Part shown: piece after piece, positions 1 to 47,474 of the stretch
Numbering within the stretch: the stretch's first letter is position 1
How the letters are laid out: each line of letters opens with the position of its first letter
From: Acidimicrobiia bacterium
GTDB taxonomy: Bacteria > Actinomycetota > Acidimicrobiia > IMCC26256 > JAMXLJ01
Reading direction: 5' to 3'
DNA length: 47,474 nt
Assembly (NCBI GenBank): GCA_035651955.1
Contig: DASRES010000004.1
Location: forward strand, 1 to 47,474
Made by a program: the position numbers and the translations under genes
The notes under the pieces: model-generated
Told to the model about the DNA's origin: nothing
Databases searched by the model: none
Seen by the model: only the letters and a program-made list of their open reading frames with translations

Positions 1-82
1 CATCGGCGAGCGCGTCCTCGGCCTTCCCGCGGAGGCGCGCCCCGACAAGACCCTGCCGTTCCGGGAGCTGCTCTCGAGCTGA
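1..82 (+). CDS. Acyl-CoA dehydrogenase, C-terminal fragment (partial)
   Basis: The reading frame is open from the window edge to a TGA at 80-82. The last 26 residues include IGERVLGLP and PDKTLPFREL. The 'I(A/G)ERVLGLP' tail is typical of the C-terminus of actinobacterial acyl-CoA dehydrogenases, which oxidise acyl-CoA to 2-enoyl-CoA with FAD. Only the tail is visible, so substrate and subfamily cannot be judged. It converges on the XRE gene that ends at 187. Confidence 0.6.
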   Translation, partial: IGERVLGLPAEARPDKTLPFRELLSS

Positions 83-109
83 CGCCCCCGGCCGAGCTCT
101 GATGGATTC

Positions 110-126
110 GACACCGCTCGGGTGTC
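110..126. terminator. Small hairpin between convergent genes
   Basis: A perfect 6-bp stem (GACACC / GGTGTC) with a 5-nt loop lies between the stop codons of two convergent genes (82 and 187). There is no T-tract. It may be a weak bidirectional terminator. Confidence 0.35.
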
Positions 127-186
127 CGTTCCACCAAAGCGCAGGTTCGGCGGTCGCGCTCGCGCGCTCGCCGCGACAGCCGTCTC

Positions 187-702
187 CTAGCTGCGCTCCA
201 GCAGGCGGTCGACGAGCGCTTCGACGAGCTGGCGGTCGCGCTCGTCGAGCGTCGAGATGCGCTGCGCGAGCGCGACGACGCGCGCGTCGGTCGTGTCCCG
301 TGCGTGTGACGCGTCGACGAGGTGGGGCGCGGGCCGCCCGAGCCGGCCGCGCAGCTCGTCGGGGTCCACCTCGAGCGCCGCGGCCAGGTCGTCGAGCTCG
401 CCGGGCGCGAGGTTCGGGAGGACGCGGACGCCGCCGTACGCGGTCTGGTATCCGGCTTCGAGCGCGCGCAGCGTCGACTCGGTCAGCTTGGCCCTTTTCG
501 CCGCAGCCCGTCGCCCGAGCCCCAGCTCCTCGCGCCGCTCGGCGACGAAGCGGCCGAACTCGGCCCAGCGCTGCGCCTCGTTGACGCCGTGCAGGTTGCC
601 CGACCGCTTCGGCGGCACGTGCGTCCGCCCGCGATTGCGCAGCGCGGCGAGGCCGTCCGGCGTGTCGTCGCGATCCTCGTGGGCGAGGTCGTCATGCTCC
701 AT
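187..702 (-). CDS. XRE-family helix-turn-helix regulator
   Basis: A 171-aa cytoplasmic protein. An N-terminal acidic and basic stretch of about 45 residues is followed by an XRE/Cro-type HTH, roughly residues 45-110 (RWAEFGRFVAERREELGLG then AAAKRAKLTESTLRALEAG). The C-terminus is helical and charged, with no ligand-binding domain that I recognise. The ATG lies inside the end of the upstream gene (11-nt overlap, 692-702), so the two are translationally coupled. The upstream gene encodes a membrane protein with a RodZ-like periplasmic domain, so together they carry the parts of RodZ (HTH, membrane segment, DUF4115). The overlap could also be served by an internal start such as the GTG before NEAQRW. 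The HTH call is firm; the RodZ-like partnership is inferred. Confidence 0.75.
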   Translation of the reverse strand: MEHDDLAHEDRDDTPDGLAALRNRGRTHVPPKRSGNLHGVNEAQRWAEFGRFVAERREELGLGRRAAAKRAKLTESTLRALEAGYQTAYGGVRVLPNLAPGELDDLAAALEVDPDELRGRLGRPAPHLVDASHARDTTDARVVALAQRISTLDERDRQLVEALVDRLLERS

Positions 703-1429
703 TGGTGCTCCCGGTGAAGGTGACGGAGAGGACCTGCCCGGTCTGCTTCGGCAGCGCGAGCGGTTGCCCGTCCACCGTGAGCGTCACGTTGTTCGCGGCA
801 CCGAGGCGCAGATCCAGGCCGCCGGTGACCGGGATCGCCTGCGTCTCGCCCGCTTGCAGCGTGCGTTGGAACAACGGATTCGTACCCTGCTGCGCGGGCT
901 GCGCGCGCACCCAGCACGGCGCGCTCGCGTCGATCGCGACCGTGAACGACGGCTGGTTGACGCTGACCGTGACGCTGCCCGAGCTCTGCGACGTGATCGT
1001 CGCCAGCGCGGGTGGGGCGGTCGTGGTCGTCGTGCTGGTCGGCGGTGCGGTCGTCGTGGTCGTCGAGACGGCACGGCGGTGTGTGGCGGACGTCGCCGGC
1101 GTCGCCGACTGCTTGTTGCTGCTCGAGCGCCCGATCCACCAGACGGCGCCGACGCCGGCCAGGACGAGGGTGCCGACCAGCGCGACCGCGATCGGCGCGA
1201 ACGAGCGCGGCGCCCGGAAGTCACGCGGGACGCGGCTGGGGATGACGTCGGAGGGGTTCGCGTGCTCGGCTCCGGGTCGCGTGCGGGCGCGCGACGCCGC
1301 GTGCTGCAGCGCGTCGAGCGCGCGCTGCTGGTGCTCGACGGACTCGAGTGGTGTCGGCGCCTGCCGGTACCAGCGGCGGAGCGCGAACAGCCAGAGCAAG
1401 GCCAGGAGCACCCCGATGACGACGGGCAT
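692..1429 (-). CDS. Membrane protein with RodZ-type DUF4115-like C-terminal domain
   Basis: 245 aa. A hydrophobic N-terminal segment (about residues 2-17) is followed by a charged stretch and a second membrane segment at about 77-99 (APIAVALVGTLVLAGVGAVW). A Thr/Pro-rich linker (TTTTTAPPTSTTTTTAPP) leads to a C-terminal beta-rich domain. That domain resembles DUF4115: an APCWVRAQ motif, then GETQAIPVTGGLDLRLGAA, then VDGQPLALP. In RodZ this domain sits outside the membrane in the cell-shape complex. The start at 1429 follows an AGGAGGGAGG ribosome-binding stretch about 12 nt upstream; the frame is open further upstream but that part is not protein-like. The gene overlaps the downstream XRE gene and is divergent from the CoA-transferase at 1518. 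Confidence 0.65.
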   Translation of the reverse strand: MPVVIGVLLALLWLFALRRWYRQAPTPLESVEHQQRALDALQHAASRARTRPGAEHANPSDVIPSRVPRDFRAPRSFAPIAVALVGTLVLAGVGAVWWIGRSSSNKQSATPATSATHRRAVSTTTTTAPPTSTTTTTAPPALATITSQSSGSVTVSVNQPSFTVAIDASAPCWVRAQPAQQGTNPLFQRTLQAGETQAIPVTGGLDLRLGAANNVTLTVDGQPLALPKQTGQVLSVTFTGSTNGA

Positions 1430-1517
1430 CGAGCTCGCGACCTCCCTCCTGTTGCCGTCTCGCCCGAACGGTGTCCTCTCTATTGTCGTCAATTGTGCTG
1501 CCCCACACTGACCGGGT

Positions 1518-3947
1518 GTGATCGTGGATCCGGAGCGCCCGCAGGCGCTCACCGGGGTGCGCGTGATCGAGATCGGCGGCGAGATCGCGGCCGGTTACGC
1601 CACGCGGTTGCTCGCCGACCTCGGTGCGGACGTCGTCAAGGTGGAGCCGCCCGACGGCGACACGCTGCGCGCGTGGGGACCGTTTCCCGACGACGTACCC
1701 GCGCGCGAGACGGGCGGGCTGTTCCGCGCGCTGAACACGGGCAAGCGCAGCATCGTCGCCGACCTCCGGGACCCTGCCGCGGCGACGCGAGTGGAGCGGC
1801 TCGTCGCGAGCGCGGACGTCGTCGTCGAGAGTCTCGGCGCCGGTGCGCTCGAGGACGTGGGCCTCGGGCCGGACCGGCTCACCGCCGTCAACCCCGCCCT
1901 CGCGCTCGTGCGCATCTCCGCGTACGGGCAGACCGGCCCGTCACGCGATCTGCCGACGACCGAGCTCACGCTCCAGACGACGGCCGGGTGGGTCTCCGCT
2001 CACGGGGTTCCGGGGCGCGCGCCCGCGCAGGTGGGCGGTCGGCTCCCCGAGTTCGCCGTCGCGTCGTTCGCGGCGTGCTCCGCGCTCACCGCCGCGCGCG
2101 CCGCGCGGGCGCGCGAGGAGCCGGTCGTCGTCGACCTGTCGGCGTTCGAGTGCCTGGTGGGGACGCTGGCGTACCCGATGCTGTTCGACGCGAGCCTGCG
2201 CGCGCTCGGGCTGCCGCCGCCCGACCAGCGTCACTCGACGCTCCCCGGCATCGTGCGCTGCCGCGACGGCTGGGTCGGGATCAACTGCCTCACGGGGCAG
2301 CACTGGCAGGACGTGTGTGCGATGGTCGGTGCCGACGAGTTCGCGGGCCGCCAGACCGAGATCGGCTGGGGCGGACCGGAGCTCGACCGCTTCTACGCGA
2401 CGTTGCAGCCGTGGCTCGACGAGCGGACGGTCGAGGAGATCGTCGAGCTGAGCCAGGCGTTCCGCATCCCCGCGGCACCGGTCGCGGACGGCCGCTCGCT
2501 CGTCGAGAACGCGCAGTTCCGCGAGCGGCGGTTCTTCGTTGACGAGCCCGGTTCGTCGCTCACGCTCCCGGGACCGGCGTGGCGCCTCGGGCGCACCCCT
2601 GCGGTGCTGCGGAACGCGGCGCCGCGACTCGGGTCCGACGACGCTGCGGAAGCCGTCCAGCCTCGACGCGCGACGGGCGAGGACCGCGCGCGTGCGACGC
2701 CGGCGCTGCCGTTCGACGGCATCCGGGTCGTCGATCTCGGGACGTTCTGGGCCGGCCCCTACGCGAGCCTCTATCTCGGCGCGCTCGGGGCCGACGTCAT
2801 CAAGGTCGAGTCCGTGCAACGACCGGACGGCTTCCGGTTCTCGGGCGCCTTCCCGCAGGAGGGGGACGACTACTACGACCGGAGCGGCATCTGGCAGGCC
2901 ACCAACCTGAACAAGCGAGACGTCACGCTCGATCTCACCCGTGCCGCCGGCCGCGAGCTGCTCGAACGGTTGCTGGTGACCGCCGATGTCGTCGTGGAGA
3001 ACTTCTCCGCGCGTGTCGTGGAGCAGTTCGGGCTCGGCTACGAGCAGCTCCGCGCGCTTCGCGACGACGTGATCATGGTCCGCATGCCGGGCTTCGGGCT
3101 CGCCGGGCCGTGGCGCGACTACGTCGGCTGGGCGATGGGGATCGAGCAGGCGAGCGGGATGTGCGCGGTCACCGGTCGGCCCGACCGCCCGATGAACCCG
3201 GGCGGGTTCCTCGACCCGGTCATCGGGATGCACGCAGCCGTCGCGATCCAGGCCGCGCTCTCGCACCGCGAACACACCGGCGAGGGCCAGATGATCGAGA
3301 TCGCGCAGCTCGAGGTGGGCGTGAACCTCACCGTCGAGCAGGTCGTCGACTGGGTGATGAACGGCCGGGTCGCGCACCGGGACGGGAACCGCGACCGGCG
3401 GTGCGCGCCGCAGGGCGTCTACCCGTGTGCGGGCGACGGCGGCGCACCCGGCGCGACGCCGTCCGACTGGGTCGCGATCTCGGTGCGTGACGACGACGAC
3501 TGGACGCGGCTCGTGCGCGCGCTCGACGAGCCGGACTGGGCGGTCGACCCGGCACTGAAGACGCAGGATGGGCGCCGCGAGCGTCACGACGAGCTCGACG
3601 AGCGACTCGCGGCGTGGACCGCGACGCGTGCGGCCGCGGACGTCGTCGGCGCGCTCCGACCGCTCGGCATCCCCGTGGCGCGTCCACTCCGCGCGAACGA
3701 GCTGTACGACGAGCCGCAGCTCGTCGCGCGCGGGTACTACCAGGATCTCGACAACCCGAAGACCGGGACCCGCCGCTATCCCGGCTGGCCGATGCGGTTC
3801 TCGTTCCTCGACCGGCCGCACCGGTTCGGGCCACCGACGCTCGGCCAGCACAACGAGGAGATCCTGCGCGGCGAGCTCGGCCTCGACGACACGGAGCTCG
3901 CGCGGCTCACGGACGAGCAGGTCGTCGGCGAGAGGCTCGCACGCTGA
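1518..3947 (+). CDS. Fused double-domain CaiB/BaiF (class III) CoA-transferase
   Basis: 809 aa, about twice the length of a single class III CoA-transferase. The N-terminal half (about 1-385) begins LTGVRVIEIGGEIAAGYATR; the C-terminal half (about 396-809) begins PFDGIRVVDLGTFWAGPYAS. Each half has the family's GADV(V/I)KVE motif. In class III enzymes the catalytic Asp lies in a 'D..aG.h...AL' motif. The C-half keeps it (FLDPVIGMHA, D566); the N-half has Glu at that place (LPEFAVAS, E178). The family moves CoA between carboxylic acids and also includes alpha-methylacyl-CoA racemases. The substrate here is unknown, but the gene stands 79 nt upstream of the igr-like operon, so a steroid acyl-CoA or its release product is plausible. 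GTG start. Confidence 0.85.
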   Translation: MIVDPERPQALTGVRVIEIGGEIAAGYATRLLADLGADVVKVEPPDGDTLRAWGPFPDDVPARETGGLFRALNTGKRSIVADLRDPAAATRVERLVASADVVVESLGAGALEDVGLGPDRLTAVNPALALVRISAYGQTGPSRDLPTTELTLQTTAGWVSAHGVPGRAPAQVGGRLPEFAVASFAACSALTAARAARAREEPVVVDLSAFECLVGTLAYPMLFDASLRALGLPPPDQRHSTLPGIVRCRDGWVGINCLTGQHWQDVCAMVGADEFAGRQTEIGWGGPELDRFYATLQPWLDERTVEEIVELSQAFRIPAAPVADGRSLVENAQFRERRFFVDEPGSSLTLPGPAWRLGRTPAVLRNAAPRLGSDDAAEAVQPRRATGEDRARATPALPFDGIRVVDLGTFWAGPYASLYLGALGADVIKVESVQRPDGFRFSGAFPQEGDDYYDRSGIWQATNLNKRDVTLDLTRAAGRELLERLLVTADVVVENFSARVVEQFGLGYEQLRALRDDVIMVRMPGFGLAGPWRDYVGWAMGIEQASGMCAVTGRPDRPMNPGGFLDPVIGMHAAVAIQAALSHREHTGEGQMIEIAQLEVGVNLTVEQVVDWVMNGRVAHRDGNRDRRCAPQGVYPCAGDGGAPGATPSDWVAISVRDDDDWTRLVRALDEPDWAVDPALKTQDGRRERHDELDERLAAWTATRAAADVVGALRPLGIPVARPLRANELYDEPQLVARGYYQDLDNPKTGTRRYPGWPMRFSFLDRPHRFGPPTLGQHNEEILRGELGLDDTELARLTDEQVVGERLAR

Positions 3948-3999
3948 TCGACGCCGTGGCCCGCTCCGACCCGGGATGCCCGGTTCTCTGACCCGCGGT

Positions 4000-4022
4000 T
4001 AGATTCACGCCTCCCCGGGAGG
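4000..4022 (+). promoter_or_regulatory. Candidate -10 box and Shine-Dalgarno site of the igr-like operon
   Basis: TAGATT at 4000-4005 fits an actinobacterial -10 box (TANNNT). GGGAGG at 4017-4022 is a ribosome-binding site 4 nt before the ATG at 4027. CCTCCC just upstream could pair with the GGGAGG and partly mask it. I see no convincing -35 element. Confidence 0.4.
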
Positions 4023-4026
4023 TCTC

Positions 4027-5211
4027 ATGTTCCTCGACTACACGCCTGAGCAGCAGGCCCTGCGCCGGGAGCTGCGCGAGTACTTCGGTCGCCTGCTCAC
4101 TCCCGAGGTGCGCGCCGAGCTCGGGCCGCCGGGAGAGGGCAGCCCTCTGTTCCGCACGATCGTGAAGCAGATGGGCGCGGACGGCTGGCTCGGGGTCGGC
4201 TGGCCGAAGGAGTACGGCGGCCAGGGTCGCGACGCCACCGACCAATTCATCTTCTTCGACGAGGTGCAGCGCGCCGGAGCGCCGTTCCCCTTCGTCACGC
4301 TCAACACCGTCGGGCCGACGATCATGAAGTTCGGCTCGCAGGCGCAGAAGGACTTCTTCCTCCCCGGGATCCTGCGGGGCGAGATCAACTTCGCGATCGG
4401 GTACACGGAGCCCGAGTCGGGGACCGACCTCGCCTCGCTCCGGACGCGCGCCGTGCTCGACGGCGACGAGTGGGTCATCAACGGCAACAAGGTCTTCACG
4501 AGCGGCGCGAACCAGGCCGACTACATCTGGCTCGCGTGCCGCACCGATCCCGACGCGCCCAAGCACAAGGGCATCTCGATGATCATCGTCCCGACCGCGT
4601 CGGACGGGTTCAAGTGCACACCGATCGTGACGGTCGGCGACGTCGTCACGACGGCGACCTACTACGACGACGTGCGCGTCCCGAAGGACAACGTGGTCGG
4701 CGAGGTCAACGGCGGCTGGCGGCTCATCACCAACCAGCTCAACCACGAGCGCGTCGGGCTCGCCGCGCTCGGCGGGCTGACCCATCGCCTGTGGGACGAC
4801 ACCGAGCGCTGGTGCCGGGAGACCGAGTCGGGCCGCGGCGACGGGCTGAACATGATCGACCTGCCGTGGGTGCAGATGGACCTCGCGCGCACGCACGCGC
4901 GGCTCGAGGCCATGAAGCTCCTCAACTGGCGGATGGCGAGCGCGGTCGCGAACGACACGCTGACGCCGGCGGAGTCCTCCGCGGTCAAGGTGTACGGCAC
5001 CGAGTGCCTCATCGACGTGTACCGCACGTTGCTCGGCATCCTCGGCGCCGCGTCCTACCTTCCGGACCGGTCGCCGGGTGCGGTGCTGCACGGTGAGCTC
5101 GAGCGCGCCGCGCGCGCCGCGCAGATCAACACGTTCGGCGGCGGCGTGAACGAGGTGCAGCGCGAGATCGTCGCCGCCGTCGGGCTGGGCATGGCCCGCA
5201 CCGCGCGATAG
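4027..5211 (+). CDS. Acyl-CoA dehydrogenase, ChsE2/FadE29-like
   Basis: 394 aa with the full acyl-CoA dehydrogenase fold: helical N-domain (LTPEVRAELG, WPKEYGGQGR), middle beta domain (FAIGYTEPESGTDLASL, the flavin and substrate region) and a C-terminal helical domain ending INTFGGGVNEVQRE. It resembles the mycobacterial FadE26/FadE29 group, whose members form alpha2beta2 enzymes with a second, divergent dehydrogenase and desaturate steroid side-chain acyl-CoAs. A FadE28-like partner lies two genes downstream (6185). With the MaoC and aldolase genes between and after them, this points to the enzyme acting on a C3 steroid side chain (ChsE1-ChsE2). It is the first gene of a tightly spaced operon (8-nt gap to the next). 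Assignment as ChsE2 rather than ChsE4 rests mainly on context. Confidence 0.85.
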   Translation: MFLDYTPEQQALRRELREYFGRLLTPEVRAELGPPGEGSPLFRTIVKQMGADGWLGVGWPKEYGGQGRDATDQFIFFDEVQRAGAPFPFVTLNTVGPTIMKFGSQAQKDFFLPGILRGEINFAIGYTEPESGTDLASLRTRAVLDGDEWVINGNKVFTSGANQADYIWLACRTDPDAPKHKGISMIIVPTASDGFKCTPIVTVGDVVTTATYYDDVRVPKDNVVGEVNGGWRLITNQLNHERVGLAALGGLTHRLWDDTERWCRETESGRGDGLNMIDLPWVQMDLARTHARLEAMKLLNWRMASAVANDTLTPAESSAVKVYGTECLIDVYRTLLGILGAASYLPDRSPGAVLHGELERAARAAQINTFGGGVNEVQREIVAAVGLGMARTAR

Positions 5212-5219
5212 GAGGTCGA

Positions 5220-6182
5220 GTGGCGACGGTCGCCGAGGACGAGAAGGAAGCGTTCCTCGCCGAGCTGAGGTCGTTCGAGGGGCGAGAGTACGGCCCGCCC
5301 GAACGGGGCGCGGATCCCGTGAACCAGGCGATGATCCGGCACTGGGTCGAGGCGATCGGTGACGCCAACCCGGTCTACGTCGACGCGGAGGCGGCCGCCC
5401 GCTCCGTGCACGGCGGTGTCATCGCGCCGCCGGTCAGCCTGCAGGCGTGGGTGATGCGCGGTTTCCGGCCGACCGCGGGCGGCAGCGCGGTGCAGCAGGA
5501 GCTCATGGGCCTGCTCGACGGCGCGGGGTTCACGTCGGTCGTCGCGACGAACTGCGAGCAGGAGTACTTCCAGGAGCTCCACCTCGGCCTGCATCTCTCG
5601 ACGACGACGACCGTCGAGTCCGTCAGCGAGGAGAAGCAGACCGGTCTCGGCGTGGGGCACTTCGTGACGACGCTCGTTCGCTACACCGACCCCGACGGCA
5701 ACCTCGTCGGGACGATGCGCTTCCGCATCCTCAAGTTCAAGCCGGGCACGGGCCGGCAGGCGGCGAAGCCGGCCGCCGAGCGTCCGCCGCGACCGCGTCC
5801 CGCGATCACCCAGGACAACGCGTTCTTCTTCGACGGCGCGAAGGAGCACAAGCTCCTGATCCAGCGGTGCGCGAGCTGCCACACCCTCCGGCACCCGCCC
5901 CGGCCGGTGTGCCCGCACTGCGGCTCGTACGAGTGGGACACCGTCGAGGCGAGCGGACAAGCGACCGTCTACAGCTTCGTCGTCAACCACTACCCGCAGG
6001 TGCCCGCGTTCGACTACCCGCTGCCGGTCGGGTTGTTCGAGCTCGCGGAGGGCACGCGCCTCGTCGCCGACTTCGTCGGTGTCGAACCGGGTGACATCGC
6101 GATCGGCATGCCGGTGCAGGTCGAGTTCGTCGCGTACGACGACGAGCTCACGCTGCCCGCGTTCAGGCCCGCGGGGAAGTAG
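5220..6182 (+). CDS. ChsH2-like MaoC / DUF35 fusion, hydratase subunit and aldolase partner
   Basis: 320 aa. Residues about 10-175 are a MaoC hot-dog domain. Its hydratase motif reads GDANPVY (D48 to Y53), so the usual catalytic His is Tyr and this subunit should be inactive alone. Residues about 195-320 are a DUF35 domain: a zinc ribbon with C217, C220, C231 and C234 (CASC, CPHC), then an OB fold. This matches ChsH2, whose MaoC half pairs with ChsH1 to hydrate the 17(20)-ene of the steroid C3 side chain and whose DUF35 half docks the Ltp2 aldolase. Both partners follow at 7309 and 7746. The GTG start has a GGAGG at 5211-5215 that overlaps the end of the previous gene. Confidence 0.88.
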   Translation: MATVAEDEKEAFLAELRSFEGREYGPPERGADPVNQAMIRHWVEAIGDANPVYVDAEAAARSVHGGVIAPPVSLQAWVMRGFRPTAGGSAVQQELMGLLDGAGFTSVVATNCEQEYFQELHLGLHLSTTTTVESVSEEKQTGLGVGHFVTTLVRYTDPDGNLVGTMRFRILKFKPGTGRQAAKPAAERPPRPRPAITQDNAFFFDGAKEHKLLIQRCASCHTLRHPPRPVCPHCGSYEWDTVEASGQATVYSFVVNHYPQVPAFDYPLPVGLFELAEGTRLVADFVGVEPGDIAIGMPVQVEFVAYDDELTLPAFRPAGK

Positions 6183-6184
6183 CG

Positions 6185-7312
6185 GTGGATTTCAGCTTCG
6201 GCGAAGAGCAGCAGGCGGTACGTGACCTCGCGGAGCAGATCTTCGCAGGGCACGCGACCGTCGAGCGCGTGAAGGAGGTCGAGCGCAGCGACGAGCGTGT
6301 CGACCGAGCGTTGTGGCAGGCGCTCGCCGACGCGAACCTGCTCGGCATCGCGCTCCCGGAGGACACCGGGGGCAGCGGGTTCGGGATCGTCGAGCTGTGC
6401 CTGCTCCTCGAGCAGCAGGGTCGGGCCGTCGCGCCCGTCCCGCTGTGGCCCACGCTCGTACTCGGCGCGCTGCCGGTCGCGCAGTTCGGGTCGCCGGAGC
6501 AGCGCGAGCGCATCCTGCCGGGCGTCGTCGCGGGCGACACGATCCTGACCGCGGCGCTCTCGGAGCCGGGTGCCAACGACCCGTTCTCGCCGGCCGCGGT
6601 CGCGTCACGCAGCGGCGACGGCTGGCGCCTCGACGGCCGCAAGCCGTCCGTCCCCGCGGGCCACGTGGCGCGTTGGATGCTCGTCCCCGCGTTGATGGAG
6701 GACGAGCCCGGTGCCGTCGGCGTGTTCCTGGTCGACGCGCGCGGGCGCGGGGTCGACGTGACGCCTGCCGTCACGACGAACCGCGAGCGCGTCGCGCACC
6801 TGAAGCTGACTGCCGCGCCGGCGGAGATCCTCGGCGGTGACGACGCCCGTGACGGCACGACGGTCCTCGAGTGGGTCGTCGATCGCGCGCTCGTCGGATT
6901 GTGTGCGCTGCAGGTCGGCGTCGCGGAGACCGCGGTCCGGATGGCGGCCGAGTACACGTCGAACCGGCACCAGTTCGGCAAGCCGTTGTCGACGTTCCAG
7001 GGCGTCGCGCTCAAGGCCGCGGACGCGTACATCGACACCGAGGCGATGCGCGTCACGATGTGGCAGGCCGCGTGGAAGCTGTCCGAGGGGATGGACGCCA
7101 CCCGCGAGGTGCTCGTCGCGAAGTGGTGGGCGTCCGACGCCGGGCAGCGTGTCGTGCACACGACGCAGCACCTGCACGGCGGGCTCGGCGCGGACGTCGA
7201 TTACCCGATCCACCGGTACTTCCTCTGGGGCAAGCAGATCGAGGACACGCTCGGCGGCGCGAGCGTCACGCTCGCGCGCCTCGGGCGGACGATCGCGGCG
7301 ACGGGAGCATGA
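6185..7312 (+). CDS. Acyl-CoA dehydrogenase, ChsE1/FadE28-like
   Basis: 375 aa. The first two domains are weakly conserved (ALPEDTGGSGFG, ALSEPGANDPF); the C-terminal domain is clear: SNRHQFGKPLSTFQ near residue 260 and TTQHLHGGLGADVDYPIHRY. The same C-terminal signature is found in mycobacterial FadE28 (ChsE1), the divergent subunit that pairs with FadE29 (ChsE2). Interspersion with the ChsH2-, ChsH1- and Ltp2-like genes supports this. The GTG start lies 2 nt after the previous stop, and the stop overlaps the next start by 4 nt (ATGA), so translation is coupled. Confidence 0.85.
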   Translation: MDFSFGEEQQAVRDLAEQIFAGHATVERVKEVERSDERVDRALWQALADANLLGIALPEDTGGSGFGIVELCLLLEQQGRAVAPVPLWPTLVLGALPVAQFGSPEQRERILPGVVAGDTILTAALSEPGANDPFSPAAVASRSGDGWRLDGRKPSVPAGHVARWMLVPALMEDEPGAVGVFLVDARGRGVDVTPAVTTNRERVAHLKLTAAPAEILGGDDARDGTTVLEWVVDRALVGLCALQVGVAETAVRMAAEYTSNRHQFGKPLSTFQGVALKAADAYIDTEAMRVTMWQAAWKLSEGMDATREVLVAKWWASDAGQRVVHTTQHLHGGLGADVDYPIHRYFLWGKQIEDTLGGASVTLARLGRTIAATGA

Positions 7313-7749
7313 CGATGACGTTCAACGCGACCGGGCTCCGTTACGACGACGTCAGCGTGGGTGACGAGCTGCCGCCGCTGGACGTCGAGCTCACGCGCTC
7401 GCTCATCGTCGCGACCGCGATCGCGTCCCGCGACTACCAGGACGTGCACCACGATCCCGGGCTCGCCCAGATGCGCGGCTCGAAGGACATCTTCATGAAC
7501 ATCCTGTCGACGAACGGGTTCGTCGGCCGGTTCGTCACCGACTGGGCCGGCCCGGACGCAGTGCTGAAGAAGGTGTCGATCCGGCTCGGCGCGCCCAACT
7601 ACCCGGGCGACACGATGCACATGACGGGCACCGTGACCAAGAAGGAGGACGGCGTCGTCGAGGTCGCGGTGCGCGGCGCGAACGAGCTCGGTGACCACGT
7701 CTCGGGCACCGTGACGCTGACGCTCCCGCGCGCAGGAGGCGATGCGTGA
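7309..7749 (+). CDS. ChsH1-like MaoC enoyl-CoA hydratase subunit
   Basis: 146 aa, a single hot-dog domain. The hydratase-2 type motif is intact: SRDYQDVHHDP supplies the likely catalytic D42 and H47. Small MaoC proteins of this kind (ChsH1) pair with the catalytically blank MaoC half of ChsH2, here the product of 5220. The ATG at 7309 overlaps the previous stop (ATGA); a second ATG lies two codons later. The stop overlaps the GTG of the next gene. It acts in the cytoplasm, adding water to the alpha,beta-unsaturated steroid acyl-CoA before aldol cleavage. Confidence 0.85.
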   Translation: MTMTFNATGLRYDDVSVGDELPPLDVELTRSLIVATAIASRDYQDVHHDPGLAQMRGSKDIFMNILSTNGFVGRFVTDWAGPDAVLKKVSIRLGAPNYPGDTMHMTGTVTKKEDGVVEVAVRGANELGDHVSGTVTLTLPRAGGDA

Positions 7750-8930
7750 GCGAGCGGAACTCGTTGAAGGACGCGGGCGCGATCGTCGGCATCGGCGCGA
7801 CCGAGTTCTCGAAGAATTCCGAGCGCAGCGAGCTGCGGCTCGCGTGCGAGGCCGTGCAGGCCGCGATCGAGGACGCCGGGCTGCGGCCCGACCAGGTCGA
7901 CGGCATGGTGACGTACACGGCCGACACCAATCCCGAGATCGAGATCGCGCGCAGCCTGGGCATCGGTGAGCTCACCTTCTTCTCGCGGGTCCACCACGGC
8001 GGCGGCGCGGCGTGCGGGACCGTGCAGCAGGCCGTCCTCGCGGTCAACGCCGGTGTCGCCGACTACGTCGTGTGCTACCGCGCGTTCAACGAGCGTTCCG
8101 GGAACCGCTTCGGGGCGGGCGTGCAGGGCCGCGCGCCCGTCGCCAACGCCGAGATGGCGCACTTCTCGTGGTACTCGCCGTTCGGGCTCCTGACACCCGC
8201 GCAATGGGTCGCGATGTTCGCCCGTCGCTACATGCACGAGTTCGGCGCCACGAGCGAGGACTTCGGGCGCATCGCGGTCGCGGACCGCAAGCACGCCGCG
8301 ACCAACCCGAAGGCGTGGTTCTACGAGCAGCCGATCACGCTCGAGGACCACCAGGCGTCGCGCTGGATCGTCGAGCCGCTGCACCTGCTCGACTGCTGCC
8401 AGGAGAGCGACGGCGCGCAGGCGCTGCTGGTGACGACGCCCGAACGCGCGCGTGACCTCCCGCACCCGCCCGCGATCGTGAACAGCGCCGCGCAGGGCGC
8501 GGGCGACGACCAGGACATGATGACGAGCTACTACCGCCCGTCGATCACGGGCCTGCCCGAGATGGGGCTCGTCGCGCGGCAGCTGTGGAACACCACCGGT
8601 CTCGGCCCCGAGGACATCCAGACCGCGGTCATCTACGACCACTTCACGCCGCTCGCGCTCCCGCAGCTGGAGGAGTTCGGGTTCTGCGCGCGCGGCGAGG
8701 CGAAGGACTTCGTCGCCAACGGCAACATCGAGCTCGGCGGCCGCCTCCCCGTCAACACGCACGGTGGGCAGCTCGGCGAGGCGTACATCCACGGGATGAA
8801 CGGCATCGCCGAAGGGGTGCGCCAGGTGCGCGGCACGTCGGTGAACCAGGTGCCCGACGTCGAGCACGTCCTCGTCACCGCGGGCACGATGGTCCCGACC
8901 AGCGCGCTGATCCTCGGCGTCGACCGGTAG
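7746..8930 (+). CDS. Ltp2-like steroid side-chain-cleaving aldolase (thiolase fold)
   Basis: 394 aa with the thiolase/SCP2 fold. The usual nucleophile-Cys position is Gly (G86 in HHGGGAAC, aligned through the following AGVAD motif), and the second active-site Cys is absent (VTAGTMVPTS). The two oxyanion-hole histidines are tyrosines: Y297 in VIYDHF and Y347 in EAYIHGMNG. The published Ltp2 aldolase structure from Thermomonospora describes the same repurposing with two essential tyrosines 50 residues apart. Ltp2 cleaves the 17-hydroxy C3 side-chain CoA thioester to a 17-ketosteroid and propionyl-CoA and needs a DUF35 partner, encoded here at 5220. GTG start overlapping the previous TGA; last gene of the operon. 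Confidence 0.9.
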   Translation: MSERNSLKDAGAIVGIGATEFSKNSERSELRLACEAVQAAIEDAGLRPDQVDGMVTYTADTNPEIEIARSLGIGELTFFSRVHHGGGAACGTVQQAVLAVNAGVADYVVCYRAFNERSGNRFGAGVQGRAPVANAEMAHFSWYSPFGLLTPAQWVAMFARRYMHEFGATSEDFGRIAVADRKHAATNPKAWFYEQPITLEDHQASRWIVEPLHLLDCCQESDGAQALLVTTPERARDLPHPPAIVNSAAQGAGDDQDMMTSYYRPSITGLPEMGLVARQLWNTTGLGPEDIQTAVIYDHFTPLALPQLEEFGFCARGEAKDFVANGNIELGGRLPVNTHGGQLGEAYIHGMNGIAEGVRQVRGTSVNQVPDVEHVLVTAGTMVPTSALILGVDR

Positions 8931-8947
8931 CCGCCGGCCGCCGACAA

Positions 8948-9904
8948 TCAGGAGGGCGGCGCGGTCGCCGACGTGCCGCGGGACCGGTACTGGTCCTGCC
9001 ACTCCTTCGGCGGCGGGTCGGCCCGCTTGGCGCCGGCACCGAACATGCGGGGGATCTCGTGCGCGAGGTCGGCGACGGTCCAGCCGGCGTCGTGCCGTTC
9101 GACGTGCGTGTCCACCTCCCACGTGCGCACGTGCTCGACGGTCCCGCCCCGGACCTGGAACGTCTGACCGCTGATCCACGCCGCCGCGGGTGACGCGAGG
9201 TAGCACACGAACTCGGCGACGTGGTTCGGGTCGGTCGGGTCGAACGCTTCCTCACGCTCACGGGACCGGTCGATGCGCCAGCCGATCGCAGCCAACCGGG
9301 TCCGGGCCGACGGCATGACCGCGTTCGCGGTGACGGCGTACGGCGCCATCTCCGTCGCGACCGCCTCCGTGAACGCGATCACGCCCGCCTTTGCAGCGAC
9401 GTAGTTCGACTGCCCGGCGCCGCCGTACAGCAACAGACCGGTCGACGTGTTCACGACGCGGCCGCCCTCGCCCCGTCCGGCCTTGGCCTCGCTCCGCCAC
9501 CAGCGGCACGCGGCCCGGGTCACCGCGAACGTGCCGCCGAGATGGACGCGCAGCACGTCGTCCCACTCGGACGGCTCCATGTTGAACACCATGTGCGGGC
9601 GGCCGATCCCCGCGTTGTTCACGACGACGTCGACGCGCCCCCAGCGATCGAGCGCGGCCTGCACCACACCCTCGCCGCCGTCCACACGCGAGATGTCACT
9701 GGCGTCCGCGATCGCGTCACCGCCCGCGGCGCGGATCTCCCCGACCACCTCGTCGGCGGGCGTCTCACTCGTCGTGCTCCCGTCGGTCGCCACACCGAGA
9801 TCGTTGACGACGACCCGCGCTCCGTACGCCGCGAGACGCAGCGCCTCCGCGCGCCCGATGCCTCGCCCCGCGCCCGTCACGACCGCGACCCGCCCGTCCA
9901 GCAT
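8948..9904 (-). CDS. Short-chain dehydrogenase/reductase (HSD17B4/Hsd4A-like)
   Basis: 318 aa. The N-terminal Rossmann motif is TGAGRGIG and the NNAG motif is present. The catalytic triad is visible: Ser in NTSTGLLL, and Tyr and Lys in QSNYVAAKAG. The long insertion after the second strand (VVNDLGVATDGSTTSETPAD) and the extended C-terminus are typical of the multifunctional-enzyme-2 (HSD17B4) type of SDR, which oxidises 3-hydroxyacyl-CoAs or hydroxysteroids with NAD. Its ATG overlaps the stop of the FadD17-like gene by one base (TGATG), so the two are co-translated and probably share a pathway. The end converges on the Ltp2-like gene with only 17 nt between. Confidence 0.8.
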   Translation of the reverse strand: MLDGRVAVVTGAGRGIGRAEALRLAAYGARVVVNDLGVATDGSTTSETPADEVVGEIRAAGGDAIADASDISRVDGGEGVVQAALDRWGRVDVVVNNAGIGRPHMVFNMEPSEWDDVLRVHLGGTFAVTRAACRWWRSEAKAGRGEGGRVVNTSTGLLLYGGAGQSNYVAAKAGVIAFTEAVATEMAPYAVTANAVMPSARTRLAAIGWRIDRSREREEAFDPTDPNHVAEFVCYLASPAAAWISGQTFQVRGGTVEHVRTWEVDTHVERHDAGWTVADLAHEIPRMFGAGAKRADPPPKEWQDQYRSRGTSATAPPS

Positions 9905-11553
9905 CACACCGCCTCGAGCGCGTCGCTCCGGCCGCGGCGCGCGAACTCGTCGCGCAACGCGGCCACGTCTTCGTGCGTCATCCGGCGGTACGGTCCGTGC
10001 TTGTCGGCACGCCACCAGACCTCGTCGCCCGTCTCCCAACGATCCCGGCGGAGGGCACGCTTCAGGACCTTGCTCGTCTGCGTGACGGGCAGCTCCTCCA
10101 TCAGGCGCACGAACCGCGGCGCCCACTTCGTCCCGAGGTCTTCCTGCGCGTCGAGGAACGCGAGGAACGCGTCGGGGTCGAACGTCGCGCGGGGGCGGAG
10201 CTGCAGCGCGGCCATCACCTCGTCGCCGACGTCGACGGCCGGGACCGCGTACACGGCGGCGAGGACGACGTCGGGATGGCGTTCGAGGATGCGCTCGATG
10301 GGCGCCGCGGCGAAGTTCTCACCGTCGACGCGCAGCCACTCGAAGTCGCGGCCCGCGAAGTAGAACCAGCCGTCCGCGTCGCGATACGCGAGGTCGCCCG
10401 TCCAGTACCAACCGTCCCGCACGCGCGCCGCGTTGGCGTCGTCGTTCTTCCAGTAGCCCTCGAACCCGAGCGCGCCGAGCTTGTTGACGAGCTCGCCGAT
10501 CGCCTCGTCGGGGTTCAGGAGGTGGCCGGCGTCGTCGAAGCGCGCGGGCGGGCACTCCCGGCCCGTCTGCGGGTCGAGCACGACCGTGCCTTCGGGCGCC
10601 TTGCCGAGCGAGCCCGGCGGCTGACCGGGGACGCGCTGCACGACCGCGCCACCCTCCGTGCTGCCGTACGAGTCCGTGACGTGGCAACCGAACCGCTTCG
10701 CGAAGCGCTCGATGTCGCGCTCGGCCCCCTCGTTGCCGAACACGCGCCGGAGCGTGTTGTCGGCGTCGTCCGGTCGTTCCGGCGTCGCGAGGATGTACGA
10801 GAGCGGCTTGCCCACGTAGTTGAAGTACGTGACGCCGAAGTTGCGCACGTCGGGGAGGAAGCCGGACGCCGAGAACCTCCGCCGGAGCGCGACGGTGCAG
10901 GCGCCCGCGAGCGCCGGCGCCCAGCCGGCCATCAGCGCGTTCGAGTGGAACATCGGCATCGCCTCGTAGACGACGTCGTCGGCCTCGAGCGCGTAGTTCT
11001 TGGCGACGATCTGGCCGATGCGGGCGAGGCGGCCCTGCGAGCACAGGCACGCCTTCGGCGCGCCGGACGTGCCCGACGTGAACAAGAGCAGGTAGAGGTC
11101 GCCGGGATCGGCGTCGTCACCGCCGACGGGTGCACCTGCGTGCGACCCGAGTTGCGCGCGGTACTCGCTCGTGTCGACCACGAGGATGCGCTCGTCGCCG
11201 AGCCCGAGGTCGAGCCCGTCGAGCAGCGGCCGGTACGCGGCCTCGGTGACGACGAGCTGGCAGTCGGCGTGGCGGATGTCGCGCGCGAGCTCGGCGCCGC
11301 GTCGCGTCGGGTTGATCCCGACGACGGTGGCGCGGGCGAGCGCGGCCGCGCCCAGCCACATCGGGAACTCGGGAACGTTGTCGAGGAGCACGCCGACGTG
11401 CGGCGGGCCCGGACGCAGCACGGCACGAAGCAACGACGCCCGCTCCGCCGCGGCTCTGACGAGCTCCTCGTACGTCCACGAGTCGTCCTCGAAGAGCATG
11501 GCGGTGTGCTCGTCGCGGGCACGGTCGCGGAACAGCTCTGCCATCGTCGGCAT
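9904..11553 (-). CDS. FadD17-like steroid-carboxylate CoA ligase
   Basis: 549 aa, an ANL-superfamily adenylating enzyme. Motifs in order: P-loop LLFTSGTSGAPKA, AMP site YGSTEGG, WYWTGDLAYRD, hinge AGRDFEWLRVDGENF, and the C-terminal lysine motif LPVTQTSKVLKR. Stretches such as RRFSASGFLPDVR, YVGKPLSYILATPE and RVFGNEGAERDIERF closely match mycobacterial FadD17, the ligase for sterol side-chain carboxylates. It would make the CoA thioesters used by the dehydrogenases nearby. I chose the ATG at 11553 because GGAG lies 8 nt before it; a GTG three codons upstream (11562) is the alternative. It follows the SMP-30 gene by about 20 nt. Confidence 0.85.
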   Translation of the reverse strand: MPTMAELFRDRARDEHTAMLFEDDSWTYEELVRAAAERASLLRAVLRPGPPHVGVLLDNVPEFPMWLGAAALARATVVGINPTRRGAELARDIRHADCQLVVTEAAYRPLLDGLDLGLGDERILVVDTSEYRAQLGSHAGAPVGGDDADPGDLYLLLFTSGTSGAPKACLCSQGRLARIGQIVAKNYALEADDVVYEAMPMFHSNALMAGWAPALAGACTVALRRRFSASGFLPDVRNFGVTYFNYVGKPLSYILATPERPDDADNTLRRVFGNEGAERDIERFAKRFGCHVTDSYGSTEGGAVVQRVPGQPPGSLGKAPEGTVVLDPQTGRECPPARFDDAGHLLNPDEAIGELVNKLGALGFEGYWKNDDANAARVRDGWYWTGDLAYRDADGWFYFAGRDFEWLRVDGENFAAAPIERILERHPDVVLAAVYAVPAVDVGDEVMAALQLRPRATFDPDAFLAFLDAQEDLGTKWAPRFVRLMEELPVTQTSKVLKRALRRDRWETGDEVWWRADKHGPYRRMTHEDVAALRDEFARRGRSDALEAV

Positions 11554-11575
11554 GCGGGACACTCCGTGGCGTCGG

Positions 11576-12484
11576 TCAGGCGTCGAACGCGAGCCGCAGA
11601 CCGGGACGCGGCCAGTCGATGGCGACGAGCCGCCCCGACCCGGACAACGTGACGTACGCCGTGCGCGCGTCGTCGCCCGCGAAGCAGATGTTCGTCGTCA
11701 GCGGGTCGGGGAGCGCGGTGTACTCGACGCGCGCGCCGTCGGGAGTGATCGCACACAGCCCGTCCGGTAGCGCGGCAGCCACCACCGTGCCGTCGGCCTC
11801 GACTGCGAGCGAGTCGAAGTGCGAACGCGTCGCGGCGACGCACGTGCCGCGCCGGTCGCGGGCGCGGCCCGGCCCGTCGAGGTCCCACGCGACCAGCCGG
11901 CCCGTGAAGCTCTCCGCGACGTACACGCGGTCACCGCCGGGAGAGAGGCCGACGCCGTTCGGCCCCCACAGGCCGTACGCGACCTCGACGATCGACGACC
12001 CGTCGGGCTGCGCGTAGTAGAGCCCGCCGCGGTCGACGTCGCGCGCGCGGGTCTTGCCGAGGTCGGTGAACCAGAACCCGCCGGTCTCGTCGAACACGAT
12101 GTCGTTCGGGCTCCGCAGCCGGTGACCGCCGCACTCGCGGTAGAGCACCGTCGTCGCGCCCGTCGCGAGGTCGACGCGCTCGATCCAGCCGCCGGCGAAC
12201 TCGGGTGGCTCGTTGCTCCCCGTCTTCAGGTCGAGGGGGACGTGGATATCGCCGAGCTGGGTCCACGTGAACCCGCCGTTGTTGCAGACGTAGACCGCGC
12301 CGTCGGGTCCGATCGCGGCGCCGTTGGGTCCGCCGCCCAGGTCCGCGACGACGTCGACGCCGCCGTCGGGTGTCACCCGGGTGAGCGTCCCGCGGCGGAT
12401 CTCCACGACGAGGACGCTGCCGTCGGTCAGCGCCACGGGTCCCTCGGGGAACGCCAGCCCGGTCGCGATCTCGCGTACGTCCAC
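11576..12484 (-). CDS. SMP-30/gluconolactonase-like hydrolase
   Basis: 302 aa, a six-bladed beta-propeller. The expected metal-binding residues of the SMP-30 family are all in place: E14 (FPEGP), N127 (RSPND), N176 (WGPNG) and D224 (HFDSLA). These enzymes open lactone rings with a divalent metal. It is the first gene of a minus-strand operon with the FadD17-like ligase and an SDR, so a lactone made during oxidation of the same substrate may be the target; that is inference. The GTG start was chosen because the family's first blade begins directly after it. There is no signal peptide, so it should be cytoplasmic. Confidence 0.8.
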   Translation of the reverse strand: MDVREIATGLAFPEGPVALTDGSVLVVEIRRGTLTRVTPDGGVDVVADLGGGPNGAAIGPDGAVYVCNNGGFTWTQLGDIHVPLDLKTGSNEPPEFAGGWIERVDLATGATTVLYRECGGHRLRSPNDIVFDETGGFWFTDLGKTRARDVDRGGLYYAQPDGSSIVEVAYGLWGPNGVGLSPGGDRVYVAESFTGRLVAWDLDGPGRARDRRGTCVAATRSHFDSLAVEADGTVVAAALPDGLCAITPDGARVEYTALPDPLTTNICFAGDDARTAYVTLSGSGRLVAIDWPRPGLRLAFDA

Positions 12485-12547
12485 GGCCCAACGTTCTACA
12501 GCCTGAGGCCTCGGCCCGCCTCCGGCGGCATGGGGTAGACCAGGGTG

Positions 12548-13477
12548 ATGGACGAGCTGCGGTGGGACGGCCGGGTCGCCATCGTCACCGGCGCCGGCCG
12601 GAACCTCGGCCGTGCGTACGCGCGCCTGCTCGCCGCGCGTGGCGCGCGGGTCGTCGTGAACGACGTCGGCGTGGCGATCAGCGACACCGACGGGTCGGGT
12701 GCCGCGCCGGTAACGAATCCCGCGCACGAGGTCGTCGACGAGATCGGGCGCACCGAGGGCCCGGGTGTCGCCGTCGCCAGCACCGAGTCGGTCGCGACGC
12801 CCGAGGGCGGCGAGGCGATCGTCGCGACCGCGCTCGACGCGTTCGGCCGCGTCGACGTCGTCGTGAACAACGCCGGCGTCGTGCGCCAGGCCCCGTTCGA
12901 GGACTACGGCCCCGAGCTCGTCGACGCCGTGTTCGCGTCACAGCTCGGCGGGCACTTCAACGTCACTCGCGCTGCGTGGCCGCACATGCAGGCGCAGGGC
13001 TTCGGGCGGGTCGTCAACGTGTCGTCGGGCGCGGGTCTGTGGGGCGTGCCGAACATGGCCGCGTACGCGACCGCGAAGATGGGCGTCGTCGGGCTGACCC
13101 GTGTGCTCGCGCTGGAAGGGCGCGCGCACGGGATCAACGTGAACGTCGTCGCACCGAACGCGAAGACGCGACCCGGTGGCTTCGGCCCGATCCCGGCGTC
13201 GCCCGCGCTCTTCGACTGGCTGTCGCCCGACATGATCTCGCCGCTCGTCGCGTGGCTCGTGCACGAGTCGTGCGGCGTGACGGGCGAGTGCTTCAGCGTG
13301 GGCGGCGGCTACATCGGGCGTGTCGTGCTGGCGGTGACCGACGGCCGGCGCGACCGCGCCATGACGCCCGAGTCGGTGCGCGACCACTTCGACGAGGTGA
13401 TGGACGACGGCGTGCTGACGCCGATGCCCGCCGGCACGGGCGACGTGGCGCGGATGCTGGAGGGCTTCGGCGCGTGA
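12548..13477 (+). CDS. Short-chain dehydrogenase/reductase (HSD17B4-like)
   Basis: 309 aa. TGAGRNLG is the cofactor motif and NNAGVV follows. The catalytic Ser is in VNVSSGAG, with Tyr and Lys in MAAYATAKMG. Like the SDR at 8948 it has a long insertion (VAISDTDGSGAAPVTNPA) and a C-terminal extension beyond the Rossmann domain, again resembling HSD17B4-type enzymes. The ATG at 12548 is preceded by an in-frame GTG at 12545. It is divergent from the SMP-30 operon with a 63-nt gap. The stop overlaps the GTG of the MFS gene. Substrate unknown. Confidence 0.78.
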   Translation: MDELRWDGRVAIVTGAGRNLGRAYARLLAARGARVVVNDVGVAISDTDGSGAAPVTNPAHEVVDEIGRTEGPGVAVASTESVATPEGGEAIVATALDAFGRVDVVVNNAGVVRQAPFEDYGPELVDAVFASQLGGHFNVTRAAWPHMQAQGFGRVVNVSSGAGLWGVPNMAAYATAKMGVVGLTRVLALEGRAHGINVNVVAPNAKTRPGGFGPIPASPALFDWLSPDMISPLVAWLVHESCGVTGECFSVGGGYIGRVVLAVTDGRRDRAMTPESVRDHFDEVMDDGVLTPMPAGTGDVARMLEGFGA

Positions 13478-14808
13478 CGACGGCGGCCGCGGCGGGCGCC
13501 CGGGACGCGGAGGAGCGCCCCTTCGGTCTCCGTCACGCGTTCCTCGCCTTCCGGTACCGCGACTTCGCGCTGTTCTGGACCGCCGCGATCGTCTCGAACA
13601 CGGGCAGCTGGATGCAGAGCATCACGGTGCCGTACGTCCTGTACCGGATGACGAGCTCCGGCGCGTGGCTCGGCATCGCCGCGTTCGCGAACTTCTTCCC
13701 CGCGCTCGTCGTCGGTCCGTGGTCGGGCTCGCTCGCCGACCGCTTCTCGCGCCGGGCGATCATCCTCGTGACCCAGAGCGCGCAGATGGTCGTCGCGTTC
13801 TCGCTCTGGGCCGTGTGGGTCGCGGGTGTCGCGTCGCCGTGGGTGCTCCTCGTGCACCTGCTCGTCTACGGCGTCGCGTCGGGCGTGAACATCACGTCGT
13901 GGCAGTCGTTCGTCCCGCAGCTCGTGCCACGTGACACGATGCTCGGAGCGGTCCGGCTGAACTCGATGCAGTTCACCGGTGCGCGGGCGTTCGGACCGAT
14001 GCTCGCCGGCCTCGTGCTCGCCGCGTTCGGTCCCGCGACGAGCTTCATGGCGAACGCGCTGTCGTTCCTGCTCGTGATCGGCGCGCTGCTGCTCGTGCAT
14101 CCTCGCCCCGCCCCGGTCGAGGCACCGACCGCCAGCTACCTGGAGCACTTCCGGGCCGGGCTCGCGTACGTGCGGGCGCGCATCTCGCTCCTGCTCGCCG
14201 TCGTGACGATCTCCGTCGTGTCCTTCTTCGGCAGCGCGATCATCCAGCTCGCGCCGGCCATCGCGGACCAGCAGTTCCACGTCGGCAAGGCCGAGTACGG
14301 GCTCCTGGTCGGCATGTTTGGAGCCGGCGCGGTCCTCGGCGCGTTGATCATGTCGGTGTACGGCGACCGCGTGCTGCGCTCGCGCATGGCGATGACCGGC
14401 CTCGCCGTCTACACCGCGTCGGTGTTCGCGCTCGCCGGGACGCCGCTGTACGGGCTCGGTCTCGCCGCGCTGTTCTTCATGGGCGTCGCGTACCTCATGA
14501 TCTCGGTGTCGCTCAACACGTCGACACAGATCCGCGTCGCCGAGACGTACCGCGGTCGCGTGCTGTCGATCTACCTGATGGGACTGCTCGCGGGCGTGCC
14601 GTTCGGCGCGTTGATCGAGGGTTGGCTCGCGGACCTCGTCGGGCTGCGGGTGACGATCGGCGGTGCGGGCGTCGTGCTCGTCGCGTACGGGCTGGTGATG
14701 CTGGCGCGCTTCGGCGCGCTCGCGCCGCTCGATCAGGGTCTCGAGCATCTCGACGCGGAGCTCGCCGCGGATCCCAACGTCGGCGCCGGGCCGCACGTCC
14801 CGGACTGA
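13474..14808 (+). CDS. MFS transporter (EntS/MFS_3-like)
   Basis: 444 aa with about 12 hydrophobic segments. After a cytoplasmic N-terminus, the sequence FRYRDFALFWTAAIVSNTGSWMQ marks the MFS_3 (DUF894, enterobactin-exporter-like) group. The loop 2-3 signature is SGSLADRFSRRAII. The GTG start overlaps the preceding SDR stop (GTGA), so the pair is co-translated. In this family transport is usually efflux. Next to catabolic SDRs it may export a pathway intermediate or a toxic substrate, but uptake cannot be excluded from sequence. Confidence 0.82.
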   Translation: MTTAAAAGARDAEERPFGLRHAFLAFRYRDFALFWTAAIVSNTGSWMQSITVPYVLYRMTSSGAWLGIAAFANFFPALVVGPWSGSLADRFSRRAIILVTQSAQMVVAFSLWAVWVAGVASPWVLLVHLLVYGVASGVNITSWQSFVPQLVPRDTMLGAVRLNSMQFTGARAFGPMLAGLVLAAFGPATSFMANALSFLLVIGALLLVHPRPAPVEAPTASYLEHFRAGLAYVRARISLLLAVVTISVVSFFGSAIIQLAPAIADQQFHVGKAEYGLLVGMFGAGAVLGALIMSVYGDRVLRSRMAMTGLAVYTASVFALAGTPLYGLGLAALFFMGVAYLMISVSLNTSTQIRVAETYRGRVLSIYLMGLLAGVPFGALIEGWLADLVGLRVTIGGAGVVLVAYGLVMLARFGALAPLDQGLEHLDAELAADPNVGAGPHVPD

Positions 14809-14820
14809 CCGTCGCGTCGG

Positions 14821-14826
14821 TAGTCT
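14821..14826 (+). promoter_or_regulatory. -10 box (TAGTCT), likely leaderless start
   Basis: TAGTCT ends 8 nt before the ATG at 14835, so transcription should start at or next to the start codon. Confidence 0.45.
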
Positions 14827-14834
14827 GCCCGGCC

Positions 14835-15623
14835 ATGGGGCAACTGGATGGCAAGGTCGCGCTCGTGACGGGCGCGGCGTCGGGGATCGGGAACGCGTGC
14901 GCGACGCGCTTCGCGTCCGAGGGTGCCACCCTCGCGGGGTTCGACGTGAACGAGCCGCCGGCCGAGCAGTGGCGCGCCGTCGAGCAGGCCGCGCCGAAGT
15001 CCGCGTGCTGGACCGGCGACGTGCGCGACGAGGACGCGGTCTCCGCGATGGCGCGCGACGTCGTCGCGCGCTTCGGCCGGATCGACGTGCTCGTGAACGC
15101 GGCGGGTGTCGCGACCGCCGGCTCTGTCGACATGATCGACGCGGCCGAGTGGGAGCGCGTCATCGGCATCAACCTGACGGGCACGTTCCTCGTGTCGAAG
15201 CACGTCGTGCCCACGATGCTCGAGCAGCGCTCGGGCAGCATCGTGAACCTCGCGAGCATCGAGGGGATCGAGGGGTTCCAGGGGCAGGCCGCGTACAACG
15301 CGTCGAAGGGCGGCGTGATCCTGCTCACGCGCAACATGGCCGTCGACTTCGCGCCGTCCGGCGTGCGGGTCAACTGCCTGTGCCCGGGCCTCATCGACAC
15401 CCCGCTCACCGCGATGCTCCACGACCCCGGTCTCCAGCACGTGCTCGACCGGTTCACGAACTGGCACCCCATGGGCCGGCGCGGCCGAGCGGACGAGGTC
15501 GCGGCGGCCGCGCTGTTCCTGGCCAGTGACGACGCCTCGTTCGTGACCGGCGTGGCGCTGCCCGTCGACGGTGGGTTCACCGCGGGGCGCCGGCTGCTCG
15601 ACCCGCCGGGCGTCGAGCGGTGA
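14835..15623 (+). CDS. Short-chain dehydrogenase/reductase (classical)
   Basis: 262 aa, normal classical SDR length. TGAASGIG cofactor motif; Asp after beta-2 (GFDVNEP) suggests NAD rather than NADP. NAAG motif; catalytic Ser in LASIEG, Tyr and Lys in AAYNASKGG; PVDGGFT near the end. A TAGTCT -10 box 8 nt before the ATG and no Shine-Dalgarno sequence suggest a leaderless message. Its stop overlaps the start of the 2-hydroxyacid dehydrogenase, giving a two-gene oxidoreductase unit. Substrate not predictable. Confidence 0.8.
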   Translation: MGQLDGKVALVTGAASGIGNACATRFASEGATLAGFDVNEPPAEQWRAVEQAAPKSACWTGDVRDEDAVSAMARDVVARFGRIDVLVNAAGVATAGSVDMIDAAEWERVIGINLTGTFLVSKHVVPTMLEQRSGSIVNLASIEGIEGFQGQAAYNASKGGVILLTRNMAVDFAPSGVRVNCLCPGLIDTPLTAMLHDPGLQHVLDRFTNWHPMGRRGRADEVAAAALFLASDDASFVTGVALPVDGGFTAGRRLLDPPGVER

Positions 15624-16555
15624 ACGTCCTCTGCCAGCTCGGTGACGACATCGCGCGCCGGATCGAGCGCGCGGTTCCGGGTGTGACGACGACCGTGGTC
15701 CCCGGCACGGGACCGGTCCCCGACGAGGCGCAGGGCGAGGTCCTCCTCACCGCGGCGCGCGGGAGCGACAACATCGCCGACGTGCTCGGGCACGGCGTGC
15801 GCTGGGTCCACGCGTTCGGCACGGGCGTGGACCACTTCCCGCTCGACACGCTCGACGGCCGGCTGCTCACGTGCTCACGCGGCGCGAGCGCGATCCCGAT
15901 CTCCGAGTGGGTCCTCGCCGTCATGCTCGCGTTCGAGAAGCGGTTGCCGGACGCGTGGATCACGGAGAAGCCGCAGCACTGGAACTTCCCGGTCGGCGGT
16001 CAGCTCGGCACGCTCTACCGCCGGACGCTCGCGCTGATCGGTCTCGGCGGCATCGGCACCGCGGTCGCGGAGCGCGCGCTGGCGTTCGGGATGCGCGTGC
16101 GCGCGCTGCGGCGCACGGATTCGCCGTCGCCGGTCGAGGGCGTCGACGTCGTCGGGTCGTTGGAGGACGTTTTGCGCGACGCCGATCACGTCGTCGTCAC
16201 CGCGCCGGCGACGCCCGAGACGCACCACCTCCTCGACCCGGCCGCGTTCGCGGCGATGAAGCCCGGCGTGCACTTGGTGAACATCGCGCGTGGCGCGCTC
16301 GTCGACCAGGACGCGCTGCGGGTCGCGCTGGACGACGGCACGGTCGCCCGCGCGTCGCTCGACACGGTCGATCCCGAGCCGCTGCCCGAGGGGCACTGGC
16401 TCTACTCGCACCCGAAGGTGCGCCTCAGCGCGCACATCTCGTGGAGCATGCCGGACGCCGCCGATCTGCTCCTCGGCGTGTTCACGGAGAACCTGCAGCG
16501 GTACCAGCAGCGCGCGCCGATGCTCGGCGTCGTCGACGTCGCGGCCGGCTACTGA
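15620..16555 (+). CDS. D-isomer-specific 2-hydroxyacid dehydrogenase
   Basis: 311 aa. The NAD-binding motif GLGGIGTAVAERALAFGMRV lies in the centre. The family's catalytic residues are visible: Arg in NIARGALVD, Glu in VDPEPLPEG and His in SAHISWSMPD. These enzymes reversibly oxidise D-2-hydroxyacids to 2-oxoacids. The GTG start overlaps the preceding stop (GTGA), so it is co-translated with the SDR at 14835. The substrate is unknown; a short hydroxyacid released by side-chain breakdown is one possibility. It converges on the CoA-transferase gene ending at 16632. Confidence 0.8.
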   Translation: MNVLCQLGDDIARRIERAVPGVTTTVVPGTGPVPDEAQGEVLLTAARGSDNIADVLGHGVRWVHAFGTGVDHFPLDTLDGRLLTCSRGASAIPISEWVLAVMLAFEKRLPDAWITEKPQHWNFPVGGQLGTLYRRTLALIGLGGIGTAVAERALAFGMRVRALRRTDSPSPVEGVDVVGSLEDVLRDADHVVVTAPATPETHHLLDPAAFAAMKPGVHLVNIARGALVDQDALRVALDDGTVARASLDTVDPEPLPEGHWLYSHPKVRLSAHISWSMPDAADLLLGVFTENLQRYQQRAPMLGVVDVAAGY

Positions 16556-16568
16556 CGCGCGCCACGCA

Positions 16569-16615
16569 TTCTGTGAATCGTCATGCACACGATGTGTGTC
16601 TGACGCTTCACAGAA
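16569..16615. terminator. Long imperfect hairpin between convergent genes
   Basis: Two 22-nt arms (16569-16590 and 16594-16615) match at 19 of 22 positions around a 3-nt GAT loop. The outer arms are TTCTGTGAA / TTCACAGAA and the inner ones CACAC / GTGTG. It sits between convergent stops at 16555 and 16632 and is AT-richer than its surroundings. There is no T-tract. Most likely a bidirectional terminator; a protein-binding site is possible. Confidence 0.6.
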
Positions 16616-16631
16616 CCGTGGGGCGGACGGG

Positions 16632-18968
16632 TCAGACGCCGAGCGGGCGGTCGCCGATCAGCTTCTCGTCGCGCAGGCGCGCGCGCTCGGCGTCGTCGAG
16701 GCCGAGCAGCTCGCCGAGGACCTCGTCGTTGTGCTGGCCGACGACGGGCGGTGGGCGTCGCATCCACGGCTCGTCGCCGCGACTCGCGAAGCGGAAGGGC
16801 ACGGTCGGGATCTCGTAGCTGCCGACGACGGGATGCTCGATCGTCTCGAAGAAGCGGCGTGCCTGGAGCTGCGGGTTGTGCTGGATCTCCCGCGGGTGCA
16901 GGACGGGCGCGGCGGGGACGCCGGCGTCGAGCAGCGCCGCGACCGTGTCGTCGCGGTCGCGTCCTGCGAACCAACGGGCGAGCTCGTCGTCCACGAGATG
17001 CTGGGACCGGCGGCGCCCGTCCATCGTGTCGAGCGCCGGGTCGCGCGCCCATTCCGGATCGCCGAGCACGGTGCGCAGCGCGTGCCACTGCTCGTCGTCC
17101 GCGATCGCGAGCGCGACCCACTCGTCCTCCCCCGCGACGGCGTAGAGGTTTTGTGGCGCGGCGCCCGGGCCGTGGTTGCCCTCGCGGCCGAGCAGCACGC
17201 CGTACGCGCCGTGCTCGACGACCTGCTCGGCTGCGACGTTCAGCGCGGCCTCGACCATCGTCACCTCGACGAGATGGCCCTCGCCCGTGCGCTCGCGGTC
17301 GCGTAGCGCGAGCAGGAACGCGAGCACCGCGTGCATGCCCGCGAGCGGGTCGCATGCGCCCCGGGGGATCAGCGGCGCGCCGTCCGGGAACCCGGTCACC
17401 CACGCCATCCCGCTGATCTGCTCCATCGTCTGGGCGAAGCCGGGGCGGTCGCGCCACGGACCGCCCAGGCCGAACGCGGGCATCCGGACCATCACCGCGC
17501 GCGGGTTCGTCGCGTGCACGACGTCCCACGTCAGGCCGAACCCGTCCATGACGCGCGGCGTGAAATTCTCGACGACGGCGTCGCACTGCTCGATCAGCCG
17601 CTTCGCGAGCGCGACTCCCTCGTCGCGTCCCAGGTCGAGCGTGATCGCGCGCTTGTTGACGTTCGCGCCGTGGAAGACGGGCCCGTACTCCCACCACTGG
17701 TCGACGTTCGGTGGACGCGTCGACGAGAACCGCATGCCGTCGACACGCTGGATCGACTCGACCTTCACGATGTCCGCACCCAGCGCCGCGAGCATGTGCG
17801 TCGCCGACGGCCCCGCCCAGAACGCGGTGAAGTCGAGCACTCGGACTCCGTCGAGCGGGAGGCGGCGGTCGCGCGCGTCGCTCTCCTCCGGTGCGCGCGG
17901 TGGCCAGGGCGCGTCATTGTCGTGCTCGCCGACTCGTGGCGGCTCCGTGAACGGGCGCGGCTCGAGGCCGCTGATCCGGTATGGCACGCGCGGCTGCAGC
18001 CACGTGCGCCCGGGGTGGCGCACGAACGTGCCGCGCTCGACGAAGTGGTCGAAGCGCGTGACGTTCTCGCCGTTGCCGATCGGGGCGACGGGGATCCGCA
18101 TCAGCGACGCGTGGTCGATGATCTCGGCGGTCGTGTGCTTGGTGGTCCACGCGTGGATCGTCGTGAGTGCCTCGTCCATGCGCCGGGTCCGGCCCGCGAA
18201 CGACGCGAAGTCGGTGTCGTCGAGCAGGTCGGGGCGCTCGATGAGCACGAGGAAGTCCTGGAACTGCTGCGCGGTGATCGTGCAGAAGCCGACGTAGCCG
18301 TCCGCGGTCGGCTCGATCGACGGGATCTCGATCGTGCGCGCCGGCCCGCGGATGTCGGGCCAGCCGAGGAACTCCGCGAACACCGATGCGTACGTGTTCA
18401 TCGTGACGGACATCGCCTCGAGCATCGAGACGTCGGCGTGGTCGCCGCGGCCCGTGCGCTCACGCACGCGCACGAGCGCCGCCGCCGCGACGGCGGCGTA
18501 CGTCCCGGCGACGAACTCGCCGATGCGCCCGCCCGCGGACAACGGCGGTTCGTCGAACCGGCCGCGCGCTCCCGTCGAGCCACACCAGGCCTGCAGCGTG
18601 AACTCGGTCGCAGCACGGCCCGCCCACGGACCGCGGCGCCCGAACGGCGTGATCGAGACGACGACGAGGTCCGGACGCGCGCGCCGCAGCGCGTCGACGT
18701 CGAGGTCGCCGCTCTCGACGACGAGGTCGGCGCCGTCGAGCCAGCCGCCGGCCGCGGTCACCGAGCGCTTGGAGGTGTGCAGGAACCGGAACAGCGCGCC
18801 GTCGTCGCCGTCGGCCAGGCCGACGTGCGACGCGGTCCAGTGCCGCAAGGGGTCGCCGCCGTCGGGCTCGACCTTGACGACGTCGGCACCCGCGTCCGCG
18901 AGCAGCTTGGTGCAGTACGCACCCGGGATCCCGCGCGTGCAGTCGAGGACGCGGACGCCGTCGAGCAT
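16632..18968 (-). CDS. Fused double-domain CaiB/BaiF (class III) CoA-transferase
   Basis: 778 aa, two class III CoA-transferase domains in tandem. The N-half starts MLDGVRVLDCTRGIPGAYCT; the C-half starts LDGVRVLDFTAFWAGPSATH around residue 365. Both contain GAD(V/I)VKVE. The catalytic Asp position reads D540 in the C-half (CDPLAGMHA) and E151 in the N-half (IGEFVAGTYAA), the same asymmetry as in the 809-aa protein at 1518. The ATG lies 5 nt after the stop of the LLM oxidoreductase, so these form an operon. Function probably involves a CoA thioester in the island's pathway; transferase versus racemase cannot be told. Confidence 0.85.
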   Translation of the reverse strand: MLDGVRVLDCTRGIPGAYCTKLLADAGADVVKVEPDGGDPLRHWTASHVGLADGDDGALFRFLHTSKRSVTAAGGWLDGADLVVESGDLDVDALRRARPDLVVVSITPFGRRGPWAGRAATEFTLQAWCGSTGARGRFDEPPLSAGGRIGEFVAGTYAAVAAAALVRVRERTGRGDHADVSMLEAMSVTMNTYASVFAEFLGWPDIRGPARTIEIPSIEPTADGYVGFCTITAQQFQDFLVLIERPDLLDDTDFASFAGRTRRMDEALTTIHAWTTKHTTAEIIDHASLMRIPVAPIGNGENVTRFDHFVERGTFVRHPGRTWLQPRVPYRISGLEPRPFTEPPRVGEHDNDAPWPPRAPEESDARDRRLPLDGVRVLDFTAFWAGPSATHMLAALGADIVKVESIQRVDGMRFSSTRPPNVDQWWEYGPVFHGANVNKRAITLDLGRDEGVALAKRLIEQCDAVVENFTPRVMDGFGLTWDVVHATNPRAVMVRMPAFGLGGPWRDRPGFAQTMEQISGMAWVTGFPDGAPLIPRGACDPLAGMHAVLAFLLALRDRERTGEGHLVEVTMVEAALNVAAEQVVEHGAYGVLLGREGNHGPGAAPQNLYAVAGEDEWVALAIADDEQWHALRTVLGDPEWARDPALDTMDGRRRSQHLVDDELARWFAGRDRDDTVAALLDAGVPAAPVLHPREIQHNPQLQARRFFETIEHPVVGSYEIPTVPFRFASRGDEPWMRRPPPVVGQHNDEVLGELLGLDDAERARLRDEKLIGDRPLGV

Positions 18969-18973
18969 GCCGG

Positions 18974-20110
18974 CTACGCGTGACGCGCCGCGAGCTGCGC
19001 CTCGCGTTGCCGCCGCGTGCTGTGCACCGGGTCCCGGTCGTGCTCGGGCAGGACCTGACGTCCGAACGTCTCGACGGCCTCGATCGCGATGTCGAGTGGC
19101 ATCGTCGTCGACAGCATGCCGAACACGAGCTGGTCGGCACCCGCGGCCTCGTACGTGGAGACCGCGCGGTCGACCTCCTCCGGCGTGCCGATGCAGACCG
19201 TCCCCGCGCGGATGCCCTGCTCGAGCCGCTCCGGGGTCGGCTCGGGGATCAGCTCGGGCCAGGTCGGGATGCCGGGCGGCTTCGGGAACGTGTCGAGATA
19301 CCGGAACACGAGGCTGTTCTGGTACCCGGACGTCATGTTGCACGCGATGTCACGCGCGCGTTGCCCGTCCTCCAGGCACAGCATCTGGCTCGTCACCATG
19401 ATGTTGTCGTTGACGTAGTCGCCGACGGGCTCCGCGTGCTCGATCTCGCGCTTGTAGACCTCGATCAGCGGCTTCAGCTGCTCTGGCGAGCCCATCGTGA
19501 AGCACAGGACGCCGACACCCATGCGGGCCGCCTTCTCGAAGGTCGACGGGTTGCCGGCCGCCATCCAGATCGGTGGGTGCGGATCGGTGTACGGCTTCGG
19601 CAGCACGTTGCGCGCCGGCATCGAGAAGAAGCGACCGTCGAACGAGTAGCTCGTCTCGCGCCACATCCGCGCGAACTGCGGGAGGACCTCGTCGACCATC
19701 GCCTTCGTCAGCTCGGGGTCCTCGATGCCGAACCCGCGCTGCTCCGTCGTCGACGAGCCGCGGCCGACGCCGAACTCGAACCGTCCACCGCTGAGGTGGT
19801 CCAGGACCGCGACGCGCTCCGCGACACGCGCGGGGTGGTTGACGGGCGGCGTGATGTTGAAGATGCCCGAGCCGACGTGGATCCGGTTGGTCACGCCCGC
19901 GACGTACGCGAGGAACGACTCGTTCGCGGACAGGTGCGAGTACTCCTCGAGGAAGTGGTGCTCGGTCGCCCACGCGTACTTGAACCCGGCGCGGTCGGCG
20001 GCCTTCGTCCACTCGATCTCGTCGCGCAACCGGTTGTGCTCCGCGTGCTGCGGGTCGGCGTCGCGCAGGTGATGCGGGAGGTAGAGGCTGTTGAAGATCC
20101 CGAACTCCAT
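18974..20110 (-). CDS. LLM-class flavin-dependent oxidoreductase (luciferase-like)
   Basis: 378 aa, a TIM-barrel bacterial-luciferase-like monooxygenase. It begins MEFGIFNSLYLPHH; the family motifs AWATEHHF, GSGIFNITPPVNHP and LSGGRFEFGVGRG are clear, as is PPIWMAAGNPSTFEKAARMG. These enzymes use FMN or F420 and act on ketones, aldehydes or aromatic rings. It precedes the fused CoA-transferase by 5 nt on the same strand. In a steroid-type island it could perform a Baeyer-Villiger or hydroxylation step; this is inference. ATG start. Confidence 0.82.
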   Translation of the reverse strand: MEFGIFNSLYLPHHLRDADPQHAEHNRLRDEIEWTKAADRAGFKYAWATEHHFLEEYSHLSANESFLAYVAGVTNRIHVGSGIFNITPPVNHPARVAERVAVLDHLSGGRFEFGVGRGSSTTEQRGFGIEDPELTKAMVDEVLPQFARMWRETSYSFDGRFFSMPARNVLPKPYTDPHPPIWMAAGNPSTFEKAARMGVGVLCFTMGSPEQLKPLIEVYKREIEHAEPVGDYVNDNIMVTSQMLCLEDGQRARDIACNMTSGYQNSLVFRYLDTFPKPPGIPTWPELIPEPTPERLEQGIRAGTVCIGTPEEVDRAVSTYEAAGADQLVFGMLSTTMPLDIAIEAVETFGRQVLPEHDRDPVHSTRRQREAQLAARHA

Positions 20111-20179
20111 CCGGGGCCGTGTCTAGTGGGCCCGGTCGTGCGATGGCAACCAGGCCTCTCCCTCGTCTCGCGCCGGACG

Positions 20180-20214
20180 CGGAACGGCGCGCCCGCGAGG
20201 GACGCGCCGTTCCG
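20180..20214 (-). terminator. Hairpin terminator downstream of glycoside hydrolase gene
   Basis: A perfect 12-bp stem (CGGAACGGCGCG at 20180-20191 with CGCGCCGTTCCG at 20203-20214) with an 11-nt loop lies just after the minus-strand stop at 20238. No T-tract, as is common in high-GC actinobacteria. Confidence 0.6.
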
Positions 20215-20237
20215 ATGCGCTGGGGGTCGGGCGGGAG

Positions 20238-21332
20238 CTAGTGCTGGATGACCGACGACATCGCGCCGAGCGCCGGCTTCGGCACGAAGTTCTGGTAGAG
20301 CATCCCCATGTTGTCGTGCCAGTCGTCGTAGCGCTGCGTCGGCGCGTCGCGCACGTTGTCGATGAACAACGGGCCCGTGTACGGCAGGCTCGACCAGTAC
20401 CGGAGGCCCGTCACGATGTACTGGGCCTGCGTGTTGGGCGCGACGGTGAACGTGTAGCCCGCGGGTCCGGTCGGTGCGCCGTACTCGGTCCCCCAGATCT
20501 GCTTGTTCCCGTCACCGTTGCTGCTCATGATGCTGTGGAGCCAGGTCGTCTGGAGCAGCGCGTTCCAGTCGATCTTGCCGCTGAGCGGGTCGTGGGGCAG
20601 CGGCGGGTAGGGGTGCGTGCCCAAGACGTCGAAGTATCCGTGGGCGCCTGCGGCGTACATCGCCTTCACGTAGTTGACCGGGCTCTGCGGGTCCCACGGC
20701 GTCGCACCGAGATCACCGTGCGGTGCGACGCCACCCGTGACGACCGTCGCGTACGGGTCCGAGCTCTTGATCGCGACGTACGCGGGCTTCAGCAGCGCGA
20801 CGTAGTCGGCTGCGTTGGTGCCGCTCGCCCACCACGCGGGCAGGTTCGGCTCGTTCCAGATCTCCCAGTCGTGCACGCCGAACCGGGCGTACCGCGCGGC
20901 GGCGTTGCGCGCGAAGTTCGCGTAGTCCGCGGGATTGGCGGGCGGGCAGTACATCGAACCCGCGCACGACGATCGCCGCGCCCACCCCGGCGTGTACGTG
21001 AGCGTGCCGAGGATCTTCATGCCCCGCGCGTTCAACTGGCTCACCATGCGGTCGAGGTAGTCCCAACGCCACCAGTTCGGTCCACCGGACTGGATGGCGT
21101 TCCAGTTGACCTCGACGCGCACCCACTTGGCGCCGGTCGAGCGCGCGGCGTCGAGGTCGCGCGCGAGAGCGGCGTCGTTCTCCCACACCATCGCACCGCC
21201 GGGGGAGAACCCGGCACGCGTGCCTGGGATCCTTCCCGCCGAGCTCGACGCGTTGCGCGACGCGCAACCGACGGCGGCCATGGCGAGGACGAGCGAGACG
21301 GACAGGACGGAGAGGCGCGCGCGCCTCGACAT
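20238..21332 (-). CDS. Secreted glycoside-hydrolase-like lipoprotein (clan GH-A, GH5/GH39-like)
   Basis: 364 aa. A lipoprotein signal (basic start, hydrophobic core LSVSLVLAMAAVG, lipid Cys at 23) is followed by a TIM-barrel domain. The acid/base Glu is E161 in EIWNEPNLPAWW and the candidate nucleophile is E283 in WGTEYGAPTG, as in clan GH-A enzymes. Other conserved stretches are GAKWVRVEVNWNAIQ and GTHPYPPLPHDP. It is anchored outside the membrane and may act on a glycan such as a xylan, mannan or the cell's own wall polysaccharide. It is a close paralogue of the next gene (21782-22894), including at DNA level. The ATG at 21332 is chosen because the signal peptide begins there. Confidence 0.8.
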   Translation of the reverse strand: MSRRARLSVLSVSLVLAMAAVGCASRNASSSAGRIPGTRAGFSPGGAMVWENDAALARDLDAARSTGAKWVRVEVNWNAIQSGGPNWWRWDYLDRMVSQLNARGMKILGTLTYTPGWARRSSCAGSMYCPPANPADYANFARNAAARYARFGVHDWEIWNEPNLPAWWASGTNAADYVALLKPAYVAIKSSDPYATVVTGGVAPHGDLGATPWDPQSPVNYVKAMYAAGAHGYFDVLGTHPYPPLPHDPLSGKIDWNALLQTTWLHSIMSSNGDGNKQIWGTEYGAPTGPAGYTFTVAPNTQAQYIVTGLRYWSSLPYTGPLFIDNVRDAPTQRYDDWHDNMGMLYQNFVPKPALGAMSSVIQH

Positions 21333-21576
21333 CACGTTCGACAAGATTCCGCACCCTTGCGTGGTCGACGACTTCGTGGAGGCCCGCGTTCTGCGCTCCT
21401 CCCGGCTGTGACCGCGCTCGTCGTTGAGCGCCCCCCGATGCCTCTGTCGTCCGTGCACGTCCGCGCGCGGAACGGTCAGCAGACATCTGGGAGTGCCGCC
21501 CACCCAGGCGCATCGGTGCACCGGAGGCGTAGACGACGGGTCGACCCTAACGAAGACCCGCGAGGGCTGCCAGCAT

Positions 21577-21597
21577 CGGAAACGTGCGGAAAACGTG
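21577..21597. repeat. Tandem 10/11-bp direct repeat
   Basis: CGGAAACGTG (21577-21586) is followed directly by CGGAAAACGTG (21587-21597). It lies about 245 nt upstream of the minus-strand gene 20238-21332. It may be a regulator-binding site; no family can be named. Confidence 0.35.
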
Positions 21598-21724
21598 TTC
21601 AGCGCGAGCGGGAATCGTTCGCTCCCCGCGTTGACGTGGGGCAACACGGGACGAAAAAAAATCCTGGTGACACGGCGCGCGCGTCCGTCGCATGCACGGC
21701 GCGACGCGTGACGTGAACGCGCCA

Positions 21725-21764
21725 CGCGCGGACGTCCCGAGCGCGCTCCCGGAACGTCCGCGCG
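21725..21764 (-). terminator. Hairpin terminator downstream of the 21782-22894 gene
   Basis: A perfect 11-bp stem (CGCGCGGACGT at 21725-21735 with ACGTCCGCGCG at 21754-21764) with an 18-nt loop begins 17 nt after the minus-strand stop at 21782. Confidence 0.55.
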
Positions 21765-21781
21765 CAGCGTGAAGGTTCTCG

Positions 21782-22894
21782 CTAGTTGTTCGAGACGAGC
21801 TGCTGCAGTGCGGTGACCGCGGGCTTCGGCGCCCGATCCGTCGTCTCGACGCCCATGTTGTCGTGCCAGTCGTCAAACGACGTCGTCGGCCAGTCGTGCA
21901 CGGTGTCGATGAACAGCGGGCCGGCGAACGACAGGCTGTTCCAGTAGCGGATCCCCGTCTGCAGGTACTGCGCCTGCGTCTGCGGGCTGACGGTGAACGT
22001 GTACCCCGTCGGTCCGGTCGGTGCGCCGTACTCGGTGGCCCAGATCTGCGCGCCGCCGTCACCGTTGCTGGTCATGATGTCGTGGATCCACGACGCCTGG
22101 AGGAGCGCGTTCCAGCCGATCTTGCCGCTGAGCGGGTCGTACGGCAACGGCGGGTACGGGTGCAGACCGAGCGCGTCGAAGTAGCCGTGGGCGCCGGCGG
22201 TGTACATCGCCTGCACGTAGTTGACCGGGCTCTGCGGGTCGGTCGGCGTCGCGCCGAGGTCACCGTGCGGCGCGAGCCCACCGGTGATCACGGTCGCGTT
22301 CGGGTCCACACCGTGGATCGCGACGTAGGCCGGCTTGAGGATTCCCACGTACGCCGCTGCGTTGGCAGGCTGACCCCACCACTGCGGCAGGTTGGGCTCG
22401 TTCCAGATCTCCCAGTCGTGCACGCCGAGCGGGGCGTAGCGCGCCGCCGCCGCGCGCGCGAAGTTCGCGTAGTCGGCCGGGTTGTTCGGTGGGCAGAACA
22501 TCGAGCTGCTGCAGGCGGCCATGCGGGCCCACGTCGGCGTGTACGCGATGACGCCGAGGATGCTCAGGCCGCGGGCCTGTGCCGCGCTCACGATCCGGTC
22601 GGTGTTGGCCCACGCCCACGACGTCGGTCCGCCGGCCTGGACGGACTTCCAGTCCCAGTCCATCCGGACCCACTTGGCGCCCGTCGAGGCGACGAGGTCG
22701 AGGTCGTGACCGAGGTCGGCGTCGTTCTCCCAGATCGTCTGGCCGCCGACCGAGAAGCCGACCTTGCTCCCCGGCACGGTCGTCGGCGCCTGCGACGAGC
22801 TGGGCACGACGCACCCGAGCCCGGCGACGACGAGGATCGCGGCGATCGACAACAGGAGGAGCCGCGGCAGCGGCCGGCGCGTCTTCTGAAGCAT
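21782..22894 (-). CDS. Secreted glycoside-hydrolase-like lipoprotein, paralogue of the 20238 gene
   Basis: 370 aa. Lipoprotein signal with lipobox AGLGC (Cys 28), then a short Ser/Thr/Pro linker and the same TIM-barrel as its neighbour. The acid/base Glu is in EIWNEPNLPQWW and the nucleophile Glu in WATEYGAPTG. It shares long blocks with the 20238 product (GAKWVRM, NPADYANFAR, AAARYAPLGVHDWEIWNEPN, KIGWNALLQ), so the pair is a recent tandem duplication. The duplicates differ most in the signal peptide and C-terminus. ATG with AAGGTG upstream. Likely surface-exposed polysaccharide hydrolase; exact family not certain. Confidence 0.8.
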   Translation of the reverse strand: MLQKTRRPLPRLLLLSIAAILVVAGLGCVVPSSSQAPTTVPGSKVGFSVGGQTIWENDADLGHDLDLVASTGAKWVRMDWDWKSVQAGGPTSWAWANTDRIVSAAQARGLSILGVIAYTPTWARMAACSSSMFCPPNNPADYANFARAAAARYAPLGVHDWEIWNEPNLPQWWGQPANAAAYVGILKPAYVAIHGVDPNATVITGGLAPHGDLGATPTDPQSPVNYVQAMYTAGAHGYFDALGLHPYPPLPYDPLSGKIGWNALLQASWIHDIMTSNGDGGAQIWATEYGAPTGPTGYTFTVSPQTQAQYLQTGIRYWNSLSFAGPLFIDTVHDWPTTSFDDWHDNMGVETTDRAPKPAVTALQQLVSNN

Positions 22895-23057
22895 GGAACA
22901 ACACCTTCAGTGGTCGACTGCTGCCCTCGACCCCGGTTTTCGTCACGCGGCGTGCCGAATCTTGAGCGCCCCGCCTCGAATCTCGGGCCGACGGGGCGGA
23001 CGTCCCGCCGCTCATGAAGTGCGCGATCGCCGTGAAACAGACAGCACGGGCGCGCCG

Positions 23058-23063
23058 TAGGCT
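23058..23063 (+). promoter_or_regulatory. -10 box (TAGGCT), likely leaderless start
   Basis: TAGGCT ends 6 nt before the ATG at 23070 and there is no Shine-Dalgarno sequence, so a leaderless transcript is likely. Confidence 0.45.
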
Positions 23064-23069
23064 CCGGGG

Positions 23070-23996
23070 ATGAGGCTCTCCGTCGGGCTCCCGACGCACC
23101 GGGTCGACCGGGCCGACGAGTTCGTGACCGCGGACGCCGTCGCGCAGCTCGCCGCCGCGGCCGAGGCGGCCGGGTTCGACGCCGTGTTCGTGACCGACCA
23201 CCCGTTCCCGGCGGACGGCTGGCTCGCGCACGGCGGGCACCACGCGCTCGACCCGCTCGTCGCGCTCGCGTTCGCGGCCGCCGCGACCCGCACGCTCCGG
23301 CTCCACACGAACCTCTTCGTGCTCGCCTACCGCAATCCGTTCGTCAGCGCGAAGGCGATCGCCACGCTCGACGTGCTCTCGGGCGGTCGCGTGATCCTCG
23401 GGGTCGGCGCGGGATACCTCGAAGGAGAGTTCGACGCGCTCGGCGCGCCCTTCGACGAGCGCAACGACGCGACGGACGAGGCGATCCTCGCGATACGCGC
23501 CGCGTGGAGCGGCGAGAGCGTGACGATGAAGGGTCGCGCGTTCGATGCGCGCGCGAACACGATGCTGCCGCGCCCGGTGCAACGGCCCGGGCCGCCGATC
23601 TGGATCGGTGGCAACAGCAAGCGCGCGATCCGTCGCGCGGTCGAGCTCGCGGACGGCTGGTCGCCGATGCCGAGTCCCGCGCGCGCGGCGTCGCGGCTGC
23701 GCACGCCGGGGCTCGAGACGCTCGACGACCTGCGTGTGCGGTTGGCGTACGCCGCCGAGCACGCGGCGGCCGTCGGACGCGACGCGCCGCTCGACGTCGC
23801 GTTCATGCCCGCGGGGCTCGACATGTTCACGAACGCCGGTCTCGACGCAGACCGCGTCGTGGACGGGATCGCGGAGGCCGCCGACGCCGGCGTGACCTAC
23901 GGCGTCGTGACGCTTCCCGGCGAGACACGCGACGAGCTCGTCGCCAATCTCACGGAGTTCGGCGAGCGCGTCATCCCGCGCGTCGCATCACTCTGA
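23070..23996 (+). CDS. LLM-class (F420- or FMN-dependent) oxidoreductase
   Basis: 308 aa. Starts MRLSVGLPTH; then FDAVFVTDHPFP, LHTNLFVLAYRNPF, LDVLSGGRVILGVGAGYLEGEF and PPIWIGGNSKRAIRRAVEL, all typical of the smaller F420-dependent LLM oxidoreductases common in actinobacteria. These catalyse hydride transfer to or from alcohols, aldehydes or enones. It appears to be a single-gene unit with its own -10 box, divergent from the glycoside hydrolase gene. Cofactor choice (F420 or FMN) and substrate are open. Confidence 0.8.
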   Translation: MRLSVGLPTHRVDRADEFVTADAVAQLAAAAEAAGFDAVFVTDHPFPADGWLAHGGHHALDPLVALAFAAAATRTLRLHTNLFVLAYRNPFVSAKAIATLDVLSGGRVILGVGAGYLEGEFDALGAPFDERNDATDEAILAIRAAWSGESVTMKGRAFDARANTMLPRPVQRPGPPIWIGGNSKRAIRRAVELADGWSPMPSPARAASRLRTPGLETLDDLRVRLAYAAEHAAAVGRDAPLDVAFMPAGLDMFTNAGLDADRVVDGIAEAADAGVTYGVVTLPGETRDELVANLTEFGERVIPRVASL

Positions 23997-24076
23997 GGAC
24001 GCCGCGATCGCACGTTTCACCCCCTCCGGAGCCGGGCAAGCGGGAAGGGACACACGGGCGCGACAGGGGAGGAGAC

Positions 24077-24571
24077 GTGCGCAAGGTTGTCGCGGTGCTC
24101 ACCGGCGCGCTCGCGGCGGTCTCGCTCCTGACCGCGTGCCACGGCGACTTCACCGAGAAGGCGTCGCCGCCGCCCGTGCAGCTGCCCGGCCGCGTCGACA
24201 ACCAGGGGACGCTCGACGTCACCGCGACCGGGAACGCGGAGCTCGAGCTGTTCGACGACAAGTTCAAGCCCACGTTCCTCAAGGCGCTCCCGGGCGAGAG
24301 GCTCTCGCTCGTGCTCTCCAACCCGACCGACCACGAGCACTCGTTCACCGTCGACGCCGCGGGTGGGCCCGACGTGACGGTGCGGCCGCACACGAAGGCC
24401 CACGTCGACGTGACGGCGCCGACGAGCGGGTTCATCCGCTTCTACTGCCGCTTCCACGTCGACCGCGGCATGCAGGGCGCGGTGTACGTCGACCCCGGCA
24501 CGCCGGTACAGGGCGCGCCCGGCGGCGTGACGAGCACGACGACGCCGTACCCGTCGGGGTGGGGCTACTGA
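24077..24571 (+). CDS. Cupredoxin-domain lipoprotein with intact type-1 copper site
   Basis: 164 aa. Signal peptide with lipobox LLTAC (Cys 21). The rest is a cupredoxin beta-barrel with a full set of type-1 copper ligands: H88 (HEHSFTV), C124 (FYCRFH), H127 and M132 (GMQG). Such proteins carry electrons or bind copper outside the membrane. The C-terminus is a short Pro/Thr tail. The GTG start is supported by GGGGAGGAG ending 3 nt upstream. The last 7 nt overlap the end of the convergent isochorismatase-like gene. Confidence 0.8.
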   Translation: MRKVVAVLTGALAAVSLLTACHGDFTEKASPPPVQLPGRVDNQGTLDVTATGNAELELFDDKFKPTFLKALPGERLSLVLSNPTDHEHSFTVDAAGGPDVTVRPHTKAHVDVTAPTSGFIRFYCRFHVDRGMQGAVYVDPGTPVQGAPGGVTSTTTPYPSGWGY

Positions 24572-25197
24572 CGATCGCGCGACCACGCGCGCGCGATCTC
24601 GTCGACCGTGGCGCGTGTCGCGAGCAACGCGATCGTGTTGCGCATGACGGCGTCGGCGTAGTCCCGCGGGACGCCCGCGACCGCGTCGGTCGCGACGACG
24701 ACGCGGTAGCCGAGGTTGACCGCCTCGATCGCGAGGCCGAGGATCCCGAGGTTCACGGACACGCCCGTCGCGACGACCGTGGTCACGCCGAGGTTCCGCA
24801 GCATCGCGTCGAGCGTCGTCCCGGTGAACGGCGACAGACCGTGGAGGCGTGAGGAGACGAGGTCGCGATCGTCGGGCCCGAGCGCGTCGACCAGCTGCGC
24901 GGCCTCGGAGCCAGTGACCAGATGGCCGGGGAGCTTCGCCATCGCGGCCAGCAACGGCGAGTTCGCCGCGCTGCCGGCCCGGTCGGCGCGGAACTCGGCG
25001 AGGCAGTGCACGATCCGCACGCCCGCGTCGCGCGCCGTGTGCAGCAGCCGCGCCGCGTGCTCGACGACGTGCTCGCGCTCCACCTCGGCCGCGAGGTCGG
25101 GGATCGCCGCACGGTCGCCGACGACGCCGCGCTGCATCTCCATCGTGAGCACAGCCGTGTGCGACGGGGCGGCCAGCTCCACGAGGTCGACGGGCAC
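24565..25197 (-). CDS. Isochorismatase-like hydrolase with substituted triad
   Basis: 210 aa, the cysteine-hydrolase/isochorismatase Rossmann-like fold: VLTMEMQRGVV at the first strand, SPFTGTTLDAMLRNLGV, then VVATGVSVNLGILGLAIEAVNLGYRVVV. The usual Asp-Lys-Cys triad is not present: the Asp position is E20, the Lys position has no lysine (SSRLHGLS) and the Cys position is G150. True isochorismatases also lack the Cys, but they keep Asp and Lys. So fold and family are clear but activity is doubtful or unusual. A TACTCT box 8 nt before the GTG suggests a leaderless transcript. Confidence 0.7.
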   Translation of the reverse strand: MPVDLVELAAPSHTAVLTMEMQRGVVGDRAAIPDLAAEVEREHVVEHAARLLHTARDAGVRIVHCLAEFRADRAGSAANSPLLAAMAKLPGHLVTGSEAAQLVDALGPDDRDLVSSRLHGLSPFTGTTLDAMLRNLGVTTVVATGVSVNLGILGLAIEAVNLGYRVVVATDAVAGVPRDYADAVMRNTIALLATRATVDEIARAWSRDRQ

Positions 25198-25205
25198 GGA
25201 CGCCG

Positions 25206-25211
25206 AGAGTA
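25206..25211 (-). promoter_or_regulatory. -10 box (TACTCT on minus strand), likely leaderless start
   Basis: On the minus strand TACTCT ends 8 nt before the GTG at 25197. Confidence 0.4.
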
Positions 25212-25284
25212 CGAGACGCGGGACACGCTACGGTGCCGCCCGCACCCGGTTGGGACGTTCCGCAGGCGTCGAGGAGGGTTGGGC

Positions 25285-26190
25285 GTGCTCGAGGGCATGG
25301 AGGGCAAGGTCGCGATCGTGACGGGCGCCGGCCGCGGACTGGGCCGGGCCGAGGCGCTCGAGCTGGCGCGCCAGGGCGTGCGTGTCGTCGTCAACGACTT
25401 CGGGACGTCGCTCACCGGCGAGAAGGAGGACAACCCCGCCGCCGCCGTCGTCGAGGAGATCAAGGCCGCCGGTGGCGACGCGGTCGCGCACCTGGGCGAC
25501 GTCGCCGACTGGGACGACGCCAAGGCGATGATCCAGCTCGCGGTCGACACGTGGGGGTCCCTCGACATCCTCGTCAACAACGCGGGCCTGCTGCGCGACC
25601 GGATGATCTTCAACATGAGCGAGGAGGACTTCGACCTCGTCGTCCGCGTGCACCTGAAGGGCCACTTCGCGACGATGCGACACGCGTGCGTCTACTGGCG
25701 CGAGCGGTCCAAGGCGGCCGGCGGCCCCGTGTACGGACGGATCGTGAACACGACGTCGGAGGCGGCGCTGCTCGCGAGTGCCGGTCAGCCGAACTACGCG
25801 CCCGCGAAGGCGGCGATCATCGCGTTGACCGTGTCCACCGCGCAGGCGATGGCACGCGCCGGTGTCACCGCGAACGCGATCGCGCCGCGCGCGCGGACGC
25901 GCATGACCGAGACCGTCGGTTCGTTCGACGTCAAGGAGGGCGAGTTCGACGTCTTCGCACCGGAGAACGTGTCGCCGCTCGTCGCGTACCTCGCGTCGCC
26001 GGCAGCCGCGAAGGTGTCCGGGCAGGTGTTCATCGTCTGGGGGAAGCAGATCACCGTCGTCCAGGGGCCGGGCATCGACCGCGTGTTCGACGCGTCGGAC
26101 GCGTGGACGCCCGATTCCGTCGCGAAGACGCTGACGCCGTTCTACGACGAGCGGACGCCCGTCACGCAGGGCTACCTCATCCGGATGTGA
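25285..26190 (+). CDS. Short-chain dehydrogenase/reductase (HSD17B4/Hsd4A-like)
   Basis: 301 aa. TGAGRGLG cofactor motif, insertion VVNDFGTSLTGEKEDNPAA, NNAG motif, catalytic Ser in NTTSEAAL, Tyr and Lys in QPNYAPAKAA. Insertion, GHFATMRHACVYWRERSK and the C-terminal extension (GKQITVVQGPGIDRVF) align well with the SDR at 8948, so the two are paralogues of the HSD17B4 type. Probable role: NAD-dependent oxidation of a 3-hydroxyacyl-CoA or 17-hydroxysteroid. GTG start chosen because GAGGAGGG at 25271-25278 is correctly spaced; the ATG four codons later is too far. The 3' end overlaps the convergent VOC gene by 14 nt. Confidence 0.8.
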   Translation: MLEGMEGKVAIVTGAGRGLGRAEALELARQGVRVVVNDFGTSLTGEKEDNPAAAVVEEIKAAGGDAVAHLGDVADWDDAKAMIQLAVDTWGSLDILVNNAGLLRDRMIFNMSEEDFDLVVRVHLKGHFATMRHACVYWRERSKAAGGPVYGRIVNTTSEAALLASAGQPNYAPAKAAIIALTVSTAQAMARAGVTANAIAPRARTRMTETVGSFDVKEGEFDVFAPENVSPLVAYLASPAAAKVSGQVFIVWGKQITVVQGPGIDRVFDASDAWTPDSVAKTLTPFYDERTPVTQGYLIRM

Positions 26191-26635
26191 CCCACGCGTC
26201 GAAACCGGCGCGCATCGCGACGTCGCACAGCTCGACGCGTACGCCGTGCGCGCTCTCGTGGAACGTGACACGCGCGGGACGGTTGCCGTCGTCGTCGACG
26301 CCCGCGGCCGCGAGCTCGAAGCCGTCGCGCGCGAGCTGCTCGGCCGCGGCCGCGAGGTCGTCGACCCACATGCCGACGTGGTGCAGCTGCGTGCGCGCAC
26401 CGGGCACCGGCTCGTAGAACGTCCCGGGCTGCGCCTCGATCAGCTCGACGAGCGGATAGGGGGCGAGCGAGTACGCGTAGCGCAGCACGAGGCGCTGCTC
26501 GCCGCTCGGCCGCCACTGACGCATCGGGTGCTCCTGCACCTCCGTGAACTGCAGCCCGAGCGCGCGCGACAGGTCGTCGATCGCCCGCTCCACGTCCGCG
26601 ACCACCACACCGGTGTGGAACAGCTCCCCGATCAC
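26177..26635 (-). CDS. VOC-superfamily (glyoxalase/dioxygenase-like) protein
   Basis: 152 aa with two beta-alpha-beta-beta-beta modules: LFHTGVVVADVERAIDDLSR and LHHVGMWVDDLAAAAEQLAR. Metal-ligand positions are plausible: His of LFHTG, Glu of VELIEAQPG, His of LHHVG, Glu of VELCD. Members isomerise, epimerise (methylmalonyl-CoA epimerase) or cleave substrates. Epimerase would fit propionyl-CoA disposal but is not shown. The GTG at 26635 has a TACGCT -10 box 7 nt upstream, so it is probably leaderless. Divergent from the epoxide hydrolase. Confidence 0.72.
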   Translation of the reverse strand: MIGELFHTGVVVADVERAIDDLSRALGLQFTEVQEHPMRQWRPSGEQRLVLRYAYSLAPYPLVELIEAQPGTFYEPVPGARTQLHHVGMWVDDLAAAAEQLARDGFELAAAGVDDDGNRPARVTFHESAHGVRVELCDVAMRAGFDAWVTSG

Positions 26636-26642
26636 GACGCGC

Positions 26643-26648
26643 AGCGTA
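26643..26648 (-). promoter_or_regulatory. -10 box (TACGCT on minus strand), likely leaderless start
   Basis: On the minus strand TACGCT ends 7 nt before the GTG at 26635. Confidence 0.4.
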
Positions 26649-26669
26649 CGGCGGTCGCTGCAGCGGCGC

Positions 26670-26715
26670 GGTTGGTACACAAGTCGCGGCTCTGACCGCG
26701 AGTTGTGTACCAACC
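26670..26715. promoter_or_regulatory. Large palindrome in a divergent promoter region
   Basis: Two 20-nt arms (26670-26689 and 26696-26715) match at 19 of 20 positions around a 6-nt centre. The arm core is TTGGTACACAA / TTGTGTACCAA. It lies midway between two divergent genes, each with its own -10 box, so it is better placed to be an operator than a terminator. The arms are AT-richer than the flanks. Confidence 0.5.
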
Positions 26716-26758
26716 GGGAGCCGACGGCGACGGCGGGCGCCGCCCGCAGAGGGGGCGG

Positions 26759-26764
26759 TAGCGT
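26759..26764 (+). promoter_or_regulatory. -10 box (TAGCGT), likely leaderless start
   Basis: TAGCGT ends 7 nt before the GTG at 26772. Confidence 0.4.
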
Positions 26765-26771
26765 CGAGCTC

Positions 26772-27920
26772 GTGGCTCCGATCGAACGGTTCACGGTCGA
26801 CGTCCCCGAAGCAATTCTCGACGACCTGCGCGAGCGCCTCGCGCGCACGCGGTTTCCCGAGCAGATCCCGGGCGCGGGCTGGGACTACGGCACGGAGCTC
26901 GGCTACCTGCGCGAGCTCGTCGAGTACTGGCGGGACGGGTACGACTGGCGCAAGCAGGAGGCGCGGCTCAACTCGTTCGACCAGTTCGTCACGGAGATCG
27001 ACGGCCAGCGCATCCACTTCCTCCACGTGCGGTCGCCCGAGCCGGACGCGTTCCCGCTCGTCATCACGCACGGCTGGCCCGGCTCGATCGTCGAGTTCCT
27101 CGACGTCGTCGGTCCGCTGACCGACCCGCGCGCGCACGGCGGCGACCCGGCCGACGCGTTCCACGTCGTGTGCCCGTCGATGCCCGGCTACGCGTTCTCG
27201 GGCCCGACGCACGAGCGCGGCTGGGATCCGCAGCGCATCGCGCGCGCGTTCGCGGCGTTGATGGACGGGCTCGGCTACGCGCGCTACGGCGCGCAGGGTG
27301 GCGACTGGGGCTCGATGGTGTCGACCCAGCTCGGGCTGGTCGACGCCGAGCACGTCGCCGGCATCCACCTCAACATGCTGATCGCGCTGCCGCCGGACGG
27401 CTTCGACTTCTCGACGTTGACGGAGAAGGAGATGGCCGGTCTCGCCGCGGCGGGCGACTACATGGAGAACGACAGCGGCTACGCCAAGATCCAGGGCACG
27501 AAGCCGCAGACGATCGGCTACCTCCTCGACGACTCGCCTGCCGGCCTCGCCGCGTGGATCGTCGAGAAGTTCCGCACGTGGAGCGACTGCGACGGCGACG
27601 TCGAGCGCCGCTTCACGAAGGACCAGTTGCTGACGAACATCATGCTGTACTGGGTCACCGCGACGGGCCACTCCGCCGGACGGCTGTACTACGAGGCCAC
27701 CAAGGCGGGGCGCTTCGGGCCACAGGGCGAGCGCGTCGAGGTCCCGACCGGCGCCGCGATCTTCCCGAAGGAGATCGTGCGGCCGCCGCGCGCGTGGGCC
27801 GAGCACTCGTACAACATCACGCGCTGGACCGAGATGCCGTCGGGCGGGCACTTCGCCGCGTTCGAGGAGCCCGCGTTGTTCGTCGACGACGTACGCGCGT
27901 TCTTCCGGACCGTTCGCTGA
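26772..27920 (+). CDS. Epoxide hydrolase (EHN-type alpha/beta hydrolase)
   Basis: 382 aa. An N-terminal EHN domain (FTVDVPEAILDDLRERLART) precedes an alpha/beta-hydrolase core. The oxyanion loop is HGWPGS (100-105), the nucleophile Asp is D178 in GAQGGDWGS, and the catalytic His is H360 in SGGHFAAFEEP. Microsomal-type epoxide hydrolases of this pattern convert epoxides to diols in the cytoplasm. In this island it may detoxify or process an epoxide made by a P450 or LLM monooxygenase. It ends 2 nt before the next SDR start, so the two form an operon. Confidence 0.85.
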   Translation: MAPIERFTVDVPEAILDDLRERLARTRFPEQIPGAGWDYGTELGYLRELVEYWRDGYDWRKQEARLNSFDQFVTEIDGQRIHFLHVRSPEPDAFPLVITHGWPGSIVEFLDVVGPLTDPRAHGGDPADAFHVVCPSMPGYAFSGPTHERGWDPQRIARAFAALMDGLGYARYGAQGGDWGSMVSTQLGLVDAEHVAGIHLNMLIALPPDGFDFSTLTEKEMAGLAAAGDYMENDSGYAKIQGTKPQTIGYLLDDSPAGLAAWIVEKFRTWSDCDGDVERRFTKDQLLTNIMLYWVTATGHSAGRLYYEATKAGRFGPQGERVEVPTGAAIFPKEIVRPPRAWAEHSYNITRWTEMPSGGHFAAFEEPALFVDDVRAFFRTVR

Positions 27921-27922
27921 CC

Positions 27923-28744
27923 GTGCGCGACCTCCCGGGGAAGGTCGCGGTCGTGACCGGGGCGGGCAGTGGCATCGGCCGCGCACTCGCGCGCCGGTTC
28001 GTGCAGGAGGACATGCGCGTCGTCGTCGCGGACGTGGAGCAGGGCGCGCTCGACGAGACCGTGTCGTTGCTGTCCGGCGAGGTTCTCGCCCGACGGGTCG
28101 ACGTGTCGCGCGCGGACGAGGTCGAGGCGCTCGCGGCCGAGACGTACGAGCGGTTCGGAGCGACGCACCTCCTGTGCAACAACGCGGGCGTCTTCCAGGG
28201 CGGCGTGGTGTGGGAGCGCACCGACGCCGACTGGGACTGGACGCTCGGCGTCAACCTCTACGGCATCGTCTACGGCATCCGCGCGTTCGTGCCCCGCATG
28301 ATCGAGCAGGGCGACGATGGACACGTGGTCAACACCGCTTCGTACGCCGGGCTCGTGAGCGCGGCGTACTGCGCGCCGTACACGGTGTCGAAGTTCGCGG
28401 CCGTCGCGTTGTCCGAATGCCTGGCCCACGACCTGCGTGCTGCGGGCGCGCGAATCGGGGTGTCGGTGCTCTGCCCCAGCGCGGTCGACACGCGGATCGC
28501 GGACTCGGACCGCAACCGGCCGGGCGACGTTCCCGTGCCGGACGACGCCCGCTTCGTCGCCGACGCGCTCCGCGAGCTCGCGTCACACGGTCTCGACCCG
28601 GACGACGTCGCGGGCATGGTCGTCGACGCGGTCCGGGCCGACCGGTTCTACGTGCCGACCAACGCGACGTACGACGGGCTCGTGCGCGGCCGCTGCGAGG
28701 ACATGCTCGCCCGCACGACACCGCGCTCCGTCGTGTACGACTGA
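27923..28744 (+). CDS. Short-chain dehydrogenase/reductase
   Basis: 273 aa. TGAGSGIG cofactor motif; Asp after beta-2 (VVADVEQ) suggests NAD. NNAGVF follows; catalytic Ser in VNTASYAG, Tyr and Lys in APYTVSKFA. The C-terminal half contains SVLCPSAVDTRIADS and lacks the HSD17B4-type insertion, so it belongs to a different SDR group from the paralogues at 8948 and 25285. GTG start 2 nt after the epoxide hydrolase stop: a diol made upstream could be its substrate, which is inference. It converges with the dehydrogenase at 28758. Confidence 0.78.
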   Translation: MRDLPGKVAVVTGAGSGIGRALARRFVQEDMRVVVADVEQGALDETVSLLSGEVLARRVDVSRADEVEALAAETYERFGATHLLCNNAGVFQGGVVWERTDADWDWTLGVNLYGIVYGIRAFVPRMIEQGDDGHVVNTASYAGLVSAAYCAPYTVSKFAAVALSECLAHDLRAAGARIGVSVLCPSAVDTRIADSDRNRPGDVPVPDDARFVADALRELASHGLDPDDVAGMVVDAVRADRFYVPTNATYDGLVRGRCEDMLARTTPRSVVYD

Positions 28745-28757
28745 GCGAGACGTCGCC

Positions 28758-29933
28758 TCACCGCGGTGCGCGCGGCATGCCGAGGCCGACCATCGAGATG
28801 ATGTCGCGCTGGATCTCGTTGGTGCCTCCGCCGAACGTCAGGATGAGGTTCCCGGCGTAGGCGCGTTCGAGCCGTCCGCGCAGCACGGCGCCCGGGGCGT
28901 CGCGCTTCAGGTACGCGGCCGGCCCGATCACCTCCATCAGGAGTCGGTAGACCTCGAGGTTCAGCTCGGTGCCGAAGACCTTCGTGACCGACGCGTCGGT
29001 CGGCGCGATCGCGCCGGTCGTCAGGCCCCACGCCACCTTCCAGTTCATGAGCTTCAGGAACTCGACGCGCGCGGCGACGCGCGCCAGGTTCACCTGGACC
29101 CACTCGTGGTCGATGACGCGCGAGCCGTCCGGGCGACGCGTCTGAGCCGCCCACCGCCGGACGTCGTGCAGGTTGCGGGTCAGCATCCCCGCGTTGCACA
29201 AGGCGACGCGCTCGTGGTTCAGCTGCGTCGTGATCAGCTTCCAACCCTCGTTCTCGTCACCGACCCGTGCGGAGACGGGCACGCGGACGTTGTCGTAGAA
29301 CGTCATGTTCGTGCGGCCGCCCCCGACGATGCGGATGGGGCTGAGCGAGAAGCCCTCCGCGGTGGTCGGCACGATCAGGATCGAGATGCCCTTGTGCTTG
29401 GGCGCGTCCGGATCCGTGCGCACCGCCAGCCACACGTAGTCCGACAGGTCGGCGAGGCTGGTGAAGATCTTCTGCCCGTTGATCACGTACTCGTCGCCGT
29501 CACGTACCGCGCGGGTCTTCAACGACGCCAGGTCGGTTCCCGCGCCCGGCTCCGAGTACCCGATCGCGAACTGGATCTCGCCGCCGAGGATCTGGGGGAG
29601 GAACTCGCGCTTCTGCTCGTCGGAGCCGTAGCGCATGATCGTCGGACCGACGCTGTTGATCGTCAGCAGCGGGACGGGCGCGCCGGCGCGTGACGCCTCG
29701 TCGAAGAACACCAGCTGCTCGAGCGGCGAGCGGTCCTGCCCGCCGTACTCCTTCGGCCAGCCGACACCGAGCCAGCCGTCCGCGCCCATCTTGCGGGCGA
29801 GCTCGCGGCTGAGGGGACCGCCCATCTCGTGTCGGGCCATCTCGGCCTCGACCTCGGGTGTCATCATCGCCGTGAAGTAGTCGCGCAGCTCGCGCCGCAA
29901 CGCGTCCTGCTCCGGCGTGAACGCGAGCTCCAT
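28758..29933 (-). CDS. Acyl-CoA dehydrogenase, FadE26/ChsE4-like
   Basis: 391 aa, complete acyl-CoA dehydrogenase. MELAFTPEQDALRRELRDYF, WPKEYGGQDRSPLEQLVFFD, FAIGYSEPGAGTDLASLKT, WKLITTQLNHERVALC and ILTFGGGTNEIQRDI closely match mycobacterial FadE26 (ChsE4), which with a FadE27-type partner desaturates the C5 steroid side-chain CoA. No FadE27-like partner is in this window, so it may be elsewhere or the ChsE1-like protein at 6185 may serve. It directly follows the CYP125-like gene (2-nt gap), which places it early in side-chain degradation. It is also a paralogue of the 4027 product. Confidence 0.85.
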   Translation of the reverse strand: MELAFTPEQDALRRELRDYFTAMMTPEVEAEMARHEMGGPLSRELARKMGADGWLGVGWPKEYGGQDRSPLEQLVFFDEASRAGAPVPLLTINSVGPTIMRYGSDEQKREFLPQILGGEIQFAIGYSEPGAGTDLASLKTRAVRDGDEYVINGQKIFTSLADLSDYVWLAVRTDPDAPKHKGISILIVPTTAEGFSLSPIRIVGGGRTNMTFYDNVRVPVSARVGDENEGWKLITTQLNHERVALCNAGMLTRNLHDVRRWAAQTRRPDGSRVIDHEWVQVNLARVAARVEFLKLMNWKVAWGLTTGAIAPTDASVTKVFGTELNLEVYRLLMEVIGPAAYLKRDAPGAVLRGRLERAYAGNLILTFGGGTNEIQRDIISMVGLGMPRAPR

Positions 29934-29935
29934 CG

Positions 29936-31213
29936 TTACTTCCTCGCGCTCGACGCCGTGTACTCCACCGGCATCCGCTTGATGCCGTGGATGAAGATCG
30001 ACTGCAACATGTCGGGCTCGCCCGTCACGCGGATGTCGGGCAGACGGCGGAAGAGCTCCTCGAACATCACCCGGATCTCGCGCCGCGCGAGGTTCGCGCC
30101 GAGGCAGAAGTGCGGACCGCCGCCGCCGAAGCCGACATGATCGTTCGGGCGGCGCGTCACGTCGAACCGGTACGGGTCGTCGAACACGGCCTCGTCCCGA
30201 TTCGCGGAGTTGTAGAACATCACGACCTTGTCGCCCTCCGCGATGCGGGTGCCGCCGATCTCGGTGTCGCGCGTCGCCGTCCGCCGGAAGTGGATGACGG
30301 GTGTCGCCCAGCGCACGATCTCCTCGACCGCGGTCGGCGACACGCCGTCGAGATCGGACATCCACCTGGCGCGCTCGTCCGGGTTCTGCGTCAGCGCGTG
30401 CATGCCGTGGCTGATCGCGGTGCGCGTCGTCTCGTTGCCCGCCACGACGAGCAGCACGAAGAACGAGCCCAGCTCGTGCGGTGTGAGCCGCTCGCCGTCG
30501 ACCTCCGCCTCCATCAGCGCGGTGACGATGTCGTCGCGTGGCGTGCGGCGCCGGTCCTCGGCGAGGTCGAGCCCGTACTGGTACAGCCCGTAGCCCGCGG
30601 CCATCAGCTCCTCGAGGCTCCCGACGTACTCCGGGTCGCCGACGCCGAGGATCACGTTCGTGTAGTCGAAGATCTGCTGCTCGTCCGACGCGGGGATGCC
30701 CATCATGTCGCAGATGATCTGCAGCGGGAGCGGCGCCGCGATCTCCGCGACGAAGTCGCACCCGCCCTTCTCCGCGACGGCGTCGACGACCGCCCCGGCG
30801 CGGTCGCGCACGCTCTGCTCGAGCCGCGCGATCTGCTTCGGTGTGAAGCCGGTGCTCACCAGGCGCCGGAGCTTGGTGTGCCGCGGCGCGTCCATGTTGA
30901 TGATCGAGCCGAGGAACTCGGCGAGCTCGGGCGGGATGTCACCGATGTTCGTGCCGCCCCGGCTCGACACGAACACGTCGGGCGAGCGGCTGACGTGCAT
31001 CACGTCGGCGTAGCGCGCCAGCGCCCAGAACCCCGGACCGCGCGGCATGTTCTCCAGCTCGGGCTCGGCGTGGAACGACACCGGACGCTCTGCGCGCAGC
31101 TTGGCGAAGATCCCCTCGCGGTCGGGTCGCAGCCACGTCTCCAGGTCGCCGAGCGCGATCTCGTCGACGTCGAGCTCGGTCGTCGGTGTCGGGATGCGGT
31201 CGTCGGTGCTCAC
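29936..31213 (-). CDS. Cytochrome P450, CYP125-like
   Basis: 425 aa, a soluble bacterial P450. I-helix AGNETTR (258-264), ExxR at E298-R301, heme loop FGGGGPHFCLGANLAR with C370 as thiolate ligand. The segments MDAPRHTKLRRLVSTGFTP, EEIVRWATPV and VVMFYNSANRDE match the CYP125/CYP142 steroid C26(27)-monooxygenase group, which oxidises the sterol side-chain end to an alcohol and acid. A carboxylate would then be activated by the FadD17-like ligase. The GTG start has GAGGAG 7 nt upstream. It is in an operon with the ChsE4-like dehydrogenase and divergent from the small monooxygenase gene at 31313. No ferredoxin gene is adjacent. Confidence 0.87.
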   Translation of the reverse strand: MSTDDRIPTPTTELDVDEIALGDLETWLRPDREGIFAKLRAERPVSFHAEPELENMPRGPGFWALARYADVMHVSRSPDVFVSSRGGTNIGDIPPELAEFLGSIINMDAPRHTKLRRLVSTGFTPKQIARLEQSVRDRAGAVVDAVAEKGGCDFVAEIAAPLPLQIICDMMGIPASDEQQIFDYTNVILGVGDPEYVGSLEELMAAGYGLYQYGLDLAEDRRRTPRDDIVTALMEAEVDGERLTPHELGSFFVLLVVAGNETTRTAISHGMHALTQNPDERARWMSDLDGVSPTAVEEIVRWATPVIHFRRTATRDTEIGGTRIAEGDKVVMFYNSANRDEAVFDDPYRFDVTRRPNDHVGFGGGGPHFCLGANLARREIRVMFEELFRRLPDIRVTGEPDMLQSIFIHGIKRMPVEYTASSARK

Positions 31214-31312
31214 GTGTCGCTCCTCGGCCGGTGTGCTCTGCGAGTGCAGCACGCGACCGCGGACGCCGCAACGTAGGCTCCCGCCGCCCGCACGAGAAGA
31301 GAGGACGCGGAG

Positions 31313-31621
31313 ATGGCGAAGGTGTCGATGCTCGCACGGCTGGTGACGCAGGACGGCAAGGGCGACGAGCTGGTCGCCGCGTTCGACGGTCTCTTCCGTC
31401 AGGTTGAGGACGAGCCGGGCACCGAGCTGTACGTGCTGAACCGCTCGACGAGCGACTCGAACGTGTTCTGGTTCTACGAGCTCTACCGCGACGCCGACGC
31501 GCTCGGTGCGCACGGCAGCAGCGAGGCGATGCAGAAGGCGGCGACCGCGTTCGGTCCTCTGATCGCGGAGAGCGAGCTGGTCATGGGTGCGCCGGTGCGC
31601 GCGAAGGGGATCGAGGTCTGA
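31313..31621 (+). CDS. Antibiotic biosynthesis monooxygenase (ABM)-domain protein
   Basis: 102 aa, one ferredoxin-like ABM domain: [52 protein letters not shown]. Proteins of this size are cofactor-free monooxygenases or heme/quinone-related enzymes acting as dimers. It is divergent from the CYP125-like gene and precedes coaA by 7 nt. A TAGGCT box near 31273 and a purine-rich stretch (GAGAGGA) before the ATG suggest a short leader. Substrate unknown. Confidence 0.72.
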
Positions 31622-31628
31622 CACCGCG

Positions 31629-32567
31629 GTGGTCGACCTGTCGCGCTACGTCTCGTTCACCCGCGAGGAGTGGGCGCGGCTGCGCGCGGCGACACCGCTG
31701 ACGCTCGACGAGGGCGACGTCGAGCGGATGCGCGGCATCAACGAGCAGATGTCGCTCGACGAGGTCGTCGACGTCTATCTCCCGATGTCCCGCCTGCTCA
31801 ACCTGCAGGTCGCCGCGGCACGGGGCCTGACGGAGACGGTCGACGTGTTCCTCGGCCGTCCCGCGCAGCCGCGCCCGTACGTCATCGCGATCGCGGGCAG
31901 CGTCGCGGTCGGCAAGAGCACGACCGCGCGCATCCTGCAGGCGTTGCTCTCGCGCTGGCCGGACCACCCGCGTGTGGATCTCGTCACGACGGACGGCTTC
32001 CTGCTCCCGAACCGTGTGCTCGAGGAGCGTGGCCTCATGTCGCGCAAGGGCTTTCCGGAGAGCTACGACCTGCGCCGCCTGGTGGAGTTCGTCGCGGACG
32101 TGAAGGCCGGCAAGCCCGAGGTGCGCGCGCCCGTGTACTCGCACATCACCTACGACGTGCTGACGGGTGAGGAGGCCGTCGTCCGCCGGCCCGACATCCT
32201 CATCCTCGAAGGTCTCAACGTGCTCCAGACCGGTGAGACGAGCCCGCGGCGGGCGTCGCGGACGGTCGTGTCCGACTTCTTCGACTTCTCGATCTACGTC
32301 GACGCCGACGAGTCGCACATCGAGCAGTGGTACGTCGAGCGGTTCCTCACGTTGCGCGAGACCGCGTTCCGCGACGAGCGGTCGTTCTTCCGTCACTTCG
32401 CCGGCCTCTCGCACGACGACGCGGTCGCGACCGCGCGCAGCATCTGGGCCGAGATCAACGCGGTGAACCTGCGCGAGAACATCGAGCCGACGCTCGACCG
32501 GGCCCGCCTCGTCCTCCACAAGGGGCCCGATCACTCCGTCGAGTGGGTGCGGTTGCGACGGCTGTGA
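31629..32567 (+). CDS. coaA: Pantothenate kinase, type I
   Basis: 312 aa, the normal length for bacterial type I pantothenate kinase. P-loop [10 protein letters not shown] at about 89-98; then [37 protein letters not shown] and ILEGLNVLQ, all diagnostic of CoaA. It phosphorylates pantothenate, the first step of coenzyme A synthesis. Being linked to a CoA-thioester catabolic island may be chance, but higher CoA demand would fit. The GTG start is 7 nt after the ABM stop; it converges with the VOC gene ending at 32572. Confidence 0.93.
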
Positions 32568-32571
32568 GCCC

Positions 32572-33327
32572 TCAGGCGCGCGGCGTCTCGATGAGCTCGA
32601 ACGTCGCGCCGTCGGGATCGGCGAAGAAGAGCGCGGTGAGCTCGGGAAGGCCGGGGCCCATGTCGAGCCGCGCCGGCGGGGAGTAGCAGCGCACGCGCGC
32701 GTCGCGCAGGACTCCGTAGTCGTGCACGAGATCGTCCGTCATCAGCGCGACGCGGAAGATTCCCAGACGGTTCGCGGCCGGAGGCGGCTCGTCGCCGACG
32801 GACCGGGCGCCGAGCTCGACGAGCTCGACCTCGAACGTGCCGGCGCGGTCGGTCGCGTGCGTACCGGTTCCCGAGAAGCCGAGCACGTCGACGAGGAACC
32901 GGAGCGTGCGATCGGCGTCCGAGCACCCGAGTGTCACGCCGGTGACCGCGACGCCGGATCCCTCGGTCACGGCGACGAGCGTGCCGTCGGGATCGCGCAC
33001 GGTGGATGTGCCGCCCGCGCCGGGTGTCGTCACGTGCAGCGCCGAGAACCCGGGCGCGACCGCGGTCGCGGGTGGCTGCCCGACCGGGCCGGGCACCTTC
33101 CACTCGAGGAGGTCGACGACGGGCGCGAGCATCCCGTCCGAGCCGGTCATCATGAACGCGTCCCACTGCACCCGGTCGAGCCCGAACGGGCCGCCGGGCT
33201 GCGGCGCGGCCGGTGTCGTGCGCGCGCCCGGGACGAAGCCGAGGGTGTCGCGGTAGAACGCGAGCGAGCGTTCGAGCGACGCGCAGTTGACGTTCACGTG
33301 GAACACACGGCTCGCGGCGATCGCCAT
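32572..33327 (-). CDS. Two-domain VOC-superfamily protein
   Basis: 251 aa with two VOC repeats: VFHVNVNCASLERSLAFYRD starting at residue 8 and TGVTLGCSDADRTLRFLVDV near the middle, each followed by DPDGT or DPDGA stretches. The layout resembles extradiol-type ring-cleavage dioxygenases and glyoxalases, but the usual His-His-Glu metal set is incomplete by eye, so activity is uncertain. A TACCGT -10 box ends 7 nt before the ATG, so the transcript is probably leaderless. Divergent from the SnoaL-like gene with only 24 nt between start codons. Confidence 0.7.
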   Translation of the reverse strand: MAIAASRVFHVNVNCASLERSLAFYRDTLGFVPGARTTPAAPQPGGPFGLDRVQWDAFMMTGSDGMLAPVVDLLEWKVPGPVGQPPATAVAPGFSALHVTTPGAGGTSTVRDPDGTLVAVTEGSGVAVTGVTLGCSDADRTLRFLVDVLGFSGTGTHATDRAGTFEVELVELGARSVGDEPPPAANRLGIFRVALMTDDLVHDYGVLRDARVRCYSPPARLDMGPGLPELTALFFADPDGATFELIETPRA

Positions 33328-33334
33328 CGGCGAG

Positions 33335-33344
33335 ACGGTATCGT
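33335..33344. promoter_or_regulatory. Overlapping opposed -10 boxes (bidirectional promoter)
   Basis: The 10-bp element ACGGTATCGT reads TATCGT on the plus strand (33339-33344, 7 nt before the GTG at 33352) and TACCGT on the minus strand (33340-33335, 7 nt before the ATG at 33327). Both genes should be leaderless, with their -35 regions inside the opposite coding sequence. Confidence 0.55.
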
Positions 33345-33351
33345 CCGGCCC

Positions 33352-33807
33352 GTGCCCGACGCGACCGACGCCGTCCGGAAGCTGATCTACGAGTACGCCG
33401 CGCGCGTCGACGCCGGCGACTTCGAGGGCGTCGCCGCGCTGTTCGCGCACGCGACCTACCGCGGCGTCGTGGACGAGAGCACCACGTCCGTGTTCCGTGG
33501 CCGCGACGAGGTGCTCGCGTGCTTCGAGGGCATGGTGATGCGCTACGAGGACGGCACTCCACGCACCAAGCACGTCACGACGAACGTGACGGTCGACGTC
33601 GACGAAGCCGCCGGGACGGCGCGCTCGCGCTCGTACTTCTCCGTGCTCCAGCAGCCGCCCGGCGGCCCGCTCCAGGTGATCGTCGCGGGCCGCTACTTCG
33701 ACGAGTTCGGGCGCGTCGACGGTGAGTGGCGCTTCACCGACCGGCTCATCCACTCCGACCTGGTCGGCGACCTCAGCAGCCACCTGACGACGAACCCGCT
33801 CGAGTAG
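33352..33807 (+). CDS. SnoaL-like (NTF2-fold) protein
   Basis: 151 aa, a single alpha+beta-barrel NTF2-like domain: LIYEYAARVDAGDFEGVAAL, TTSVFRGRDEVLACFEG, RTKHVTTNVTVDVD, YFDEFGRVDGEWRFTDR. The group includes polyketide cyclases, delta-5-3-ketosteroid isomerases and scytalone-dehydratase-type enzymes. Lacking a clearly placed catalytic Asp pair I do not name an activity, although a ketosteroid-related role is possible here. Leaderless GTG start (TATCGT 7 nt upstream). Convergent with the GNAT gene. Confidence 0.7.
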   Translation: MPDATDAVRKLIYEYAARVDAGDFEGVAALFAHATYRGVVDESTTSVFRGRDEVLACFEGMVMRYEDGTPRTKHVTTNVTVDVDEAAGTARSRSYFSVLQQPPGGPLQVIVAGRYFDEFGRVDGEWRFTDRLIHSDLVGDLSSHLTTNPLE

Positions 33808-33819
33808 ACGGATCACGTG

Positions 33820-34314
33820 TCACAGCTCGAGGACGTACGCGAGGAGCGACCCGCCCGGCCACGGTGACCAGTCGCGCTCGGGTGTGCGGACGAACCCGAG
33901 CCCTTCGTAGAGGCGGTGCGCGTCAGTCATCTCGGGCTCCGTCGACAACCGGATGCGGCGCGCGCCTGCTGCGCGCGCGAGGCCGACGCACGCATCGACG
34001 AGCGCGGTCCCGGCGCCTCGGCGGCGTGCGGCCGGCGCGACGGCGAGCATCCGGATCTCCGCCTCGCCCGGGCCCGCGACGTGCGCGTCCGGCGCGCCGT
34101 GCTCCGCGTATGTGACGGTGCCGACGACGCGATCGTCGTCGGTGATCGCGACGAGCACCTCGGCGCGCGCCGCACGCCCGGCGACGTCGCGAAGCGTCTC
34201 ACGGTACGGCGAGTCGGGCCCCGTGAACCCGCCGCCGACGTACACGTCGTCGACGAGCGCGGCGATCGCGTCGTACTGATCCGGGTGTGCGCGCGCGACG
34301 GTGACGTGCGCCAC
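33820..34314 (-). CDS. GNAT-family N-acetyltransferase
   Basis: 164 aa. The acetyl-CoA-binding motif A is clear: EIRMLAVAPAARRRGAGTAL, followed by ARRIRLSTEPEMTDAHRLYE and GLGFVRTPERDW. The family transfers acetyl groups to amines on small molecules or proteins. It lies 11 nt downstream of the NIPSNAP-like gene on the same strand. The GTG at 34314 is where family homology begins. Substrate unknown. Confidence 0.8.
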   Translation of the reverse strand: MAHVTVARAHPDQYDAIAALVDDVYVGGGFTGPDSPYRETLRDVAGRAARAEVLVAITDDDRVVGTVTYAEHGAPDAHVAGPGEAEIRMLAVAPAARRRGAGTALVDACVGLARAAGARRIRLSTEPEMTDAHRLYEGLGFVRTPERDWSPWPGGSLLAYVLEL

Positions 34315-34325
34315 GCGTCCCTGAC

Positions 34326-35033
34326 CTAGAGGATCTGGCCGGTCTTGAGCGGGTTGAGCTCGGAGTCGACGAGCAGCTTGCCGCGCCAGTCGACGACCAC
34401 GTCCGCGATGCGCCGGCGCCAGCGACCCACGCTCGTGTCGTCGTCGTACGCGGCCGCGATGTCCGCCCATCGCTCCCAGGTGTCGATCGCGGAGATCACG
34501 ATGACCTCGGAGTCGTTCACCATCGCGGTGCGATACGCGCCGAGGAGCTGGAGGCCGAGCCGGCTCGCGACCGGCATCCAGTCCTGCTCAAGCATGGAGA
34601 GATAGGTGCGCGCCTGCCCCGGCACGACCTGCACGACCTCGTGCGAGTACACCTCGCCGTGGATCCCGCGCTCGAGCGCCTCCTCGATGGTCGGCGTGTA
34701 GGGCGCGGGTACGAGGATGCGGTCGTAGCCGCCCCGGCGGTAGTTTGCGGCCTCCGCCCACCAGCGCTGCAGCGACGGGTCCTGCAGCTTCGGACCCGTG
34801 AACTCGTGGCGGAAGTTCGCGGCGAGCCCGTGCCACCCGTCGAGCTCCCAGAGGTTGACCGTCTCGGGCCAGCGTTCCGTGCTCCCGACCGTCGCCCACA
34901 CGCCGACGCACAGCATGTTCCGCTCGGTGCGACCGATCGGGCCCCAGTTCGCGGTCATGTGGTGCATGTACGCCGCGCGGTTGTGCCCCGTGATCTCGAT
35001 CAGCTCGTGGATGTACACCTTGGGGTTGGTCAC
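34326..35033 (-). CDS. NIPSNAP-like (dimeric alpha-beta barrel) protein
   Basis: 235 aa. Two ferredoxin-like repeats can be made out: VYIHELIEITGHNRAAYMHH ... VGVWATVGSTERWPETVNLW and HEVVQVVPGQARTYLSMLEQ ... VIVISAIDTWERWADIAAAY. This pattern of YL..lE....P...LG..LLGAYRTAM is found in NIPSNAP/EthD-like proteins of actinobacterial catabolic clusters. Function is not known. GTG start, 16 nt after the cupredoxin-like gene and 11 nt before the GNAT gene: a three-gene operon. Confidence 0.65.
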   Translation of the reverse strand: MTNPKVYIHELIEITGHNRAAYMHHMTANWGPIGRTERNMLCVGVWATVGSTERWPETVNLWELDGWHGLAANFRHEFTGPKLQDPSLQRWWAEAANYRRGGYDRILVPAPYTPTIEEALERGIHGEVYSHEVVQVVPGQARTYLSMLEQDWMPVASRLGLQLLGAYRTAMVNDSEVIVISAIDTWERWADIAAAYDDDTSVGRWRRRIADVVVDWRGKLLVDSELNPLKTGQIL

Positions 35034-35049
35034 CGGGGCAACGTACCGC

Positions 35050-35748
35050 TCAGCGCGCGCGTCGCCGCGCCGGGAGGAACTCGCTGCGGCAGCGACGCGC
35101 GCGCTCGATCGTGTGCGCGGTCTCGCGGTCGACGCGGAACGGCGCGGCGACGAGCGCGTGGCGCCGGGCCAGCGTCCAACCGAACGCGAGGACGATCGCG
35201 CCGACGGCTGCGAGCACGTAGTCGCCCGCGCCCGTGAACGCCATGGTCGGTCCTCCCGCCGGGTTCGTCGCCGCGGCGCCCGGTGCCGGGGCCGCGGGCG
35301 TCGCGGGTGCGGCGGGCGCGGCGGGCGCGGTCGCGGTTCCCTGCACGTTGCCGGCGACGACCGTGACCGTGCCGACGGCACCGGTGTGGATGTCGCGGTA
35401 CTGGAAGGTGCCGGCCTGCGTGAACTGGAACGGGAACGTCGAGCCCGGCGCGAGCTCGTCGGACGCGAACGAGCCGTCGGACGCGGTCACCGTGTGCGTT
35501 CCCGCGCCCTCGTTCGTCCACACGACGACCGTTCCCGCGGGCACGTCGATCGTGGGCGGGGAGAAGCCGGTGTCCGTGATCGCGACGGTGACCGTCGTCG
35601 CCGGCGCGGCGACGCGTCCCGTCGTCGTCGCGGACGCGGGCGACGACGCGATCGCCGTGACGGACGTGAGCGACGCGAGCACCGTGACGACGCCGAACGC
35701 GAACACCCGCGCGAGCGCGAACACGCGCGCGCGACGAACCCGACCCAT
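35050..35748 (-). CDS. Exported cupredoxin-fold protein lacking copper ligands, C-terminal membrane anchor
   Basis: 232 aa. Signal peptide (RVFAFGVVTVLASLTSVTAI, cleavage near ASA at 40), then a plastocyanin-like barrel: VTVAITDTGFSPPTIDVPAG, VVWTNEGAGTHTVTA, TFQYRDIHTGAVG. Of the type-1 copper ligands, H85 and H121 remain, but the Cys position is R118 and the Met position is V125, so mononuclear blue copper is not expected. An Ala/Pro linker precedes a sortase-like MAFTGAGD motif, a membrane helix and a basic tail (LARRHALV) that runs on for about 30 residues. GGGGGAGG precedes the ATG. First gene of the minus-strand operon. Confidence 0.7.
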   Translation of the reverse strand: MGRVRRARVFALARVFAFGVVTVLASLTSVTAIASSPASATTTGRVAAPATTVTVAITDTGFSPPTIDVPAGTVVVWTNEGAGTHTVTASDGSFASDELAPGSTFPFQFTQAGTFQYRDIHTGAVGTVTVVAGNVQGTATAPAAPAAPATPAAPAPGAAATNPAGGPTMAFTGAGDYVLAAVGAIVLAFGWTLARRHALVAAPFRVDRETAHTIERARRCRSEFLPARRRAR

Positions 35749-35946
35749 CTGGATCCTCCCCCGGTGGGCGCCGCGCGGCGCCCGCCCGCGGCGGCGACGT
35801 TATCGCCGGCCCGCGAGCGTTGTCCCTGCGGGCCGGGCCCGTCGCCTGAGCGCGCTCCGTGCTCACCTCGTATCCTGCTGCGTCCGAGGAGGTTCCGAGC
35901 CGCGCTGACGGGGGGACGGGTGGATGGAACCGGGGGCGGGGGACAG

Positions 35947-36990
35947 GTGGTGGACGCGTCGCGGCGGAGGCTGACCTCGCTCGCCGACGTCGCGCGGCGT
36001 GCCGGGGTGTCCGTCACGACCGCCTCGCGGGTGATGAGCGCGAGCTCGCACCCGGTCGCGGAGCGGACGCGGCGCAAGGTCATCCAGGCGGCCGAGGAGC
36101 TGGACTTCGAGCCGAACCTCGTCGCGCGCGGGCTCGTGGCCCAGCGGACGAGCATCGTCGGGCTCCTCGTCGGCGATGTCGCGGACCCCGCGGCCGCGCT
36201 CGTCGTCCGAGGTGCGGAAGACGTCGCGTTCGAGCACGGCTTCTCGGTGCTCGTCGCGGACACCGACGGCGATCCGGACAAGGAGCTCGCGTACGTCCGC
36301 AAGCTGCGCGCGCTCCGCGCCGACGCGGTGATCCTCGCGGGATCGAGCGTGGCCGGGAACGGCGGGCTCGACGAGCTCGCGCGCCAGCTCCAACTCGTCG
36401 AGGAGGCGAACGGCGTCATCGTCCGCCTCGTCCCCGAGCCGGGGATCGCCGCCGACGTCACCTGGTCGCGCGACGACGCGTACCGGTTGCTCCTCGAGCA
36501 TCTCGTGGCCCTGGGTCACGAGACCTTCGCGCTGGTGACCGGCCCGCCGTCACGCGCGACCGACGCCGCGGTCGCGGCCTGCACCGCGGCTGCGCGCGCG
36601 TTCGGTGCGGACCTGCGGCCCGAGCACGTCATCGCGGTCGACGACGCCCCGGAGCGCGCGGGCGCGATCGCCGATCCGCTCGTCTGCGTCGGTCCCAGGC
36701 CGACCGCGGTGCTCGCGGCGAGCGACGCGATCGCGGCCGGGGTCGCGCTCGGCCTCCGCCGCGCCGGCCGCCGCGTGCCCGAGGACGTGTCGGTCGCGGG
36801 CATCGGCGACCTGCCGATCGCGGAGTTCGGGCCCGTCCCGTTGACGACGGTGCGCGCCCCCTATCGAGAGCTCGGCGCGGCCGCGATGCGGCGCGCGAGG
36901 GACGCGCTCGAGGACCCGGGCCCGCGCGGCGTGGACGTCCTTCCCGTCGAGCTCGTGGTGCGTGCCTCGACGGGGCCCGCGCCCGCCTGA
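35947..36990 (+). CDS. LacI-family transcriptional regulator
   Basis: 347 aa. N-terminal LacI HTH and hinge: TSLADVARRAGVSVTTASRV then RRKVIQAAEELDFEPNLVAR. A periplasmic-binding-protein-like effector domain follows (IVGLLVGDVADPAAALVVRG, AVLAASDAIAAGVALGLRRA, VSVAGIGDLPIAEFGP, TTVRAPYRELGAAAM). Members repress sugar or other catabolic genes until an effector binds. Its neighbours are a divergent cupredoxin operon and a convergent AurF-like gene, neither an obvious sugar pathway; the glycoside hydrolases lie 13 kb away. GTG at 35947 or, in frame, 35920. Confidence 0.87.
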   Translation: MVDASRRRLTSLADVARRAGVSVTTASRVMSASSHPVAERTRRKVIQAAEELDFEPNLVARGLVAQRTSIVGLLVGDVADPAAALVVRGAEDVAFEHGFSVLVADTDGDPDKELAYVRKLRALRADAVILAGSSVAGNGGLDELARQLQLVEEANGVIVRLVPEPGIAADVTWSRDDAYRLLLEHLVALGHETFALVTGPPSRATDAAVAACTAAARAFGADLRPEHVIAVDDAPERAGAIADPLVCVGPRPTAVLAASDAIAAGVALGLRRAGRRVPEDVSVAGIGDLPIAEFGPVPLTTVRAPYRELGAAAMRRARDALEDPGPRGVDVLPVELVVRASTGPAPA

Positions 36991-36997
36991 CGCCCGG

Positions 36998-37936
36998 TCA
37001 CGGGCTCCCGGGGAGCGGGACGTCGCCGGGGACCGGCCGGCCGTCGCGGTCGACGCCGCACAGCGCCCGCCAGGCGGCCGGGACGCGGCCCCGCCGTACC
37101 GCACCGGCCTCGAGCAGCGCGTCCAGGATCGGTCGCGTCCCGGCGTGACGCAGCGCGACCCGCGTGGGGGACCGGCGCACGGCCCGCCAGGTCGGCCACG
37201 CCGGCAGCCCGACGGCCTCGTACACGCCCGGGTGGACCATCGTGTCGAACAGCATCCCGACGATCCGCGGCGCGACGTGGTGGACCAGGCGTCGCTCGCG
37301 GGCCGGTGCCGCGGCCCACAGCTCGGGCAGCACGGCGTGCGCGAACGAGAGGTGCCGCGCCTCCTCTTGGCGGTGGTACCGGTTCAGCGCGGCGAGCAGC
37401 GGTGCGGTCCCGGGATGCTCGGACGCGATGCGCTGCAGGAGATCGGGGATCTCCTCGCCCGCGAGCACGAGCGTCATGAGCAGCGCGGGCTGCTTCACGA
37501 CCCACCTGATCATCCGGCGTCCGACCCAGCGCGCCACGCCGTCGTCGAGCGGGTTGCGCGCCCGCGGGCGCAGCTCGGCGATCAGCCGGGCGAACGCGCG
37601 CGAGTGGCGGGTCTCCTCGCCGATCTCGTGCAGCATGTACGTGACGCGCGGATCGACGACGTCGGCCGCGCCGGCGATCTGCAGCGCGAACCCCGCGGTC
37701 AGCGCGGCCTCGAACCGGATGCCCGCGTCGAGCATCGACGCGGCTTCCTCCCGTGAGAGGCGCGCGCGTGCCTCCTCGGCGAGGGGGAGGCCGAGGTCCC
37801 GCACGGAGAGCAACTCGTCGTCGAGGACGCGTCCCTCGCCGAGCGAGCCCCAGGGAAGGACGTCGTCCGGCTCGAGCACGCGCCGCGCCGACACCGTGTT
37901 GAGGCGCTCGACGCGCTCGTCGGTGGTCGTCGTCAT
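36998..37936 (-). CDS. AurF-like diiron oxygenase
   Basis: 312 aa, all-helical ferritin-like protein. The diiron ligand pattern of the AurF N-oxygenase family is visible: E76 (RFEAAL), E108 and H111 (GEETRH), E161 (LAGEEI), H188, E192 and H195 (YHRQEEARH). The spacings E108-H111, E161-H188, H188-E192 and E192-H195 equal those of the known AurF ligands. AurF-type enzymes oxidise amines to nitro compounds; relatives hydroxylate other substrates. Here it is divergent from a TetR gene (87-nt gap), which probably controls it. A TTGACT -35 with a CATGCT -10 (17-nt spacing) ends 6 nt before the ATG. Substrate unknown. Confidence 0.8.
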   Translation of the reverse strand: MTTTTDERVERLNTVSARRVLEPDDVLPWGSLGEGRVLDDELLSVRDLGLPLAEEARARLSREEAASMLDAGIRFEAALTAGFALQIAGAADVVDPRVTYMLHEIGEETRHSRAFARLIAELRPRARNPLDDGVARWVGRRMIRWVVKQPALLMTLVLAGEEIPDLLQRIASEHPGTAPLLAALNRYHRQEEARHLSFAHAVLPELWAAAPARERRLVHHVAPRIVGMLFDTMVHPGVYEAVGLPAWPTWRAVRRSPTRVALRHAGTRPILDALLEAGAVRRGRVPAAWRALCGVDRDGRPVPGDVPLPGSP

Positions 37937-37969
37937 GGCTCCAGCATGGGCGCGCGAAATCAACGAGTC

Positions 37970-37980
37970 AAGGAGTCCTT
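37970..37980. promoter_or_regulatory. Candidate TetR operator half-site palindrome
   Basis: AAGGA-G-TCCTT is a perfect odd palindrome that abuts the presumed -35 (TTGACT, minus strand, 37966-37971) of the AurF-like gene, between it and the TetR gene. Short, so only suggestive. Confidence 0.3.
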
Positions 37981-38011
37981 TCAGATCGTCGGAACACCTC
38001 GTCGGACGGGC

Positions 38012-38017
38012 TAGGAT
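38012..38017 (+). promoter_or_regulatory. -10 box (TAGGAT), likely leaderless start
   Basis: TAGGAT ends 6 nt before the GTG of the TetR gene at 38024. Confidence 0.4.
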
Positions 38018-38023
38018 GCCGGC

Positions 38024-38635
38024 GTGACGGCCACGACCACCGGCCTCGCGGCGCGGTCCCCGAAGGGTGAGCGGACCCGGGCGCGCCTGCTCGACGGGGC
38101 GATCCGCCGGTTCGCGGCCGAGGGCTACCGGGGCGCCTCCGTGTCCGACATCGCGCGCGACGCCGGCCTGACCCCGGCCGCCGCGTACGCGTACTTCGCC
38201 GGCAAGGAGGCGCTGTTCGAGGCGGCCGTCGACGCGGACGCCGCGGCGTTGATCGACGTCGCGCGCGGCGCCGCCGGTGAGGGACCCGTACGCGAGCGCG
38301 AGCTCGCGTTCGTCGGCGCGCTCGTCGAGCACGTGGACGAGCACCCGCTCGCGCGTCGCGTCCTCGCAGGGCTCGAGCCCGACGTCGTGCACCGCCTGCT
38401 CGACCTCCCGTCGCTCCATGCCGTGCGCGAGGAGTGCGCGCGCGACATCGCAGACGCGCAGCGCGCGGGTGAGGTACGTGCCGACGTCGACCCCGGCGCG
38501 CTCGCGTCGGGACTCGAGTCGATCGTCCTCGCGTTGCTGATGGGTCACGTCCAGACCGGCGCCGCGGACGACCCGGCGCGCGCGCAGGGCGTCATCGCGC
38601 TGCTCGACGCCGCGTTGCGAGCGCCCGCGCGCTGA
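38024..38635 (+). CDS. TetR-family transcriptional regulator
   Basis: 203 aa. TetR DNA-binding domain at about 15-62: GERTRARLLDGAIRRFAAEG, SVSDIARDAGLTPAAAYAYF, AGKEALFEAAV. The C-terminal helical domain should bind a small-molecule ligand. It is divergent from the AurF-like diiron gene, the standard arrangement for a local repressor. Leaderless GTG start (TAGGAT box). GC-rich hairpins follow the stop. Confidence 0.87.
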   Translation: MTATTTGLAARSPKGERTRARLLDGAIRRFAAEGYRGASVSDIARDAGLTPAAAYAYFAGKEALFEAAVDADAAALIDVARGAAGEGPVRERELAFVGALVEHVDEHPLARRVLAGLEPDVVHRLLDLPSLHAVREECARDIADAQRAGEVRADVDPGALASGLESIVLALLMGHVQTGAADDPARAQGVIALLDAALRAPAR

Positions 38636-38957
38636 CGCGCGGCGCGCACGCACACGCGCGTACCGACCGCGGCGCGGCGGTCTCGAGCAGGTCGGTCCCG
38701 CACGTCGCAGCGATCGTCGCCACGGACCGCAGCAGCGGGGGGCCCGCTCCCCACGATTGGTGGTCGCGCGCGCTCCGTCACTACGGTGGAACGCCGGAAG
38801 CCATTTCGGGCTTTCGTCCCATTCCGCGTAGGTGGTCCTCGCGCGCCCGATGCGCCACGGAAGGCGTGACGGGAGCGGGGACGGGCGGAACAGCGAAGCG
38901 AAGCGCACACGAAAGGACACGTCCCATGACGCGCGAAGCGCTGAGGAGAAGACGACG
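38636..38957. other. Non-coding stretch: tetR terminator and long 5' leader of the rpf-like gene
   Basis: 322 nt. The first part holds GC-rich hairpins that can terminate tetR: GACCGC (38665-38670) with GCGGTC (38677-38682), and the alternative ACCGACC (38662-38668) with GGTCGGT (38690-38696). A candidate promoter follows: TTGGTG at 38757-38762 and TACGGT at 38782-38787. That gives a leader of about 165 nt before the ATG at 38958, with an AAGCC / GGCTT hairpin near 38797-38812. A 34-codon reading frame (38926-39030) with its own GAAAGGA site overlaps the rpf-like start. Confidence 0.5.
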
Positions 38958-39605
38958 ATGCGACGAGCCCTCACGGGCGGGGTCGCCGTCGCGATGCTCT
39001 TGGTCGCGATGGTCGGAGTGGCGTCGATGACATCGGCCCAGTCCGCTCGCGGGAACGAGCACGCGACCGCGACGAACCTCGACAAGCTCCATGCGGCGCG
39101 GCCGGTCGCCGCACACATCGCTCCCACCCGGTTCGACATGCCGGACGGGACCTCACTCCCTTCGTCGACGGTCGACCAGATCGCCGACTACCTCGTCATC
39201 CGTTACGTCGGTACGACGGTCGCGGCCCAGCAGGAGGCCGTGCTCCAGTACCTCAACGCCCTCTTCACGGCGCTCGCGCCCGAGGAGACGCGAACACGAC
39301 CGGCGCCACCTCGACGACGTGCCGCGACGACGCAGCAGTCGTCCTCGGGTGGAGGTGACTTCTTCGCCTGCGTCCGCCATCACGAGAGCCGTGGCAACTA
39401 CGGCGTCGTGAACACCAGTTCGGGCGCTGCAGGCGCGTACCAGTTCATGCCCACGACGTGGAACAACGCGGCACGCGACGCGGGCCGCAACGACCTCGTC
39501 GGCGTGAACCCGGCTGCGGCGAGCCCGGCCGACCAGGACGCGATCGCGCACTACGTCTACTCGACGCAGGGCGGACGTCCGTGGGCCGGGTCCGGCTGCG
39601 GCTGA
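38958..39605 (+). CDS. Resuscitation-promoting-factor-like secreted transglycosylase
   Basis: 215 aa. Signal peptide at the N-terminus (GVAVAMLLVAMVGVASMTSA), then a middle region with no known domain and a Ser/Thr/Arg linker. The C-terminal 75 residues are a lysozyme-like Rpf/transglycosylase domain: FFACVRHHESRGNYGVVN with the catalytic Glu at 143, GAAGAYQFMPTTWNNAA, DQDAIAHYVYSTQGGRPW. Such proteins cleave peptidoglycan outside the cell and wake dormant cells. GAGGAG at 38943-38948 precedes the ATG. A long leader suggests post-transcriptional control. A strong terminator follows. Confidence 0.85.
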   Translation: MRRALTGGVAVAMLLVAMVGVASMTSAQSARGNEHATATNLDKLHAARPVAAHIAPTRFDMPDGTSLPSSTVDQIADYLVIRYVGTTVAAQQEAVLQYLNALFTALAPEETRTRPAPPRRRAATTQQSSSGGGDFFACVRHHESRGNYGVVNTSSGAAGAYQFMPTTWNNAARDAGRNDLVGVNPAAASPADQDAIAHYVYSTQGGRPWAGSGCG

Positions 39606-39618
39606 TCGCACTCGCCGT

Positions 39619-39650
39619 CGGTTCGGCCCGCGTCCGCGCGGGCCGAACCG
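39619..39650 (+). terminator. Strong hairpin terminator after the rpf-like gene
   Basis: A perfect 14-bp stem (CGGTTCGGCCCGCG at 39619-39632 with CGCGGGCCGAACCG at 39637-39650) with a 4-nt TCCG loop starts 14 nt after the stop at 39605. Confidence 0.7.
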
Positions 39651-39863
39651 GACGGTGTGTGATGCGCCGTCTACCTTCGGGGCATCGACGCTCGACCTCC
39701 GGATCTCGACTGGGGCGCGTTCAGTGACGACCCCCCGTGGATCGTCGAGCCCGACCGCCTCGCGTGGCGGACCGGGCTCGACGACGTCCGTCGCCGCGTC
39801 CATCACGAGGTCCCCGACCTCCTCCGGGCCCGCCGCGTCCCGCCCCTCGGTCGCCTGACCCGC

Positions 39864-41345
39864 GTGGTCACGTCGGTCGGGCTCGCGCTCGGCGCGTGGT
39901 ACGTCAAGGAGCGGGGGCGGCCCGTCTCACGGCGCGCGCTGTCGCGGCGGCTGCGCGAGTCGTTCGAAGGCCTGGGCTCGACGTACGTGAAGCTCGGCCA
40001 GATCGTCTCGTCCGGGGACGGGCTGTTCCCCGAGGAGCTGGTCGGCGAGTTCAAGCTGCTCCGTGACCGGGTCCCGGCCGAGCCGTTCGAGGACGTCCGC
40101 GTGCTCGTCGAGCGAGAGCTGGGCCGCTCGCTGCGTGACGTGTTCACACGCTTCGACGACGAGCCGCTCGCGGCGGCGTCGATCGCGCAGGTCCACGCGG
40201 CGACCCTGCGGACGGGCGAGGACGTCGTCGTGAAGGTGCAACGACCGCACGTGGCGAGCCTCGTGCGGGCCGACGTCATGGCGCTCGGCTGGCTCGGGCC
40301 ACGTCTCGTCGGTCGCATCCCCGTCACCGCGCTCGCGAACCCGCCCGCCCTGATCGAGCTGTTCGCCGAGACGATCGTCGAGGAGCTCGACTTCCGGCTC
40401 GAGGCCGAGAACATGCTCGACATCGCCCGCGTGCTCGCCACCACCGGGCAGCGTGCGATCGTCGTCCCCCGTCCCCACCCGACGCTCGTGACTCGGCGCG
40501 TCCTCGTCATGGAGCGCCTGCGCGGGTTCGCGTTCGACGACGTGGCGGCGATGAAGGCGGCGGGGATCGACACGAGCGCGCTCCTGCGTGCCGGCCTGAT
40601 CGCGTTCCTCGAGGGTGCGCTCCTGTTCGGCGTCTTCCACGGCGACCTGCACGGCGGGAACCTCTTCGTCATGCCGGACGGGCGGACCGCCTTGCTCGAC
40701 TACGGCATCACCGGCCGCCTCGACGAGCGCAAGCGCGTCGCGTTCCTGCGCCTCCTCGTCATGGGGACGGGCGGCGACGTCCGGGGCCAGCTCTCCGCGC
40801 TGCGCGACATGGGCGCGTTCCCGCCCGACACGGATCTCGAGGCGGTCATCGCGGACCTCGACCTCGAGGGACCCGTGAAGGACCCGACCCTGATGACCGC
40901 GGACGAGCTCACCGCGGAGCTGCGCGAGGTCACGAAGAAGCTGCTCGGGTACGGGGCCCGCGCACCGAAGGAGCTCATGCTGTTCGTGAAGAACATGCTG
41001 TTCCTCGACAGCGCGACGGGCGCGCTCGCGCCGGACCTCGACATCCTCGGCGAGATCGCGCACGTCTACACGTACTTCGCCGAGCACTACGGCGACCGCA
41101 TCGCGCAGGAGCTCGGCCTCGACCCGTCCGCGCCGGTCGAGCTCGACCTCGATGCCGTGCGGGCCTCGTTCGGCATCGCGGAGGACGTCGACCGCCTCAC
41201 GTACCAGGACGTGCGCCGCCGCCGCGAGACGATCCGCCGCCGCATGGGACAGCGGACTGGCGGAAGCCATGGCGACCAGCGGGAGCGCCGGTACGGCGAA
41301 GGACAACGCGGCGACGAGCGCGGCACCGGTACGGCGGTACCGTGA
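39864..41345 (+). CDS. AarF/ABC1/UbiB-family atypical kinase
   Basis: 493 aa from the first canonical start. Family motifs: KLGQIVSS (the KxGQ inhibitory motif), AAASIAQVHAA, the Lys-bearing VVVKVQRP, ELDFRLEAEN, FHGDLHGGNL (catalytic loop) and LLDYGITG (metal-binding Asp). UbiB-family kinases/ATPases support isoprenoid or quinone metabolism at the membrane. The open frame and protein-like sequence (WIVEPDRLAWRTGLDDVRRR) continue upstream to a stop at 39660, yet no ATG, GTG or TTG occurs between it and 39864. A TACCTT box 6 nt before an in-frame ATC at 39684 hints at a longer protein of about 553 aa. It is followed 4 nt later by the Fpg/Nei gene. Confidence 0.85.
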   Translation: MVTSVGLALGAWYVKERGRPVSRRALSRRLRESFEGLGSTYVKLGQIVSSGDGLFPEELVGEFKLLRDRVPAEPFEDVRVLVERELGRSLRDVFTRFDDEPLAAASIAQVHAATLRTGEDVVVKVQRPHVASLVRADVMALGWLGPRLVGRIPVTALANPPALIELFAETIVEELDFRLEAENMLDIARVLATTGQRAIVVPRPHPTLVTRRVLVMERLRGFAFDDVAAMKAAGIDTSALLRAGLIAFLEGALLFGVFHGDLHGGNLFVMPDGRTALLDYGITGRLDERKRVAFLRLLVMGTGGDVRGQLSALRDMGAFPPDTDLEAVIADLDLEGPVKDPTLMTADELTAELREVTKKLLGYGARAPKELMLFVKNMLFLDSATGALAPDLDILGEIAHVYTYFAEHYGDRIAQELGLDPSAPVELDLDAVRASFGIAEDVDRLTYQDVRRRRETIRRRMGQRTGGSHGDQRERRYGEGQRGDERGTGTAVP

Positions 41346-41349
41346 CGCC

Positions 41350-42186
41350 GTGCCCGAGCTCCCCGAGGTCCAGGCGTTGGCCGAACGGCTCGACGCGACG
41401 TTCGCGGGTGCGCGCGTCGCGGGCATCGACGTGCTCGGCTTCAGCGGGCTGAAGACCGTCCTGCCGTCACCCGACACGCTCGTCGGTCGCGAGGTCGCCT
41501 CGGTGGGCCGGCGCGGCAAGTACGTCGTGCTCGACCTCCGCGGGCCGCGCGTGCTGGTGCACCTGTCACAGGCCGGCCGGCTGGACGTCGAGGAGCAGGC
41601 GAAGAAGACGCGTCCCAAGGGCGCGGTGATGCGCATGCGCTTCGAGGACGGGCGCGCGCTCCTCGTCCGCGAGCACGGGACCGAGCGCAAGGCCGGGTGG
41701 TGGGTCCTCGGCGAGGGCGACGACGGTCCGCTCGAGAAGCTCGGCCCCGAGCCGGGCTCGGAGGGGTTCGACGACGTCATCCGCAACGGCACCGACCGGC
41801 GCCGCGTGCACACCGTGCTGCGCGACCAGCGGACGGTGTCCGGCGTCGGGCGCGGCTACGCCGACGACGCGCTGCACCGCGCCGGGATCTCGCCGACGGC
41901 GACGCTCGCGTCGCTGTCCGCGGAGCAGCGCGAGACGCTCCTCGGCGCGCTGCACGAGATCCTCGACGCCGCGCTCGAAGGGGAGCGCCGGCGTGAGGGC
42001 GGCCTGTCGGCCGCGAAGCTCGGAGACCGCTTCAGCGTCCACGGCCGCTACGGCCAGCCGTGCCCGGTGTGCGGCGACGGGTTGCGCCGCATCTCGTACG
42101 ACTCCTACGAGATCACGTACTGCCCGAAGTGCCAGACGCGCGGGAAGGTCCTGGCCGACCGCCGTCTCTCCCGCCTGGTGAAGTAG
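41350..42186 (+). CDS. Formamidopyrimidine/endonuclease VIII-type DNA glycosylase
   Basis: 278 aa. After removal of the initiator residue the protein would begin PELPEVQ, with Pro as the Schiff-base nucleophile and Glu as the partner residue. The conserved Lys lies in GRRGKYVVL. Helix-two-turn-helix region includes RTVSGVGRGYADDALHRAGI. The C-terminal zinc finger is complete: CPVC ... CPKC. The enzyme excises oxidised bases and nicks the strand. Whether it is Fpg (MutM) or Nei cannot be settled by eye. GTG start 4 nt after the AarF stop: a two-gene operon. Confidence 0.9.
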   Translation: MPELPEVQALAERLDATFAGARVAGIDVLGFSGLKTVLPSPDTLVGREVASVGRRGKYVVLDLRGPRVLVHLSQAGRLDVEEQAKKTRPKGAVMRMRFEDGRALLVREHGTERKAGWWVLGEGDDGPLEKLGPEPGSEGFDDVIRNGTDRRRVHTVLRDQRTVSGVGRGYADDALHRAGISPTATLASLSAEQRETLLGALHEILDAALEGERRREGGLSAAKLGDRFSVHGRYGQPCPVCGDGLRRISYDSYEITYCPKCQTRGKVLADRRLSRLVK

Positions 42187-42230
42187 CGCTCACCCCAGCG
42201 TTCGTGCGTCGCTCGTTGTCGTATGGCGAC

Positions 42231-42266
42231 GTTCAACGACGCACAAAGGTTCGACGACGCACAAAG
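42231..42266. repeat. Tandem 18-bp direct repeat between convergent genes
   Basis: GTTCAACGACGCACAAAG (42231-42248) is followed at once by GTTCGACGACGCACAAAG (42249-42266), one mismatch. CGACGCAC can also pair with GTGCGTCG about 30 nt upstream (near 42204-42211), so the segment may form a bidirectional terminator between stops at 42186 and 42271. Confidence 0.6.
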
Positions 42267-42270
42267 ATCG

Positions 42271-42909
42271 TCAGGCGCGTGCGCGCGCGAAGCGTGACTT
42301 CGCGCGTGCGAGCTCGACGACGACCGGCGGCGCGACGTCGGGTGACCCTGCGTTGAACGGGGGTCGCGGGTCGTACTCGAGCGAGAGCTGGATGCCCTGG
42401 GCGACGAGGTCGCCCTCGAGCATCGAGGCGAGCAGCAGCGCCATGTCGATGCCCGCGGACACGCCCGCCGCGGTGATGATCCGACCGTCGACGACGACAC
42501 GCGCCGACACCGGGTCCGCGCCGAGGCGCGCGAGCTCCTCCCGCGCGAGCCAGTGGGACGTCGCGGGCACGCCGTCGAGCAGGCCTGCGGCCGCGAGGAC
42601 GAGCGACCCGGTGCACACCGACGCCGTCCACGTCGTCGTCTCGTGCACCGCGCGCAACCAGGAGAGCACGTGGTCGTTCGTGCGCACGGCGACCTCGCCC
42701 GGCCCGCCCGGCACGACGACGACGTCGGGCGCGACGACGTCGTCGATCACCCGGTCCGCGACGATGCCGGCACCGCACATGTCGCGGTGGACGCGCGCCT
42801 CGGCCGCGACGAACGACACCTCGGCGCGCGGCACGCGGGTCAGCACCTCGTACGGTCCGATCGCGTCGAGCGCGGTGAAGCCGTCGAACAGCAGGATCGC
42901 GATCTCCAC
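42271..42909 (-). CDS. DJ-1/PfpI-family protein
   Basis: 212 aa. VEIAILLFDGFTALDAIGPY at the start, PDVVVVPGGPGE, then the nucleophile elbow TASVCTGSLVLAAAGLLDG with Cys 99, and AATSHWLAREEL after it. The group includes glyoxalase III/deglycase-like, isonitrile-hydratase-like and AraC-related amidase-fold proteins; the His three turns after the Cys suggests a hydrolase-type member. I chose the GTG at 42909 because homology starts there and a TAGCCT -10 box ends 8 nt upstream; a GTG ten codons earlier is the alternative. Confidence 0.8.
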   Translation of the reverse strand: MEIAILLFDGFTALDAIGPYEVLTRVPRAEVSFVAAEARVHRDMCGAGIVADRVIDDVVAPDVVVVPGGPGEVAVRTNDHVLSWLRAVHETTTWTASVCTGSLVLAAAGLLDGVPATSHWLAREELARLGADPVSARVVVDGRIITAAGVSAGIDMALLLASMLEGDLVAQGIQLSLEYDPRPPFNAGSPDVAPPVVVELARAKSRFARARA

Positions 42910-42917
42910 GGGCCGGG

Positions 42918-42923
42918 AGGCTA
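42918..42923 (-). promoter_or_regulatory. -10 box (TAGCCT on minus strand), likely leaderless start
   Basis: On the minus strand TAGCCT ends 8 nt before the GTG at 42909, which supports that start over the upstream one. Confidence 0.4.
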
Positions 42924-42967
42924 CTGGCGCGACCGTCACGCGTCTCGCGTGATTCCGCTGCGCGACG

Positions 42968-43303
42968 TCAGCGGCGCTCGAGCTGTGCCTTCAAGCGTTG
43001 CAGGCGCCGGTCCCAGCGGCCGCCGACGTCCGCGATCCACGCGACCGCGTCGTGCAACGGCTCCGGTTGCACGTGGAACCGGACCTCGCGTCCCGCGCGC
43101 TCGGCTTCCACGAGGCCGGCATCGGCGAGGACCTGGAGGTGCTTCACGACGGCCTGACGGCTGACGGGCAGCGGGCGGGCCAGCTCGCTCGCCGTGGTGC
43201 CGGCTGCCCGGCCGGCGAGCTCGCCGAGCACGGCGCGGCGCGTGGGGTCGGCGAGGGCCTGGAACACGGCGTCGGCGGACGTCGTGCGCACGCGATCGCT
43301 CAT
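42968..43303 (-). CDS. ArsR-family transcriptional regulator
   Basis: 111 aa, a winged-helix ArsR protein: VFQALADPTRRAVLGELAG, TASELARPLPVSRQAVVKHL, LADAGLVEAERAGREVRFHV. No metal-binding Cys pair is visible, and it belongs to the ArsR subgroup that is paired with SRPBCC/AHSA1 proteins. The ATG overlaps the SRPBCC stop (ATGA), so it is the second gene of that operon. The two palindromic sites upstream of the operon (43737-43798) are its likely targets, giving autoregulation. The same sites lie in the clpP-like promoter. Confidence 0.87.
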   Translation of the reverse strand: MSDRVRTTSADAVFQALADPTRRAVLGELAGRAAGTTASELARPLPVSRQAVVKHLQVLADAGLVEAERAGREVRFHVQPEPLHDAVAWIADVGGRWDRRLQRLKAQLERR

Positions 43304-43710
43304 CGCGACGCGAGCGCGCGTGCCCGTGCGCGACGCGCATGCGTTGGGCGCGTGTACGCGCGTGTCGCGAGCGCGACCGCCTCCTCGGTGACCCGGACAC
43401 GGCTGCCGTCCTCGGTCGGCTCGATGTCGATCGTCACGCGGCTGTGGTCCGGGTCGGGGCCGCGTGCCGCGCCACCGACCGGCCACCACGTGAAGACGAC
43501 GTGACGGGGGGCGTCGACCTCCTCGACCACCGCGAGACGCGTCTCGCCGTCCTCGGTGACGAACCGCCCGGTCCCGGCGGGGCGCAGGTCGAGGCGGGCC
43601 TCGGCGTCGAACCACGCCGACAGCGCGTCGGGATCCGCGAGCGCGTCCCACACCTCGGCGGGTGCGGCCGCGATCTGCACCTCGCGTGTGGTCACGAGCG
43701 GTTCCGGCAT
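43300..43710 (-). CDS. SRPBCC/AHSA1-domain protein
   Basis: 136 aa, START/Bet v1-like fold: [69 protein letters not shown]. Such proteins bind hydrophobic ligands or act like Hsp90 co-chaperone Aha1; they are commonly encoded next to ArsR regulators. The ATG at 43710 has GGAGG 5-6 nt upstream. Two upstream in-frame starts (43749, 43800) lie inside the operators and are unlikely. The tail is Arg-rich. First gene of the SRPBCC-arsR operon. Confidence 0.8.
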
Positions 43711-43736
43711 GTCGGCCTCCTCGACCTCCTCGACGG

Positions 43737-43758
43737 TGTGCAACCCCATGGTTGCACA
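43737..43758. promoter_or_regulatory. Operator 1, perfect 9-bp inverted repeat
   Basis: TGTGCAACC-CCAT-GGTTGCACA. The right arm contains the -35 (TTGCAC, 43752-43757) of the plus-strand promoter. Confidence 0.7.
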
Positions 43759-43784
43759 TTCCGCGCCGGTCGGGTACGGTGCAA
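43752..43784. promoter_or_regulatory. Overlapping divergent promoters of clpP-like and SRPBCC-arsR genes
   Basis: Plus strand: TTGCAC (43752-43757), 17-nt spacer, TACGGT (43775-43780). Minus strand: TTGCAC (43784-43779), 17-nt spacer, GAATGT (43761-43756). Each -35 lies in an arm of one operator and each -10 touches the other, so repressor binding should shut both directions. Confidence 0.6.
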
Positions 43785-43798
43785 CCAGCCGGTTGCAC
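43779..43798. promoter_or_regulatory. Operator 2, perfect 8-bp inverted repeat
   Basis: GTGCAACC-AGCC-GGTTGCAC, the same arms as operator 1 with the centre 41 bp away, close to four helical turns. Confidence 0.7.
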
Positions 43799-43822
43799 AT
43801 CTACGAACAGGAGCTGCGAGCC

Positions 43823-44470
43823 GTGGCGCACGTCCTCGTCCCGACCGTGATCGAGCAGAGTCCCCGCGGCGAGCGCGCGTTCGATGTCTACTCCCGCCTG
43901 CTGCAGGAACGGGTCGTGTTCCTCGGCACCGAGATCGACGGCGACAGCGCCAACCTCGTCGTCGCGCAGCTCCTGCACCTCGAGGCGGCGAACCCGGAAC
44001 GCGACATCAACCTGTACGTGAACAGCCCGGGCGGCGAGATGACCGCGCTGTTCGCGATCTACGACACGATGCAGCACGTCGCACCGGACGTCGCGACCAC
44101 GTGCGTCGGTCAAGCGGCGTCCGCGGCCGCCGTCATCCTCGCCGCCGGCGCCCCGGGCAAGCGGGCGATCCTCCCGCACGCACGGGTCCTGATGCACCAG
44201 CCGCACGGTGGCGTCCAGGGGCAGTCCACCGACATCGAGATCGCCGCGCGCGAGGTCGCGGCGCAGAGGGGCGCGATGGTCGACGCGCTCGCGCGTCACA
44301 CTGGCCAGACGCGCGACCAGGTTGAGCGCGACATCGATCGCGACTTCATCCTGCGCGGCGAGGACGCGGTCGCGTACGGCGTCGTCGACTACGTGCTCGA
44401 GCAGCGCGTGCTCACGGCCGCCGCGACGGCGACGCCCTCGACGAACGGCCACGCGCGCGTAACGCGCTAG
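43823..44470 (+). CDS. clpP: ClpP-family serine protease
   Basis: 215 aa, ATP-dependent Clp protease proteolytic subunit. Motifs: [53 protein letters not shown] with the nucleophile S100, and MHQPHGG with H125; the catalytic Asp is in ERDIDRDF (about 174). The nucleophile loop reads AASAAAV instead of the usual AASMGA, and the tail has a Thr/Ala extension, so it may be an accessory ClpP. AGGAG at 43809-43813 supports the GTG at 43823. It stands alone, divergent from SRPBCC-arsR, not next to tig, clpX or a second clpP. The stop overlaps the convergent lipoprotein stop (CTAG). Confidence 0.88.
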
Positions 44471-45411
44471 TGCAGGATCGGTCCGGTGTCGACCGCCTCG
44501 AACGCCGACCCCGGGACCGTCTTCAACTGGTTCAGGTCGTCGTCGTTCCAGCGCGCGTCGGCGGCGCCCGTGACGTACCAGTTGCTCCCGTTGTCGGCGA
44601 CGATCATCCCGTAGCGCTTCAGCGCGTCGACGATGACGCGCGCCTCCCCGTGGTACGGCGTGACGTCGAAGCTCGCCTTCAGCCGCAGCCGCAGCCCCAT
44701 CGGCGGCAACGACGGATCGGTCGAGGACGACGCGTCGTGCGTCGCGGGATGGATGTAGCCGCGCTGCGTCCGTGCCACGGTGAACCGGAGCGCGTGATGG
44801 ATCGCGCCCGACGCGACCTCGTCGTAGCGCGCGAGGCCGGGGAGGATCGGCAGGCCGGCCGCGTCGGCGGACGTCCACCCGTCGGGACGGAGCGCATCCG
44901 ACCGGAGGTCGAACACCGCGCCCGAGTCGGCGTTCCAGTGGTCCCCCTCGGGGAACGCCCGGTACATCTCGTAGAGCCGGCAGTGGTCGACGTCGACAGC
45001 GAGGACGTGTCGGTCGCCGTCACTCGACGCGCCGCCCTCGACCGGCGCGGCGAGCGGCACCGGATACGGCCCGGGGTCGCTCTCGTCGCCGTACGCCGTG
45101 AAGTCGACGGGCACGCCGGGCTGCGCGTGGACCGCGACGTACGGGATGCCGTACGCGCCGCCACCACCGAAGTCGGCGTGCAGGTGTCCGGTCAGCCCGA
45201 TGCTCGCGACGTACGCGTCCGAGCCCGCCGCGACGGGCAACGACGACACGTCCGTGTTCCACGCGTTGTCCGCGGGGAAGACCGGGCACCCGCCGAGCGA
45301 CCCGTTCTCGACCATCGCCGGCGAACCCGCGGTGGGCGGCTGCGCGACCGTCGCGCACGCGCTGAGCGCGGACACGAGGATCACGACCGACACGAGCACG
45401 ATCCGTCGCAC
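44467..45411 (-). CDS. Secreted lipoprotein of unknown function
   Basis: 314 aa. Lipoprotein signal [11 protein letters not shown] (Cys 19). The mature part is well ordered: [85 protein letters not shown] and [16 protein letters not shown] recognise this as a recurring family of exported actinobacterial and soil-bacterial proteins without an assigned function; the conserved Asp, His and Cys residues suggest an enzyme or binding fold. GTG start. Its stop codon shares four bases with the clpP-like stop on the other strand. Confidence 0.7.
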
Positions 45412-45482
45412 GTCTGGTCATCGGCGCGCGCGGGCCGCGTTCTTGAACCGGGGGCGCAGCCGCCGGGGCGACGGTCGACGCC

Positions 45483-45488
45483 TACAGT
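45483..45488 (+). promoter_or_regulatory. -10 box (TACAGT), likely leaderless start of lgt
   Basis: TACAGT ends 8 nt before the GTG at 45497. Confidence 0.4.
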
Positions 45489-45496
45489 GACGGCCG

Positions 45497-46399
45497 GTGC
45501 CCTCACCGCTCACGCTGCTGCTCGGCTCGATCCCCAGCCCGTCGAAGGGGATCCTCCACCTCGGCCCGATCCCGCTGCACGCCTACGGGCTCTGCCTCGC
45601 GATCGGCGTCCTCGTCGCGGTCTGGCTGGCGGAGAAGCGGTGGGGCCGCATGGGTCACGACCCGAAGGACATCACCGAGATCGCGGTGTGGGTCGTCATC
45701 GCGGGCGTCGTCGGGGCGCGCCTGTACCACCTCGCGACGGACTACGAGCTGTACACGCACGACTGGCTGAAGGCGTTCAAGATCTGGGACGGCGGCCTCG
45801 GGATCTGGGGCGCGGTCGGCGGCGGGATGCTCGCGGTGATCGTCCTCACCCGGCACCGGCACCTCGACACGCTCGGGATCATGGACGCGATGGCGCCCGG
45901 CCTCGTCCTCGCGCAGGCGATCGGGCGGTGGGGCAACTGGTTCAACCAGGAGCTCTTCGGCAAGCCGACGACTCTGCCGTGGGGCCTCGAGATCTCACCC
46001 GCGAAGCGGCCGGCCGGCTACACGCAGTACTCGACGTTCCAGCCGACGTTCCTGTACGAGTCGCTGTGGTGCCTCGCGATCTTCGGCATCCTGCTGTGGG
46101 TCGAGCGCCGCTACCGGCTCCGCAAGAGCCAGCTGTTCGCGCTCTACGTCGCGCTGTACACGTTCGGCCGCTTCTGGTTCGAGAACATGCGGATCGATCC
46201 CGCGCACCACATCGCGGGGCTGCGGCTGAACGCGTGGGTCAGCATCGCGATCTGCCTCGTCGGCATCACCTGGTTCGTCGTCGCCGGCCGTCGCGCCGCG
46301 CCGGCCGACCGCCCGGACGGGTCGGCGAACGCCCGGACGGCGGACGCCTCGCCACGCAGCGAGCGCGATCACGAGCAGGAGATGGTGAGCCCGGATTGA
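45497..46399 (+). CDS. lgt: Prolipoprotein diacylglyceryl transferase
   Basis: 300 aa, polytopic membrane protein with about seven hydrophobic segments. The Lgt signature GRWGNWFNQELFG is complete, and IPLHAYGLCLAIG, VVGARLYHLATD, WDGGLGIWGAVGGG and YTFGRFWFENMRID fit actinobacterial Lgt. It attaches diacylglycerol to the lipobox Cys of prolipoproteins, the first step for the four lipoproteins encoded in this window. The C-terminal tail of about 45 residues is hydrophilic. Leaderless GTG start. A double hairpin follows. Confidence 0.92.
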   Translation: MPSPLTLLLGSIPSPSKGILHLGPIPLHAYGLCLAIGVLVAVWLAEKRWGRMGHDPKDITEIAVWVVIAGVVGARLYHLATDYELYTHDWLKAFKIWDGGLGIWGAVGGGMLAVIVLTRHRHLDTLGIMDAMAPGLVLAQAIGRWGNWFNQELFGKPTTLPWGLEISPAKRPAGYTQYSTFQPTFLYESLWCLAIFGILLWVERRYRLRKSQLFALYVALYTFGRFWFENMRIDPAHHIAGLRLNAWVSIAICLVGITWFVVAGRRAAPADRPDGSANARTADASPRSERDHEQEMVSPD

Positions 46400-46409
46400 C
46401 CGGCGTCAC

Positions 46410-46481
46410 GCGCGTCCTCCCCCGGTAGGACGCGCCGTCGTCGCCAGGACGACGCACGATCACGATTTTCGGCGACGACGG
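46410..46481 (+). terminator. Terminator and competing hairpins after lgt
   Basis: A 9-bp stem GCGCGTCCT / AGGACGCGC (46410-46418 with 46427-46435) follows the lgt stop. Next, CGTCGTC (46436-46442) can pair with GACGACG (46448-46454); alternatively CCGTCGTCGCC (46435-46445) can pair perfectly with GGCGACGACGG (46471-46481). The last two are mutually exclusive. Confidence 0.5.
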
Positions 46482-46571
46482 GACCAGCGCGAGCACGTAT
46501 CGTCGTCCGCGCCGGCCGTCCCCCGCGGCCGCTCGCATTCCTGTCTCCGCCGACCCCCGCCTGGAGGCGAT

Positions 46572-47327
46572 GTGACCTCGACAACGCAGCCCTCGACGAC
46601 GACCGGCGTCGCGTCCCGCTCGGTCGACGCCCGCAAGATCTACGGCGCCGGCGAGGCCGCGGTGCGCGCGCTCGACGGCATCACGGTGTCGTTCGAGAGC
46701 GGCGCGTTCACGGCGATCATGGGCCCGTCCGGCTCGGGCAAGTCCACGCTGCTGCACTGCCTCGCCGGTCTCGACCGCTTGACGTCCGGCCAGGTGTTCC
46801 TCGGCGACATCGACATCAGCTCGCTGTCGGAGAAGCAGCTCACGCTCGTACGCCGCGACCGCATCGGCTTCGTCTTCCAGGCGTACAACCTGATCCCGAC
46901 GCTGAGCGCGATCGAGAACATCACGTTGCCGATGTCGCTCGCCGGGCGGAAGCCCGACCAGGCGTGGCTCGACACCGTGATCGACACCGTCGGGTTGCGC
47001 GACCGCCTGTCGCACCGTCCGCACGAGCTGTCCGGTGGTCAGCAGCAGCGGGTCGCGGTCGCGCGCGCGCTCGTCAGCCGGCCGCACGTGATCTTCGCCG
47101 ACGAGCCGACCGGGAACCTCGACTCGCGCAGCGGCGCGGAGATCCTGAGCTTCATGCGCAGCGCCGTGCGCGAGCTCGGCCAGACGATCGTGATGGTGAC
47201 GCACGACCCGGGCGCGGCGAGCTACGCGAGCCGCGCGGTGTTCCTCGCGGACGGTCGCATCGTCGACGAGATGGCCGACCCGACACCGGAAGCGATCCTC
47301 GACCGGATGAAGGGCCTCGGGGAGTAG
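46572..47327 (+). CDS. ABC transporter ATP-binding protein (MacB/LolD type)
   Basis: 251 aa. Walker A GPSGSGKST, Q-loop FVFQAYNLIPTLSAIENI, signature LSGGQQQRVAVARAL, Walker B VIFADEPTGNLD, H-loop MVTHDPGAASYA. The sequence is of the MacB/LolD/FtsE-like exporter class that pairs with a four-helix FtsX-like permease, whose gene begins 6 nt after this stop. The GTG has CTGGAGG 4 nt upstream. A TATCGT box at 46498-46503 is a candidate promoter. Probable role: export or extraction of a lipid, lipoprotein or peptide. Confidence 0.9.
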   Translation: MTSTTQPSTTTGVASRSVDARKIYGAGEAAVRALDGITVSFESGAFTAIMGPSGSGKSTLLHCLAGLDRLTSGQVFLGDIDISSLSEKQLTLVRRDRIGFVFQAYNLIPTLSAIENITLPMSLAGRKPDQAWLDTVIDTVGLRDRLSHRPHELSGGQQQRVAVARALVSRPHVIFADEPTGNLDSRSGAEILSFMRSAVRELGQTIVMVTHDPGAASYASRAVFLADGRIVDEMADPTPEAILDRMKGLGE

Positions 47328-47333
47328 CGCGCC

Positions 47334-47474
47334 ATGTGGAAGCTGACGATCAAGAACGTCCTCGCGCGCAAGGTCCGGTTCCTGCTGACCGGCGTCGCGG
47401 TCATGCTCGGGGTCGCGTTCGTCTCCGGCACCCTCGTGCTGACCGCGACGATCTCGCACACGTTCGACAACCTG
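47334..47474 (+). CDS. ABC transporter permease, FtsX/MacB-like (partial)
   Basis: The first 47 residues before the window ends. MWKLTIKNVLARKVRFLLTG then a membrane helix (VAVMLGVAFVSGTLVLTATI), the standard N-terminus of FtsX-like permeases. It starts 6 nt after the ATP-binding protein and certainly forms a transporter with it. Confidence 0.8.
   Translation, partial: MWKLTIKNVLARKVRFLLTGVAVMLGVAFVSGTLVLTATISHTFDNL

Follow-up and report, generated by a model that had tools for sequence, protein, structure and literature searches.

Why should a gene for a ClpP peptidase face an operon for an ArsR-family regulator across an intergenic region that carries the same palindrome twice? The usual interpretation of an ArsR regulator is that of a metal or redox switch; ArsR-SRPBCC pairs, which are common in Actinomycetota, are to our knowledge largely uncharacterised. 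The locus analysed here lies in the window, by which we mean the whole 47,474-nucleotide stretch of DNA. From comparison of its sequence with those of relatives, we propose that it is a divergent, locally acting switch in which ArsR, through two operators, probably represses both clpP and its own SRPBCC-arsR operon.

The features of the locus are collected in Table 1. The minus-strand operon, which had been given as arsR-SRPBCC, in fact begins with the SRPBCC gene and continues with arsR, the arsR start overlapping the SRPBCC end in an ATGA; on the other strand a GGAG (43810-43813) precedes the clpP GTG. Membership of the regulator in the ArsR/SmtB family follows from a score of 68.5 bits against NF033788 (cut-off 55) and from matches to HTH_20 and HTH_5. 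The cysteine metal site of ArsR/SmtB metal sensors, for example a CxC in the recognition helix, is absent from the window ArsR: its translation contains no cysteine at all, so that a thiolate metal site is excluded, and a cysteine is present in just one of 27 clpP-linked ArsRs. These genes are flanked by a DJ-1/PfpI-family protein adjoining arsR (window 42271-42939, minus strand) and by a 314-aa, probably secreted protein adjoining clpP (window 44467-45411, minus strand), which gave no Pfam or NCBIfam match.

Table 1. Genes, operators and promoter elements of the SRPBCC-arsR/clpP intergenic locus (window coordinates).
Feature	Position	Strand	Remarks
SRPBCC/AHSA1-domain protein, 136 aa	43710-43300	minus	first gene of the operon; PF08327 6e-16, PF10604 6e-9; from translation
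ArsR-family regulator, 111 aa	43303-42968	minus	second gene; NF033788 3e-19, PF12840 5e-15; from translation
Operator 1 (SRPBCC-proximal), GTGCAACC-CCAT-GGTTGCAC	43738-43757		exact palindrome; overlaps predicted clpP -35
Predicted clpP -35, TTGCAC	43752-43757	plus	in right arm of operator 1
SRPBCC -10 candidate of the sequence-only reading, GAATGT	43756-43761	minus	weak, not conserved
Predicted clpP -10, TACGGT (TANNNT)	43775-43780	plus	abuts operator 2
Operator 2 (clpP-proximal), GTGCAACC-AGCC-GGTTGCAC	43779-43798		exact palindrome; overlaps predicted clpP -10 and start site region
clpP, 215 aa, GTG start	43823-44470	plus	PF00574 1e-72

The sequence-only reading had described two perfect 20-bp palindromes with identical arms and an N4 centre, 41 bp apart from start to start, and both are present exactly so. 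Within the whole window they are the only sites with three or fewer mismatches (shuffles give 0.16), and they are also the only perfect GTGCAACC-N4-GGTTGCAC copies in the 4.1-Mb genome, where a motif search, proposed as a check, yielded no further one. Sites with up to three mismatches number 16 genome-wide as compared with 12 for a reversed control pattern, and the weaker genomic sites are therefore at chance level. The paralogous ArsRs of the same genome, at most 46% identical, carry no such operator motif.

The search for close relatives of the window ArsR covered 149 related genomes, 395 genomes of the class and, from a collection of bacterial genomes, 66 loci. Outside the class, 54 of the 60 loci examined have a TGCAACC-N4-GGTTGCA-like site pair upstream of the SRPBCC-arsR operon, among them loci of Streptomyces, Nonomuraea, Actinomadura, Micromonospora and others, as well as Bacillaceae. 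In these operons, as in the window, the operator sequence is the same, the sites are paired and arsR is the last gene; in contrast to the window, the spacing is nearly fixed at 33-34 bp (33 bp in 32 loci, 34 bp in 20, with 43 and 44 bp once each), and the upstream genes vary from locus to locus, so that no conserved divergent partner was found there and none of the upstream genes was clpP. On this sequence evidence the operator pair belongs to, and travels with, ArsRs of the window type, and the putatively autoregulated module, to which the window locus conforms in having an SRPBCC gene beside arsR and the TGCAACC-N4-GGTTGCA pair upstream, is old and widespread.

The closest experimental parallel is Rv2034 of Mycobacterium tuberculosis (Rv2034-Rv2035-Rv2036), an ArsR autorepressor and operon-mate of a polyketide_cyc2 protein, which was footprinted on CCGTAAGT-N4-ACTTACGG, an 8-N4-8 geometry, and was unresponsive in vitro to the metals tested (PMC3338718). 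In both systems the coding sequences of arsR and of a neighbouring SRPBCC-type gene overlap, and both have 8-bp arms around a 4-bp centre at their own promoter. They differ in the arm (CCGTAAGT as against GTGCAACC here), in gene order (arsR comes first in the Rv2034 system) and in targets, since for Rv2034 a single site, at its own promoter, was footprinted, several remote targets are reported and clpP is not involved. The ArsR-SRPBCC autoregulatory module is thus known; new here would be that the module also controls a second ClpP.

Within the window's class, which is apparently Acidimicrobiia, judging from two named Acidimicrobiales loci (L051 and L060) in the linked set, the operator pair lies between SRPBCC-arsR and a divergent clpP in 32 loci from 24 genera and 13 family-level groups; comparison of this intergenic region in relatives, which had been suggested as a check, thus finds the pair conserved. 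In each of the 30 linked loci that were tabulated a copy of operator 1 occupies the corresponding position, and operator 2 is likewise conserved. In two of the 32 loci clpP is incomplete: in one (G207) it runs off the contig end, and in the other (G090:C14:146565-147107; L037, L143) it contains an in-frame TGA, which may reflect a pseudogene, a sequencing error or recoding; the second ClpP of that genome is intact. For two loci of one genus (L195, L196) the sequence retrieved contains SRPBCC-arsR and no clpP. Most of the relatives are known from draft genomes, and a missing clpP or housekeeping ClpP may in some of them be an assembly gap. A close ArsR is present in 32 of the 395 genomes of the class, and the one same-genus genome, the nearest, gave no match to the window ArsR at E<=1e-18; since most genomes of the class, and this near relative, do without it, the system is dispensable.

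The predicted reach of the regulator is short. In 31 linked genomes the pattern YGCAACY-N4-RGTTGCR occurs at 66 sites, 59 of them at this locus and seven elsewhere (the reversed pattern occurs twice), and because so many of the sites fall at the locus the predicted regulon hardly extends beyond the divergon. The seven sites off the divergon (G002:C6:1564, G043:C19:713, G043:C263:3508, G046:C118:1757, G048:C8:56542, G108:C4:29564 and G204:C168:1116) are possible extra targets. At one locus (L025), half-operator direct repeats (GATGTGCAACCTGGC, with a 16-bp period) stand ahead of the pair, about 200 bp upstream of clpP.

By its sequence the linked gene encodes a ClpP peptidase: besides its PF00574 match, the window protein scores 283.5 bits against PRK00277 (cut-off 249) and has an intact Ser-His-Asp triad, and the catalytic Ser, His and Asp are retained in all 28 linked ClpPs aligned. 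As the description of a stand-alone clpP implied, it is separate from the tig-clpP-clpX (trigger factor) locus on contig C1, which encodes the other of the two ClpPs of this genome. The housekeeping protein is of the same family and lies on a separate branch of the ClpP tree; its locus differs in having clpX and trigger factor adjoining and no operator nearby. No Clp ATPase gene stands beside the window clpP, and clpX and further ClpB_D2-small proteins are encoded elsewhere in the genome. The linked ClpPs fall into several groups on the ClpP tree, and forcing them into one clade lowers the log-likelihood by 51 units (AU p=0.003), a result to be read with the caution that some branches are long; because they are not one clade, this neighbourhood has either persisted or been reassembled with ClpPs of different ancestry. 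A single ClpP, the linked one, was recovered in each of two genomes (G002 and G068), and the idea that it is the sole ClpP of some species was dropped, since neither assembly has a recognisable housekeeping clpX either, and the absence of the tig-clpP-clpX locus may be no more than an assembly gap. Two zinc-finger genes may be recorded here: in the window genome, a protein with a Clp N-domain-like start and a ClpX-type zinc finger (contig C26, near 11335; L191), and in G002 a similar gene two genes from the linked clpP (L199).

Extra ClpPs with a regulator of their own have a precedent in Actinomycetota, where PopR and ClgR control clpP3clpP4 and clpP1clpP2 of Streptomyces as activators that are themselves degraded by ClpP (PMC9765437). 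Those activators belong to a family other than ArsR, their clpP genes are paired and there is no SRPBCC partner; the regulator adjoining the window clpP is of ArsR type, with no adjacent or cognate activator of the PopR/ClgR kind. By analogy with the degradation of ClgR and PopR by ClpP1P2 (PMC9765437), the ClpP of the present system might also degrade ArsR or SRPBCC, closing a feedback loop. The retained neighbourhood fits such an arrangement, which would add to the repression model and not compete with it, and we regard it as a rather improbable refinement.

Which promoters do the operators cover? The proposed clpP promoter, TTGCAC-17-TACGGT, can be read on the plus strand (43752-43780), and its -10 is conserved: a clpP-directed TANNNT lies no more than a few bases from operator 2 at 23 of the 26 non-redundant loci, as compared with 2.75 (sd 1.5) when the spacers are shuffled, none of 2000 shuffles reaching the observed number. 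The -35 assignment holds for part of the set. In the window (17 bp), and in 12 of the 16 loci with an operator spacing of at least 40 bp, this one included, the TTGCAN of operator 1 is 16-19 bp upstream of the clpP -10; as a general rule it fails, being at -35 distance in none of the 14 narrow-spacing loci, where the gap is 1-8 bp. The general rule for the predicted clpP promoter is instead a -10 placed against operator 2. A functional role for the 41-bp, four-turn spacing was rejected, because spacing in relatives ranges from 27 to 58 bp, with 33-34 bp typical where clpP is absent. In family f9 (L008, L030, L034, L035 and L036) the clpP start codon falls, in frame, in the 4-bp centre of operator 2 (TGCAACC-ATGC-AGTTGCA), and a TANNNT-N6-ATG arrangement in 4 of these 5 loci suggests a leaderless clpP mRNA with the operator sitting on the start site.

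The mirror-image promoter for the SRPBCC gene fared worse. TTGCAC-17-GAATGT is readable on the minus strand (43784-43756), GAATGT matching TATAAT at 2 of 6 positions, and we rejected it as the SRPBCC promoter because a corresponding -10 occurs in 2 of 26 relatives, with 1.9 expected by chance. No promoter came out of a generic sigma-70 scan of the operator region, on either strand. In about a third of 30 loci, the window not among them, a TANNNT in or just past operator 1 is followed 5-8 bases on by a start codon, which suggests that the SRPBCC mRNA of those loci is leaderless. The claim that clpP and the arsR operon are both under ArsR control thus very probably stands, given an operator pair that travels with ArsR, the 32 linked loci and the conserved clpP promoter; what finds no support is the SRPBCC-directed promoter within the shared 33 bp.

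Repression of clpP by ArsR is the best reading of these sequences, since the clpP -10 abuts the clpP-proximal operator in nearly all non-redundant loci; autorepression is less well supported, because no SRPBCC-arsR promoter could be placed with confidence. ArsR, presumably as a dimer, would bind both GTGCAACC-N4-GGTTGCAC operators. At operator 1, which is immediately upstream of the SRPBCC gene and covers the predicted clpP -35, it would block that element and also repress SRPBCC-arsR; at operator 2, which covers the -10 and the start site (predicted at about 43785-43790), it would block clpP. The repressor would be released by a signal for which ArsR or the SRPBCC protein is most likely the sensor; the hydrophobic ligand or stress suggested as inducer by the sequence-only reading is a guess. 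The extra ClpP then made would presumably join the Clp ATPases that the cell already has, either on its own or in mixture with the housekeeping ClpP.

Might ArsR autoregulate its own operon only, with clpP a neighbour that tolerates the operators and draws no useful control from them? The same pair does serve SRPBCC-arsR alone outside the class, beside varied upstream genes; within the class, however, clpP adjacency recurs across family-level groups and with ClpPs of several lineages, and the conserved -10 between the operators faces clpP and not SRPBCC, all of which makes this explanation improbable. Somewhat less probable still is activation of clpP by ArsR in place of repression. Rv2034 reportedly acts in this way on phoP and dosR, although it represses its own gene (PMC3338718); operator 2, however, overlaps the clpP -10 and start region, or in one family the start codon, and sites so placed typically serve repression. 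That the palindromes are RNA hairpins, acting as terminator or attenuator and not as DNA operators, is very unlikely, for although each could fold as a single-strand hairpin, no terminator-like T run was found, the arms are conserved in sequence beyond what pairing alone would need, and both palindromes are at or upstream of the predicted clpP start.

In the library searched, literature searches on ArsR and SRPBCC operators, on ArsR and clpP, and on the motif found no prior report joining ArsR, SRPBCC and clpP. Its conservation across many families of the class suggests that the arrangement is a genuine switch dedicated to a protein-degrading enzyme. A broader scheme is possible, though we hold it tentatively: ArsR and an SRPBCC ligand sensor may turn on a class-wide inducible alternative Clp protease, in which the second ClpP takes the place of the housekeeping ring or mixes with it and changes which proteins are degraded, separate ClpP lineages having been recruited under the same switch more than once. 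The ArsR-SRPBCC pair found here has an output that is clear and conserved, namely a protease core, and a predicted operator that can be recognised by sequence. It offers a concrete target for learning to what SRPBCC-linked ArsRs respond, and points to a way in which bacteria may exchange Clp core subunits when needed.
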